Shown here piece after piece: positions 1-64,000 of a stretch of DNA of 64,000 nucleotides. The stretch's first letter is position 1. The number at the start of each line of letters is the position of its first letter. The stretch covers positions 79,093 to 143,092 of the forward strand of contig CACBKA010000002.1 of assembly GCA_902539745.1 (NCBI GenBank). The letters run 5' to 3'. The notes beneath the pieces were generated by a model. It searched no databases and was not told the origin of the DNA. It was given only the letters and a program-made list of their open reading frames with translations. Both the position numbers and the translations under genes were made by a program. The DNA is from an uncultured Pelagibacteraceae bacterium (GTDB lineage Bacteria; Pseudomonadota; Alphaproteobacteria; Pelagibacterales; Pelagibacteraceae).

Positions 1-777
1 ATTGGATTTGTTACACTATCAAAAGGAGTTGATCCTGATGATTTCATAAAAGAAAAAGGAAAAAAAGCCTTTGTAGAATTTTTAACAAATAAATTATCAA
101 TTGAGGAATTTATTTGGAAAAATTATTTAAATAATCTGGATAGATCTGATCCTTTTGCTTCGACTAAATTTGAAAAAAAATTTAGAAATCTTTGTGGGAC
201 CATTAAAGACAAAACTTTAAGAAAATATATTCTTGAAAATTATCTTGAAAAAATTAAAAATTTAACACCTTTACAAAAAGGCAAAGACAAAATAATTAAT
301 AATTACAGAATTTTAAGTGAGACAAAAAAAATTTCTGTTGCAAAAGATCATCTTTCTAAAGAAGAAATTAAAGAATATTCAATTTTGTACATAATGTTTA
401 ATTACCCAAACATTATTTCACCTAGAGCAGAGCTTTTTGATGATATTCAATTTTCGAGTAGTCAACTAAATAAGTTAAAGTCAGAACTTTTAGGGATTAT
501 ATCTAAAGATAAATTTGAAAAAAAAAATTTAGATGAATTAGCAAAAAGATATTTAAATTTGATAAACGACATTAACCAAAACTCTGTAATTAAAAATATT
601 TTTTTAAAAAAAGATGAAGAAAAACAAGTTGAGTTGTTAAATGAAATTCTTAAAGAACTTAATGATATTAAATTTTCTAAAAAAATCGAGAATCTAGAAA
701 ATAAACTCATAGAGAAATTTGATGAAAAATCATACTCTGACTTAATAAAGCTTAAAAGTAGGATAAATAAAGAGTAA
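1..777 (+). CDS. dnaG: DNA primase, C-terminal part (5' truncated by window edge)
   Basis: Frame 1 is open from base 1 to the stop at 775-777; translation begins IGFVTLSKGVDPDDFIKEKGKKAFVEFL, resembling the DnaG 'DPDD' region; lies directly upstream of rpoD as in the classic dnaG-rpoD arrangement. Confidence 0.88.
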   Translation: MGFVTLSKGVDPDDFIKEKGKKAFVEFLTNKLSIEEFIWKNYLNNLDRSDPFASTKFEKKFRNLCGTIKDKTLRKYILENYLEKIKNLTPLQKGKDKIINNYRILSETKKISVAKDHLSKEEIKEYSILYIMFNYPNIISPRAELFDDIQFSSSQLNKLKSELLGIISKDKFEKKNLDELAKRYLNLINDINQNSVIKNIFLKKDEEKQVELLNEILKELNDIKFSKKIENLENKLIEKFDEKSYSDLIKLKSRINKE

Positions 778-836
778 ATTAAGTATAGATTTTTAATAAT
801 TTGTCTCTATATATACTTAATCGATAATCTGACTGT

Positions 837-2726
837 ATGAAAACCAAACTAATAACTAAGTCATTTGAACGTCTTTTAGACAAAGGTGTTCATAGAGGTT
901 TTATTACCTATGAAGAACTGGGAAAATCACTAGGTAAAAGAAATAGCTCACATGAAAATTTAGAAAAAGCTTTAATTATTCTTTTTGATAAAAAAGTTAC
1001 ATTAGTTTCAAAAAAGTCTGAATTTCAATCACTGAAGAAAAAAGAGGTAAACCAAGTTGACTCTGAAAAATCCTCAGAAAAAAGTGATGATCCTATTAGA
1101 ATGTACTTAAGAGAAATGGGTGGGGTCGAACTTCTATCCCGTGATGGAGAAATAGCAATAGCAAAAAGAATTGAGGCAGGAAAAAATGTTATGATCAATG
1201 CTCTTACCCAGAGTCCTTTGATCTCAAAAAAAATCTTTGAGTGGAAAGACCAGCTTGAAAAAAATGAACTTTTAGTTAGAGACATAATAGATATAGATTC
1301 TACCTATGAAGATTTTGAGAATGATAATTCAGAGGATGGTAATTTAAAGAAAGTCACAAAAGAAAAATTAAAAAATAACAATAATACAAAAGAAAAAAAA
1401 GATGAGTCAAAAGATAAAAATGATGAGAAAACAGAGGAATACGTTGATCAAAATGATGAATTTAACGTTTCTCTTGCAGCAATGGAGGAGGAGATAAAAC
1501 CTAAAGTAATATCTCTTATTCAAAACCTTTCAAAAAATTACGCTAAACTTAAAAAATATCAAATAGAAAAACTTAATTGTATTCTTAACTCCCAAGAGCT
1601 TTCAGTCTCTAAAAATAAAAATCTTAAGAAAATACAGGGGATCCTTGTTGAAGATTTTGAAAGCTTACAATTAAGCCCTTCTGTTGTTGAAGAATTAGTT
1701 CAGGCTCATTATAAAGAGAACAAAAAAATATTGTCATTAGAAGGCGTCTTACTCAGACTTGCAAATGAAAATAAAATTTCAAGAGAAGAATTTATTAAAT
1801 ATTATGTAGGAAATGAAATTAATTCAAAATTTGAAACATTTTTAAAAGAGAATAAAACATGGAAAAATTTTTTTAAAAAACATAAAAAAGAATTTCATGA
1901 AATAAGAGATAGACTTGTTGAATTTAGTAAAAAAATAGAACTGCCAGTTGGCGAATTTAAAACATTAGTAAAAAGAATACAAAAGGGAGAAAGAGAGTCT
2001 CGAATTGCAAAAAAGGAGATGGTTGAAGCAAATTTGAGGCTAGTAATTTCTATTGCAAAAAAATACACAAACCGTGGTCTTCAGTTCTTAGACCTTATTC
2101 AGGAGGGAAACATTGGATTAATGAAGGCAGTTGATAAGTTTGAATACAGACGTGGATACAAATTCTCTACCTATGCCACTTGGTGGATAAGACAAGCAAT
2201 TACTAGATCGATTGCAGATCAAGCAAGAACAATTAGGATTCCAGTTCACATGATTGAAACAATTAACAAGATTGTGAGAACACAAAGACAAATATTAAGT
2301 GAGTTCGGTAGAGAGGCGACACCAGAAGAACTTGCAAAAAAACTGGCGATGCCATTGGAAAAAGTGAGAAAAGTTTTAAAAATTTCTAAAGAACCTGTAT
2401 CTCTTGAAACACCAGTAGGTGACGAAGAAGATAGTAGCTTAGGAGATTTTATAGAGGATAAAAACGCTTTGCAACCTTTAGATACTGCTATCAGATCTAA
2501 TCTCAGTGAGTCCACAACAAAAATTTTAGCTTCCCTCACACCTAGAGAGGAGAGAGTTCTTAGAATGAGGTTTGGAATTGGAATGAACACCGACCATACT
2601 TTAGAGGAAGTTGGATTGCAGTTTAATGTTACAAGAGAAAGAATAAGACAAATAGAGGCAAAAGCTTTGAGAAAGCTTAAACATCCAAGTAGATCAAAAC
2701 AATTGAAAAGCTTTTTAGAGAAGTAG
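837..2726 (+). CDS. rpoD: RNA polymerase sigma factor RpoD (sigma-70)
   Basis: Contains [107 protein letters not shown] and [22 protein letters not shown]. Confidence 0.98.
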
Positions 2727-2743
2727 GTCTCTAAAATTAAATC

Positions 2744-4333
2744 ATGATTAAAGCCTTGTTAACAAAGTATAAAACATCATTATATTTTTTTTTTTTAATT
2801 TTAATTTCTTTTTCGATAAATCAATATTATGCATTTATAGGTGTATTACCTATAGATACCTTTTCAACCTTTAATTCTGGTTACGACCTTTTGAATGGTT
2901 CAATCCCATTTAAAGATTATTGGATAATTAAGGGCCCTATTCTAGATATAGTTCAAGCAATTTTTTTTAAATTCTTCGGTGTTTCTTGGTTCAGTTATGC
3001 TGCTCACTCTTCAACATTTAATTCAATATTTGCTTTAGGAACATTTTTTACATTAAGAAAATTCAAATTAGACTTAAAATACGCATTTATTTATTCAGCT
3101 TTGGCATCTGTTTTAATGTATCCAACTTACGGAACACCTTTTACTGATCACCATGTATCAATTTTTTCAATGTTATCTATATATTCTTTATGTTTAGCAA
3201 TTAAAACAAAAAAAAATATTTATTGGTTTTTAATTCCTATTCTTTTATTTATTGGTTTTTTCTCTAAACAAACCCCAATAGGATATTTTGGGATATTAAT
3301 TGGGGCAATATCGATTATTTATTTTATATTAAATTTTAATATAAAAAATTTGATTTATGTTGCGATTGGATCTGTATTAATAATTTCAGTTTTTTTTATA
3401 CTAATTTTTTCTTATCAAATATCTATTGAGGATATACTTATACAACACTTTCTATTTCCAATATCTTTAGGTGAGACACGTTTAGAATGGTTATTACCTT
3501 TTGAATTCCAAAGGTTTGTTTTTCGACATAAACTTATTTATATTGCACTATCAATTCCTATATTTTTATTTTTTAAAAATATAATCAAAAATTTTAAAAC
3601 AATATTCAGTCATGATAATTTAATCTTTGTATTACTTATTGGGACATTATTAATTTTTGTAAGCCACCAACTGATGACAATAAATGGAATGTTTATCTTC
3701 TTTTTAATACCTGTATTTTGTGGATTTTCACATATATATTCAAATTCTTTTAAAAATAAAAAAAAATTTATAAATTTTTTTTTAGTTTTAAGTTTGGTTT
3801 CTACAATTTATTACAATCAAAAATATATAAGCAAAAGAGATACTTTAATTTTGAGAGATGCTGACTTAAATAAGTCAGTTGATGCTTCAGTTTTAAGTAA
3901 TAAACTTAAAAATTTAAGATGGTTAACTCATCACTACCCTGAAAACCCCAACCAAGAAATTAAAAACTTAAAAGAAAGTATAGATATTATTAAAAATGAT
4001 AGTCGTAAGAAAATGATAGTAACAGATTATCAGTTTATTTCAGTTGAATTATCAATTAACGATAATTCAGCTGCAAGAGTGTGGTGGAGACATCATATTT
4101 ACCCTGATGTAAATGAAAAATACTTTCAATATTGGAAAAGATTTCTCATAAAAAAAATTATTCGCGAAAATATAGAAATAATTTATACTATTCATCCACT
4201 TGAAGGTGAAAAAGATATTTTCGAAGGTTTAATAAGCACAGATTGTTATTTAAAAAAAAACCTGAATGAAATTTTAGTTTTGCAAACACTTAAAAAATGT
4301 AAAGATTTTGAATTATTTGTGAATTTAAAATAA
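2744..4333 (+). CDS. Multi-pass membrane protein, probable GT-C type glycosyltransferase (GT39/ArnT-like)
   Basis: 529 aa, many hydrophobic segments; N-terminal NQYYAFIGVLPIDTFSTFNSGYDLLNGSIPFKDYWIIKGP resembles GT-C fold transferases; adjacent to a GT2 glycosyltransferase. Confidence 0.55.
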   Translation: MIKALLTKYKTSLYFFFLILISFSINQYYAFIGVLPIDTFSTFNSGYDLLNGSIPFKDYWIIKGPILDIVQAIFFKFFGVSWFSYAAHSSTFNSIFALGTFFTLRKFKLDLKYAFIYSALASVLMYPTYGTPFTDHHVSIFSMLSIYSLCLAIKTKKNIYWFLIPILLFIGFFSKQTPIGYFGILIGAISIIYFILNFNIKNLIYVAIGSVLIISVFFILIFSYQISIEDILIQHFLFPISLGETRLEWLLPFEFQRFVFRHKLIYIALSIPIFLFFKNIIKNFKTIFSHDNLIFVLLIGTLLIFVSHQLMTINGMFIFFLIPVFCGFSHIYSNSFKNKKKFINFFLVLSLVSTIYYNQKYISKRDTLILRDADLNKSVDASVLSNKLKNLRWLTHHYPENPNQEIKNLKESIDIIKNDSRKKMIVTDYQFISVELSINDNSAARVWWRHHIYPDVNEKYFQYWKRFLIKKIIRENIEIIYTIHPLEGEKDIFEGLISTDCYLKKNLNEILVLQTLKKCKDFELFVNLK

Positions 4334-4342
4334 TTATATAAA

Positions 4343-5152
4343 ATGTTTAAAATTAAAAAAAGAGTAGAATTTAGTCCTGAAGAGAATAAAATGAGAAGTG
4401 CATCTGATACACTTAATGCCTCACAAGTTTTTAATTCAAGAAAATCAAGTAATTTAAAGTTTCTATTAAAAAAAAGATTCGATTGGATGAATGAATTCAT
4501 TAACAAAAGTGATGTCGGAATTGAAGTTGGCTCAGGAGCTGGATTTGCGAAGTATTTTATCAAAAATAGAAATCTTAAATTAACAGATTTAAGCAATGAC
4601 TCTCATCTAGATTTTAAAAATATTGATGCTCAAAATACTAATTTTAAAGATTCCAGTTTTGATTACGTTATTGCTTCCAATATGTTGCATCACGTGCCTT
4701 TTCCAATGAAATTTTTCAGAGAGATGAACAGAATTTTAAAAAAAGACGGAAAATTAATTATTTTTGAACCCTACAGCTCAGTACTTTTACAATTAGTGAC
4801 TTTAGTAATGAAACATGAAGGATTTGATTTTACAGTCAATGTTTGGGATGAAAAAAACCCAAAAAGTGATGAGAAAGATGTATGGGCGGGCAATATAGCT
4901 GTGCCAAATTTAATTTTTGATGATAAAGAAAAGTTTGAAGAAAAAATGGGAAACTATTTCAATATTAAATACGAGAAATTAACAGAATGTTTTATTTTTT
5001 TAAATTCAGGAGGCGTTACCTCAAAAACATTTTGTATTCCTATGAATAATTTTTTTATGAATATTTTAAATCTTATTGACTCAATTTTGGTAAAAATTTT
5101 TCCAAGCTTTTTTTGTCTTGGAAGAAGATTGGTTTTAATTAAAAAAAATTAA
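4343..5152 (+). CDS. Class I SAM-dependent methyltransferase
   Basis: GIEVGSGAGFAKYF, DYVIASNMLHHVPFPMKFFREMNRILKKDGKLIIFEP: typical Methyltransf_11 motifs. Confidence 0.85.
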   Translation: MFKIKKRVEFSPEENKMRSASDTLNASQVFNSRKSSNLKFLLKKRFDWMNEFINKSDVGIEVGSGAGFAKYFIKNRNLKLTDLSNDSHLDFKNIDAQNTNFKDSSFDYVIASNMLHHVPFPMKFFREMNRILKKDGKLIIFEPYSSVLLQLVTLVMKHEGFDFTVNVWDEKNPKSDEKDVWAGNIAVPNLIFDDKEKFEEKMGNYFNIKYEKLTECFIFLNSGGVTSKTFCIPMNNFFMNILNLIDSILVKIFPSFFCLGRRLVLIKKN

Positions 5153-5156
5153 AATT

Positions 5157-6032
5157 ATGAAAAATTTTACTATAGCAATCCCAGTTTTTAATGACTGGGA
5201 TAATTTGAATAGACTTCTTAAAAAGATAAATTTAATAGCTAAAAAAAATAGTTTTGAATTTAATATTCTAATTATAAATGATTTTTCAACAATTAAGCAA
5301 AAAATTAATTTTAAAAAAAATATTTATATAAAAAAATTAGATGTCCTCAATTTAGATAAAAATTTGGGAAGTCAAAGAGCGATAGCAGTAGCATTGAATT
5401 ACTTATTAAAACAAAAAAAAAAAATTAAAAACGATATAGTTATCATGGATGCTGACGGCCAGGATGATCCTAATGTTATTAAAAATTTAATTTACACTTT
5501 TAAAAAAAATCATCCAGATATTGTGGTTGTTGAGAGAACCAACAGAAACGAGCAATTTTGGTTTAAATTTCTTTATTCGTTTCACAAAATAATTTTGTTC
5601 ATATTCACCGGCAACTATATTAAGTTCGGTAATTTCAGTCTAATTAGCTCTAGAAAAATAAAAAATATAATAAATAGCAGTGATCTGTGGGCTGCATACC
5701 CGGCTGCTATAGTAAATAATTTAAACAATATTAAAAAAATTCAAAGTGAAAGAAAAAAGAGATATTCAGGAAATTCAAAGGTGAACTTAAATAAACTTTT
5801 TAATCATTCAAGCAGAGTATTTTCTGTTTTTAAAAATAAAATTGTGGTTACTTCAATTGTTTATTGTTATGTATTATATTTCATTTTAGGGTACGATAAT
5901 TTAATTTTTTATTTTTTTACTATCTCGATAATTATTGCTAATCTTTATAATTTTTATATAGATTTTACGAATAAGAAAGACTTTAAAAATAATAACAAGC
6001 TGTTAAAAGCTAAATTAAGAAAGATTTTTTAA
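5157..6032 (+). CDS. Family 2 glycosyltransferase (GtrB/DPM1-like)
   Basis: FTIAIPVFNDWDNLNRLL, VLNLDKNLGSQRAIAVALNYLL, IVIMDADGQDDPNVIKNLI; C-terminal hydrophobic segments. Confidence 0.85.
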   Translation: MKNFTIAIPVFNDWDNLNRLLKKINLIAKKNSFEFNILIINDFSTIKQKINFKKNIYIKKLDVLNLDKNLGSQRAIAVALNYLLKQKKKIKNDIVIMDADGQDDPNVIKNLIYTFKKNHPDIVVVERTNRNEQFWFKFLYSFHKIILFIFTGNYIKFGNFSLISSRKIKNIINSSDLWAAYPAAIVNNLNNIKKIQSERKKRYSGNSKVNLNKLFNHSSRVFSVFKNKIVVTSIVYCYVLYFILGYDNLIFYFFTISIIIANLYNFYIDFTNKKDFKNNNKLLKAKLRKIF

Positions 6033-6080
6033 CCAACAATCTTGCTTGAGCTCAAAAAGTGTTATAAACATTTAATTCAA

Positions 6081-6157
6081 GGGCCTGTAGCTCAGCTGGT
6101 TAGAGCAGTACACTCATAATGTATTGGTCCCAGGTTCGAATCCTGGCGGGCCCACCA
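6081..6157 (+). tRNA. tRNA with CAU anticodon, probably tRNA-Ile2 (lysidine type)
   Basis: GGGCCTGTAGCTCAGCTGGTTAGAGCAGTACACTCATAATGTATTGGTCCCAGGTTCGAATCCTGGCGGGCCCACCA: 77 nt cloverleaf, anticodon CAT, encoded CCA. GGGCC...GGCCC acceptor resembles bacterial tRNA-Ile(CAU) more than elongator Met. Confidence 0.92.
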
Positions 6158-6209
6158 ATTATTTAGAAATTCTCTTACTTAACTTTAGAGATTTGAAGAA
6201 TAGAATATT

Positions 6210-6812
6210 TTATTTTTTTGTAAATTCCTCTAATTTAGAGAAAAGAGCATTAATATCGTTATTATTTGAATTTAATATGGATGCGAACTCCTCTTTTTGT
6301 GTTCTAGCTAGGCTTAGTCCCTCAATAATTAAATCTCTTATTAAAGGTTTTTCTGGATTTTTTGTATAAACTCTCCAGTCGATTTTTACCTCAGGTTTTT
6401 TATCGGTTTTAACCAACATACTTTTAACAATTGTGTACTTTTCATTAATTTTCTCAGCAGACAAAACAGTAATTTTTGGATCAGAATAATCAGTAAGTCT
6501 TGAAGTAAAACTTTTTAAAAAGTAACTCTCAAATACTTTATTATATTTATCAATTTGATCCTCTGTGATTTCTTTCCTTTTCTTTCCTAAAGTGTAATAG
6601 CCTATTCCTTTTACATCTACGGTTTTAAGAGCTATAACGGAGAGTTTTTCAGCTTTAATTTCCTTACTGTCTTGACTATTTAATATTAATTTAGCTTCAT
6701 CTATGATTTCTGAAATAAACTTCTCTGGATCTGAACTATATCCAAAAGCTTTAATATTTTGGCAAAAACTTATTATTAAAATTAAGAGAAAAGATGCAAA
6801 GATTCTTTTCAT
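6210..6812 (-). CDS. mlaC: ABC transporter auxiliary component, MlaC/Ttg2D-like phospholipid-binding protein
   Basis: 200 aa with signal peptide; DQIDKYNKVFESYFLKSFTSRLTDYSDPKITV...DWRVYTKNPEKPLIRDLIIEGLSLARTQKEEFASIL fits MlaC; adjacent to the MlaA gene. Confidence 0.82.
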   Translation of the reverse strand: MKRIFASFLLILIISFCQNIKAFGYSSDPEKFISEIIDEAKLILNSQDSKEIKAEKLSVIALKTVDVKGIGYYTLGKKRKEITEDQIDKYNKVFESYFLKSFTSRLTDYSDPKITVLSAEKINEKYTIVKSMLVKTDKKPEVKIDWRVYTKNPEKPLIRDLIIEGLSLARTQKEEFASILNSNNNDINALFSKLEEFTKK

Positions 6813-6822
6813 AAACTAAACT

Positions 6823-7608
6823 TTATTGATTATCAATTTCTTCCCAATCACTATCATCTTGCTCCTTATCGGCGATTGGTGCATTTGATATTTTTTGAGC
6901 TCTATTTTGAAGATATAGACTTTTTACAGAAGCATAAAAATCTATCGAATTGTTTTGTAAGCTTTCAATAGATTCAATATTTTTTGATCTAAAATCCACT
7001 GCATCTGTACCTTTGTAATAAAAATAGTTATGTTCCTGGAGATTATCATTTCCAACAACCATATCTGTTTCAGTATTGTGAGTTACTTGATAAACAGGAT
7101 CAAGGAAAACATTACCGATCATTCCAACCGCATCACGCGCTGTGGTTGGACCTAATATCGGAAGAACAAAATAACATCCTGTGTCTGCTCCCCATACACC
7201 TAATGTTTGTCCGAAATCTTCTCTACTTTTCTTTTCAAAACCCATTTTAGTTGCTGGATCAAAAATTCCTAAAATTCCAACTGTTGTGTTAACGGCAAAT
7301 CTTCCGGCAGTATTTGTTGCACCCTTAAAGTCTCCTTGTAATATGTTATTTGATAAAGTTAGTAATGATCTTAGGTTTCCAACAAAGTTACTTGAACCCT
7401 TTCTTATTGGAACTGGTAAAGCTCTATAGCCTTTGGCGACTGGTTTAAAAATAACATTATCAAGAGCCATATTGAATTTCAATGTGCCCCTGCTTAATTT
7501 TTCAAAACACTCATTTGCCGTATATTTTTCTTCCGCAAAAGAGTTAAACGTGCAAGACAGCAAAAATGCTAATGAAATGACAATTGTTTTTAAAGGTTTT
7601 AGACGCAT
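6823..7608 (-). CDS. mlaA: MlaA/VacJ family lipoprotein
   Basis: FNMALDNVIFKPVAKGYRALPVPIRKGSSNFVGNLRSLLTLSNNILQGDFKGATNTAGRFAVNTTVGILGIFDPATKMGF...GQTLGVWGADTGCYFVLPILGPTTARDAVG is a clear VacJ signature. Confidence 0.95.
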   Translation of the reverse strand: MRLKPLKTIVISLAFLLSCTFNSFAEEKYTANECFEKLSRGTLKFNMALDNVIFKPVAKGYRALPVPIRKGSSNFVGNLRSLLTLSNNILQGDFKGATNTAGRFAVNTTVGILGIFDPATKMGFEKKSREDFGQTLGVWGADTGCYFVLPILGPTTARDAVGMIGNVFLDPVYQVTHNTETDMVVGNDNLQEHNYFYYKGTDAVDFRSKNIESIESLQNNSIDFYASVKSLYLQNRAQKISNAPIADKEQDDSDWEEIDNQ

Positions 7609-7631
7609 TTTTTATGATATATATGTTTTTG

Positions 7632-8336
7632 ATGGAAATTACCAAATTTTATTCACCAAATTTTGATAAAAAAAAAAGGCTTAACAAAAATATTACAGCA
7701 ATAATCATACATTATACTGGAATGCAATCTGAACGAGAATCAATAAAAAGACTTACTTCTATGAAATCAAAAGTGAGCTGTCATTATTTAATAAATAGAT
7801 CGGGTAAAATTTTTAAAATGGTTAAAGAGGAAAATATTGCCTGGCATGCAGGCAAATCGATGTGGGGAAAATACAAAAATTTAAATGAAAATTCTATAGG
7901 CATTGAGCTTGTAAATAAAGGCCATCAATTTGGATATCAAAATTATACAAAAAAACAGATAAATAAATTAGTTTTGTTATGCAAACACTTAATAAAAAAA
8001 TACAAAATTAAAAGAAGGCTAATTTTGGGTCATTCTGACGTTGCCCCATTAAGAAAAATTGATCCAGGTGAGAAATTTCCATGGAAGTATTTGTCATCGA
8101 AAGGAATTGGAATTTATCCAAAAAAAATATTAAATAAACAAATTAATTATCCTAATCTTCAAATTAACAGATTTTTAAAAAATCTTCATAAAATTGGATA
8201 CAGATATTTAAATTCGAATTTAAAGAAAAAAATAATCAAAAATTTTCAACGAAGGTATAGGCCAAGAAAAGCAGACGGAATTTTGGACCTAGAAACTATG
8301 AAAATAAGCCAATTTTTATCTAAAAATCAAAAATAG
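7632..8336 (+). CDS. N-acetylmuramoyl-L-alanine amidase (Amidase_2, AmpD/AmiD-like) with C-terminal peptidoglycan-binding-like region
   Basis: ITAIIIHYTGMQSERESIKRL, SCHYLINRSGKIFKMVKEENIAWHAGKS, NENSIGIELVNKG, LILGHSDVAPLRKIDPGEKFPWKYL. Start set at MEITKF rather than the longer track ORF, which would overlap divergent mlaA. Confidence 0.88.
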   Translation: MEITKFYSPNFDKKKRLNKNITAIIIHYTGMQSERESIKRLTSMKSKVSCHYLINRSGKIFKMVKEENIAWHAGKSMWGKYKNLNENSIGIELVNKGHQFGYQNYTKKQINKLVLLCKHLIKKYKIKRRLILGHSDVAPLRKIDPGEKFPWKYLSSKGIGIYPKKILNKQINYPNLQINRFLKNLHKIGYRYLNSNLKKKIIKNFQRRYRPRKADGILDLETMKISQFLSKNQK

Positions 8337-8368
8337 CTTGATTTTTACATTATTAGCTCTATAGCGGT

Positions 8369-8738
8369 AAGTGCTAGGCAATTGGATTGTCGTTACTTTT
8401 AACTATGTTAATTGTAGAGGAAAGTCCGGGCTCCATAAAGACACAGTGCCAGTTAACGGCTGGCGAGGGTGACCTTAGGGATAGTGCCACAGAGAACAGA
8501 CCGCCTAATCAAGGTAAGGGTGAAACGGTGTGGTAAGAGCGCACCGGTTTTTTGGCAACAAAAAACGCACGGCAAACCCCACTGGGAGCAAGACTAAAAA
8601 GAGATGACACTGCGTAAGCAAAAAACAGTCTTTAGTTGGTCATCAGGGTTAGTCGCTTGAATTTAAGTGTGAACTTAAATCTAGATAAATGACATCTTAA
8701 ATGACAGAACCCGGCTTAAAGATTGCCTAGCAAACTCA
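8369..8738 (+). ncRNA. rnpB: RNase P RNA (bacterial type A)
   Basis: GAGGAAAGTCCGGGCTCC, ACAGAGAACAGACCGCC, AGGTAAGGGTGAAACGGTG(T)GGTAAGAGCGCACCG, GACAGAACCCGGCTTA; 5' GCTAGGCAAT pairs with 3' ATTGCCTAGC. Ends approximate. Confidence 0.97.
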
Positions 8739-8805
8739 CCTTAAATGTTCATGTTTTGTATCCACAAATCTCCTAAAGGTAAATAAACTTATAAACAAAT
8801 AAGTA

Positions 8806-8834
8806 TTGACTACAATTTAATATACCCATAGTAT
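8806..8834 (+). promoter_or_regulatory. Putative sigma-70 promoter of the dcw cluster
   Basis: TTGACT (8806-8811), 17 bp, TAGTAT (8829-8834), upstream of mraZ. Confidence 0.6.
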
Positions 8835-8849
8835 CCCATGAATTCCCAT
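8825..8849 (-). promoter_or_regulatory. Putative MraZ operator: three ATGGG boxes with exact 10-bp period
   Basis: CCCAT at 8825, 8835 and 8845 (ATGGG on the minus strand), overlapping the putative -10; MraZ is known to bind direct TGGG-type repeats with about 10-bp periodicity upstream of mraZ. Confidence 0.65.
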
Positions 8850-8886
8850 ATAAAGGGAATTGGGAGATTTTAAAGAAAGATGAAAT

Positions 8887-9351
8887 ATGTTTCTGTCAAG
8901 TTACGAAAACAAATTAGACAAAAAGGGAAGGGTGTCCGTGCCATCTAGTTTCAGAGCTTATTTAAATTCTATGGGTTATAACGGATTTATTACATATCCC
9001 TCTTTTAATCATGCAGCATTAGACGGATGCGCACAAGACAGAATTGAAAAATTGTCTGAAAGTATAGACTCCCTAGGACCTTTTGAGGATAAAAGAGATT
9101 ACTTTGCAACATCAGTTTTATCAGAGAGTATAAACTTAAATTTTGATAGTGAAGGAAGGGTATCGATTCCAGATAAACTTCTAAACCACGCTAAAATTAG
9201 ATCTTCCATAATATTTGTTGGATTAGGAAAAGTTTTTCAAATGTGGGATCCTAAATTATTTTTAAATTTTCAATCAAAAGCTAGAAAAAAATCTTACTTA
9301 AATAGATCTGCTTTAAAATGGGATAATAAATTTAAAAAGGAGGGTGTATGA
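8887..9351 (+). CDS. mraZ: Transcriptional regulator MraZ
   Basis: MFLSSYENKLDKKGRVSVPSSFRAYL...NLNFDSEGRVSIPDKLLNHAKI...IFVGLGKVFQMWDP. Confidence 0.97.
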   Translation: MFLSSYENKLDKKGRVSVPSSFRAYLNSMGYNGFITYPSFNHAALDGCAQDRIEKLSESIDSLGPFEDKRDYFATSVLSESINLNFDSEGRVSIPDKLLNHAKIRSSIIFVGLGKVFQMWDPKLFLNFQSKARKKSYLNRSALKWDNKFKKEGV

Positions 9352-10814
9352 CAATTAATATCGGTGGTGGAGAATTAAAAGAACTTAAACCTAGAATTTT
9401 AGTTATGGGTGTAGGTGGTGCTGGTGGTAACGCAATTAATGCCATGATCGATGACGGGATGCAAGGTGTAGAGTTTGTGGCTGTAAATACAGATGCACAA
9501 GATTTAAAAAATAATAAAGCTGATGCAAAAATCCAGATTGGAATGAATTTAACAAAAGGTCTTGGCGCAGGTGCAAAACATGATATTGGTCAAGCAGCTG
9601 CAGATGAGTCTCTTAACGAGATAGTTACATATTTGCAGGGTGCTAACATGGTTTTTATAACTGCTGGAATGGGTGGTGGAACAGGCACAGGGGCTTCACA
9701 CGTCATTGCAAGAGCAGCAAAAGAATTAAATATTTTAACTGTTGGAGTTATCACTCTCCCCTTTTCTTATGAAGGTCCAAAAAGAATGAGAAGAGCACAC
9801 GAAGGATGGAGTCATTTAAGAAAACATTTAGATGCATCTATAGTAGTGCCTAATCAAAATCTTTTCAAAATAGCTAATGAAGCTACTACTTTTGAGAATT
9901 CTTTCTTACTATCAAACAATGTTTTGAAACAAGGTGTAAGAAGCATAACTGATTTAATGGTTCGACCAGGATTGATTAACTTAGATTTTGCTGACGTTGA
10001 AACGGTTATGAGTTCTATGGGTAAAGCAATGATGGGAACTGGAGAAGCTGAAGGTGAGAATAGAGCTTTGGCTGCAACTGAGTCTGCATTAAACAATCCT
10101 TTAATTGATGATTATTCTTTAAAGGGCGCTAAAGGACTTTTAGTAAATATTACTGGCGGTGATGACATAAAACTTTTCGAAGTTGATCAAGCTGTTAATA
10201 AAATTAGATCAGAAGTTGACCCTGAGGCAGAATTAATATTTGGTGCAATAAAAGATGAGAGTTTAAGTGGAAAAATGAGAGTTTCTATTGTTGCGACTGC
10301 TCTTGATGGAGAAACTCCCGAGTCAAGATCTGTTGTTAATATGGTTCACAGAATTCATAATAGGAATAGTGGTTACTCAGAAAATAATTTTAGTACAAAT
10401 AATAGCATTCCTGTTTCGCCAAGTTTAGAAACAATTCAGGGTGCAACAGCTTTAAAATTAGATAACGAAATAAAAGCAGAGTTAGAGCCGATCCATGAGA
10501 GCAAACGAGAGGCTACAAGCACAAATGATTTAGAAACTGGAGTATCACTCGATAATGCTTCCTATCTAGAGAACAACATTAATCAAGAGCATACTCATAA
10601 AGATGAAGTTCAAGAGGAAGTAGTTATTGATGATATTTCAATTTATGAGGAAAAACCTACTGAAAATTTAGAGACAAATTCAAACGAAGTCCCCCAATTA
10701 TTTTCTGATGAAGTTAATCCTTCTACTTCATCAGAAGATAATCAAAGTGAAAATCTTAAGAACGAGGAAGAAGAATTCGAGATTCCAGCGTTTTTACGTA
10801 AACAAAAATTTTAA
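9348..10814 (+). CDS. ftsZ: Cell division protein FtsZ
   Basis: ILVMGVGGAGGNAINAMI, FITAGMGGGTGTGASHVIA, NQNLFKIAN, RPGLINLDFADV; C-terminal EFEIPAFLRKQKF conserved tail. ATGA overlap with mraZ. Confidence 0.98.
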   Translation: MTINIGGGELKELKPRILVMGVGGAGGNAINAMIDDGMQGVEFVAVNTDAQDLKNNKADAKIQIGMNLTKGLGAGAKHDIGQAAADESLNEIVTYLQGANMVFITAGMGGGTGTGASHVIARAAKELNILTVGVITLPFSYEGPKRMRRAHEGWSHLRKHLDASIVVPNQNLFKIANEATTFENSFLLSNNVLKQGVRSITDLMVRPGLINLDFADVETVMSSMGKAMMGTGEAEGENRALAATESALNNPLIDDYSLKGAKGLLVNITGGDDIKLFEVDQAVNKIRSEVDPEAELIFGAIKDESLSGKMRVSIVATALDGETPESRSVVNMVHRIHNRNSGYSENNFSTNNSIPVSPSLETIQGATALKLDNEIKAELEPIHESKREATSTNDLETGVSLDNASYLENNINQEHTHKDEVQEEVVIDDISIYEEKPTENLETNSNEVPQLFSDEVNPSTSSEDNQSENLKNEEEEFEIPAFLRKQKF

Positions 10815-10827
10815 AACAGAAGGTAAG

Positions 10828-11841
10828 ATGAAAGATTTTTCATCTCCCAAAAACTTATCACATTTCCCTGTAATGCTCGAGGAAGTATTAAAGATATGCA
10901 ATCCGTCAAAGGGTGGAAATTTTATTGATTGCACTTTTGGATATGGCGGTTACACAAATGCTATATTATCTTATCCCAAAACTAAAGTATTAGCCATAGA
11001 TAGAGACCTAAATACAAAAAAATTTGCCGACATAACTAAAAAAAATTATAAAAACCGTTTTACGTTTCATAACAAAAAATTTAGCGATTTATCAAAAGTT
11101 GCAGATAAAAAAACTAAATTCGATTTTATCGTATTCGATCTTGGGATTTCAACTATGCAGATAATGGATAAAGATAGAGGTTTCTCATTTAATTCAAATT
11201 CAAGCATTGATATGAGAATGGGTCTAAATTCAATATCAGCTCAAGAGGTTGTAAATAGTTTTAGTCAGTCTACATTAAATGACATTTTCAAGTTTTTTGG
11301 AGAAGAAAAAGAAAGCTTCAAAATTTCAAAAAATATTGTAGAAACAAGAAAAAAATTACCAATTAATAATTGTATACAACTTGCAAATATAATTAAAAAA
11401 AGTAAAAAAAGAAATTTTAAAAGTAATATCAATGTATCAACAAAAGCTTTTCAAGCACTGAGAATTTTTGTAAATAAAGAATTTTCAGAATTAATCGACG
11501 GACTTATTGAAGCAACTAAATTAATCAAAATCGGAGGAAAAATTATTGTGATATCTTTTCATTCTCTCGAAGATAAAGTTGTTAAGTTTTTTTTCACAAA
11601 TTATTCTCAGAATAAATCCAAATTTTCAAGATATCTTCCAGATTTATCTAATGAAAAAGTCCTTTTTGAAAAATATAAAAATAAAATACTTACACCCAGT
11701 CAAAATGAGATCAAAAAAAATTATGCTTCAAGATCTGCAAAATTAAGATGTATTACAAGAGCAAAAAATAATTTTTTTTATCCTGAGGATTTAAAAAAAA
11801 AATTCATAAAATATTTAGAAATAGAGGAAAGATATGTTTAA
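10828..11841 (+). CDS. rsmH: 16S rRNA m4C1402 methyltransferase RsmH (MraW)
   Basis: HFPVMLEEVLKICNPSKGGNFIDCTFGYGGYTNAIL...DFIVFDLGISTMQIMDKDRGFSF...SFHSLEDKVVKFFF. Start at 10828; the track ORF extends spuriously into ftsZ. Confidence 0.96.
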   Translation: MKDFSSPKNLSHFPVMLEEVLKICNPSKGGNFIDCTFGYGGYTNAILSYPKTKVLAIDRDLNTKKFADITKKNYKNRFTFHNKKFSDLSKVADKKTKFDFIVFDLGISTMQIMDKDRGFSFNSNSSIDMRMGLNSISAQEVVNSFSQSTLNDIFKFFGEEKESFKISKNIVETRKKLPINNCIQLANIIKKSKKRNFKSNINVSTKAFQALRIFVNKEFSELIDGLIEATKLIKIGGKIIVISFHSLEDKVVKFFFTNYSQNKSKFSRYLPDLSNEKVLFEKYKNKILTPSQNEIKKNYASRSAKLRCITRAKNNFFYPEDLKKKFIKYLEIEERYV

Positions 11842-12172
11842 TAAAGCACTAATATCATCTTTATCTATTTTTTTAGTTTTTATGGTGTTTACTTCATCAA
11901 TAAAACACAAAACAAGGACATTAGAAAAAAAAATTAATGTTTTGCAAGATAAAATTATTTCTTTGAAAAAAGATTTAAAAGACGCAAAAACTGATTATGT
12001 TTATCTTTCAAGCCCCGCACAACTTGAAAAGTACTTAATTGTTTTAGATATAAAAGACTATATTACTTTTGATACATCTAATATCTTTTTCTCTCCACAA
12101 GAATTTATTATTTCAAAACAAAAAGAGACTAAGTTATTGAAGAATAATGAATATGAAAAAAACAAAAAATAA
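11834..12172 (+). CDS. ftsL: Cell division protein FtsL-like (short, TM + coiled coil)
   Basis: 112 aa, N-terminal TM then coiled coil (TRTLEKKINVLQDKIISLKKDLK), located between rsmH and ftsI. Confidence 0.75.
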   Translation: MFNKALISSLSIFLVFMVFTSSIKHKTRTLEKKINVLQDKIISLKKDLKDAKTDYVYLSSPAQLEKYLIVLDIKDYITFDTSNIFFSPQEFIISKQKETKLLKNNEYEKNKK

Positions 12173-13877
12173 ACAAAACAATCAAAGAAGTTTTTATTTT
12201 AACGAATATAATCAAAATCTAATTACAGAAAAAAAATCTGGGGTTCTAAATATAAGTCATGATAGGATCTATTCGTTATTTTTTATATTTTTATGTTTAA
12301 TATTTATATTTGCTACAAAAATTTTTTTTATTTCTTTAAAAAGTTATGACTCAAAAAGCCAATTTAAAAATCATAATACATATGAGACATCGAGAAATGA
12401 TATTGTTGACAGAGAAGGCCAATATATTGCAAGAAATATTCCTGTTTTTCATGCTGCTATTAAGCCAAGTCTTGTAAAAGATAAAAAAAGATTTTTAATC
12501 AAACTTAAATTAATTGACCCTAGTCTTGATTATGTAAAAATAAAAAAAAATTTAGACAAAAATAGTTATTTTTATATTAAAAAAAATCTTACCTTAGATG
12601 AAAAAAATAAACTTTGGTCACTAGGAGAAAAAGGTTTGCTTTTTGAAATGTCTGAAACAAGAATTTATCCGCATAAAAATTTATTTAGTCATGTACTTGG
12701 TCAAATTGACTCTAACAATAATGGAATATCTGGTGTAGAAAAATACTTTGATAAAGATCTAAAACAAAATAATAGACAGTCAATTCAGTTATCTCTTGAT
12801 ACAAATTTACAATATTTAATAAGGGACGAACTTTTTAAATCTATCTCAGTTTTTAGGGCAAAAGGGGCGGCAAGTTTATTGATGGATGTAAATACAGGCG
12901 AAATATTATCTTTGATTTCTTTACCAGACTATAATCTTAATACGCGTAAAGATATTAAAGACAAAAGCTTTACTAATAAAATAACCAAAGGTGTTTTTGA
13001 ACTGGGTTCAATTTTTAAAACGTTTACAATAGCACTAGCTCTTGAGGATAATTCATTTTCTCCCAATACTTTAGTAAAAAATATTCCTGACAAGATTCAA
13101 TGCTCTAAATTTACAATAAAAGAACACGACGAAATGCCAAATACTTTAAGTTTAAAAGAAATTTTAATAAGATCATCTAATATTGGCACAATAAAAGTTG
13201 CTAGGAGTATTGGTGAAAATAAGCTTAAAAAATTTTTAGAAAACCTTAATTTATTAAATACAATTAATTTTGAATTACATGAGGTTGGCAAACCTTTGAA
13301 TTTTTTGTGGAACAAATGTAAATTAGAAACTGTATCTTATGGTCATGGAATAACTACTACCCCGTTACAAGCGGCTTCTGCATATGCTTCAATTTCAAAT
13401 GGAGGATTTATCGTAAACCCAACTTTATTATTAAAAAAAGATTTATTAAATGAAAAAATAAGAATTGTCAGTTCCAAAACGAGTAAAAATATAAATAGTA
13501 TTTTAAGAGAGGTAGTATCCAACCAAACAGGTACTGCATCATTGGCGGAAGTTGATGGTTATCAAGTAGGAGGGAAGACCGGAACAGCGAATAAAAATAT
13601 AAACGGCAAATACACTAACAATAAATTAACGTCTTTTATCTCAGTTTTTCCAACAAACAAACCTAAATATTTATTGTTAGTGTTAATAGACGAACCAAAA
13701 CCAGCACCTGATCTCATCTATAATTATAGAGGTAAGAAAATTTCAGGTATAAGCAGGAATGAATCTGGTTGGAATTCGGCTTATGTTGCTGGCAAAATTA
13801 TAAAAAAAATCGGTCCTATTTTAGCCATAAATAAAAACGATTTTTATGACAACCATGTTGTTAAAAAATCTGATTAA
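12147..13877 (+). CDS. ftsI: Peptidoglycan D,D-transpeptidase FtsI (PBP3)
   Basis: SRNDIVDREGQYIARNIPVFHA, FELGSIFKTFTIALALE (SxxK), RSSNIGTIKVA (SxN), VGGKTGTANK (KTG). Confidence 0.95.
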   Translation: MNMKKTKNKQNNQRSFYFNEYNQNLITEKKSGVLNISHDRIYSLFFIFLCLIFIFATKIFFISLKSYDSKSQFKNHNTYETSRNDIVDREGQYIARNIPVFHAAIKPSLVKDKKRFLIKLKLIDPSLDYVKIKKNLDKNSYFYIKKNLTLDEKNKLWSLGEKGLLFEMSETRIYPHKNLFSHVLGQIDSNNNGISGVEKYFDKDLKQNNRQSIQLSLDTNLQYLIRDELFKSISVFRAKGAASLLMDVNTGEILSLISLPDYNLNTRKDIKDKSFTNKITKGVFELGSIFKTFTIALALEDNSFSPNTLVKNIPDKIQCSKFTIKEHDEMPNTLSLKEILIRSSNIGTIKVARSIGENKLKKFLENLNLLNTINFELHEVGKPLNFLWNKCKLETVSYGHGITTTPLQAASAYASISNGGFIVNPTLLLKKDLLNEKIRIVSSKTSKNINSILREVVSNQTGTASLAEVDGYQVGGKTGTANKNINGKYTNNKLTSFISVFPTNKPKYLLLVLIDEPKPAPDLIYNYRGKKISGISRNESGWNSAYVAGKIIKKIGPILAINKNDFYDNHVVKKSD

Positions 13878-16695
13878 TAACCTTGATCCAAAAGTTGCTA
13901 ACGAAAGAGTTAAGGGTATTTCATCTGATAGCCGGAAAGTTAAAAAGGGAGATCTATTTATTTCTATTAAAGGAAATAAATTAGACGGAAATAGTTTTAT
14001 AAAAGAGGCTATTTCTAGAGGAGCGAAAGTTGTCGCTTATTCAGGGACAATTAAAAAAAAATATCCAAATACCATTTTAATTAAAGTAACTGATTCAAGA
14101 AGTAAACTTGCTGAAATTTCATCTAAATTTTACCAAAAAAAACCAAAAAATATAGTTGCTGTAACTGGCACAAACGGGAAAACATCTGTATCAGATTTCT
14201 TTTATCAAATACTTAAACTTTTAAAAAAGCCAGTTGGTATGATTGGTACCCTAGGATTTAAAAAAAATAATAATTTTAGGAAAAGAGAACTTACTACCTC
14301 AGATACAATTGGTCTCCATAGGGACTTAAACGAAATGAAAAACTCTAAAATAGAAAATGTTATTTTAGAAGCCTCGAGCCATGGTCTTAAACAAAAAAGA
14401 TTAGATTTTTTAAATATAAAAACAGGGGTCTTTACAAACTTAAGTCATGACCACTTAGATTATCATAAAGACATGAATGATTATTTTTCTGCAAAGTTAA
14501 TCTTATTTAAAAAAATTTTGAAGAAAAGATCTACTATTATAACTGACTCAGAAATAAAACAATATTCTACATTTAAAAATTTAAAAAAAGCAAGAAAATT
14601 AAATTTACTTAGTATTGGAAATTCAGGAAATACATTTGAAATCTTAAGTCATAATTTCTACAAAGAATATCAGATAATTAAAATTAGGTATAAAAATAAA
14701 GTATATAATCTTAAAATATACTTAATTGGATCAGTACAAATAAAAAATTTATTAATGGCAATACTGGCTAGTGAAAAATGTGGCATAAAAATACAAAGTA
14801 TATTTAAAAAAATACATAAAATAAAAAGTGTAAATGGAAGATTAGAGCAAATAAAAGAATTACCTAATCGATCAAAAATTTTTTTGGATTATGCCCATAC
14901 ACCTGAGGCTTTAAAAACTGCAATTAATGCTCTTAAAGAACATTACAAAAAAAAAATCACTGTAGTTTTTGGGTGTGGAGGTGAAAGGGATAAATCTAAA
15001 AGAAAATTAATGGGCAAGATAGCTAATCAGTTATGTAATAAAGTTATTATAACAGATGATAATCCAAGAAACGAGAATCCAAAAATAATAAGAGAGCAAA
15101 TTTTAAGTGTAATTAAAAAAAATAAATTTAAAGAAATCCCTGGTAGAAAAAAAGCAATAATTTATGCACTAAAAAATTCTGATCCTTATGAAATAATCTT
15201 GGTTGCTGGAAGAGGTCACGAAACTTATCAAGATTTTGGTAAAAGAAAAGTATTTTTAAGTGATAAAAAAATTATTCAAAATTTTAATTCAAAAAAAATT
15301 AATAGAAAAATTAATTATTTTAAAAATAATAGTACCTTAATTAAAAAAATATTGAAAAATAAAAAGAATATTTATTTTGAAGGTGTTTCAATTAATTCAA
15401 AAAGTATTAAAAAAAATAATCTATTTGTTGCAATAAAGGGAAAAAAAAAAGATGGGCATGATTTCTTAAAAGAGGCAATAAAAAAAGGTGCAAATTATAG
15501 TATTGTATCAAAAAAAGTTAAAAAAAATTACAAACCCCTAAAAGTAAAAAATACACTAAATTTTTTACAAGATTTTTCACAAAAAAAACGTGAAGACTCC
15601 TCAGCTAAATTTATAGCTGTCACTGGAAGTGCAGGGAAAACATCACTTAAAACTATGCTTGGTGGTTTATTAAACAAATATTCAAAAACTTATTTTTCTC
15701 CTCTTTCGTATAATAATCATTATGGAGTACCTTTAAGTTTATCCAATATTAGTCCCGATCATACTTTTGGAGTTTTTGAAGTAGGTATGAGTAAATTTAA
15801 TGAAATCTTTCGACTTTCTTCTCTGGTAAAACCTGACATTGGAATAATAACTAACATTTCAGAAGCACATCTAGAAAATTTTAGAAGTATTTCAGATATA
15901 GCTAGAGCTAAAGGAGAAATAATTTCAAATATCCAAAAAGGTGGAACAATAATACTTAATAGAGATGATTCATTCTTTAATTTTTTTAAACAAGAAGCTA
16001 TTAAAAATAAAATTCAAATTAAGTCATTCGGGTATTCAAAGAAAGCTGATATAAGATTTTTAAAGTCTAAAAAGATCAAAAATAATTTTTATATTGAATT
16101 ATCTATAAATAAAGCAAAAATTTTATTACCTGTTAGAACTATCAATAAGAGTAATATTATGAATATTCTAAGTTGTTTGTCAGTATTAGATTGTCTTGGG
16201 TTAAATCACGAAAGTATTAAAAATTATTTCAAAAAAAACAAACCATTAAAAGGAAGAGGAAGTATAAAAAAAATCAAAAAATTTGGCAGAAAATTTTTCC
16301 TTATCGATGAAAGCTATAACGCGAACCCAATATCAATTAAATCAGCTATAGAAAATTTTTCTAATATTAGTAAGAATGGCAAGAAAAAATATTTCTTTTT
16401 TGGGGATATGATGGAATTGGGAAAAAAATCACATATTTACCATAAAAAAGTAACAAAATTTATTAATAATAGTGATATTGATAAAACATTTGTTTATGGA
16501 AAGAGAAGTTCTGCAGCATTTAAATTTATAAAAAAAAATAAAAGAGGTGAAATTTTAGATAATATTCATAGATTTAATCCTAAAATTTCAAAAATTATAA
16601 AAAATGGTGATTTATTAATGATAAAAGGTTCACATGCAACTAAGTTACATAAAATTTCTGAAAATTATTTGAGAGGAAATAATCATGCTTTATAG
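13846..16695 (+). CDS. murEF: MurE-MurF fusion: UDP-MurNAc-tripeptide synthetase fused to UDP-MurNAc-tripeptide:D-Ala-D-Ala ligase
   Basis: Single 949-aa ORF with two Mur ligase modules: [46 protein letters not shown], then [60 protein letters not shown]. Confidence 0.93.
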
Positions 16696-17770
16696 TTTCC
16701 TTACTTCTCTTATAGAAACCTATTCATTTTTAAATGTATTTAAATATATAACATTTAGAATCGGTTTATCTGTTGTTACATCGTTAACAATTATTTTTTT
16801 GGTTGGCACACCTCTTATTAACTACTTTGCAAGGAAACAAATTACTGGTCCTATAAGACAAGATGGACCAATTGATCATATAATAAAAAAAAGTGGAACA
16901 CCTACGATGGGTGGTTTAATGATTTTAATCGGTATAGTAGTCAGCACACTTCTATGGGCAGATCTAAATAATATTTATATTTGGATAGTACTTTTTGTTT
17001 GTACAAGTCTAGGACTTTTAGGTTTTTTAGATGATTATTTAAAAATAAAATTTAGGAATTCAACAGGAATTAATGCAAAACTGAAATTTTTATGGCAGTT
17101 TATAATATCTTTATCAGCAATCATCGCTCTAGTTTATTTTACTGATCATGAAAATATATCAAAACTTTATGTACCTTTTTTTAAAAATTTAATAGTGAAT
17201 ATGGGTTTATTTTTTATTCCATTTGGAATTTTTGTAATTATTGGCTCCTCAAATGCAGTTAATTTGACAGACGGTTTAGATGGTTTAGCAACTGTCCCAG
17301 TTATGTTAGTTGCTTTATCTTTTTCTTTAATTTGTTATTTAGTAGGCAATACGATTTTTGCGAATTATCTTCAAATTCAATATATACCTGAGGTTGGAGA
17401 GCTGTCAGTTTTTTGCGGTTCAATAGTTGGCTCATGTTTAGGTTTTCTTTGGTATAACGCTCCACCCGCAAAAATTTTCATGGGCGACACAGGCTCTTTA
17501 TCTTTGGGCGGATCTGTAGCATCAGTGGCAATCATCGCGAAACACGAGATTGTCCTTGCCATTATTGGAGGGCTTTTTGTATTAGAAACAGCATCTGTAA
17601 TTATTCAAGTTGTCTCTTTTAAACTTACAGGAAAAAGAGTTTTTAAAATGGCACCTATTCATCACCATTTTGAAAAAAAAGGATGGGCAGAGTCTACAGT
17701 CGTAATTAGATTTTGGATAATATCTATTATTCTAGCTTTGATTGGTTTAGCCACTTTGAAATTAAGATAA
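16685..17770 (+). CDS. mraY: Phospho-N-acetylmuramoyl-pentapeptide-transferase
   Basis: [54 protein letters not shown]. Confidence 0.98.
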
Positions 17771-19084
17771 ATGATATTTAGTAAAATACTGAAAAATAAA
17801 AGTTTTTTAGTTTATGGTTTGGGTGTGACAGGCATATCTGCTATTAAATTTTTAAAAAGCATTGGAGTAAAAAGTATTTTGATTTGGGATGACAATTCAG
17901 AAACAAGAAAAAAATACAATTTAAAATACAAAGAAAAAAATATAAAAAAAGGATTTTCTGATGTCGACTATATAGTTTTAAGTCCAGGTATTAGTTTATT
18001 AAAAAGTAAAAAAAAAAAATACCTTAAAAGAAATAAAAATAAAATTATTACTGATATTGATCTTTTTTTTCTTACCAACAAAATATTTAAATCAATAGTA
18101 GTCACTGGAACAAACGGTAAATCTACGACTTGTAGCATTATCCATAAAGTTCTATCCAATTCAGGAATTAATTCGGAATTATTAGGAAATATAGGTAAAC
18201 CGATTTTAAATTATAATTTAGGTAAAAAAAAGAATATCGTGCTTGTTATAGAGATGTCCTCATTCCAGCTAGAATATTCAAAATATATAAAACCCAATCA
18301 TGCAATTTTCATAAATTTTACTAAGGACCATTTAGATTGGCATGGTAATATGAATAATTATTTAAAGTCTAAATTAAAAATTTTTTCTTTGCAAAATAAA
18401 AATGATTTTGCTTATTTACCCCAGGATAAAGATATAATAAAAAGTTTTAAAAAAAATAATTTTAGATCATCTGTTATTTTGAATAAACGTAAAACTTACA
18501 ATATATTAAAGAAAAATATTCTTAACCCGTACCTTAGTTCTAAAAGTAATTTAGAGAATCTTTCATTTATTTATGATTTAAAAAATAATTTTAAAATAAG
18601 CGATAAAGAATTTTTCTCAATTCTAAATAAGTTTAAAGGGCTTCCTCATCGTCAAGAAATCTTTCTAAAAAAAAATAATGTCTTTTTTATAAATGACTCT
18701 AAAGCAACAACTTTCGTATCAACAAAAGCATGTCTAATGAACTATAAAAATATTTTGTGGATTTTGGGTGGTTTAAAAAAAAAAGATGATAATTTTAACA
18801 TAAATAAGTTAAAAAAAAATGTTTTAAGCGCGTTTATTATTGGTAAAGAACGATCATTTTTTAAAAGTAAAATTGATAAAAAAATTAAATATTTTGAAAC
18901 AATTAGCTTAAAACAAACCATGAAATATATTTTTGATGAATTAAGATATATGACTGATAAAAAAAGTGCTATTCACGTAATTTTAAGCCCAGCAAGCGCA
19001 TCTTATGATCAGTTTAGAAATTTCGAAGAAAGAGGAAATCAATTTAAAAAACTTATAATTTATAATGCAAAAAAATATCTCTGA
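17771..19084 (+). CDS. murD: UDP-N-acetylmuramoylalanine--D-glutamate ligase
   Basis: VYGLGVTGISAIKFLKS, SPGISL, VVTGTNGKSTTCSII, LGNIGKPIL, NDSKATT, LSPASASYDQFRNFEERGNQFK. Confidence 0.96.
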   Translation: MIFSKILKNKSFLVYGLGVTGISAIKFLKSIGVKSILIWDDNSETRKKYNLKYKEKNIKKGFSDVDYIVLSPGISLLKSKKKKYLKRNKNKIITDIDLFFLTNKIFKSIVVTGTNGKSTTCSIIHKVLSNSGINSELLGNIGKPILNYNLGKKKNIVLVIEMSSFQLEYSKYIKPNHAIFINFTKDHLDWHGNMNNYLKSKLKIFSLQNKNDFAYLPQDKDIIKSFKKNNFRSSVILNKRKTYNILKKNILNPYLSSKSNLENLSFIYDLKNNFKISDKEFFSILNKFKGLPHRQEIFLKKNNVFFINDSKATTFVSTKACLMNYKNILWILGGLKKKDDNFNINKLKKNVLSAFIIGKERSFFKSKIDKKIKYFETISLKQTMKYIFDELRYMTDKKSAIHVILSPASASYDQFRNFEERGNQFKKLIIYNAKKYL

Positions 19085-20204
19085 AAACATAATAGCAAAA
19101 AATTTTATTTTAAAAAAATATTGGAGAAATATAGATAAGCAGATATTATTTGGTTTTACTCTATTATTTATACTCGGCGTTTTTTTTTCTTTTTCTTCAA
19201 CATCAATATTAGCTGATGAAAGGTTAAATCGTGAATATTATTCATTTTTTCAAAAACATCTCCTGTATACACTTACATCTTTTTGTCTGATGATTTTTAT
19301 TTCATCATTAAATAATGAGTTCATAAATAACATTATACTCCCTGGTTTTTTAATTTCTTTAATTTTATTAGCAATTGTTCCATTAGTTGGAATTGAGGTA
19401 AAAGGAGCAAAAAGATGGTTAAATTTGTATTTTTTTAATTTTCAGCCAATTGAATTAATAAAACCTTTCTTTATTTTAATTATTGCTAAAATAATAAGCT
19501 CGAATAAATTTAAAAATTTAAATTTTTCATATTTAGTCTCATTTTTAATTATGTCATTAATAGTTTTTTTTTTGATAATTCAGCCAGATTTAGGTCAATC
19601 TGTTCTACTTATAGTTACCTGGCTATCGCTTATTTTTGTTTCAGGAATGAACATCTTTTTTATATTTGGTCTTGGTTTAATTGTAGTATTGAGTTTCTTT
19701 AGTTTAATTTATTTTTCACCAGACAAATTTGATTACATATTAAGTCGTATTTCAACATTCATAGATCCATCGAAAGGAGACGGTTTTCAATCTCAAAAAG
19801 CAATTGATGCAATTAGACTTGGCGGATTGAAAGGACAAGGTATGGGAGAAGGGGTTTTAAAAGAGTCAGTGCCAGAAGCTCACACAGACTATATTATTGC
19901 TGTTATTAGTGAGGAATTTGGATCCATTATATCAATATTTATAATTTGTATTTTTCTTTATATAGCTTTACGTCTTACCAAAATAATTATCAGCTCAAAT
20001 AATAACTTTTATAAATTATCATTAAGTGGACTTGTCTCCTTATTAATTTTTCAAACATTTATTCATATAGGAGTTAATGCAAATCTACTTCCAACAACTG
20101 GGATGACTTTGCCCTTTTTAAGTTATGGTGGCTCTTCTTTAATATCAAGCGGAATAGTTGCAGGTATTATATTAAATTATACATCCTTGGGAGTTAAAAA
20201 TTAA
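19065..20204 (+). CDS. ftsW: Lipid II polymerase/flippase-family protein FtsW
   Basis: SEDS family: GAKRWLNLYFFNFQPIELIKP, QPDLGQSVLLI, HTDYIIAVISEEFGSI, LPFLSYGGSSLI; dcw position. Confidence 0.95.
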   Translation: MQKNISENIIAKNFILKKYWRNIDKQILFGFTLLFILGVFFSFSSTSILADERLNREYYSFFQKHLLYTLTSFCLMIFISSLNNEFINNIILPGFLISLILLAIVPLVGIEVKGAKRWLNLYFFNFQPIELIKPFFILIIAKIISSNKFKNLNFSYLVSFLIMSLIVFFLIIQPDLGQSVLLIVTWLSLIFVSGMNIFFIFGLGLIVVLSFFSLIYFSPDKFDYILSRISTFIDPSKGDGFQSQKAIDAIRLGGLKGQGMGEGVLKESVPEAHTDYIIAVISEEFGSIISIFIICIFLYIALRLTKIIISSNNNFYKLSLSGLVSLLIFQTFIHIGVNANLLPTTGMTLPFLSYGGSSLISSGIVAGIILNYTSLGVKN

Positions 20205-21296
20205 ATGAATAGCAAAAAAACTGTTGTCATAGCTACTGGAGGCACAGGTGGTCATATATTCCCATCATTAAGTTTAGCAGATTTTTTGTGTAAAGAATAC
20301 GAGATAGAAATCTTTACAGATGAAAGAGGAAGTAAATTTTTGAAAAGTGATCAAAAATTTAAAATTAAAAAAATAGCTTCAAGTAGAATTTTCACTAGAA
20401 ATATTTTTTCTATTTTAAGTAGTTTCTTTAAATTTTTTATATCACTTGTGTTTTCACTTAAATTATTAATAAAAATTAAACCAAAATTAATTATAGGTAT
20501 GGGTGGATATTCTTCATTTCCAGTTTGTTTATCAGGATATCTTTTAAAAATACCTATCATCATATATGAAAACAATTTAGTAATTGGACGGGCAAATAAG
20601 CTTCTTTTGCCCTTGTCAAAAAAAATACTAGTCTCAAACGAAAGTATTGAGGGTATTAAAAAAAAATATAAAAATAAAATATTTTTTACTGGTTATTTTA
20701 TTAGAGATAAAATATTCAAAATTATAAAGGAAAAAACTATAATCAATGAAAGAAATTTATCTATTTTAATAATAGGCGGAAGTCAATCAGCTAAAATTTT
20801 TGGTGATGAAATTCCAAAAGTAATCAAAAAATGTCATGATGAGGGTATCTTTTTTAATTTATTTCAACAATGCCTCGACAACCAAAAAAATAATTTACAA
20901 AATATTTATAAAAATTTAAATATCAATTTTGAATTATTTAGTTTTACAAAAGATTTGTCAGAATTTTATAAAAAAAGCGACCTTGTGATTACTAGGTGTG
21001 GTGCATCTTCAATTGCAGAGCTTGTTAATTTAAAAATACCATTTATAGCAGTCCCTCTTCCATCTTCTATGGACAATCATCAATTAAAAAATGCCCAATA
21101 TTTTTATGAACAAGGATACTGCTTTCTATTAGAACAGAAATATTTATCAGAAAAACTATTTGACTTATTACATAATTCTCATAAAGACAGAAATAAATTG
21201 AATTTGTTGAAGAAAAAAATGGAAAACCACTCAGATAAGGATGCTCTTTTCAAAGCAAACAAGTTAATTAATAATATTATTTATGGAAAAAACTAA
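20205..21296 (+). CDS. murG: UDP-GlcNAc:lipid I N-acetylglucosaminyltransferase
   Basis: VVIATGGTGGHIFPSLSLA, IGMGGYSSFPVCLSGYLLKIPIIIYENN, ITRCGASSIAELVNLKIPFIAVPLPSSMDNHQLKNA. Confidence 0.96.
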   Translation: MNSKKTVVIATGGTGGHIFPSLSLADFLCKEYEIEIFTDERGSKFLKSDQKFKIKKIASSRIFTRNIFSILSSFFKFFISLVFSLKLLIKIKPKLIIGMGGYSSFPVCLSGYLLKIPIIIYENNLVIGRANKLLLPLSKKILVSNESIEGIKKKYKNKIFFTGYFIRDKIFKIIKEKTIINERNLSILIIGGSQSAKIFGDEIPKVIKKCHDEGIFFNLFQQCLDNQKNNLQNIYKNLNINFELFSFTKDLSEFYKKSDLVITRCGASSIAELVNLKIPFIAVPLPSSMDNHQLKNAQYFYEQGYCFLLEQKYLSEKLFDLLHNSHKDRNKLNLLKKKMENHSDKDALFKANKLINNIIYGKN

Positions 21297-22674
21297 AATA
21301 AGTTATAGAGAGAAAATTCATTTTATTGGGATAGGCGGAATAGGGATGAGCGGACTTGCTGAGGTAATGAAAGATATGGGTTTTAATGTACAAGGTAGTG
21401 ATGTTGTAAATAATAAAAATGTTGAGAGATGTAGAAAAAACGGAATTAAAGTCTTTATTAAACACAACAAAAAAAATATAGGGAATTCAAGTATTATTGT
21501 AAAATCATCTGCAATAAGTAAAAAGAATCCGGAAATTAAATTTGCAAAGAAAAGAAAAATAAAAATTTTAAAGAGAGCTGAAATGCTGGCGCATGTGGTT
21601 GCACTGAAGAAAAATATTGTTGTAACTGGCTCACATGGAAAAACTACTACAACATCTTTAATTTCAAGGATATTGTATGATGCAAAATTAGATCCTACTA
21701 TTATAAATGGTGGAGTGATCAATTCAATTAAAAGCTCTGCTAGACTTGGTAGAGGTGATTGGGCTGTTTTAGAGGCAGACGAGTCAGATGGAAGTTTTTT
21801 AAATTTTCCAGTAAATTTTTCAGTAGTAACGAATATTGATAAAGAACATATTGACTTTTATAAAAATTTCAAAAATTTAAAAAATTCTTTTTTATATTTT
21901 CTAAATAAAACCCCAGCAATAGGAAAAGCTTTTATATGTATAGATGACCAAGAAATAAAAAAAATTATTCCAAAAATTAAAAATAAAAATTTTTTGACAT
22001 ATGGTTTCTCAAAAGATGCCAATTTTCAAATATTAAATCCAGTGTATAAAAAACAGTTTTCTTCATTCGATTTAAAAATTTCTACACCTAATTTAAAAAA
22101 AACTGTTATAAAAAATATCAAACTAAATCTTCAAGGGGCCTATAATATACTTAATTCAGTTAGTGCAGTTGCTCTCTGTCTACACATAGGTATTAGTTTT
22201 AAAATAATTAGAAATTCACTTTATAAATTTAGTGGTATTCAGAGAAGATTAACTAAAGTTTTTGTAAAAGGCAAAATAGAGTTTTTTGATGACTACGCTC
22301 ACCACCCAACTGAAATTAGATCTGTTCTTGAAAGTGTTAGAATTGCCAATCAAAAAAGAAAAATAATATCAGTTTTTCAACCACATAGATATTCAAGATT
22401 AAAATTATTAAAAAATGAATTTGCATCTTCATTTAATGATTCTAATGTTGTTATTTTGTGTCCAGTATTTTCAGCTGGTGAAAAAATTGATCAAAAATAT
22501 GATGATTTCGATTTTGCTAAATCAATTTCAAAAAACTCAAATGTCCAAGTAATTATGGTTCAAAATGAAAAAGATTTAAAAAGTTTTTTTAAAAAAAATT
22601 TATTTGATGATGAAATAGTATTATGTATGGGTGCAGGATCAATATCGAAATGGATAAGAGAAATGGAACTTTAA
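21283..22674 (+). CDS. murC: UDP-N-acetylmuramate--L-alanine ligase
   Basis: IHFIGIGGIGMSGLAEVM, VVTGSHGKTTTTSLISRIL, LEADESDGSFL, FDDYAHHPTEIRSVL, FQPHRYSR. Confidence 0.97.
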   Translation: MEKTKISYREKIHFIGIGGIGMSGLAEVMKDMGFNVQGSDVVNNKNVERCRKNGIKVFIKHNKKNIGNSSIIVKSSAISKKNPEIKFAKKRKIKILKRAEMLAHVVALKKNIVVTGSHGKTTTTSLISRILYDAKLDPTIINGGVINSIKSSARLGRGDWAVLEADESDGSFLNFPVNFSVVTNIDKEHIDFYKNFKNLKNSFLYFLNKTPAIGKAFICIDDQEIKKIIPKIKNKNFLTYGFSKDANFQILNPVYKKQFSSFDLKISTPNLKKTVIKNIKLNLQGAYNILNSVSAVALCLHIGISFKIIRNSLYKFSGIQRRLTKVFVKGKIEFFDDYAHHPTEIRSVLESVRIANQKRKIISVFQPHRYSRLKLLKNEFASSFNDSNVVILCPVFSAGEKIDQKYDDFDFAKSISKNSNVQVIMVQNEKDLKSFFKKNLFDDEIVLCMGAGSISKWIREMEL

Positions 22675-22675
22675 A

Positions 22676-23548
22676 ATGTCAGGTCAGATTTTAAATGATA
22701 TAAATTTAAAACAATATAGCTGGTTTAATCTCGGTGGTAACGCTAAAAATTTTTTTAAACCAAAAAATCGTAAAGATATTATTAATTTTTTAAATAGAAA
22801 CAAAAAACTTAATCAAAATATCCATATACTCGGTGCTGGTTCTAATACACTTTTTAGGGACGGCGGATTTGATGGAACCATAATTAAATTAGGAAGTGAA
22901 TTTTCAAATATTAAAGTTTTAAGCGATGGTAATTTGGAAGTCGGAGCAGCCTGTCTCGATAAAAAAGTTGCTAATTTTGCATTAGAAAATTCTATAAAAG
23001 ATTTTGAATTTTTGTCATGTATACCCGGTAGTATCGGAGGAACTATTGCAATGAATAGTGGGTGTTATGAACATGAAATAGCAAACTCGGTCATATCAGT
23101 AGATTTCCTTACATTGGGTGGCGAATTTAAAACTTTCAAAAGAGACCAAATTAATTTTTATTACAGAGGTAGTGATTTTGGAGAAACTGTTATTATTTTA
23201 AGTGTCAAATTAAAAGCAAATAGAGGAAATAAAGACGAGATACAAAATAAACAAAATAAATTTGTTGAACAAAAAAAAATTAGCCAACCAAGTAAAATCA
23301 AAACTTGTGGGAGCACATTTAAAAATCCAAATAATAAAAAAGCCTGGGAACTAATTAAACAGTCTGGTTGTGAAAACTTAAGTATAGGTGGGGCAAGATT
23401 ATCAGAAAAACATTGCAACTTTTTTATGAATAATGGAGACGCAAGCTCAAAAGATATTGAGATGTTAATTGAAAGAGTAAGAGAAAAGGTATTACTCAAA
23501 ACCGGAATTAAGCTAGATCTTGAAATTAAAATTATAGGGAAGAAATAA
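22676..23548 (+). CDS. murB: UDP-N-acetylenolpyruvoylglucosamine reductase
   Basis: SWFNLGGNAKNFF, HILGAGSNTLFRDGGFDGTIIKLG, FLSCIPGSIGGTIAMNSGCYEHEI, KTCGSTFKNPNNKKAWELI. Confidence 0.96.
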   Translation: MSGQILNDINLKQYSWFNLGGNAKNFFKPKNRKDIINFLNRNKKLNQNIHILGAGSNTLFRDGGFDGTIIKLGSEFSNIKVLSDGNLEVGAACLDKKVANFALENSIKDFEFLSCIPGSIGGTIAMNSGCYEHEIANSVISVDFLTLGGEFKTFKRDQINFYYRGSDFGETVIILSVKLKANRGNKDEIQNKQNKFVEQKKISQPSKIKTCGSTFKNPNNKKAWELIKQSGCENLSIGGARLSEKHCNFFMNNGDASSKDIEMLIERVREKVLLKTGIKLDLEIKIIGKK

Positions 23549-23549
23549 A

Positions 23550-24482
23550 TTGAAAAAAAAGAAAACAATCTTAGTAATCTTGGGAGGGCACTCAAAAGAG
23601 AGGGACATCAGTTTAAAAACAGGACAATCATGTATTAATGCACTAAAAAAATTAAATTACAAAACTATTAAGTTTGATCCCAAATTTTCATCTTTGACTG
23701 AATTAAAAAAAAAAGGTGCAGATGTAATATTTAACGCTCTTCATGGAAAAGGAGGTGAAGATGGTGTTATTCAAAGTTTCTTTGAACATATAGGTTTACC
23801 ATATACACATTCAGGACCGTTGTCTTCAATGTTGGCTATGAACAAGCACTTCTCAAAAAAATTATTTGTTAAAAACAATATTAAAACACCAAGATATTTT
23901 TTCTTAGACAAAAAAGACTTCTCAAAAGAGATTATCAAAAAAGAAGTTAAAAAAAATAATCTTAAATTTCCAATAGTAGTGAAGCCAAATGATGAGGGTT
24001 CAAGTATTGGAGTAAATATTTGTCGTAATTTTAATTCTCTTTACGTTTCTTTTAATAAATTAAGAAAAAAATATGAAAACTTGATTTTTGAGAATTATAT
24101 TCCAGGAAAAGAAATTCAAGTGGCAAATTTAGGTAATCGAGCAATAGGTGCTATAGAATTAAGACCTAAAAGAAAGTTTTATGATTACAAGGCTAAATAT
24201 AAGAAATCTTCAAAAACAGAACACATTATGCCTGCAGAAATTTCTAAATTAAAATATGGTGAAGTACTCAGAATTTCTCAAAAAGCCTATAAAATTTTAA
24301 AGTGCAGAGGTATCGCAAGATGTGATTTTAGATTTTATAAAAATAAGTTCTTTCTTCTCGAGGTAAATACACAGCCGGGAATGACTAGTTTATCTTTAGT
24401 CCCAGAAATAGCAGAGTATAAAAATATTTCATTCTTACAGCTTGTAAATTGGATGGTGAAAGACGCCAGTCTAAATAGATGA
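23550..24482 (+). CDS. ddl: D-alanine--D-alanine ligase
   Basis: VILGGHSKERDISLKTG, NALHGKGGEDGVIQSFFE, YTHSGPLSSMLAMNKHFSK, LLEVNTQPGMTSLSLVPEIA. TTG/ATG start uncertain. Confidence 0.96.
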   Translation: MKKKKTILVILGGHSKERDISLKTGQSCINALKKLNYKTIKFDPKFSSLTELKKKGADVIFNALHGKGGEDGVIQSFFEHIGLPYTHSGPLSSMLAMNKHFSKKLFVKNNIKTPRYFFLDKKDFSKEIIKKEVKKNNLKFPIVVKPNDEGSSIGVNICRNFNSLYVSFNKLRKKYENLIFENYIPGKEIQVANLGNRAIGAIELRPKRKFYDYKAKYKKSSKTEHIMPAEISKLKYGEVLRISQKAYKILKCRGIARCDFRFYKNKFFLLEVNTQPGMTSLSLVPEIAEYKNISFLQLVNWMVKDASLNR

Positions 24483-25150
24483 AAAAAAAATTATTTTGGT
24501 GGTTATTTCTATTCGTCTTATTAACAACATTTTATTTCGATTTGAGTAAAACAAATTTATCAGAGTTTTTTATTGTTAAGAATTTTGAAATAAAAAACAC
24601 CGAAAATACCGATATTGGTTTAGTAAATTCCAAATTAGAAAAATTTAAAAATAATAATATTTTTTTAATTAATAATGATGAAATAGCTTCTTCTATTACA
24701 GATTTAGATTTTGTAAAGAATGTAGGTGTTAAAAAAATTTACCCAGATAAAATTAAAATCAATATCAACGAACATAAAATTGTTGCTGTAATCTCAAACA
24801 ATCAAAATAAATATATGCTAAGTAAAGAAGGACACATAATTGAAAATTATAATGATAAATTTAATTCTTTACCAATTATCTATGGAAAAAATACTGAAAA
24901 TTATTTTCCTTATTTCTACAAATTACTTAATGACATAAATTTTGATTTAAACAAAATAGAATATCTTAAATATTTTGAAAGTAATAGATGGGATATATTT
25001 TTAAAAGATGGGAAATTAATAAAGTTATCTAGCGATAAATCTGAAGCAAAAGAGTCATTAGCTAATTTTATAGCTATTTATAGTGATAAAAAATTCAAAC
25101 AATATAAAATATTTGATTTTAGATTGAAGAATCAATTAATACTAAGGTAA
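24479..25150 (+). CDS. ftsQ: Cell division protein FtsQ-like
   Basis: Single N-terminal TM, POTRA-like region (FFIVKNFEIKN...ITDLDFVKNVGVKKIYPDKIKININEHKIVA), between ddl and ftsA. Confidence 0.85.
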   Translation: MKKKLFWWLFLFVLLTTFYFDLSKTNLSEFFIVKNFEIKNTENTDIGLVNSKLEKFKNNNIFLINNDEIASSITDLDFVKNVGVKKIYPDKIKININEHKIVAVISNNQNKYMLSKEGHIIENYNDKFNSLPIIYGKNTENYFPYFYKLLNDINFDLNKIEYLKYFESNRWDIFLKDGKLIKLSSDKSEAKESLANFIAIYSDKKFKQYKIFDFRLKNQLILR

Positions 25151-25158
25151 CAGATATT

Positions 25159-26331
25159 ATGGAAGAAAAATTAATAATTGAGCTGGATGACAATAAAATT
25201 AAATATGGTGTCTTTGGCATAAATGAAAATAATCAATACCAACTATTGTCAAAAAAAATTTCGGAAAATGCGGGAATTAAAAAAGGTAAAGTCTTAGATT
25301 TTGAATACTCCACAAAAGTAATAAGCAAAGATCTTGATGAAATTGAAAAAGAAGTAAATAAAGTTTTTAAAAGTATATCCGTTGTTCTTAATCAAAAAGA
25401 TGTTTTTTGCACTAACCTGTGTGGTTTTAAAAAACTTAATGGCTCTAAAGTAGAAAAAAGAGATTTAGACTATATTTTAAATGAAGCAAAAAATTCAATT
25501 TCAAGTAACCAAAAAAATAATTCAATACTACATATCCTTAATTCAAATTTTATCTTAGATAAAACTAAACAGGATAAAGTACCATTAAATATATTTGGAG
25601 ACCATCTAAGTCTTCATATGACTTTTGTTTCAATTCCAGATAATAATATAAAAAATATTAAAGAAATATTTAATAAAAGCGATTTAAAAATTGATAGGAT
25701 AATAAGCAAGCCTTTAGCAGAAAATATCAATCAGTTAAATGTAAATAAAAATCAAAAAAATTTTGTCTCAATTAATTTTGGAAATGAGCTAACAACTATT
25801 TCAATATGTCAGAATTCAACTTTAGTTTTTTTTAAAACTTTCCCATTTGGTACTAATTTAATTTTTAGTGATATAAAACAGCTTTGTTCAATTACAAAAG
25901 ATGAAATAGAGGATATCATTGAAAATTTAAGTGATAACAAAACAGGTTTTATAGATAGAAAATTTTTTAAAAATTCAGACTTTAAAAAGCTTAGTATAAA
26001 TCATTTAAAAGATATTATTAATGCAAGAGTAAAAGAAATACTAGATTATACTTTCAACAATAACAAAGGTTTGAATTATTATTATAATAGAATTGGAAGA
26101 ATAAATTTGTTTTTTGAAGATAAAAATATTCATAAAAATTTAAAAGATCTTTTTAAAGAAAACCTTGTTTTACAGGATGAAAAAATTCAAGTGGAGTCAC
26201 TTTCTAATAACGACGCTAGCACATTATTTGGTGCAGCTGAGCTTTTGTTTAAAGGCTGGCCAAGTGAGGCATTACCCTTCTCAAATAGAAAAAAGTCAAT
26301 AATATCAAGTTTTTTTGAACGTTTCTTTTAA
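25159..26331 (+). CDS. ftsA: Cell division protein FtsA (divergent)
   Basis: Actin-fold ATPase features, C-terminal ALPFSNRKKSIISSFFERFF amphipathic tail, position ftsQ-ftsA-lpxC. Confidence 0.85.
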   Translation: MEEKLIIELDDNKIKYGVFGINENNQYQLLSKKISENAGIKKGKVLDFEYSTKVISKDLDEIEKEVNKVFKSISVVLNQKDVFCTNLCGFKKLNGSKVEKRDLDYILNEAKNSISSNQKNNSILHILNSNFILDKTKQDKVPLNIFGDHLSLHMTFVSIPDNNIKNIKEIFNKSDLKIDRIISKPLAENINQLNVNKNQKNFVSINFGNELTTISICQNSTLVFFKTFPFGTNLIFSDIKQLCSITKDEIEDIIENLSDNKTGFIDRKFFKNSDFKKLSINHLKDIINARVKEILDYTFNNNKGLNYYYNRIGRINLFFEDKNIHKNLKDLFKENLVLQDEKIQVESLSNNDASTLFGAAELLFKGWPSEALPFSNRKKSIISSFFERFF

Positions 26332-26385
26332 GCATTCATTGTAGTCTTTTGTAACATTAGTTGTTTTCAACACCTTTTTTAATTT

Positions 26386-27333
26386 ATGTATAAGTTAAAC
26401 ATGTGGGGAAAAAACCAATTAACGCTTAAAAACCAAACAAATTTTTCTGGAATAGGCTTACATTCAGGTATCAAGGTCGAGGTAACTCTTGAACCAGCTA
26501 ATTCAAATTCAGGGATAGTATTCAGAAGAACAGATTTAGAAAAAGATAATGAAATTGTTGCAAACTTTAAAAACGTTTCATCAGCTATACTTTGCACTAA
26601 AATTCAAAATAGTTCAGGCGCAAGTGTATCAACAATAGAGCACCTAATGGCAGCGTTTTATATTTGTGGCATAGACAATATTATAGTCAATTTAAATGGT
26701 CCAGAAGTTCCAATAATGGATGGTTCAGCCAAGGACTTTGTTAAAATTATTAAAGACTGTGGATTAAAAGTATTAGAGGGTAAAAGAAAATTTGTAAGAA
26801 TAAAAAATAAAATAGAGCTAAAAACTGAGGATGGAAAATTAATTTATATCAAACCTTCAAATCAAACATTGGATGTTAAATTTACTCTTAATTATGAAAA
26901 AAATCCTTTAATAAAAACTCAGACAAATAAAATCGATTTTACAAATAAAAACCTAAATGAAATTATAGATGCAAGGACATTTTGTTTATATGAGGATATT
27001 GAAATTATTAAATCTATGGGTTTAGCAAAAGGCGGAAGTCTTGATAATGCTATAGTTGTTCAGGGTGATAAAGTTTTGAACAAAAGTGGCTTAAGATCAA
27101 AAAAAGAATTTGTTAATCATAAGATACTTGATTTAGTTGGCGATTTTATGCTTTCTGGTGCGAGAGTCATTGGATCAATCGAATGTGTTCACGGTGGTCA
27201 TGCTTTAACAATCGAATTTTTGAAAAAGATCTTCTCAAGTAAAAATAATTATGATGTGGTAGAAAGCCAATCATTAGTGACAAATGTGAGAAAAATCATT
27301 CCTTTAAATAAAAGATTTGCTGTAAACGCTTAA
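26386..27333 (+). CDS. lpxC: UDP-3-O-acyl-N-acetylglucosamine deacetylase
   Basis: QTNFSGIGLHSGIKVEVTLEPA, STIEHLMAAFYICGIDN, PIMDGSAKDFV, RTFCLYEDIE, HKILDLVGDFMLSGARVIG. Confidence 0.97.
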   Translation: MYKLNMWGKNQLTLKNQTNFSGIGLHSGIKVEVTLEPANSNSGIVFRRTDLEKDNEIVANFKNVSSAILCTKIQNSSGASVSTIEHLMAAFYICGIDNIIVNLNGPEVPIMDGSAKDFVKIIKDCGLKVLEGKRKFVRIKNKIELKTEDGKLIYIKPSNQTLDVKFTLNYEKNPLIKTQTNKIDFTNKNLNEIIDARTFCLYEDIEIIKSMGLAKGGSLDNAIVVQGDKVLNKSGLRSKKEFVNHKILDLVGDFMLSGARVIGSIECVHGGHALTIEFLKKIFSSKNNYDVVESQSLVTNVRKIIPLNKRFAVNA

Positions 27334-27381
27334 TCTTTAGACCATTTTACGCGAAGAGTTTTTTTTGTTATTAATAATATA

Positions 27382-31927
<4,546 letters not shown>

Positions 31928-31931
31928 TTTA

Positions 31932-33956
31932 TTATTTAGTTAATTTCTTTTTCAATCTTGCCCAACCTGGACTTCTATATTCTTCATTATCATCAATTAG
32001 ATTATCTTGATTAAAATCAAAATCATCTGATACCTCATTTACATGTTCTTCATTTTTTTGAACTCCTTCTTCTGGTAGCTCGTTTATAAATCTTGAGGGT
32101 AAACTATCCATATATTCACCGTGCCATGTTCTTTTCATTGCAAAAGATATATATGCTTTTTTTTGTGCCCTAGTAATACCGACGTAAGCTAATCTTCTTT
32201 CTTCTTCTAAAGCAAAGTCACCTTTCTCTTCCAAAGATTTCTGATGGGGAAACAAGCCCTCTTCCCATCCCGGTAAAAAAACTGTCATAAACTCTAGTCC
32301 CTTAGCTGCATGCATTGTCATAATATTTACTTTTTCATCTTCCCATTCTTGATCAATAGATGTTGCTAAAGCAACGTGCTCTAAAAATCCCTGCAAATTA
32401 TCATAATCATGCATTGCTCTTAAAAGTTCTTTTAAATTTTCTATTCTACTTTCATTTTCAATGTCTTTTTTATTTTTAAGCATTGATGAGTATCCAGATT
32501 CATCAAGTATAATTTTAAGTAAATCAAAATGTTTTTTGTTTTTATGATCAGATCTCCACTTTGAAATTAATTCTAATAACTGCTTCAAAGAAGCTCTCAC
32601 CTTTGGTTTAAAGCTATTAAGTTGTAAAAGTTTTCGAGCAGAATCCTCAAGGCATGTTTTATTTTTAGAGGAATGTTCATGTAACTGTTTAACAGTAGCT
32701 TCACCCAAACCTCTTCGAGGTATATTTAAAATTCTTTCAAAAGCCAAATCATCATACTTTTGATTAACAATTCTTAAGTAGCAAATAGCATCTTTTACCT
32801 CAGCCCTCTCATAAAATTTTATTCCACCAATAATTCTGTAATTAATCCCAATTTTTAGAAATCTCTCTTCAAATTCCCTTGTCTGATATATTGCCCTTAC
32901 CAGGATAGCTACATTATTTAAAGACTCCTTTTTTTTAATATCCTCTTCTAAAATTTCACCAATACCTACCGCTTCATCTTTACCATTTTTATAACAATTT
33001 AGTTTTACATTTTCACCCTTTTCTCCTTCAGACCAAAGCTTTTTTCCTAATCGATCTTTATTATGAGAAATTAAAAATGAAGCTGCATCCAAAATATTTT
33101 TTGTTGATCTATAATTTTGTTCAAGTCTAAATATTTTACATTCTGGATACACTTTATCAAAATTTAAAAAATTTTTAATTTCTGCACCTCTCCAACTATA
33201 AATAGATTGATCATCATCACCGACACAACAAATATTTTTGTTTTTGTTTACAATCAGATTAAGCCATTTATTTTGAATAAAATTTGTATCTTGATATTCG
33301 TCAACCAAAATATATTTAAAGTTATTTGAGTATATATTTCTTATATCTTGGTTTTTTTCAAAAAGTTTTACGCAATACAGTATCAAATCACCAAAATCAC
33401 AGGCATTTAAATCTCTTATTTTGTTTTGATAAATTTTATAGACTTTGAGAATTTGACCCTCAAATAAATTTTTTTTATCTTGCTTGACCTCATTTGGTAA
33501 AAAGCCTTTATTTTTCCACTGATCTATCAAAGCCATAATAAACTGAGGCGATATTTTTTTTGCATCTATATTTTCAGATTTACAAATATTTTTAATTAAC
33601 TTTTTTTGATCATCTGTGTCTAAAATAGTAAAATTACTTTTTAATCCTATGGCCTCAGCATGTCTTCTTAGAAATTTAACACTTATAGAGTGAAATGTGC
33701 CTAACCATGCAAGAGAGTCCATTTTTCCTGAAATTTTTATTACCCTATGCCGCATTTCTTTTGCAGCTTTGTTAGTAAAAGTCACGCAAAGAATTTGGTT
33801 TGGAAAAGCTTTTTTTTGTTCAAGTATATAAGCTAATCTGGAGGTCAATACTCTCGTCTTTCCAGATCCAGCACCAGCGACAACTAAGCTTGGTCCCTCA
33901 GTATTTAATACTGCAGATTTCTGTTCGTTATTTAATTTTTGCAAAAAATCTCTCAT
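31932..33956 (-). CDS. uvrD: UvrD/PcrA-family DNA helicase
   Basis: LNNEQKSAVLNTEGPSLVVAGAGSGKTRVLTSRLAYIL, VDEYQDTNFIQN, CVGDDDQSIYSWRGAEIKNFL, NIMTMHAAKGLEFMTVFLPGWEEGLFPHQ. Confidence 0.97.
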   Translation of the reverse strand: MRDFLQKLNNEQKSAVLNTEGPSLVVAGAGSGKTRVLTSRLAYILEQKKAFPNQILCVTFTNKAAKEMRHRVIKISGKMDSLAWLGTFHSISVKFLRRHAEAIGLKSNFTILDTDDQKKLIKNICKSENIDAKKISPQFIMALIDQWKNKGFLPNEVKQDKKNLFEGQILKVYKIYQNKIRDLNACDFGDLILYCVKLFEKNQDIRNIYSNNFKYILVDEYQDTNFIQNKWLNLIVNKNKNICCVGDDDQSIYSWRGAEIKNFLNFDKVYPECKIFRLEQNYRSTKNILDAASFLISHNKDRLGKKLWSEGEKGENVKLNCYKNGKDEAVGIGEILEEDIKKKESLNNVAILVRAIYQTREFEERFLKIGINYRIIGGIKFYERAEVKDAICYLRIVNQKYDDLAFERILNIPRRGLGEATVKQLHEHSSKNKTCLEDSARKLLQLNSFKPKVRASLKQLLELISKWRSDHKNKKHFDLLKIILDESGYSSMLKNKKDIENESRIENLKELLRAMHDYDNLQGFLEHVALATSIDQEWEDEKVNIMTMHAAKGLEFMTVFLPGWEEGLFPHQKSLEEKGDFALEEERRLAYVGITRAQKKAYISFAMKRTWHGEYMDSLPSRFINELPEEGVQKNEEHVNEVSDDFDFNQDNLIDDNEEYRSPGWARLKKKLTK

Positions 33957-34002
33957 TGTAAAATCTTTATTTTAAGTTCTATACTGCTTATAAAACAACG
34001 TT

Positions 34003-35466
34003 ATGAAAAATTCAGCAATTAAAATTGTCAGTTCTATTTTAAATAGCAAGGATTTTAAAAATATAAAGAAATACATTAACAAAAAAACAATTTTATTTGG
34101 AATTTTCATATTCTTTTTTTTTATTCTTGGATATTTTTTAGTAAAACCTTATTTTTATGATTATAATTCAAATGTAAAATTAATAGAAAATAAAATTTTT
34201 AAACAATTTAAAGTTAATACAAAAATCAGTGGTGACATTAATTATAAAATATTACCATCACCAAGAATAACTATCAAAAAAGTAAATCTTAGATTAGAAA
34301 AAAAGAATGAAGCAATTAGTCTTGAAGAAATAAGCCTCCTTTTACCAATTTTTCACAACAATAAATTTAAAAATTTAGATTTTGAAGAATTTTTAATCTC
34401 AAATATGTCAATACAAGTATATCCAAATGATTTTGCAGATTATTTTAAATTTTTTACCAAAATTAATAAAAATAAAATAACCTTAAAAAATTGTAAATTA
34501 TTTTTTTTAGACGAACAAAAAAATAAAGTTTTATTTGAAAATTTTAATTTAAAAGAAAAATTTGCTAATAAAGTTCACTCTATTAATATCGACAGTATAT
34601 TCTCAAAAAATAAACTTAAAATAAAATTTGCAAATTCAATCGGTGGAGAAAAAAAATTGGATTTGAAGCTCCCTCAAATTAATACTACAGTAAATATTTT
34701 ATTCGATCCATCAAGTACCTTAAAAGATATTAAGGGAAAATCAAAAATAAAATTATTTGATAGTATTTTAGTTTTAAATTTTACTGGAGCAAAAGAATTT
34801 AAAATTTTTGAATCTTTTTTAAGAAATAAACATTTTAATTCAAAAATTGAAGGAGATATATCATTTATCAAAAATTTTTTCTTTAACTTAAATTTTGATG
34901 TAAATCAAATCAGTTTAAGAAAATTACTTTTTCGTTTTTTACCTGAAAATGAAACACCTTTAGTTTTAAACTCAGGTATAAGTAAAAAAATAAATGGTAT
35001 AATTAACATTTCAATGAAACATTCCCAATCTTTTATTGGAAGGATCAATGATTTAAATATGGTATTAGTTTTTGAAAATGGAGATTTAAGAATTAAAAAC
35101 GGTTCAGCGAAACTACCTCATGATAGCACTATTGAATTTGACTTATTATTTGCAGATAATTCGAATAGTCCGTTTTTAGATTTTTCATTAAACTTTTATT
35201 CACAAAATACAAAAAAATTTTTAAGGAAGTTCAATATTTATAGGTCTGTTGATAAAGAGACATCTTTATCAACAAAAGGAAAAATAAATTTGAGAAGTAA
35301 TAAGATCAAATTTTTTAGTATAGTTTCTGACAAAAGTGAAAAGTTTGACAGGCAAGATGTGCTTAATATAGAGAAAAATTTTAATCAGAATGTTTTAAAC
35401 ACGGGTATACTTGGCGTCACTGATTTCTTTAAATTAAAAAAATTCGCAAATGAATTGTTAAACTGA
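34003..35466 (+). CDS. AsmA-like membrane-anchored protein
   Basis: N-terminal TM then beta-rich repeats (INYKILPSPRITIKKVNLRLEKKNEAISLEEISLLLP) typical of AsmA N-terminal domains. Confidence 0.6.
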   Translation: MKNSAIKIVSSILNSKDFKNIKKYINKKTILFGIFIFFFFILGYFLVKPYFYDYNSNVKLIENKIFKQFKVNTKISGDINYKILPSPRITIKKVNLRLEKKNEAISLEEISLLLPIFHNNKFKNLDFEEFLISNMSIQVYPNDFADYFKFFTKINKNKITLKNCKLFFLDEQKNKVLFENFNLKEKFANKVHSINIDSIFSKNKLKIKFANSIGGEKKLDLKLPQINTTVNILFDPSSTLKDIKGKSKIKLFDSILVLNFTGAKEFKIFESFLRNKHFNSKIEGDISFIKNFFFNLNFDVNQISLRKLLFRFLPENETPLVLNSGISKKINGIINISMKHSQSFIGRINDLNMVLVFENGDLRIKNGSAKLPHDSTIEFDLLFADNSNSPFLDFSLNFYSQNTKKFLRKFNIYRSVDKETSLSTKGKINLRSNKIKFFSIVSDKSEKFDRQDVLNIEKNFNQNVLNTGILGVTDFFKLKKFANELLN

Positions 35467-35468
35467 TA

Positions 35469-35486
35469 CCTCTTATATTTAAGAGG
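35469..35486. terminator. Putative bidirectional terminator hairpin between convergent genes
   Basis: CCTCTTA-TATT-TAAGAGG inverted repeat followed by GTTT, between the AsmA-like gene and fumC. Confidence 0.5.
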
Positions 35487-36867
35487 GTTTAACCATTTTT
35501 TTGGGATTTACAATTTTTATAAATTCTTTTTCATTTATTAAACCAGTCTTTAAAGCTTCCTCTTTTAAAGTAGTTCCATTCTTGTGAGCTCTTTTAGCGA
35601 CTTTAGCTGCATTGTCATAACCAATTTTTGGAGATAAAGCTGTAACCAGCATTAAAGAGTTGTCCAGGAGAGACTTAATTCTTTTTTTATTAGCTTTAAG
35701 ACCTCTTATGCAATACTTAGCAAAACCATTTGATGAGTCCGCCATAATGTTAATTGATTGTAAAATATTATGAATGATAAGTGGTTTAAAAACATTCAAT
35801 TCAAAATGTCCGTGCGAACCTGCCATTGTAATACCATTATGATTTCCTATAACTTTTACACAAACCATCGTTACAGCTTCACACTGGGTTGGATTTACCT
35901 TACCTGGCATTATAGAAGATCCGGGTTCGTTCTCGGGCAATATCAATTCACCATACCCTGCTCTGGGTCCAGATCCTAAAAATCTTATATCATTTGCTAT
36001 TTTCATTAAACAAACTGCTGTGGTATTCATAGTTCCAGAAAAATTTACTATTGCATCATGCGCGGCTAATGCAGCAAATTTATTTTTTGCAGGTTTAAAT
36101 GGCATTTTGGTTATTTGTTTTATCTCTTTGACTACTTTTTTGTCGAAATTTCTTCTTGTATTTAAACCAGTTCCAACAGCTGTACCTCCTTGAGCTAAAT
36201 AATAAATTTCATTCAATGCTTTTTCAATTCTCTCAATACATTTTTTAAGCTGAGAATGGTAACCAGAAAATTCCTGACCCAAAGTCAATGGAGTTGCATC
36301 TTGCAGATGAGTTCTGCCCAACTTAACTATTTTATTGAATTCATTTACTTTTTTACCTAACTCCTTTTCAAGTAATTTAAGTGACGGTAACAGCTTTTTT
36401 TTTGATTTAATCGCAATAGCAATATGCATCGCTGTAGGAAAGACATCATTTGTAGACTGTGATTTATTGACATGATCATTTGGATGAACTGGTTTTTTTG
36501 TCCCCATTTTACCACCCATTAATTGTATTGCTCTATTTGATATTACTTCGTTAACATTCATGTTAGTTTGGGTGCCAGAACCTGTTTGCCAAACTTTTAA
36601 TGGAAAATGATCATCAAGCTTGCCTTTAATAACTTCGTCAGCTGCTTTGATAATGTATTTACTAATTTTTTTATTTAGATCTTTATTCTTGGTATTAACT
36701 ATAGCGGCAGCTTTTTTTATCACTCCTATTGATTGAATCAAAATTGGTCTTACTAGAAAGTCACCAATATCAAAGTATTTATTTGATCTTTGAGTAGATG
36801 CACCCCAATACTTATCACCAGGAACTTTAATTTTCCCTAAAGAATCGAATTCAGTTCTATATTTCAT
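35479..36867 (-). CDS. fumC: Fumarate hydratase class II
   Basis: [86 protein letters not shown]. Confidence 0.97.
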
Positions 36868-36933
36868 TCATGTACCAAATTATATTAAACCTTAACAATT
36901 GTAAATAATTTAACAAATAACTATGGAGATTTT

Positions 36934-37305
36934 ATGACAAATTTTAATAGTGTAAAAAAATTCATGGAAGTTTTTGGGCAAGAAGTAAAGACAAAAGCTG
37001 AATTTCCATCAGAAAAAATAATTAAACTTAGGTACAATCTTATTAAGGAGGAATTGGATGAATTTGAAGAGGCGTTAAAAGATAAAAATTTAAAAGAAGT
37101 AGCAGATGCATTAACTGATATTCTATATGTTACTTATGGTGCGGGACATGCATTCGGAATTGATCTTGATAAATGTTTTGATGAAGTTCAAAGATCAAAT
37201 ATGAGTAAGCTAGGAGAAGATGGAAAACCTATTTATAATGAACATGGTAAAGTTATGAAAGGTCCCAAATATTTCCAGCCAAATCTAGGGAAATTTATAA
37301 AATAA
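36934..37305 (+). CDS. MazG/PRA-PH-like nucleotide pyrophosphohydrolase
   Basis: LRYNLIKEELDEFEEALKDKNLKEVADALTDILYVTYGAGHAFGIDLDKCFDEVQRSNMSKL matches the all-alpha NTP-PPase EExxE...D motif. Confidence 0.88.
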   Translation: MTNFNSVKKFMEVFGQEVKTKAEFPSEKIIKLRYNLIKEELDEFEEALKDKNLKEVADALTDILYVTYGAGHAFGIDLDKCFDEVQRSNMSKLGEDGKPIYNEHGKVMKGPKYFQPNLGKFIK

Positions 37306-37316
37306 TATTTTCAATG

Positions 37317-38210
37317 TCAGATAAATGCCGCACAATTTTTATGAAGTGAAGCGTGTAATTCAATTAATTTACTAAAACTTTTATTATAACCACCGCCTAG
37401 AACACCACATAAAGGTGTTTTTTTTGAGAAAAAATTTTCTATAACAATTCTATCTCTTCTATCTATTCCATTATCTGTCAGTTTTAATTTGCCTAATTTA
37501 TCATCGTAATGAACGTCAACCCCAGCAATATAAAAAACAAAATCAAAATTTATCTTGTTTAAATAGATGATATTTTTCTTTAATATTTTTAAATATTCTT
37601 CATCTTCAAGTTTATCTTCTAATTCAATATCTAAATCACTTTTTGATTTTTTTGCTGGATAATTAGACTTACAATGCATGCTAAAAGTAAAGATATTTTT
37701 ATCATTTTTAAAAATCTCTGAATTTCCATTTCCTTGATGTACGTCTAAATCTAAAATTAAAATATTTTTAATTTTTTTTTTAAATTTTAAGTAATTAGCA
37801 GCTACTGCAACATCATTAAAAACACAATAACCTGCTCCATAGTCATATGATGCGTGATGACTGCCACCTGCAGTATTACACGCAAGTTTATAATCCAATG
37901 CAAGTTTGCTCGCTAAAACAGTTCCACCAGTTGCAAGAAAGGATCTTTTAACAACGCTACTATTTATAGGAAAACCTATTTTTGTTTCTGATTTCTTATC
38001 CAAAGTTTGATTTTTAATGTGATTTATATAATTTAATGAATGTGATTTACTTAAGGTTTCAATCGAACACTTTTTAGGAATGTAAAAATTTTTTACAACT
38101 TTGTTTTTGAGAAGGTAATCTGCTAATGACGAAAATTTTTTAATTGGAAAAACGCTGTTTTCATTTATCTTAGCTACATATTCAGGATGATTTACAACAG
38201 GTAATTCCAT
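37317..38210 (-). CDS. Histone deacetylase-like amidohydrolase family protein
   Basis: AGGSHHASYDYGAGYCVFNDVAVAANYL, ILILDLDVHQGNGNSEIF, FTFSMHCKSNYP, GVLGGGY. Confidence 0.92.
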   Translation of the reverse strand: MELPVVNHPEYVAKINENSVFPIKKFSSLADYLLKNKVVKNFYIPKKCSIETLSKSHSLNYINHIKNQTLDKKSETKIGFPINSSVVKRSFLATGGTVLASKLALDYKLACNTAGGSHHASYDYGAGYCVFNDVAVAANYLKFKKKIKNILILDLDVHQGNGNSEIFKNDKNIFTFSMHCKSNYPAKKSKSDLDIELEDKLEDEEYLKILKKNIIYLNKINFDFVFYIAGVDVHYDDKLGKLKLTDNGIDRRDRIVIENFFSKKTPLCGVLGGGYNKSFSKLIELHASLHKNCAAFI

Positions 38211-38218
38211 TTTATTTT

Positions 38219-38242
38219 AGGGGCGTTCTGTTGCCAGGTGCC
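38219..38242 (-). repeat. Copy 1 of 24-bp ssrA 3'-end direct repeat (att-like), distal boundary of island
   Basis: AGGGGCGTTCTGTTGCCAGGTGCC, identical to the 3' end of the tmRNA locus at 42386. Confidence 0.93.
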
Positions 38243-38243
38243 C

Positions 38244-39056
38244 TTAACTAATTAACTTTACTAAAGCTACGTATTTAATTTTTTTTTTTTCACAATTGCT
38301 ATTCGCATCTAATCTTTTATAAAACAGCTTTAAGTCAATCACGTTATTTTTTTGTAATTCTTTTAAAGTTTCAAATCCTGCAATAGATTTATACATCTTA
38401 TCGTTTTGATTATCATCTAAAATAATATCATCTACCATTATGTATCCATTTTTATTTAAAAGTTTGATTGAGTTAATTATATCAATACAACATACAGGAT
38501 ATCCATGAGCACCATCTATCCAAATTAAATCATATTTATTATCAGAAAAAATTAATTTAACTGAATTTTTTTCACTATATTTTATATTATTGCTTTTTAA
38601 TAATACTCTATCTCTATTGTTTATAAATGTTTCTAAATTGGAATTTCTACTATAGGTATTTTTAAAATCATTTTCGCTGTGTTTTAAATCTATAGTCTCA
38701 ATTTTTGAATTTTGAAATAATTTTGACAATAGAAAAGCGTTAGCACCATCAAAAGTTCCAATTTCTAATATATTATTTATTTTCGTTTCTGGTTTTAGAG
38801 AAATTGAAGAAAAAAGCACTTCATGCTCTGATGACATTTCTCGATTCAAAAAAGCATATTTTTCTTTTATTTGGTTAAGTTTTTTTTTACCCTCAAATCT
38901 ACTTAAATTTACATTTTCAAATTTTTTATTTTGTTCTGACTCAAAAATATCTTTTTTATATCTGCTTTTTTTATAAAGAAAAATTATCTTACTTAAGATT
39001 TTGAAAGGTATTTTATGCGGAGTTTTTAAATTATGTAATATTGCATTTATCATCAT
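38244..39056 (-). CDS. Class I SAM-dependent methyltransferase (Methyltransf_24-like), cassette 1 cargo
   Basis: NNILEIGTFDGANAFLLSKLFQNSKIETIDLKH, YDLIWIDGAHGYPVCCIDIINSIKLLNKNGYIMVDDI. Start moved to ATGATG at 39056; the track's N-terminus MRFTAPGNRTPLNS is read from the att repeat. Confidence 0.85.
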   Translation of the reverse strand: MMINAILHNLKTPHKIPFKILSKIIFLYKKSRYKKDIFESEQNKKFENVNLSRFEGKKKLNQIKEKYAFLNREMSSEHEVLFSSISLKPETKINNILEIGTFDGANAFLLSKLFQNSKIETIDLKHSENDFKNTYSRNSNLETFINNRDRVLLKSNNIKYSEKNSVKLIFSDNKYDLIWIDGAHGYPVCCIDIINSIKLLNKNGYIMVDDIILDDNQNDKMYKSIAGFETLKELQKNNVIDLKLFYKRLDANSNCEKKKIKYVALVKLIS

Positions 39057-39063
39057 ACTATTG

Positions 39064-39087
39064 AGGGGCGTTCTGTTGCCAGGTGCC
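39064..39087 (-). repeat. Copy 2 of 24-bp ssrA 3'-end direct repeat (att-like)
   Basis: AGGGGCGTTCTGTTGCCAGGTGCC, perfect copy. Confidence 0.93.
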
Positions 39088-39205
39088 GTGAATCTCATTT
39101 CGTTAATCCTTGTTATATAATAATTATTTTACAACCTAAAGCCCAAAACTGGTTCTTCACTGCGTAGGTATTGCGTCAACTGCTTTATCTGTATATTGTG
39201 ATTTA

Positions 39206-40066
39206 ATGAGAAAAATATTGTCATTAATTTTTGCTTCAATTTTTTTTATGTCAGCTTCACATGCTGACCTTGAAAATAGAATATCAGAAATCATTGCAGG
39301 CTGGATACCAGGAGAAGGTATAACTGAAGTCGGAGTTGAATTAAATGATGCAGATAATGATAATATCAATTTTTCAATTCTAGGAGTTCGAAGTATAGAA
39401 AAAACTGATGATTCAAATGTTTTTACTCAATTTAGTTTAAGAAATGAGGAAAAAAATAGCTCAGGAAGATTAACTGGAAATTTAGGTTTTGGTTTAAGAG
39501 AATTAAACGAAGATCAATCTTTTATGTATGGAGCTAATGTTTTTTTAGATGCAGATATATTAGAAGGACATAAAAGATTAGGATTAGGTTTGGAAACTAA
39601 ATCGTCACTAGTGGATTTAAGCACAAATTATTATCAAGGATTAACCAGAATGAAAACAGTTGATGAAACTGAAGAAAAAGTCTTAAGTGGTTGGGACTAT
39701 AATTTAACAACGCAAGTTCCATATCATCCGTGGATTAAATTAAATCTAGAGGGATATAAATGGAAAGCTGAAAAAGCAATTACAGACTCTAAAGGAATGG
39801 TCTATGGATCTGAATTTAATATTAATCCAGTAGTACAATTTAATTTTTCTCTGAATAAATCAAGCAACGAAGGCGTTGAAGATATTTACAAAGCAGAGGT
39901 ATTATTTACTTACCCGCCAAGGGAAAATATTAGAACAATGCAAAACGGTAAATCAGATGTTGCATTTGAAAAGGATAATATGCAGGCAAAACTAACTGAA
40001 AAAGTAAGAAGAAATAATAACTTGGCAGTTGAGATTCAAGGAGCAGTTATTGTAACGAGCAAATAA
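39206..40066 (+). CDS. Inverse-autotransporter (intimin/invasin-like) beta-barrel domain protein, cassette 2
   Basis: Signal peptide (MRKILSLIFASIFFMSASHA) then GANVFLDADILEGHKRLGLGLETKSSLVDLSTNYYQGLTRMKTVDETEEKVLSGWDYNLTTQVPYHPWIKLNLEGYKWK, resembling the IAT pattern GANxFxDxxxxxxHxRxGxGxE...LsxNyY.Lt.w......E....GwDl.....P..P. Confidence 0.75.
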   Translation: MRKILSLIFASIFFMSASHADLENRISEIIAGWIPGEGITEVGVELNDADNDNINFSILGVRSIEKTDDSNVFTQFSLRNEEKNSSGRLTGNLGFGLRELNEDQSFMYGANVFLDADILEGHKRLGLGLETKSSLVDLSTNYYQGLTRMKTVDETEEKVLSGWDYNLTTQVPYHPWIKLNLEGYKWKAEKAITDSKGMVYGSEFNINPVVQFNFSLNKSSNEGVEDIYKAEVLFTYPPRENIRTMQNGKSDVAFEKDNMQAKLTEKVRRNNNLAVEIQGAVIVTSK

Positions 40067-40068
40067 TT

Positions 40069-40785
40069 ATGAAAAAAATAAAAACATTTTTAATTTCAAT
40101 TATATTTACATTTATTTTTTATAGTAATGTTGTTGCTGGAACAGGCGAAGCCACAGAGTATAAAATAAATATATTTAAGATAGAATTATGTGACAGTAGC
40201 AGTACAGCATCAGCGTGCAATGGTGCTGTTACTATTTTTGATGGTAACTCAGGCGATATTGATATTGCTAATACAACTGCTGGAGCAACTGCAGCAAGTT
40301 TAGGAAATGCATCTGCAGCAACATTTGGAATAGCGTATACTTATTTACAGATAACAATGGGTAGAGACTTTACAGTTAAAGGATCTGCGGCTGATGGTAG
40401 TGGAACTACCTGCTATACTAAAAGCAATGGATCAGCAGGAACACTTGCTAAAGGATCAGAAGACTCAGGAGATGAAGCATCGGCAACTTTGTATGCAGCT
40501 GTGAACGGAACAAGTGTTGGTGATAATTTAACTGGGTTACAGACTTTAACAGACACTTCAGGAGTTGCATCAACTATGGATGAAGATGATGAGTTTTTTC
40601 AGTACAGACAACAATTAGCAAATACATTTATTATGGAACCAGGAAATATACCAAGTGTAACTATTGCATTTGGTACTGATAATGCTGTAGGGGCTATTGA
40701 TGATATGGGAGACTCTTGTGAGACAGTTGGTGCTGCAAAAGGATTGTACGCAGCAGAACCTGATGTAACAGTCACTATAGAATAA
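40069..40785 (+). CDS. Secreted Ala/Gly/Ser/Thr-rich protein of unknown function, cassette 2
   Basis: Signal peptide (MKKIKTFLISIIFTFIFYSNVVAG); low-complexity small-residue-rich sequence, Cys-containing; 2 bp downstream of the barrel gene. Confidence 0.7.
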   Translation: MKKIKTFLISIIFTFIFYSNVVAGTGEATEYKINIFKIELCDSSSTASACNGAVTIFDGNSGDIDIANTTAGATAASLGNASAATFGIAYTYLQITMGRDFTVKGSAADGSGTTCYTKSNGSAGTLAKGSEDSGDEASATLYAAVNGTSVGDNLTGLQTLTDTSGVASTMDEDDEFFQYRQQLANTFIMEPGNIPSVTIAFGTDNAVGAIDDMGDSCETVGAAKGLYAAEPDVTVTIE

Positions 40786-40833
40786 TTATTTTACAACTCA
40801 TTGGTCTGATTGTAGCCATTTGTCTTTCGTGAC

Positions 40834-40852
40834 TGTGATCACAGTGTGATCA
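40834..40852. promoter_or_regulatory. TGTGATCACA palindrome plus GTGTGATCA; cassette-end motif, copy A
   Basis: TGTGATCACAGTGTGATCA; AGTGTGATCA starts 64 bp before copy 3 of the repeat (55 bp gap); a similar motif sits at the same distance from copy 4. Confidence 0.5.
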
Positions 40853-40906
40853 AAATTGATCCCGTATCAAATTAGTTAAGCCCGTTACCAGATTATGTAT
40901 TCAAGA

Positions 40907-40930
40907 AGGGGCGTTCTGTTGCCAGGTGCC
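40907..40930 (-). repeat. Copy 3 of 24-bp ssrA 3'-end direct repeat (att-like)
   Basis: AGGGGCGTTCTGTTGCCAGGTGCC, perfect copy. Confidence 0.93.
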
Positions 40931-40992
40931 CTTAAACTTTTAATATTATACAACAATTCTAGATCATAAAAAATGGCATTTTCTCTGCTGGG

Positions 40993-41037
40993 TGAGTCCG
41001 TATTGAGTCCGCCAGTGAGTCCAGATATGATGAGTCC
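40993..41037. promoter_or_regulatory. Four iterated TGAGTCC boxes immediately upstream of the nuclease gene
   Basis: TGAGTCC at 40993, 41004, 41016 and 41031 (spacing 11, 12, 15); last box abuts the ATG at 41038. Confidence 0.55.
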
Positions 41038-41607
41038 ATGAAATCTCTTCAGATAAAATATAATGATTTTAAGAAAAAAAATCTTTCTAAGCCTGGAATT
41101 GGAGAACTCTATGAACGCCAAATACGATACATTTACGAAAAAAATGGTTGGTTAGTTAAACCTTACGGTATTTTAAAAGGTAGATCTGATTTAGGCAGAG
41201 ATCTTCTTTGTTATAAAAAAAAACAAATTCATATCGTTCAAGCTAAGTGTTGGTCCAAAAAAAAAACTATATTCGAAAAGCATATAATGCAGTTAGCTGG
41301 AACTATCCTTCATTATATGAATAAATATAAAAAGAAGCCTAAGGGAGTATTTATAACGACCGCAAAACTTTCACCAACAGCAAAAGACTTTGTTAAAAGT
41401 CTTAATATAAAACATAGCTACATAAAATTAGATAAAAACTTCCCTATGATAAAATGCAATATTAATAAAAGGGGAAAGAAGCTGTTTTTTCTTCCTTTCG
41501 ATAAATTTTATGACCGTGTTCATATTGAAAAAAAGAAAGGCGAGTTCTATACTGATAGTATAAACGAGTGTATCAAAAAGGGATTTAAACATGTCGGAAA
41601 AAACTAA
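41038..41607 (+). CDS. Mrr-like/PD-(D/E)XK restriction endonuclease, cassette 3
   Basis: GIGELYERQIRYIYEKNGWLVKPYGILKGRSDLGRDLLCYKKKQIHIVQAKCWSKKK...KGVFITTAKLSPTAKDF: GRDL...VQAKCW matches D...QxK of the Mrr_cat family. Confidence 0.82.
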   Translation: MKSLQIKYNDFKKKNLSKPGIGELYERQIRYIYEKNGWLVKPYGILKGRSDLGRDLLCYKKKQIHIVQAKCWSKKKTIFEKHIMQLAGTILHYMNKYKKKPKGVFITTAKLSPTAKDFVKSLNIKHSYIKLDKNFPMIKCNINKRGKKLFFLPFDKFYDRVHIEKKKGEFYTDSINECIKKGFKHVGKN

Positions 41608-41929
41608 TATTCTCTATCTTTGTGTGTTAGTCGCAATAAGTGATTATAAGCTTCAGAACGAGGAGACCCATAAGATAATCAAAATCTCAAAAGAACTAAA
41701 AATTGATTTTAATGTTCATAATGCTTTTGAAGAGATACAAAATAAATTCCGAGAGGATTTTGATGCTGCTTGCAATTTTTATCTCAATAATATCACTACT
41801 CCAGAATATCGACAATTAGCTAAAAAATATCTTAAAGAAGTAGCAATGGTCGATAACGATTTAAAAGATAGAGAAGTTAGATTTCTTGTTCTTTGCAAGA
41901 AAGCTTGGGGCAGAGAAGCTTTCGATTAA
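41591..41929 (+). CDS. Small helical protein, possible TerB-like domain, cassette 3
   Basis: NILYLCVLVAISDYKLQNEETHKIIKISKELKID...VAMVDNDLKDREVRFLVLCKKAWG resembles the repeated acidic/helical TerB pattern; overlaps the nuclease gene by 17 nt. Confidence 0.5.
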   Translation: MSEKTNILYLCVLVAISDYKLQNEETHKIIKISKELKIDFNVHNAFEEIQNKFREDFDAACNFYLNNITTPEYRQLAKKYLKEVAMVDNDLKDREVRFLVLCKKAWGREAFD

Positions 41930-42288
41930 TGAAAAAACTTTTAGCGATCGTGGTTCTGGGTTTATTAACAAACAATACTGTTAATGCTGATGAAACATTT
42001 CTTTCTTGTACTTCTGATAGCGGAGGATCAATAACTTTATCATTTGATACTAAAACAAAAATTGGCAAAGAATATGTTGGGGGAGACTCAAAAATAATCT
42101 ACGATTTAAATATCTCGGATGCGAACTTGTTATTTCAAAGATTTTATGAGGGAAGTTTTATTCGAGGATGGAATATTGATAGATATTCTGGCAACGCAAC
42201 ATTAAACAGCACCTTTAACTCTGATCCAAACGATAAAAGTATTAGATCTTATGAATATAATTGTAGGCGAGGCTCGAAAATATTTTAA
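41929..42288 (+). CDS. Small exported protein of unknown function, cassette 3
   Basis: Signal peptide MKKLLAIVVLGLLTNNTVNA; start ATG at 41929 overlaps the upstream stop (TAATG). Confidence 0.65.
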   Translation: MKKLLAIVVLGLLTNNTVNADETFLSCTSDSGGSITLSFDTKTKIGKEYVGGDSKIIYDLNISDANLLFQRFYEGSFIRGWNIDRYSGNATLNSTFNSDPNDKSIRSYEYNCRRGSKIF

Positions 42289-42320
42289 ATTCCCCCCGCG
42301 TACTAAACTTGTCTTTGTTC

Positions 42321-42340
42321 AGTGTGATCATATTGTGATC
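42321..42340. promoter_or_regulatory. Cassette-end motif, copy B (AGTGTGATCATATTGTGATC)
   Basis: AGTGTGATCA at 42321-42330 preceded by GTCTTT, 56-bp gap to copy 4 of the repeat. Confidence 0.5.
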
Positions 42341-42385
42341 TAATTAAAAAAAGTTGTGAATTAATAAGTGTTAACGCCAATACGC

Positions 42386-42409
42386 AGGGGCGTTCTGTTG
42401 CCAGGTGCC
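42386..42409 (-). repeat. Copy 4 of 24-bp direct repeat, at the intact ssrA 3' end
   Basis: AGGGGCGTTCTGTTGCCAGGTGCC; minus strand GGGGCACCTGGCAACAGAACGCCCC can form a terminal stem-loop. Confidence 0.93.
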
Positions 42410-42645
42410 CCAAACCCCGTTTACTTAATTAACAAAGTTAATTAAGCAGCAAGTGCAAATTTATCATTTGCATTTATAATTAGCCCGTTACGTCGGAACC
42501 ATCTCGAACGAAAGAATAGCTTTTAGACACTCGTCGATTCTGATTCACCCCCATAAGTTGTAAATGGTGGAGGTGGTGGGTACTGCCCCCACGTCCGCAA
42601 TGTTTATTACGAAACTCGTTTATCGTCATAGTTGGAAAACCAACA
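42387..42645 (-). ncRNA. ssrA: tmRNA, two-piece/circularly permuted (alphaproteobacterial type)
   Basis: Minus strand: acceptor piece GGACGTGGGGGCAGTACCCACCACCTCCACCA (T-arm and CCA), then intervening segment, then GGGGGTGAATCAGAATCGACGAG (tRNA-like 5' half), tag ORF GCA AAT GAT AAA TTT GCA CTT GCT GCT TAA (ANDKFALAA, 42471-42442), hairpin CTTAATTAAC-TTT-GTTAATTAAG, terminal hairpin. 5' end approximate. Confidence 0.95.
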
Positions 42646-42690
42646 GATATAATATAAAATCAAAAAATAAAGATTCAATAAATATTTCAA

Positions 42691-43638
42691 ATGAAACTTA
42701 CAAAAGAGCAAAAACAGGAAATTTTAGACCAACAATCACAAAAAAATATTACTAAACGAGTGACCTCACCAGAGTTAGAAAAAGTTCTTTATGAGGCAAT
42801 GCCCGTGTTAGACCATGGTTTTGTAAGAGTAGTCGATTACATGGGTGATGATACATCAATAGTTCAGTCAGCAAGAGTTTCGTACGGAAAAGGGACTAAA
42901 AAAGTTTCAACAGACAGTGGTTTAATAAAATATTTAATGAGACATAGACACAGCACTCCCTTCGAGATGTGTGAAATAAAATATCATATAAAGCTTCCAA
43001 TATTTATTGCAAGGCAATGGATTAGACACCGAACTGCAAATGTAAATGAATATTCCGCTAGATATTCTATAATGGACAAAGAATTTTATGTGCCAGAAAG
43101 GGAAAATCTTGCCGCTCAATCTACCAATAATAGACAAGGTCGTGGCGAACTCATAAATGGAAAGCAAGCTGACAACATTCTTAAAATTTTAAAGGAGGAT
43201 GCGGAGAGAAATTACAAACATTATGAAGAAATGCTTAATGAGAAATATGATGGAAGTATTATTGATGATAAAAAGCAAGGACTAGCTAGAGAATTGGCTC
43301 GAATGAATCTTACATTAAATTCTTACACTCAATGGTATTGGAAGACAGATCTATTAAATCTTCTAAACTTTTTAGCTTTAAGAGCAGATAGTCATGCACA
43401 ATTTGAAATTAGAGAATATGCTGATGTAATGTTAAACACTGTTAAAAAATGGGTTCCTACAACTTATGATGCTTTTATTGATTATAGAGTTGGAGGTATG
43501 GAGCTTTCTGCTAAAGGAAAAATAGTAATACAAAAAATGATAAAAGGTGAAAAATGCGATATAGAGTCTTCAGGACTTTCTAAAAGAGAGTGGAATGAGT
43601 TAATGGACTCTTTTGGTTTTAAGCAACATCTTGCATAA
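42691..43638 (+). CDS. thyX: Flavin-dependent thymidylate synthase
   Basis: [51 protein letters not shown] contains the ThyX RHR...S motif. Confidence 0.97.
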
Positions 43639-44443
43639 CCTTATCTGCAATCTCTAGAAATACTTTTGAAATTTTATCATCAGGCTCTTTATAAGTTAAT
43701 GGTAACCCTAAATCAGCGGACTCTCTTAATTTTGTGCTTATAGGAATTTTTCCTAAAAAGTTTTTGTTAAATTCTTTTGCGGTCTTTTCAACACCGCCTT
43801 CACCGAATATATTATGTTTTTTCCCATCATCACTTTCAAAAAAACTCATATTATCTACTAATCCAACTATTTTAATCTTAGTTTTGTCAAACATTTGAAT
43901 ACCTCTTTGTACATCCATTAAGGCCAATTCTTGAGGAGTGGAAACAATTATTGCTCCATCAATTTTTACATCCTGGGCAAAAGTAAGCTGAGTGTCACCT
44001 GTTCCAGGAGGCATATCTACCACAAGGTAGTCCAGATCTTTCCATGCTACTTTCTCAGTTAAAGTTTTTATAGCGCTTATAACCATTGGGCCTCTCCAAA
44101 TCATTGGGGTTTTTTCGTCCACTAAAAAACCTAGAGACATGAATTGAGCACCATATTTCTCTAATGGAAAAAGAAACTTTCCGTCAGTTTTAGGTTTATC
44201 ATTTAATCCAATCATTTTTGGTAATGAAGGGCCATGTATGTCGGCATCTAACAATCCAACTTTTTTACCTTTTTTTTGAAGCGCAAATGTTAGGTTTATC
44301 GCAAATGTAGATTTTCCAACCCCACCCTTTGCACTGGAAACCATTATTGTGGATTTTGTTCCCTTTATTGGATTTTTCTTAAAATTTTTTGGCGCAACAT
44401 TTTTTTTAAGCGTATCGCTTAATTTTGCTTTATTTTCGGACAT
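43619..44443 (-). CDS. mrp: Mrp/NBP35 family iron-sulfur carrier ATPase
   Basis: [64 protein letters not shown]. Confidence 0.96.
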
Positions 44444-44497
44444 TATATCGCTTTATCATAACTTGTTTTTATTTAAAAAGTCACTATATAAAGTGAC

Positions 44498-45610
44498 ATG
44501 TCATCAGACGACACTACATTTAAAAGAGAATCTCCGTGGGGTTCACCCCCGGGTGGAGGAAACGATAATAATGGCAACGGTAATGGATCAGGTCAGAGAA
44601 GACAACCTCCCAATATTGACGACTTAATCAGAAAAGCTCAAGGTTCAGTTGGAAGAATATTTCCAGGTGGACGATCAAGTGGTAACAAACCAATTTATAT
44701 TGGTTTAGTTGTTCTGTTAGTTCTTTGGGCATTGAGCGGTCTTTACAGAGTTTTACCAGATGAACAAGGAGTAGTTTTAAGATTTGGACAATTTACAAAG
44801 ACAACTCAACCAGGGTTAAACTACCACATACCATTTCCTATAGAGAGAGTTTTTACACCTAAAGTAACAAAGGTTAATAGAATTGACGTTGGATTTAGAT
44901 CCGCAAGTGATAGTGGAAGATCTTCTGGTATAGGAGATGTTTCAGAGGAAAGTTTAATGTTAACTGGTGATGAAAACATAGTTGATATTGATTACTCAGT
45001 CTTCTGGGTAATAAAAGACGCAGGGAAATTTTTATTTAATATTCAGAGCCCACTAGAAACAGTGAAGGCTGCTTCAGAAACTGCAATGAGGGAAGTAATA
45101 GCTAAAAGTAAAATTCAATCTATCCTTACAGAAGGTAGATCTAAAATTGAGGTAGAAGTGCAAGAAATTACACAAGGGATTTTAGACGAATATGGATCAG
45201 GTATTCAGGTAACTCAGGTTCAAACACAAAAAGCCGATCCACCAGATCAAGTAATTGATGCCTTTAGAGATGTACAGGCTGCAAGAGCTGACAGAGAAAG
45301 ATCTAAAAACGAGGCCGAAGCTTATGCTAACGACGTAATACCAAGAGCACGAGGGGAAGCAGAAAAAATTTTACAACAAGCTGAAGCTTACAAAAAAGAA
45401 GTGGTCGCCAAAGCTGAGGGTGAAGCAAGTAGATTTTTAGCTATTTACAATGAATACACAAAGGCAAAAAAAGTTACTCAAGAGAGAATGTATTTAGAAA
45501 CAATGGAAAAAGTTTTAGCTGATATCGATAAGGTAATCATAGATAAAGAGTCAGGATCAGGAGTAGTACCTTACTTACCTCTTCCAGAAATTAAGAAGAA
45601 AGCGAATTAA
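44498..45610 (+). CDS. hflK: Membrane protease regulatory subunit HflK
   Basis: Gly-rich N-terminus, LWALSGLYRVLPDEQGVVLRFGQFTKTTQPGLNYHIPFPIE, SPHB domain. Confidence 0.96.
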   Translation: MSSDDTTFKRESPWGSPPGGGNDNNGNGNGSGQRRQPPNIDDLIRKAQGSVGRIFPGGRSSGNKPIYIGLVVLLVLWALSGLYRVLPDEQGVVLRFGQFTKTTQPGLNYHIPFPIERVFTPKVTKVNRIDVGFRSASDSGRSSGIGDVSEESLMLTGDENIVDIDYSVFWVIKDAGKFLFNIQSPLETVKAASETAMREVIAKSKIQSILTEGRSKIEVEVQEITQGILDEYGSGIQVTQVQTQKADPPDQVIDAFRDVQAARADRERSKNEAEAYANDVIPRARGEAEKILQQAEAYKKEVVAKAEGEASRFLAIYNEYTKAKKVTQERMYLETMEKVLADIDKVIIDKESGSGVVPYLPLPEIKKKAN

Positions 45611-46476
45611 TGAAAAAATTTTTAATACCACTAATAGTAGTTTTAGCAGTAACTGGCTATCAAAGTCTTTTTATCGTTCAAGAGATTAATCAAGCTATCG
45701 TATTACAGTTTGGTGACCCGAAAAAAATTATCACCAAACCTGGACTAAATTTTAAATTACCTTTTATTCAAAACGTTGCTTATCTTGATAGAAGAGTATT
45801 AAATTTAGACACACCACCAGAAGAAGTTATTGCCGCCGATCAAAAAAGACTTATCGTTGACGCATTTGCGCGTTTTAGAATTGTTGATCCATTAAAATTT
45901 TATATTTCAGTAGGTAACGAGAATGTTGCAAGATCAAGGCTTGCCACAATTATAAATTCAAGAATAAGAGGTGTATTGGGTACCCAAAACCTAGCTACAC
46001 TTTTGTCGATAGATAGATCCAAGCATATGGCAACAATTCAAAATGATGTTAACATAGAAGCCCAAAATTTTGGAATTACAATCGTTGATGTGAGAATTAA
46101 AAGAGCTGACTTACCTCAAGCAAACAGTGAAGCGATTTTTAAAAGAATGCAAACTGAAAGAGAAAGAGAAGCAAAGGAATTTAGAGCACAAGGTGCTGAG
46201 ATGGCAGCAAAAATTACTTCAACAGCTGATAAAGAAGTAACCGTAATCTTAGCGACAGCAAACAAACAATCCGAGATTATGAAAGGTGAGGGTGACGGTG
46301 CAAGAAATAGAATTTTCGCAAACGCATTCGGCCGTGACCCTGAGTTCTTTGGATTTTACAGAGCAATGCAATCCTATGAAAAAGCATTGATTGGTGGAGA
46401 TACTTCGCTAATCCTATCACCTGATAGTGATTTCTTTAAATTCTTCGGTAAAGCAGGAGTTTCAAAAAAACAATAA
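45610..46476 (+). CDS. hflC: Membrane protease regulatory subunit HflC
   Basis: SLFIVQEINQAIVLQFGDPKKIITKPGLNFKLPFIQNVAYLDRRVLNLD; hflK-hflC adjacency. Confidence 0.96.
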   Translation: MKKFLIPLIVVLAVTGYQSLFIVQEINQAIVLQFGDPKKIITKPGLNFKLPFIQNVAYLDRRVLNLDTPPEEVIAADQKRLIVDAFARFRIVDPLKFYISVGNENVARSRLATIINSRIRGVLGTQNLATLLSIDRSKHMATIQNDVNIEAQNFGITIVDVRIKRADLPQANSEAIFKRMQTEREREAKEFRAQGAEMAAKITSTADKEVTVILATANKQSEIMKGEGDGARNRIFANAFGRDPEFFGFYRAMQSYEKALIGGDTSLILSPDSDFFKFFGKAGVSKKQ

Positions 46477-46483
46477 TCAAGGC

Positions 46484-46669
46484 GTGAAGGAATTCATTAT
46501 TGCCATTGGTTTAATACTATTCATCGAGGGGCTGATATGCGCCTTGTTTCCGTCAAAAATCAAGAATATGACTAAATTAATTGAGGCCATGCCAGCTAAT
46601 AATTTAAGAATTCTAGGAGTAGTATTTACGATAATTGGATTTATAATTATTTGGTATATTAAAAGATAA
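46484..46669 (+). CDS. DUF2065-like small membrane protein
   Basis: VKEFIIAIGLILFIEGLICALFPSKIKNMTKLIEAMPANNLRILGVVFTIIGFIIIWYIKR; GTG start favoured over the track ORF that overlaps hflC. Confidence 0.75.
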   Translation: MKEFIIAIGLILFIEGLICALFPSKIKNMTKLIEAMPANNLRILGVVFTIIGFIIIWYIKR

Positions 46670-47757
46670 TGAAATTTTTAAAACAAATCACAACTAAAGT
46701 TTTTTTATTAATTTTTTTTATAAATACCAATCTTTGGTCAAAAGCAGCTCCAGAGTCGTTTGCAGATCTTGCTGAAGAATTAATGCCATCTGTTGTAAAC
46801 ATTTCAACAACTCAAACTATTAAAACACAAGCAAATCCATTTCCATTTCAATTTCCTCCTGGCTCACCATTTGGAGAAATGTTTAAAGAATTTGATAGAC
46901 CAACTGAAAGAAAAGCTACATCGTTAGGATCAGGATTTGTTATTAAAAAAAATGGAACAGTAATTACAAACAATCACGTCATTGCCAATGCTGAGGATAT
47001 AATTGTTAGGATAAATAATAAAGAGTACAAAGCCAAAGTTATTGGTGCTGACCCTTACTCAGACTTAGCTGTTTTAAAAATTGATACGAAAGAAACTTTT
47101 AATATTGTAGAGTTTGGGAACTCAGACAAAGCAAGAGTTGGTGACTGGGTCATGGCAATAGGAAATCCATTTGGCTTGGGAGGTACTGTTACATCAGGAA
47201 TTATTTCAGCAAGAAACCGTGACATAAACTTAACTCGTTACGATGATTTTATCCAAACGGATGCATCTATTAACCAAGGAAATTCCGGTGGACCGCTTTT
47301 TGATATGAATGGAAATGTAATTGGAATTAATACAGCAATCATAAGTCCCTCAGGAGCAAGTAGTGGAATAGGTTTTGCAATACCTTCGAATTATGCTTCA
47401 ACAATAATTGATCAACTAATTGAGTTTGGAGAAACTAAAAGAGGATGGCTTGGTGTAAGAATTCAAGAAGTTACAAAAGAGATAGCATCAGTTGCAGGTT
47501 TAAAAGAACCCAAAGGCGCTTTTATAGGTGGAGTATCTGAAGGCGGCCCAGCAGATAAAGGTGGAATTAAATCGGGAGATATTATTTTAGAATTTGACGG
47601 AGAAAAAATTAAAACAATGAGAAACCTTCCAAGAGTAGTTGCCAATACCAAACCCAATAAAAGAGTAAACGTAAAAATTTGGAGAGAAAAAAAGCTGATA
47701 TCAAAAAAATTTACATTAGGTAGAATGGAGTCAGCAGAAGAATTTAAAGACAAATAG
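46669..47757 (+). CDS. degP: DegP/HtrA-family periplasmic serine protease
   Basis: LGSGFVIKKNGTVITNNHVI, DPYSDLAVLKI, QTDASINQGNSGGPLFDMNG; C-terminal PDZ. Confidence 0.93.
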   Translation: MKFLKQITTKVFLLIFFINTNLWSKAAPESFADLAEELMPSVVNISTTQTIKTQANPFPFQFPPGSPFGEMFKEFDRPTERKATSLGSGFVIKKNGTVITNNHVIANAEDIIVRINNKEYKAKVIGADPYSDLAVLKIDTKETFNIVEFGNSDKARVGDWVMAIGNPFGLGGTVTSGIISARNRDINLTRYDDFIQTDASINQGNSGGPLFDMNGNVIGINTAIISPSGASSGIGFAIPSNYASTIIDQLIEFGETKRGWLGVRIQEVTKEIASVAGLKEPKGAFIGGVSEGGPADKGGIKSGDIILEFDGEKIKTMRNLPRVVANTKPNKRVNVKIWREKKLISKKFTLGRMESAEEFKDK

Positions 47758-47758
47758 A

Positions 47759-48682
47759 TTGCCTAAAAAAATTAATAAAAAAATAGTACTTTTATTTGGT
47801 CCTACAGCATCTGGAAAATCGAGACTAGCGATTGATATAGCAAAAAAATATAATGGAGAGATCTTAAATGCGGATAGCATGCAGGTATATAAAGAAATTA
47901 AAATACTTTCTGCGCGACCAGATAAAAGCGAAATTAAACATCATTTTTACGGTTTCATATCAGCAAAGAATACTTTTTCAGTTGGCAAATGGTACGAGTT
48001 AGTAGCAAAAAAAATAAAAGAGATACAAAAAAAAAATAAAACTCCCATTGTAGTTGGTGGTACCGGACTTTACTTTAGAGTATTAATTGAAGGTCTAGTT
48101 ACAATACCAAAAGTAAAAAAATTAGATTATTCTCATTTAAATCCTATTGGAAGATGGATGATGGGAAATCATTATCATAAAAAAAACCCAACAATTTTTG
48201 AGGGCATAAATAGAAATGATATTCAACGCGTTTCAAGAGCTATTTCAGTTTACGAAGGAACAGGTTTAACTCTAAAAGAATGGCAAAATAAAGAGAATAA
48301 AAAATACTTTAATTCATCTGACTTTATTAAACTATGTCTGTTACCTCCAAAAGACGATTTAGAAAAAAAAATAAATAGTAGATTTATCCAAATGTTAAAA
48401 AAAGGCGCCATAGATGAAGTAAGAAAATATAATAAAAAATTTTACGTTCCTGCCTCTCATATTTCTGCTAACTCGATAATAGGTGTTTATGAAATTGGTT
48501 TATATTTGCAAAAATCTATTACTCTTAAAAATCTAAAAGATAGAGTTTTAATCAGAACTCGACAATATGCTAAAAGGCAATATACCTGGCAAAGAGGCCA
48601 GATGCAGGATTGGAAGCAGTTCACTGATACCAATTATCTTGATTTAAGAAAAAAAATTCTAAGTTATTTATCTAAAACTTGA
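47759..48682 (+). CDS. miaA: tRNA dimethylallyltransferase
   Basis: VLLFGPTASGKSRLAIDIAKKYNGEILNADSMQVYKEIKILSARP, VGGTGLYFRVLIEG, RTRQYAKRQYTWQRGQ. TTG start. Confidence 0.96.
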   Translation: MPKKINKKIVLLFGPTASGKSRLAIDIAKKYNGEILNADSMQVYKEIKILSARPDKSEIKHHFYGFISAKNTFSVGKWYELVAKKIKEIQKKNKTPIVVGGTGLYFRVLIEGLVTIPKVKKLDYSHLNPIGRWMMGNHYHKKNPTIFEGINRNDIQRVSRAISVYEGTGLTLKEWQNKENKKYFNSSDFIKLCLLPPKDDLEKKINSRFIQMLKKGAIDEVRKYNKKFYVPASHISANSIIGVYEIGLYLQKSITLKNLKDRVLIRTRQYAKRQYTWQRGQMQDWKQFTDTNYLDLRKKILSYLSKT

Positions 48683-48712
48683 CCCAAAATTTTCCTAAGA
48701 TAGATTATATTT

Positions 48713-50485
48713 ATGGGAAAATTAATATCAGGCGCTGAAATAGTTTTTAAAGTTTTAGAGCATCACAAAGTTGAACATATATTTGGATATCCAGGAGGAG
48801 CGGTCCTACCAATTTATGATGAGCTTAAAAACCATAAAACAATTAAACATATTTTAGCACGTCATGAACAGGGTGCAGGCCATGCAGCAGAAGGATATGC
48901 ACGATCATCAGGAAAGCCTGGAGTTCTATTAGTTACTTCTGGACCTGGAGCAACTAACGCTGTAACCGCTCTTACAGATGCTTACATGGACTCAGTCCCA
49001 TTAGTTTGTATCAGTGGTCAAGTTCCAACTCACTTGATTGGAACAGATGCATTTCAAGAATGTGACACAACTGGAATTACGCGACCTTGCACAAAACATA
49101 ATTGGTTAGTTAAAGATGTAAATGATTTGGCCAAAGTAATGGATTTAGCATTTGAAGTTGCAACAACCGGTAGACCTGGACCAGTCTTAGTCGACATACC
49201 AAAAGATATTCAATTTAAAAAAACAAATTTTGTTTTAAAAAGTTCAAGTAAGAAAAAACTAAATGGAAAATCTAAACCAAATGGAAAAATAAGCTCTAGT
49301 GATTTAGACAAAGTTATAAATTTGATGAAGAGGTCATCAAAACCAATTTTTTATACTGGAGGAGGTGTAATTAATTCAGGTCCTGAGGCAAGCAAATCAT
49401 TAAGAGAACTTGTTTCAATAACTGGTTTCCCAATAACCTCTACCTTACAAGGTCTCGGCGCTTACCCTGGAGACGATCCTTTATTTTTAGGAATGCTGGG
49501 AATGCACGGAACATATGAGGCAAACAATTCCATGTATAGCTGTGACCTGATGATAAATATCGGTGCGAGGTTCGATGATAGAATAACGGGAAAAGTGGAT
49601 GAGTTTTCGCCTAAATCAAAAAAGATTCATATAGATATTGATCCATCATCTATTGGTAAAAACATTAAAGTAGATTTAGCTGTTATCAGTGATGTTGGCA
49701 GTTTTTTAAAAGCCTTAAATAAAAGAATAAAAGAAAAACATAAAGATTTTTTAAACTCCAATAAACAAAATATATCTAAATGGTGGAAGGATATAGATAA
49801 GTGGAGACAAAAAAAATCTTTAAGCTTCAAAAACAGCAAAGAAGTAATAAAACCACAGTATGCAGTGCAAAGACTTTATGAGTTATCAAAAAATCAAGAT
49901 ACCTACATCACGACTGAAGTAGGTCAGCATCAAATGTGGGCTGCTCAACATTATAAATTCAATAAACCAAACAGATGGATGACTTCAGGCGGACTTGGAA
50001 CAATGGGATACGGTTTGCCAGCAGCAGTAGGAGTTCAAATTGCTCACCCAGATAAATTAGTTATCGATATTGCTGGAGAAGCATCTGTTTTGATGACAAT
50101 GCAAGAAATGTCCACAGCTGTACAATACAAATTACCCATAAAAATATTTATCTTAAACAATCAGTACATGGGAATGGTTAGACAGTGGCAAGAACTTTTA
50201 CATGAAAAAAATTATTCTGAAAGTTACACTGCAGCTTTACCAGATTTTGTTAAATTAGCAGAGGCATATGGTTGTGTTGGAATACAAGCAACAAAACCAG
50301 ATGAATTAGATGAAAAAATAAACGAAATGATAAATACAAAAGAGCCAGTTATATTTGACTGTAGAGTTGATCCAGCTGAGAATTGTTTTCCAATGATACC
50401 ATCTGGAAAACCTCACAATCAAATGTTACTTGGTCCTGAAGATGAAAAAGAAGAAGTATCAGATGAAGGTAAGACATTAGTATAA
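48713..50485 (+). CDS. ilvB: Acetolactate synthase large subunit
   Basis: VEHIFGYPGGAVLPIYDEL, ARHEQGAGHAAEGYARSSGKPGVLLVTSGPGATN, TTEVGQHQMWAAQHY, FILNNQYMGMVRQWQEL. Confidence 0.97.
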   Translation: MGKLISGAEIVFKVLEHHKVEHIFGYPGGAVLPIYDELKNHKTIKHILARHEQGAGHAAEGYARSSGKPGVLLVTSGPGATNAVTALTDAYMDSVPLVCISGQVPTHLIGTDAFQECDTTGITRPCTKHNWLVKDVNDLAKVMDLAFEVATTGRPGPVLVDIPKDIQFKKTNFVLKSSSKKKLNGKSKPNGKISSSDLDKVINLMKRSSKPIFYTGGGVINSGPEASKSLRELVSITGFPITSTLQGLGAYPGDDPLFLGMLGMHGTYEANNSMYSCDLMINIGARFDDRITGKVDEFSPKSKKIHIDIDPSSIGKNIKVDLAVISDVGSFLKALNKRIKEKHKDFLNSNKQNISKWWKDIDKWRQKKSLSFKNSKEVIKPQYAVQRLYELSKNQDTYITTEVGQHQMWAAQHYKFNKPNRWMTSGGLGTMGYGLPAAVGVQIAHPDKLVIDIAGEASVLMTMQEMSTAVQYKLPIKIFILNNQYMGMVRQWQELLHEKNYSESYTAALPDFVKLAEAYGCVGIQATKPDELDEKINEMINTKEPVIFDCRVDPAENCFPMIPSGKPHNQMLLGPEDEKEEVSDEGKTLV

Positions 50486-51034
50486 TGGTGAAATCAAAAT
50501 CAGCATATAGCGAACCTGGAAAACTTGGAAAATCCGAACACCATATTATTGTAGTATGGGTTGATAATGAGGCTGGAGTTTTAGCAAGAGTCGTTGGTCT
50601 ATTTTCTGGAAGGGGTTACAATATAGAATCTTTAGCAGTTGCAGAAGTAGATAAAAAAAAACATATATCTAGAATAACCATTGTTACTTCTGGTACCCCC
50701 ATCAGTTATTGAGCAAATTAAACTTCAACTAAAAAAACTGATACCTGTTCATAAAGTTGCTGATTTTAAAAGAAACGATCCTAATATTTTGTTCAAAGAG
50801 TTAGCCTTATTCAAGGTTGTTTCATCTAAGAAAAATAGGGAGAAAGCACAAAAAGTATGCAAAAAATATAATTCTTTCATATTAGATAAATCAAAAAACT
50901 CTTTTGTTATTCAAGTAACTGCTTTAAGAAGAGAGATTGATAAACTAATCGAGACACTTAGCCCGCTTGGATTAGTTAGCACGTCAAGAACAGGTGCTGT
51001 TGCAATGACAAGGGGTGCTGAAATATTTAAATAA
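50485..51034 (+). CDS. ilvN: Acetolactate synthase small subunit, apparently split by a +1 frameshift near 50696-50700
   Basis: ORF 50485-50712 (HHIIVVWVDNEAGVLARVVGLFSGRGYNIESLAVAEVD...ITIVTSG) continues in another frame as TPSVIEQIKLQLKKLIPVHKVADF...; ACT domain split at ACCCCC. Confidence 0.9.
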
Positions 51035-52069
<1,035 letters not shown>

Positions 52070-52163
52070 GCCAATCTAGTTCGTAATTTTTTAATTTTTT
52101 TTAATAATTATTTTGCAAATTAACGCATAAATTGTATTATGCATGACACCAAAATAAAGAAAA

Positions 52164-54765
<2,602 letters not shown>

Positions 54766-54783
54766 GATTATCGAATTTAAAGT

Positions 54784-55641
54784 ATGTCTACAAGCCGAGA
54801 TGATTTTGGTATAGTTATTCGTTCGGCTCTTTTACAAAGAGGAGCAAAACAAAAGTTTTCTTTATTTGTTTTAATTTTACTTTCTTTATTTATCTTTATT
54901 TTAGATAATTCAAATCTAAAGCCTATAAAAATTTTACGCAGTCTTATTAACGACGGTGTGTATAGAATATCTGCTGTTTCATCTTCTCCTATTAAATTTT
55001 CAGGCGCATCAAAAGACTTTTTTGTAAAACACATTTTTACTTACCAGGAGAATGAAAGATTAAGAAAAGAATTAGAGGATTTAAAAAGCAAAGACTTTCA
55101 AGCCTCTTTCTTAGAGGTTGAAAATAACAAGTTACAGGATGTTTTAGAGTTGGAAAAAAAATCCCCTTATTCTGTTGTTAATGCAAAAGTAATTCTTGAT
55201 AAAAATAGTCCTTATTTAAACTCTGTTATAATAAATAAAGGTAGCAACTCAGGAATAAAATTAGGTATGCCAGTTCTTAACGAAGGTTATCTTGCTGGTA
55301 GAATTGTAGAAGTAAATTTTGTGTCCTCAAGGATTTTACTTCTTAATGATCTTAACAGTAGGATACCAGTAACAATTTCTCCATCGGGTACACAAGCTAT
55401 ATTATCAGGAATTGGCAAAAAAGAACCAAGCTTAGAATACTTACCAGATAATTTTATGTTAGGCGAAAAAGAAAGTTTGGTTTTTACTTCTGGAAAAGAT
55501 GGTGTTCTTTTTCCAGGTATTGCTGTAGGCAAAGTAGTTATTGATGACAACAAGAAACTAGTAAATCTCTTTGCAGATCCTGATCAAATTAACTTTGTAA
55601 GCGTTGCTTTAAATCAGCAAGAAGATAGCGGAGCAAGATAA
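54784..55641 (+). CDS. mreC: Rod shape-determining protein MreC
   Basis: N-terminal TM, coiled coil, VVNAKVILDKNSPYLNSVIINKGSNSGIKLGMPVLNEGYLAGRIVEV; follows mreB. Confidence 0.95.
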   Translation: MSTSRDDFGIVIRSALLQRGAKQKFSLFVLILLSLFIFILDNSNLKPIKILRSLINDGVYRISAVSSSPIKFSGASKDFFVKHIFTYQENERLRKELEDLKSKDFQASFLEVENNKLQDVLELEKKSPYSVVNAKVILDKNSPYLNSVIINKGSNSGIKLGMPVLNEGYLAGRIVEVNFVSSRILLLNDLNSRIPVTISPSGTQAILSGIGKKEPSLEYLPDNFMLGEKESLVFTSGKDGVLFPGIAVGKVVIDDNKKLVNLFADPDQINFVSVALNQQEDSGAR

Positions 55642-55642
55642 A

Positions 55643-56158
55643 ATGGCACTTGTACTATCAAAATTTAAAGACTCATTATTTAGGCTTGGTCCTCTAATTC
55701 TATTAATTTATGTTTGTATTTCGGAATTTCATACTCAATTTTATTATTGGGGAATATTTTCTTTCAATTTACAATTCATAGTAATTTATTATTGGATTTT
55801 GAGAGATCCAGATATTTTAGGTTATGGTTTTGTCTTTATATGTGGATTTATAAATGACGTAGTGCTTAGTTTGCCTCTTGGCACAAGTGCCTTGTCTTAT
55901 TTATTTGTTTCACTAGTTGCTGCATATGTAAGAAATGCAACTGTCAGAACTTCTTTATTCACTGACTGGTTTACATTTGTTGTTGCAGTATTTATTGGTA
56001 ATTTTATTTATTTTTTTTTAATGAATAGATTTGCTGATGCAGGAATTGAATACGCATCATTATTTTATAATTCGCTTTTTACTTTTATCTTGTATCCTTT
56101 ATTTTGGTCAATCTTTGAGGTTTATAAAAAAATGACTTTCGCGAGGAGAAATGATTAG
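55643..56158 (+). CDS. mreD: Rod shape-determining protein MreD-like
   Basis: Small multi-pass membrane protein (GYGFVFICGFINDVVLSLPLGTSALSYLFVSLVAAYVR) between mreC and mrdA. Confidence 0.85.
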   Translation: MALVLSKFKDSLFRLGPLILLIYVCISEFHTQFYYWGIFSFNLQFIVIYYWILRDPDILGYGFVFICGFINDVVLSLPLGTSALSYLFVSLVAAYVRNATVRTSLFTDWFTFVVAVFIGNFIYFFLMNRFADAGIEYASLFYNSLFTFILYPLFWSIFEVYKKMTFARRND

Positions 56159-58103
56159 CGATTCTGGTGGTGGAAGCAAAATAAGGTTAATAGGAAGAAG
56201 GATGTTTATATTAACAGCAGCGAAAGCAGTTGTTGTTTTTGGTGTCGTTGGTAGATTAATTTCTCTTCAAATTAATGAAAGTAAAAAATACAAAACTCTA
56301 TCTGATAAAAATAGATTTAGAGAATGGAGATTCGCTCCTCCACGTGGTGTAATCAAAGATTATTTTGGTGAAGAGATAGCATCTAATCAAAAAGTTTTTC
56401 AACTTCATTTAATACCAGAAAACGCTGAAAATCTTTCAGCATTAATTTTTAGATTAAAAAATATTTTAAAAATGTCTGATAATGCTGTTTCTAGAATTCA
56501 AAAAAAAATTAAATCACAAAAACCTTGGGATCCTGTAATTGTCTCAGATAATTTAACTTGGGCCGAATTCTCAAGGATAAATTTATTTTTACATGAGTTA
56601 CAAGGTGTAGAACCAATTATATCTGTAGCCAGAGTGTATCGTGAACAATCCTCATCTCATGTAATTGGATATGTCTCAAAAATAAGTAAAAAAGATTTAC
56701 AACAAAAAAATTACTTAGCAAATATGAAAGCTGCAGGTATGAGGGTGGGAAAAACTGGTTTAGAGAACAAACTAGACTCAGAAATTATTGGAAATGTTGG
56801 TCACAAAAGATATGAGGTAAATGCTTTCGGAAAACGAATTAAAGAGGTTTCTATTGATCAGGGAAAAATTGGAAAAAACTACAAAACAACACTTGATTTG
56901 GAACTTCAAAACCTTTCCTCAAATTTACTTAAAGATAAAGCAGGAGCAATATGTGTGATGGATATTTATAGAGGCGATATCATCACAATGGTATCTTCTC
57001 CAACTTTTGACCCCAACAAGTTTGTACATGGTATTAGTACAAAAGATTGGAAAGAATTAATCTCTCATAGAGATAAACCTTTAGTCAACAAAGCCATATC
57101 AGGATTATATCCACCAGGATCGACTATAAAAGGGTTGGTTGCAATTAGTGCATTGGAGAATGATGTTGTGAATACAAAAATGGTTCAACAATGTAGTGGA
57201 AGTATTGAGCTCTACGGAGAAAAATTTCATTGCTGGAAGAAAAAAGGTCATGGATTTGTTGATATGCGAAAAGCAATAAAGGAGTCTTGCGATGTATATT
57301 TTTATGAAGTAGCAAGAAGATTAGGTATTGACAGACTTTCAGAAACCGCAAGATCTTTTGGATTGGGAGATACAATGGTTAAGGGTTTTAACGAAGAAAA
57401 AATAGGTGTTGTACCAAATACAAAATGGAAAAAACAAAGAATAGGAAAATCTTGGTATTTAGGTGAAACACTTCACAGCGGTATCGGTCAAGGTTATTGG
57501 CAAACAACACCGATGCAACTTTGTTTAATGACAGCAAGAATTGCTAACGGCGGTTATGATGTAGAGCCAAGAATAGTTTTAGGTGAGAAAAGTAAATTTA
57601 GTTTATTTACTGAAAAAAAGAAAAATCCAAAGTCACTTGAAGAATTTTTTAATACTGAACAATCAAAAGAATTTGATGATACAACAATCGAATTTGGCTA
57701 TAAGCCGTTATTTAGAAATCAAGAAAATATAAATTTTGTGAAAGATGCATTCTTTGGAGCTACAAATGAGCCTGGTGGCACATCATATGGATCAAGATTA
57801 AGCAAAAAGGAATTTATTTTTGCAGGTAAAACCGGGACATCACAGGTGAGAAGAATTACTGAGCAACAAAGGGAACTTGAAATTAAAAATGAAGACTTAC
57901 CTTACGAACAAAGAGATCATTCACTTTATGTTGCTTTTGCTCCATATAATGAACCAAAATACTCGATTAGTGTGGTTGTGGAACATGGAGGTTCAGGAAG
58001 TAAAACTGCAGCACCAATTGCAAAAAAAGTAATAAAAAAATTATTAGAGAGACACCCTTTAAGACAACAGGTTCACGATAACTATAAAGGTGAAGATGTT
58101 TAA
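56151..58103 (+). CDS. mrdA: Penicillin-binding protein 2
   Basis: RFREWRFAPPRGVIKDYFGEEIASN, YPPGSTIKGLVAISAL, KESCDVYFYEVARRLG, FAGKTGTSQVRR. Confidence 0.96.
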   Translation: MISDSGGGSKIRLIGRRMFILTAAKAVVVFGVVGRLISLQINESKKYKTLSDKNRFREWRFAPPRGVIKDYFGEEIASNQKVFQLHLIPENAENLSALIFRLKNILKMSDNAVSRIQKKIKSQKPWDPVIVSDNLTWAEFSRINLFLHELQGVEPIISVARVYREQSSSHVIGYVSKISKKDLQQKNYLANMKAAGMRVGKTGLENKLDSEIIGNVGHKRYEVNAFGKRIKEVSIDQGKIGKNYKTTLDLELQNLSSNLLKDKAGAICVMDIYRGDIITMVSSPTFDPNKFVHGISTKDWKELISHRDKPLVNKAISGLYPPGSTIKGLVAISALENDVVNTKMVQQCSGSIELYGEKFHCWKKKGHGFVDMRKAIKESCDVYFYEVARRLGIDRLSETARSFGLGDTMVKGFNEEKIGVVPNTKWKKQRIGKSWYLGETLHSGIGQGYWQTTPMQLCLMTARIANGGYDVEPRIVLGEKSKFSLFTEKKKNPKSLEEFFNTEQSKEFDDTTIEFGYKPLFRNQENINFVKDAFFGATNEPGGTSYGSRLSKKEFIFAGKTGTSQVRRITEQQRELEIKNEDLPYEQRDHSLYVAFAPYNEPKYSISVVVEHGGSGSKTAAPIAKKVIKKLLERHPLRQQVHDNYKGEDV

Positions 58104-59221
58104 ATCCGGCTCAATACAATCTCATTTGACTTTAAGGGATAAAATATTTTCTCTTGATCTTACCTTAACAATTTGCATTTTTTTAATAGGTATAATTAGT
58201 TTTTTTTGCAATGTATTCTACTGATGGGGGCCAGTTTGCTTATCACACCAAAAGCCATATAGTTCGATTTATAATATTTTTTATATTATTCTTTATTATA
58301 TCTTTCATAAAAACAAGTTTTTGGTACAGCTCCGCCACACTTTTTTATCTAGGAGTTTTATTTTTATTAATTTTAGTTAAATATGTTGGTTTAACATCAT
58401 CAGGTTCTCAAAGATGGTTAGATCTTTATTTCCTAAACTTGCAGCCATCTGAATTAATGAAAATTGGACTTATACTATTTTTAGCTAAGTATTATCATAA
58501 GATTTCTTCAGGTGATGTGAATAAATTTAGATACCTAGGTCAACCTTTATTAGCACTTTTATTCCCAGTGATATTAGTGGTAACACAACCAGACCTTGGA
58601 ACGTCTTTTTTAATTGCAGTTGGTGGAGTAATAGTTGTTTGGTTAGCTGGTGTAAAAATGAAATTTTTTGCTTATCTCGGTGGACTTTTTTTACTTTCAG
58701 CACCAGTAGCTATTTCATTTCTAAAACCATATCAAAAATCCAGAATTTTAACTTTTTTAGATCCATCCAGAGATCCTTTAGGGGCAGGATATCAAATTAC
58801 ACAATCTAAAATAGCCATTGGTTCTGGCGGTTTATTAGGAAAAGGTTTTTTAGAAGGTTCACAGAGTTATCTTGATTACTTACCTGAAAAACATACTGAT
58901 TTTATATTTACATTATTTTCAGAAGAATTTGGTTTTTTTGGTTCAATGGCAATATTACTAATTTATATTTTAATTACTTGGAGAATAGTAAGCATTGGCC
59001 ACACTCTAAGAACAAGTTTTGGTAAATTATACTGTTACAGTTTTGCTACAGCTTTCTTTATTTATGTAGCTGTTAATATGGGAATGGTTTTAGGATTAAT
59101 ACCTATAGTAGGCGCACCTTTACCTATAATGTCTTACGGTGGGTCCTCAATGATGGCAATTATGATAGGCCTTGGTATTGTGATGAGTTGCAAGATACAT
59201 AAAGACCAATCTTTAGGTTAA
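58096..59221 (+). CDS. rodA: Rod shape-determining protein RodA, apparently frameshifted in a T8 run near 58200-58207
   Basis: ORF 58211-59221 carries SEDS motifs (GSQRWLDLYFLNLQPSELMKIG, QPDLGTSFLIAV, HTDFIFTLFSEEFGF, LPIMSYGGSSMM); upstream frame from ATG 58096 encodes the missing N-terminus MFKSGSIQSHLTLRDKIFSLDLTLTICIFLIGIISFF. Confidence 0.9.
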
Positions 59222-59306
59222 TACAACTATAAATTTAATAATTTAGACCCAAAATAGTTAATTCTCTAGTTGCATTAGGGACAATAATTTGGTGTTATAC
59301 GCAACT

Positions 59307-59783
59307 ATGTTTGGATCAAAAAAACCTAACGCACCTAGACCTTTAAATGACTCGGGTAGGTCTTTAATTAGCGAAACTTTTTCACTTGAAGGCACACTCA
59401 GAACATCAGGTGCAATTGATATAGCTGGATTAATAAAGGGTCCGGTTTACACAAACGATCTTGTGATAAAAGAAACAGGCTCAATTGTAGGACCAGTTGA
59501 AACTGATAAAATTGAAATCTATGGACATTTAGAGGGAAAAGTTGTTGCTAAAACAATTGTAATAGGAAACACAGCTGTAGTTAAAGGCGATATTTTATTT
59601 AGCGAAACTTTAAAAACTGAAGAAGGCGCTGATATAAATGGTTACATTAAAAAAACTGAGAGCACTAGCCTAGAGGCAGCTCAAGACGAATTTAAGCTTG
59701 AAGAAATTGAAGCTAAAGAAAATAAAGAAAAAGAAAAAGTCGCTAAAAAAGGCCGTCCAAAAATAGTTGCTAGCAACGCATAA
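59307..59783 (+). CDS. Bactofilin family protein
   Basis: LISETFSLEGTLRTSGAIDIAGLIKGPVYTNDLVIKETGSIVGPVETDKIEIYGHLEGKVVAKTIVIGNTAVVKGDILFSETLKTEEGADINGYI. Confidence 0.92.
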   Translation: MFGSKKPNAPRPLNDSGRSLISETFSLEGTLRTSGAIDIAGLIKGPVYTNDLVIKETGSIVGPVETDKIEIYGHLEGKVVAKTIVIGNTAVVKGDILFSETLKTEEGADINGYIKKTESTSLEAAQDEFKLEEIEAKENKEKEKVAKKGRPKIVASNA

Positions 59784-59841
59784 AAAGAAGTACAATTCAC
59801 CACATTTAACAAAGTAAGAATTAGCATAATAACTATTTTAT

Positions 59842-61089
59842 ATGTCATCAGACGCTTGTAAATCAGTTGGTATAGTTGGTGCCGGTATACAAGGAGTTTG
59901 TATTGGGCTTCAACTATTAAAAAAAAATATTCCAGCAACAATTTTTGACCCGAAAGATCCGGGTAGTATGGCTTCATATGGCAATGCTGGACATTTTTCA
60001 CCATATGCTATCTTACAATTGAATAGACCTGACGTTTTATACGATATACCAAAAATGTTATTTAGTTCTTACGGTCCCTTAGCTCTCAAATGGAACTATG
60101 TACCAAAAATGATCCCTTGGTTTCTTGGATATTTAAAAAACTGCAATAAAAAATCAATGATGCATACTGCTAAATATATGCATCAAATTTTAAATTTATC
60201 TTTAGATGCATACGATGAAATTTTCCAAGAGTTTGATATTTCGAACTTAGTAGAAAAAAAAGGAATTATTTACGTATGGACTAATAAAAATATGAAAAGT
60301 AGAGAATTGGAGATAAAAGTTAGGAATGATTTCGGGGTAAAGCAAAAATTATTAACAACTAGAGAAATTTTAGATCTAGAGCCAAATCTAAAACCAGTAT
60401 TTGATGGTGGAGCATATTATGATTACGCTTATCACGCCAAAGACCCTGGAGGAATTGTAAAAAAAATATTTGAATTATTTATTAAAAGGGGCGGAAAATA
60501 TATTAAAGAAAATGTTCAAAAAGTAGGACAATCTACAAATGACGAAACTATAATTAAAACAGAAAATAATGATTATAAATTTGAAAAATCTGTAATTGCA
60601 TGTGGAGCTTTTTCAAAAAAATTTACAGATCAGCTTGATGAAAAAATTCCTCTAGATACAGAACGTGGTTATCATGTTCACTTTAAAGGCATGGAAAATC
60701 TTCTAAAAAGACCAGTTATTTTTTTAGATCGAGGATTTGGTTTAACCCCGATGAATCAGGGTCTTAGAGCTGTAGGAACGGTAGAACTTGGAGGTTTAAA
60801 AAATCCTCTTTCAAAAAAAAGAATTGATTATATTGTTAAATGTGCAAAAGAACTTCTACCCCAATTAAAAGAACATGAAGATGAATGGTTAGGTTTCAGA
60901 CCTACATTGCCAGATTTTCTTCCAGTAATTGGACCATCTAAAAATAATAAAAACATCGTTTATGCCTTTGGGCACCAACATTTAGGTTGGACGCTTGGAG
61001 CAATTACTGGCAAGGTAGTTTCTGGCATTTTAGCTAATGAGAAAACAAATTTAGATTTATCGCCCTATAGCTCATCGAGATTTAATTAA
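59842..61089 (+). CDS. FAD-dependent D-amino acid dehydrogenase (DadA-like)
   Basis: SVGIVGAGIQGVCIGLQLLKKNIPATIFDPKDPGSMASYGNAGHFSPYAI, GFRPTLPDFLPVIGPS, AFGHQHLGWTLGAITGKVV. Confidence 0.88.
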   Translation: MSSDACKSVGIVGAGIQGVCIGLQLLKKNIPATIFDPKDPGSMASYGNAGHFSPYAILQLNRPDVLYDIPKMLFSSYGPLALKWNYVPKMIPWFLGYLKNCNKKSMMHTAKYMHQILNLSLDAYDEIFQEFDISNLVEKKGIIYVWTNKNMKSRELEIKVRNDFGVKQKLLTTREILDLEPNLKPVFDGGAYYDYAYHAKDPGGIVKKIFELFIKRGGKYIKENVQKVGQSTNDETIIKTENNDYKFEKSVIACGAFSKKFTDQLDEKIPLDTERGYHVHFKGMENLLKRPVIFLDRGFGLTPMNQGLRAVGTVELGGLKNPLSKKRIDYIVKCAKELLPQLKEHEDEWLGFRPTLPDFLPVIGPSKNNKNIVYAFGHQHLGWTLGAITGKVVSGILANEKTNLDLSPYSSSRFN

Positions 61090-62040
61090 ATGATTAAAGT
61101 TGCTGTTTTGGATGATTACCAAAATATTTTTGAAGAATTCATTGATATAGACAAACATAAAGATAAATTTGAGTTTACGATTTTTAATGAACCTTTTCAA
61201 AGTGAAGACGAAGCTATTTTAGCCCTAGAGAAGTTCGATGCTCTTTTTGTAATGAGGGAAAGAACTCCTCTCACTAGCGCGTTATTAGAAGGTTTAAAAA
61301 ACTTAAAGTATATTTTCACAAGCGGTATGAGAAATAAATCAATTGATTTAGAATATACAAAAAGTAGAAAAATTATTGTTTGTGGAACTGAAATAAACTC
61401 TAATCCAACTGCTGAAATAACTTGGGCTTTAATACTAGGTTTGATGAGAAATATGAAGCAGGAAATCGATAATATGTTTCAAGGGTATTGGCAAACCACT
61501 ATTGGCTTCGAATTAAAAGGCAAAATTTTAGGAATAATCGGTCTCGGAAAAATTGGCTCTCAGGTAGCAAGAATTGGAAAAGCATTTGGAATGCAAGTGG
61601 TTGCATGGAGTGAAAATTTAAATTTATCTGAAGCTGACAAACTTGGAGTATTACCCATGAGTAAAGAAGAATTATTTAGACAATCAGATATCATATCTCT
61701 TCATGTAGTGTTAGGTGAAAGATACAAAAATTTAATTACTGAAAATGAATTGAAAATGATGAAGAAAACCTGTTTTTTGATCAACACCTCAAGAGGACCA
61801 ATTATAAATGAAAAAGACTTAATACAAGCATTAGAGGATGATGTTATCGCTGGGGCAGGCCTCGATGTTTATGATAAAGAACCTTTACCTCAGGATCACA
61901 AATTAAGATTTTTACCTAACGCATTATTAACTCCTCATCTCGGTTATGTAACAGAGGAAAATTATTCTATTTTCTACGAGCAAATGATTGAAAACTTATA
62001 CTCTTGCATCGAAGGTAAACCGAAAAGACTAATAAATTAG
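61090..62040 (+). CDS. D-isomer-specific 2-hydroxyacid dehydrogenase
   Basis: GKILGIIGLGKIGSQVARIGKAFGMQVVAWSENL, INTSRGPIINEKDLIQALEDDVIAGAGLDVYDKEPLPQDH. Confidence 0.92.
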   Translation: MIKVAVLDDYQNIFEEFIDIDKHKDKFEFTIFNEPFQSEDEAILALEKFDALFVMRERTPLTSALLEGLKNLKYIFTSGMRNKSIDLEYTKSRKIIVCGTEINSNPTAEITWALILGLMRNMKQEIDNMFQGYWQTTIGFELKGKILGIIGLGKIGSQVARIGKAFGMQVVAWSENLNLSEADKLGVLPMSKEELFRQSDIISLHVVLGERYKNLITENELKMMKKTCFLINTSRGPIINEKDLIQALEDDVIAGAGLDVYDKEPLPQDHKLRFLPNALLTPHLGYVTEENYSIFYEQMIENLYSCIEGKPKRLIN

Positions 62041-62050
62041 CCTAAACTAT

Positions 62051-62068
62051 AAGTTGTATTTACAACTT
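62051..62068. repeat. Perfect short inverted repeat AAGTTGTA-TT-TACAACTT downstream of the dehydrogenase gene
   Basis: 8-bp arms, 2-bp spacer; possible terminator or operator. Confidence 0.5.
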
Positions 62069-62124
62069 AAAATTCTGTATATTTATCCACAGTTTTGTGA
62101 TTGATTCGTTATTGGAGATAAGGA

Positions 62125-62499
62125 ATGAAAAAAACTTTAGGACTACTATTTTTTGGGATTTTCTTAACTGGTTGTTATACTAGCTCGTTAACTATGGTAG
62201 GTCCTGCAACTGGCGTTGCATCAGGTAAATTAACTGAAACAGCAACATCAACAACAATTAATCACATAGTTAAAAAGAAAACTGGAAAAACTCCTTTCGA
62301 ACACGTTTTAAGTGAAAAACAAATAAAAACATTAGATAGTACCAAATCTAAAATCAATCCATGCGTCAAGAGTCCTGAATTTTGTTCTATGATAAATAAA
62401 AGAATAGAAAAAACTAGAAAACAACTTTTAGGACTAAATCTTCAAGCAAGAATAGAAAAAAATCACAAGCAGCTTATTGAAAAACGGAAAAAAGATTAA
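62125..62499 (+). CDS. Small lipoprotein, paralog A
   Basis: Lipobox FLTGCYTSSL; VGPATGVASGKLTETATSTTINHIVKKKTGKTPFEHVLSEKQ. Confidence 0.75.
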   Translation: MKKTLGLLFFGIFLTGCYTSSLTMVGPATGVASGKLTETATSTTINHIVKKKTGKTPFEHVLSEKQIKTLDSTKSKINPCVKSPEFCSMINKRIEKTRKQLLGLNLQARIEKNHKQLIEKRKKD

Positions 62500-62598
62500 T
62501 ACAACTTTAAGTTTATTTTTTAATCGTAGTAATATCCTGTAACGAAATATCACTAATAATTTTCTTTTAAAATTAAAACATTGTGTTACTGACAAGCA

Positions 62599-63018
62599 AT
62601 GAAAATTTTTGTTGGAACTCTATCCTTAATTTTTTTATCAGGATGTTATCAAGCATCTTTAGCCCCGATGCTTGGGCCAGCAGCAACTGCTTCCCAAGGG
62701 AACTTGGCCTATTCTGCTGCATCCACTGGATTCAGTTACGGTATAAAAAACCAAACAGGCAAATTCCCAGTTGAACACCTTTTTAAAAGAGAAAAACAAA
62801 AAATCGTTAAAAAAATTGATGCAATAGAAACAATGGTTCATGATAAATCTAATTTGGTTAAAGACAGCATTATTGATCAGAAAAATAATCTACAATCCAA
62901 AGGTGCGGAAGTAAAAACACGATGGGTTTTACATCTTAAAGATATCAAAAACGTTGAAGTGAAAGATGCATTCCCAGCAAGTAAACCTCGTTATTCTTAT
63001 TGGACTGAGAAAAAATAG
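62599..63018 (+). CDS. Small lipoprotein, paralog B
   Basis: Lipobox FLSGCYQASL; LGPAATASQGNLAYSAASTGFSYGIKNQTGKFPVEHLFKREKQ aligns with paralog A. Confidence 0.75.
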   Translation: MKIFVGTLSLIFLSGCYQASLAPMLGPAATASQGNLAYSAASTGFSYGIKNQTGKFPVEHLFKREKQKIVKKIDAIETMVHDKSNLVKDSIIDQKNNLQSKGAEVKTRWVLHLKDIKNVEVKDAFPASKPRYSYWTEKK

Positions 63019-63066
63019 CCAATTTTAATCATTTAAATCTATATCAACATATCATATTCTCAACTA

Positions 63067-64000
63067 ATGAAATCTAAAGCCAAAGTTGTAGTTGTTGGAG
63101 GTGGCGCCGTAGGTGTGAGCACACTCTATCATTTAGCCAAAAAGGGTTGGTCCGATGTTGTTTTAGTTGAGAGAAAAGAACTTACTTCAGGTTCAACTTG
63201 GCACGCAGCAGGTTTACTTCCACTTTTTAATATGAGTTATTCTGTCGGACAACTTCACAGATATGCTGTTCAACTTTATAAATCTTTAGAAAAAGAAACA
63301 GGAAAAAAAGTTGGCTTCAGCGTTGTATCAAATATACGTCTAGCTCAAACAAAAGATAGAATGGATGAATATCATCAGTACGCAGGTGTTGCAAAAACGA
63401 TTGGTGTAAAAGTAAAATTTTTAAAACCAGAACAAGTAAAAGAAATTTGGCCTCTATGTAATATTGAAGGACTTGTAGGCGCAATTCAACATCCAGAAGA
63501 TGGCTATATACAGCCTGCGGATTTAACCCAAGCTTTAGCAACAGGTGCAAGAAATCACGGCGCAGAAATTTATAGAAACACAACTGTTGTTGGAATTAAA
63601 CAAACAAAAGATGGTTGGACTGTTGAAACGGATAAAGGATCTATTTCTTGCGAACATGTAGTGTCTTGCAGTGGAAACTTTGCTCGACAAACTGGGGAGA
63701 TGGTAGGGATAGAAATTCCAGCGATACCAGTTGAACATCAATATATTGTTACAGAACCACATCCAGAAGTTCAAAAAAGACAAAAAGAAAAAAAACCAGA
63801 GATGGGAGTTTTAAGAGATAGTGATAACGCATGGTACATGAGAGAAGAAGCAGGTGGATTTATTTTAGGCCCATATGAAAAAGGTGCACCGTGTTGTTAC
63901 GTTGATGGTCCATCAAAAGATAGTGAATATGAATTGTTTCAGGAAGATTTAGATAGACTAGCACCACATATTGAGGGAGCTATTAAAAGAGTGCCTGCTT
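63067..64000 (+). CDS. FAD-dependent dimethylglycine/sarcosine dehydrogenase-like protein (3' truncated by window edge)
   Basis: MKSKAKVVVVGGGAVGVSTLYHLAKKGWSDVVLVERKELTSGSTWHAAGLLPLFNMSYSVGQLHRYAVQLY...QPADLTQALATGARNHGAEIY. Open to window end, hence absent from the ORF track. Confidence 0.88.
   Translation, partial: MKSKAKVVVVGGGAVGVSTLYHLAKKGWSDVVLVERKELTSGSTWHAAGLLPLFNMSYSVGQLHRYAVQLYKSLEKETGKKVGFSVVSNIRLAQTKDRMDEYHQYAGVAKTIGVKVKFLKPEQVKEIWPLCNIEGLVGAIQHPEDGYIQPADLTQALATGARNHGAEIYRNTTVVGIKQTKDGWTVETDKGSISCEHVVSCSGNFARQTGEMVGIEIPAIPVEHQYIVTEPHPEVQKRQKEKKPEMGVLRDSDNAWYMREEAGGFILGPYEKGAPCCYVDGPSKDSEYELFQEDLDRLAPHIEGAIKRVPA

Follow-up and report, generated by a model that had tools for sequence, protein, structure and literature searches.

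Paired 7-base boxes at the ends of integrase-less ssrA cassettes in SAR11 bacteria: a candidate split packaging site of minimal phage satellites

The stretch of DNA analysed here (the window) comprises 64 kb of a Pelagibacteraceae-like (SAR11) genome of 923 kb in 25 contigs, which is approximately 80% complete, and contains an array of small cassettes at ssrA. The permuted tmRNA gene occupies positions 42383–42682 on the minus strand (Rfam alpha_tmRNA, 225 bits, E 6e-65) and was reported by ARAGORN as tmRNA* with the tag ANDKFALAA. The core repeated in the array consists of 23 bp of the ssrA 3' end and occurs in four exact plus-strand copies (GGGGCGTTCTGTTGCCAGGTGCC), at 38220–38242 (copy 1, the left end of the array), 39065–39087 (copy 2), 40908–40930 (copy 3) and 42387–42409 (copy 4), the last being the true ssrA end within the Rfam match. 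A 19-bp ssrA core is absent from the rest of the host genome. The ssrA repeat was present in 239 of the 297 genomes of the family searched, with up to 8 copies each.

Three cassettes are delimited by the four copies. Cassette 1 (38243–39064) carries a Methyltransf_24 gene (Pfam, E 6e-9); cassette 2 (39088–40907) codes for a protein with an inverse-autotransporter beta-domain (IAT_beta, E 5.6e-35) and for a secreted-like protein with a signal-peptide-like start; and cassette 3 (40931–42386) codes for an Mrr-type restriction endonuclease (Mrr_cat, E 5.9e-11), a TerB-like protein (E 5.9e-5, slightly under the cut-off) and a small secreted-like protein. A Pfam profile search of the cassette proteins revealed no integrase in the array. 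A complete phage structural gene set does not occur in the cassettes of the window, as in phage satellites, and the cargo units are bounded by tmRNA- or tRNA-end repeats, as in additive flexible genomic islands. The gene of the secreted-like protein in cassette 3 begins with a 36-bp signal-peptide start (ATGAAAAAACTTTTAGC..., 41928–41963, plus strand) that is nearly identical in unrelated cargo of other cassettes; at the DNA level, this start (MKKLLAIVVLGLL...) is 95–100% identical across many cassettes with otherwise unrelated cargo. It is possibly a recombination joint or a shared signal-peptide cassette.

The initial annotation had pointed out AGTGTGATCA at 40843–40852 and 42321–42330, 55 and 56 bp, respectively, from the GGGG of the core copies at 40908 and 42387, and both positions and distances are correct. 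Only two copies of GTGTGATCA are present on both strands of the window (first-order Markov expectation 0.2), and five of the six occurrences of TGTGATC in the window fall at these two places. The real unit is a pair of TGTGATC direct repeats with an 11-bp period, located at 40834 and 40845 in cassette 2 (TGTGATCacagTGTGATC, 40834–40851, plus strand, –74/–63 from core copy 3) and at 42323 and 42334 in cassette 3 (TGTGATCatatTGTGATC, 42323–42340, plus strand, –64/–53 from core copy 4). The fixed distance of about 55 bp proposed earlier thus matched the second box of one pair to the first box of the other; the boxes occupy a common ladder of positions, offset by one box, or approximately one helical turn. 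The paired motif has two matches in the host genome, both in the array, and is not equally common elsewhere; cassette 1, for which no copy had been seen, indeed lacks box pairs at its ends. An inverted-repeat regulator site, such as that of CRP, is ruled out, because the boxes are direct repeats.

Boxes also occur at the left ends of the two larger cassettes. They read TGCGTAG (39161) and TGCGTCA (39172) in cassette 2 (39161–39178, plus strand, period 11), and four TGAGTCC boxes start at 40993, 41004, 41016 and 41031 in cassette 3 (40993–41037, plus strand). The latter boxes follow TATACAACAATTCTAGA (40947–40963, plus strand), the central motif of the left-end module, which begins 16 bp past core copy 3 and is shared with a site close to the small-terminase gene (terS) of pelagiphages. 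The sequence AATAAGTGTT (42363–42372, plus strand) is located between the right boxes of cassette 3 and core copy 4.

To place these boxes in a wider context, 212 nonredundant flanks of ssrA repeats from Pelagibacteraceae were searched for exact 7-mer pairs, with random segments of the same loci as control. Pairs with a period of 11 were found in 35 left and 28 right flanks, as compared to 3.4 expected, an approximately tenfold enrichment. Period 11 was the only one clearly enriched in left flanks, where the pairs start chiefly at –64 to –66 or –73 to –78, while right flanks were also enriched in period 12 (26 vs 3.2). The letters of the boxes vary by cassette (GTGATC, GAGTCC, GCGTCC, GTGCCC, CCCGTAC, TTCCGAA and others). 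Within a pair the letters agree, and those at opposite ends of a cassette tend to do so as well. In the GTG/GAG family (35 cassettes), the letters of the left boxes covary with those of the right boxes (0 of 5000 permutations, relatedness being ignored), and a permutation test that likewise ignored relatedness gave the same result for the 23 cassettes that have a strict pair at each end. Among 163 cassettes, these 23 compare with 47 that have a strict pair at one end and 93 that have none at either end (control about 2% per end). The GTGATC pairs of the window are one version of a paired 7-base tag that ends many integrase-less cassettes. The suggestion of a shared terminator finds no support in these data, since the letters differ between cassettes while the pairing stays.

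The cassettes combine conserved ends with exchangeable cargo. Their median length is 0.8 kb in the 141 cassettes first compared, and matches to cassette 3 of the window are mostly limited to the left 115–137 bp and the right 60–100 bp. Conserved end modules around unrelated cargo, with boxes at fixed places beside many ssrA repeats, corroborate the earlier proposal of a mobilisation element rather than cargo homology. In cassettes 2 and 3 of the window, left and right boxes differ in letters, indicating that ends have been exchanged between cassettes. Cassette 2 is 97% identical over 1733 bp, left end included, to cassettes in three other genomes (L051, L053 and L055), but its right end is of the GTGATC type and theirs is of the GCGTCC type. 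At L378, an apparently empty cassette without cargo has left boxes joined straight to right-end sequence, which suggests deletions through boxes. The largest cassettes and intervals were considered as possible carriers of an integrase, but that at L179 holds a type I restriction-modification system and that at L200 holds genes of the surface-polysaccharide type. The restriction-modification system (L179:5029–11034), in a 6.4-kb ssrA cassette, is seemingly complete.

The boxes are not confined to ssrA. A scan of 397 genomes with TGTGATCNNNNTGTGATC gave 54 matches in 39 genomes, as compared to 9 matches of the reversed control, and 12 of the matches, in the 30 loci examined, were located away from ssrA. 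Nine of the 14 non-ssrA regions fetched contain 24–50-bp repeats of tRNA-Glu, -Met, -Gly, -Thr or other tRNA-like sequence, often with boxes at both cassette ends. One cassette at tRNA-Glu (L439) has TGTGATCAATTTGTGATC at both ends, and two adjacent cassettes at tRNA-Met (L434) have different boxes, each resembling those of its own partner end. TGTGATC pairs thus occur at ssrA, tRNA-Glu, -Met, -Gly and -Thr; since the same boxes are found at several tRNA genes and differing boxes in neighbouring cassettes, box type is uncoupled from the att core. Arm sites of a single integrase specific for ssrA would not be expected to show such uncoupling, although integrases that differ in core specificity but share arm specificity would also fit.

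SAR11 phages of the HTVC023P group have the left-end module, i.e. TATACAACAATTCTAGA followed by boxes, in the vicinity of their small-terminase gene. The pattern TATACAACAATTCTAGANCA was found in 16 IMG/VR contigs, the majority resembling HTVC023P. Where terS next to the motif was examined, it matches PHROG_51, and terS of L242 shares 92% identity with that of Pelagibacter phage HTVC023P. In HTVC023P, CTAGGAA boxes flank the cognate motif on both sides, approximately 100–190 bp upstream of terS. In a virus whose TerS is 48% identical to that of HTVC023P (L251), the motif lies between GGTGTCCC boxes. In phage 023Pt_psg01, a related motif about 600 bp past terS is flanked on either side by TGTGCCA pairs. 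TGTGCCA, a box type also seen in cassettes, is paired at no other place in the 60 kb of this phage. Some phage contigs read AATAAGTGTTGGTATACAACAATTCTAGA, which comprises the letters of AATAAGTGTT ahead of TATACAACAATTCTAGA. In the window, AATAAGTGTT lies shortly before core copy 4 and TATACAACAATTCTAGA shortly after core copy 3, so that joining the ends of cassette 3 at the core would rebuild the phage site around it. A promoter role of the phage motif is unlikely, because no phage contig with the exact 15-mer has more than one copy of it. A search for PF00589 detected no integrase in 15 of the 16 records, among them three phage genomes deposited as complete, nor, by name, in HTVC023P, HTVC027P, 023Pt_psg01 and the terS-bearing contigs.

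Matches of TGNGNNCNNATTGNGNNCGCCAGTG in IMG/VR were chance matches in GC-rich coding DNA, and those of a 16-bp core pattern fell mostly in unrelated contigs. Eight ssrA core matches in IMG/VR, considered as possible attP sites, turned out to belong to virus contigs with their own tmRNA gene. These contigs (L039–L046, one of 242 kb) have a permuted tmRNA gene with the exact SAR11 ssrA core and the tag ADENLALAA (in one case AKTINADENLALAA).

We favour the explanation, to which we assign a probability of roughly 0.5, that the cassettes are minimal phage satellites in which a packaging site of the pelagiphage type, with helper-specific boxes, is split between the two ends. Joined cassette ends would consist of two boxes, a spacer, the core, a central motif (TATACAACAATTCTAGA in this class) and two to four boxes, a layout that would resemble the box-flanked, HTVC023P-type site near terS with the core inserted. 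The module would act as a packaging-initiation site, its boxes being bound by the small terminase of a helper phage, and the letters of the boxes would select the helper. The DNA packaged and transduced would be that of the array itself or of cassettes after excision or concatenation, with integration supplied in trans. Four elements of this scheme are inferred: the pac or cos nature of the phage site, the binding of TerS to the boxes, the packaging of cassettes and integration in trans. A packaging site would explain the terS neighbourhood, the boxes common to several att sites and the diversification of their letters. The 17-bp motif and the box layout of the cassettes recur at a pelagiphage site close to terS that may serve in packaging. 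Several observations count against a packaging site. The spacers are shorter in the phage sites than in the cassettes, and the IMG/VR scans yielded no phage with GTGATC boxes. Only one left-end class has the 17-bp phage motif, whereas two other classes are without relevant phage match: class a3 had no match in IMG/VR and class a2 a single chance match, and blastn of the window ends and of these two classes against phages returned nothing relevant. In addition, the 93 of 163 cassettes without an exact 7-mer pair at either end, and the differing letters at the two ends of cassettes 2 and 3, are at odds with packaging boxes. The array in the window has no integrase or excision genes of its own, such as those of PICMI and tycheposons.

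The strongest rival, which we consider unlikely on balance, is that the boxes are arm-type sites of tyrosine integrases. Integrase of phage lambda bridges core and arm sites on both arms of its attachment site. Likewise, an integrase would link the core to the box pairs of either arm, box letters would track integrase families, and the cassettes would be nonautonomous relatives of integrase elements, with the integrase acting in trans. Like the arm sites of lambda (P and P'), the boxes are directly repeated at a spacing of about one helical turn (period 11–12 bp) and lie at a fixed distance on both sides of an att core, here 40–90 bp, and the two ends agree. Elements with an integrase do exist at ssrA. 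A 7.5-kb element (L191) has GGTACATAG boxes at both ends and, just inside one end, the gene of a divergent 409-aa integrase (P0001, L191:7979–9208), which has no Pfam or PHROG match at E 0.1; a 9.4-kb element (L220) has ACTTCGTTGA boxes and an integrase (10370–11608) that is 37–38% identical to P0001. Some members of the integrase alignment match Phage_integrase, SAM-like or Int_N profiles at E values of about 1e-3 to 2e-4, and assignment to the tyrosine recombinases is based on these weak profile matches together with conserved R, K, R and Y positions. Boxes of the L191 type end a 1.2-kb cassette (L205) without integrase, and other cassettes without integrase have the left-end boxes of L220. 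For the box types of these two elements, arm sites are the natural reading, and the presence of boxes of the same design at both ends of ssrA elements with an integrase argues against a packaging site, which leaves this equal layout unexplained unless these elements are satellites too. Both elements also carry a serine resolvase and shared genes without assigned function. In the virus contig L257 (5381–7102), a tRNA-like end, TATACAACAATTCTAGA, GAGAGTAAA boxes and an integrase are located side by side; the motif and boxes lie between the tRNA-like end and the integrase, which speaks for arm sites and against packaging, and the arrangement could link the two readings. Four SAR11 integrase loci (L229, L224, L222 and L230), some of them near tRNA genes, have short direct repeats of their own with a period of 11–12 (CTGACACA, TGGCAGACAAC, CTTCTTTGA and TCGTCATTCA, respectively).

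The recombinase arm site suggested in the initial annotation may apply, given the equal spacing of the boxes at both ends of the integrase elements, but fits the GTGATC boxes less well. These accompany at least five unrelated att cores, including those of several tRNA genes, and differing boxes occur at one att site, so that in contrast to lambda arm sites the letters are independent of the att core. The window array lacks an integrase, and the single PF00589 match of the host genome is situated on another contig and has the size seen in nearly all relatives. A relative of P0001, as a cognate integrase for arm sites, was not found in the approximately 80%-complete host genome, and none was found in IMG/VR or phages; integrases of family A1 occur only at L191, L220–L224 and short loci around the same genes. 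Moreover, the motif-and-box module is also found at an intergenic site close to terS in phages for which the PF00589 search gave no integrase.

It is improbable that the boxes are bound by some other factor of the element or the host that lacks core specificity, for example a recombination directionality factor or a regulator that ties excision to infection. Boxes that adjoin the core and are common to different att cores would suit such a factor, but letters that have diversified and yet match at the two ends point to several binding proteins, none of which is encoded in the small cassettes. Shared ancestry, with functionless boxes copied along with the ends by duplication or recombination among cassettes, would account for swapped ends such as that of cassette 2 as compared to L051, L053 and L055 (1733 bp, different right end), but is very improbable, since pairing, period and end agreement persist while the letters change into many unrelated box types, and since the letters covary between ends (relatedness being ignored).

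Related systems are known. Additive flexible genomic islands at tRNA genes, such as fGI-2 of 'Ca. Methylopumilus', are described in the accessible part of PMC10872708 as variable cargo bounded by recurring tRNA 3'-end repeats. The arrays discussed here share the variable cargo between tRNA-type end repeats, but use tmRNA and several tRNAs and have paired-box end modules, of which no description was found in that part of the paper. PICMI are satellites of virulent phages that are packaged as concatemers in helper particles; their excision requires their own int and alpA, and no cos or pac site was identified in the helper (PMC10803314). VEIMEs and tycheposons, named in PMC10803314 and PMC11389934, are other small marine phage satellites. 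Like the cassettes, all of these are integrated, have few genes and lack capsid genes; they travel in helper particles (PICMI) or are proposed to do so. Unlike PICMI, the cassettes encode no integrase, and their median length is 0.8 kb. CALINs (PMC11389934) resemble the arrays as tandem integrase-less cassettes with conserved recombination sites, but the repeats here are ssrA ends, exact in the window, or tRNA ends and presumably not attC sites. No description of paired-box cassettes in SAR11 was found in the open PubMed Central literature, which is weak evidence of novelty.

SAR11 bacteria are among the most abundant bacteria of the ocean and have streamlined genomes. Extended to the whole group, the packaging interpretation would amount, somewhat doubtfully, to a SAR11-wide transduction system, in which integrase-less tmRNA and tRNA cassettes with core-split packaging sites use interchangeable boxes to address helper pelagiphages, the arrays would serve as phage-mobilised gene libraries that include restriction systems, and boxes and terminases would be engaged in an arms race. 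If the boxes are packaging addresses, helper-satellite pairs would be readable from sequence alone, and gene flow of ssrA and tRNA islands, comprising restriction systems and surface proteins, would have a testable vehicle. If they are arm sites instead, the cassettes would represent a large natural set of diversified arm specificities, mobilised in trans. Both readings yield predictions that are testable in cultured HTVC023P-type phages and SAR11 strains.
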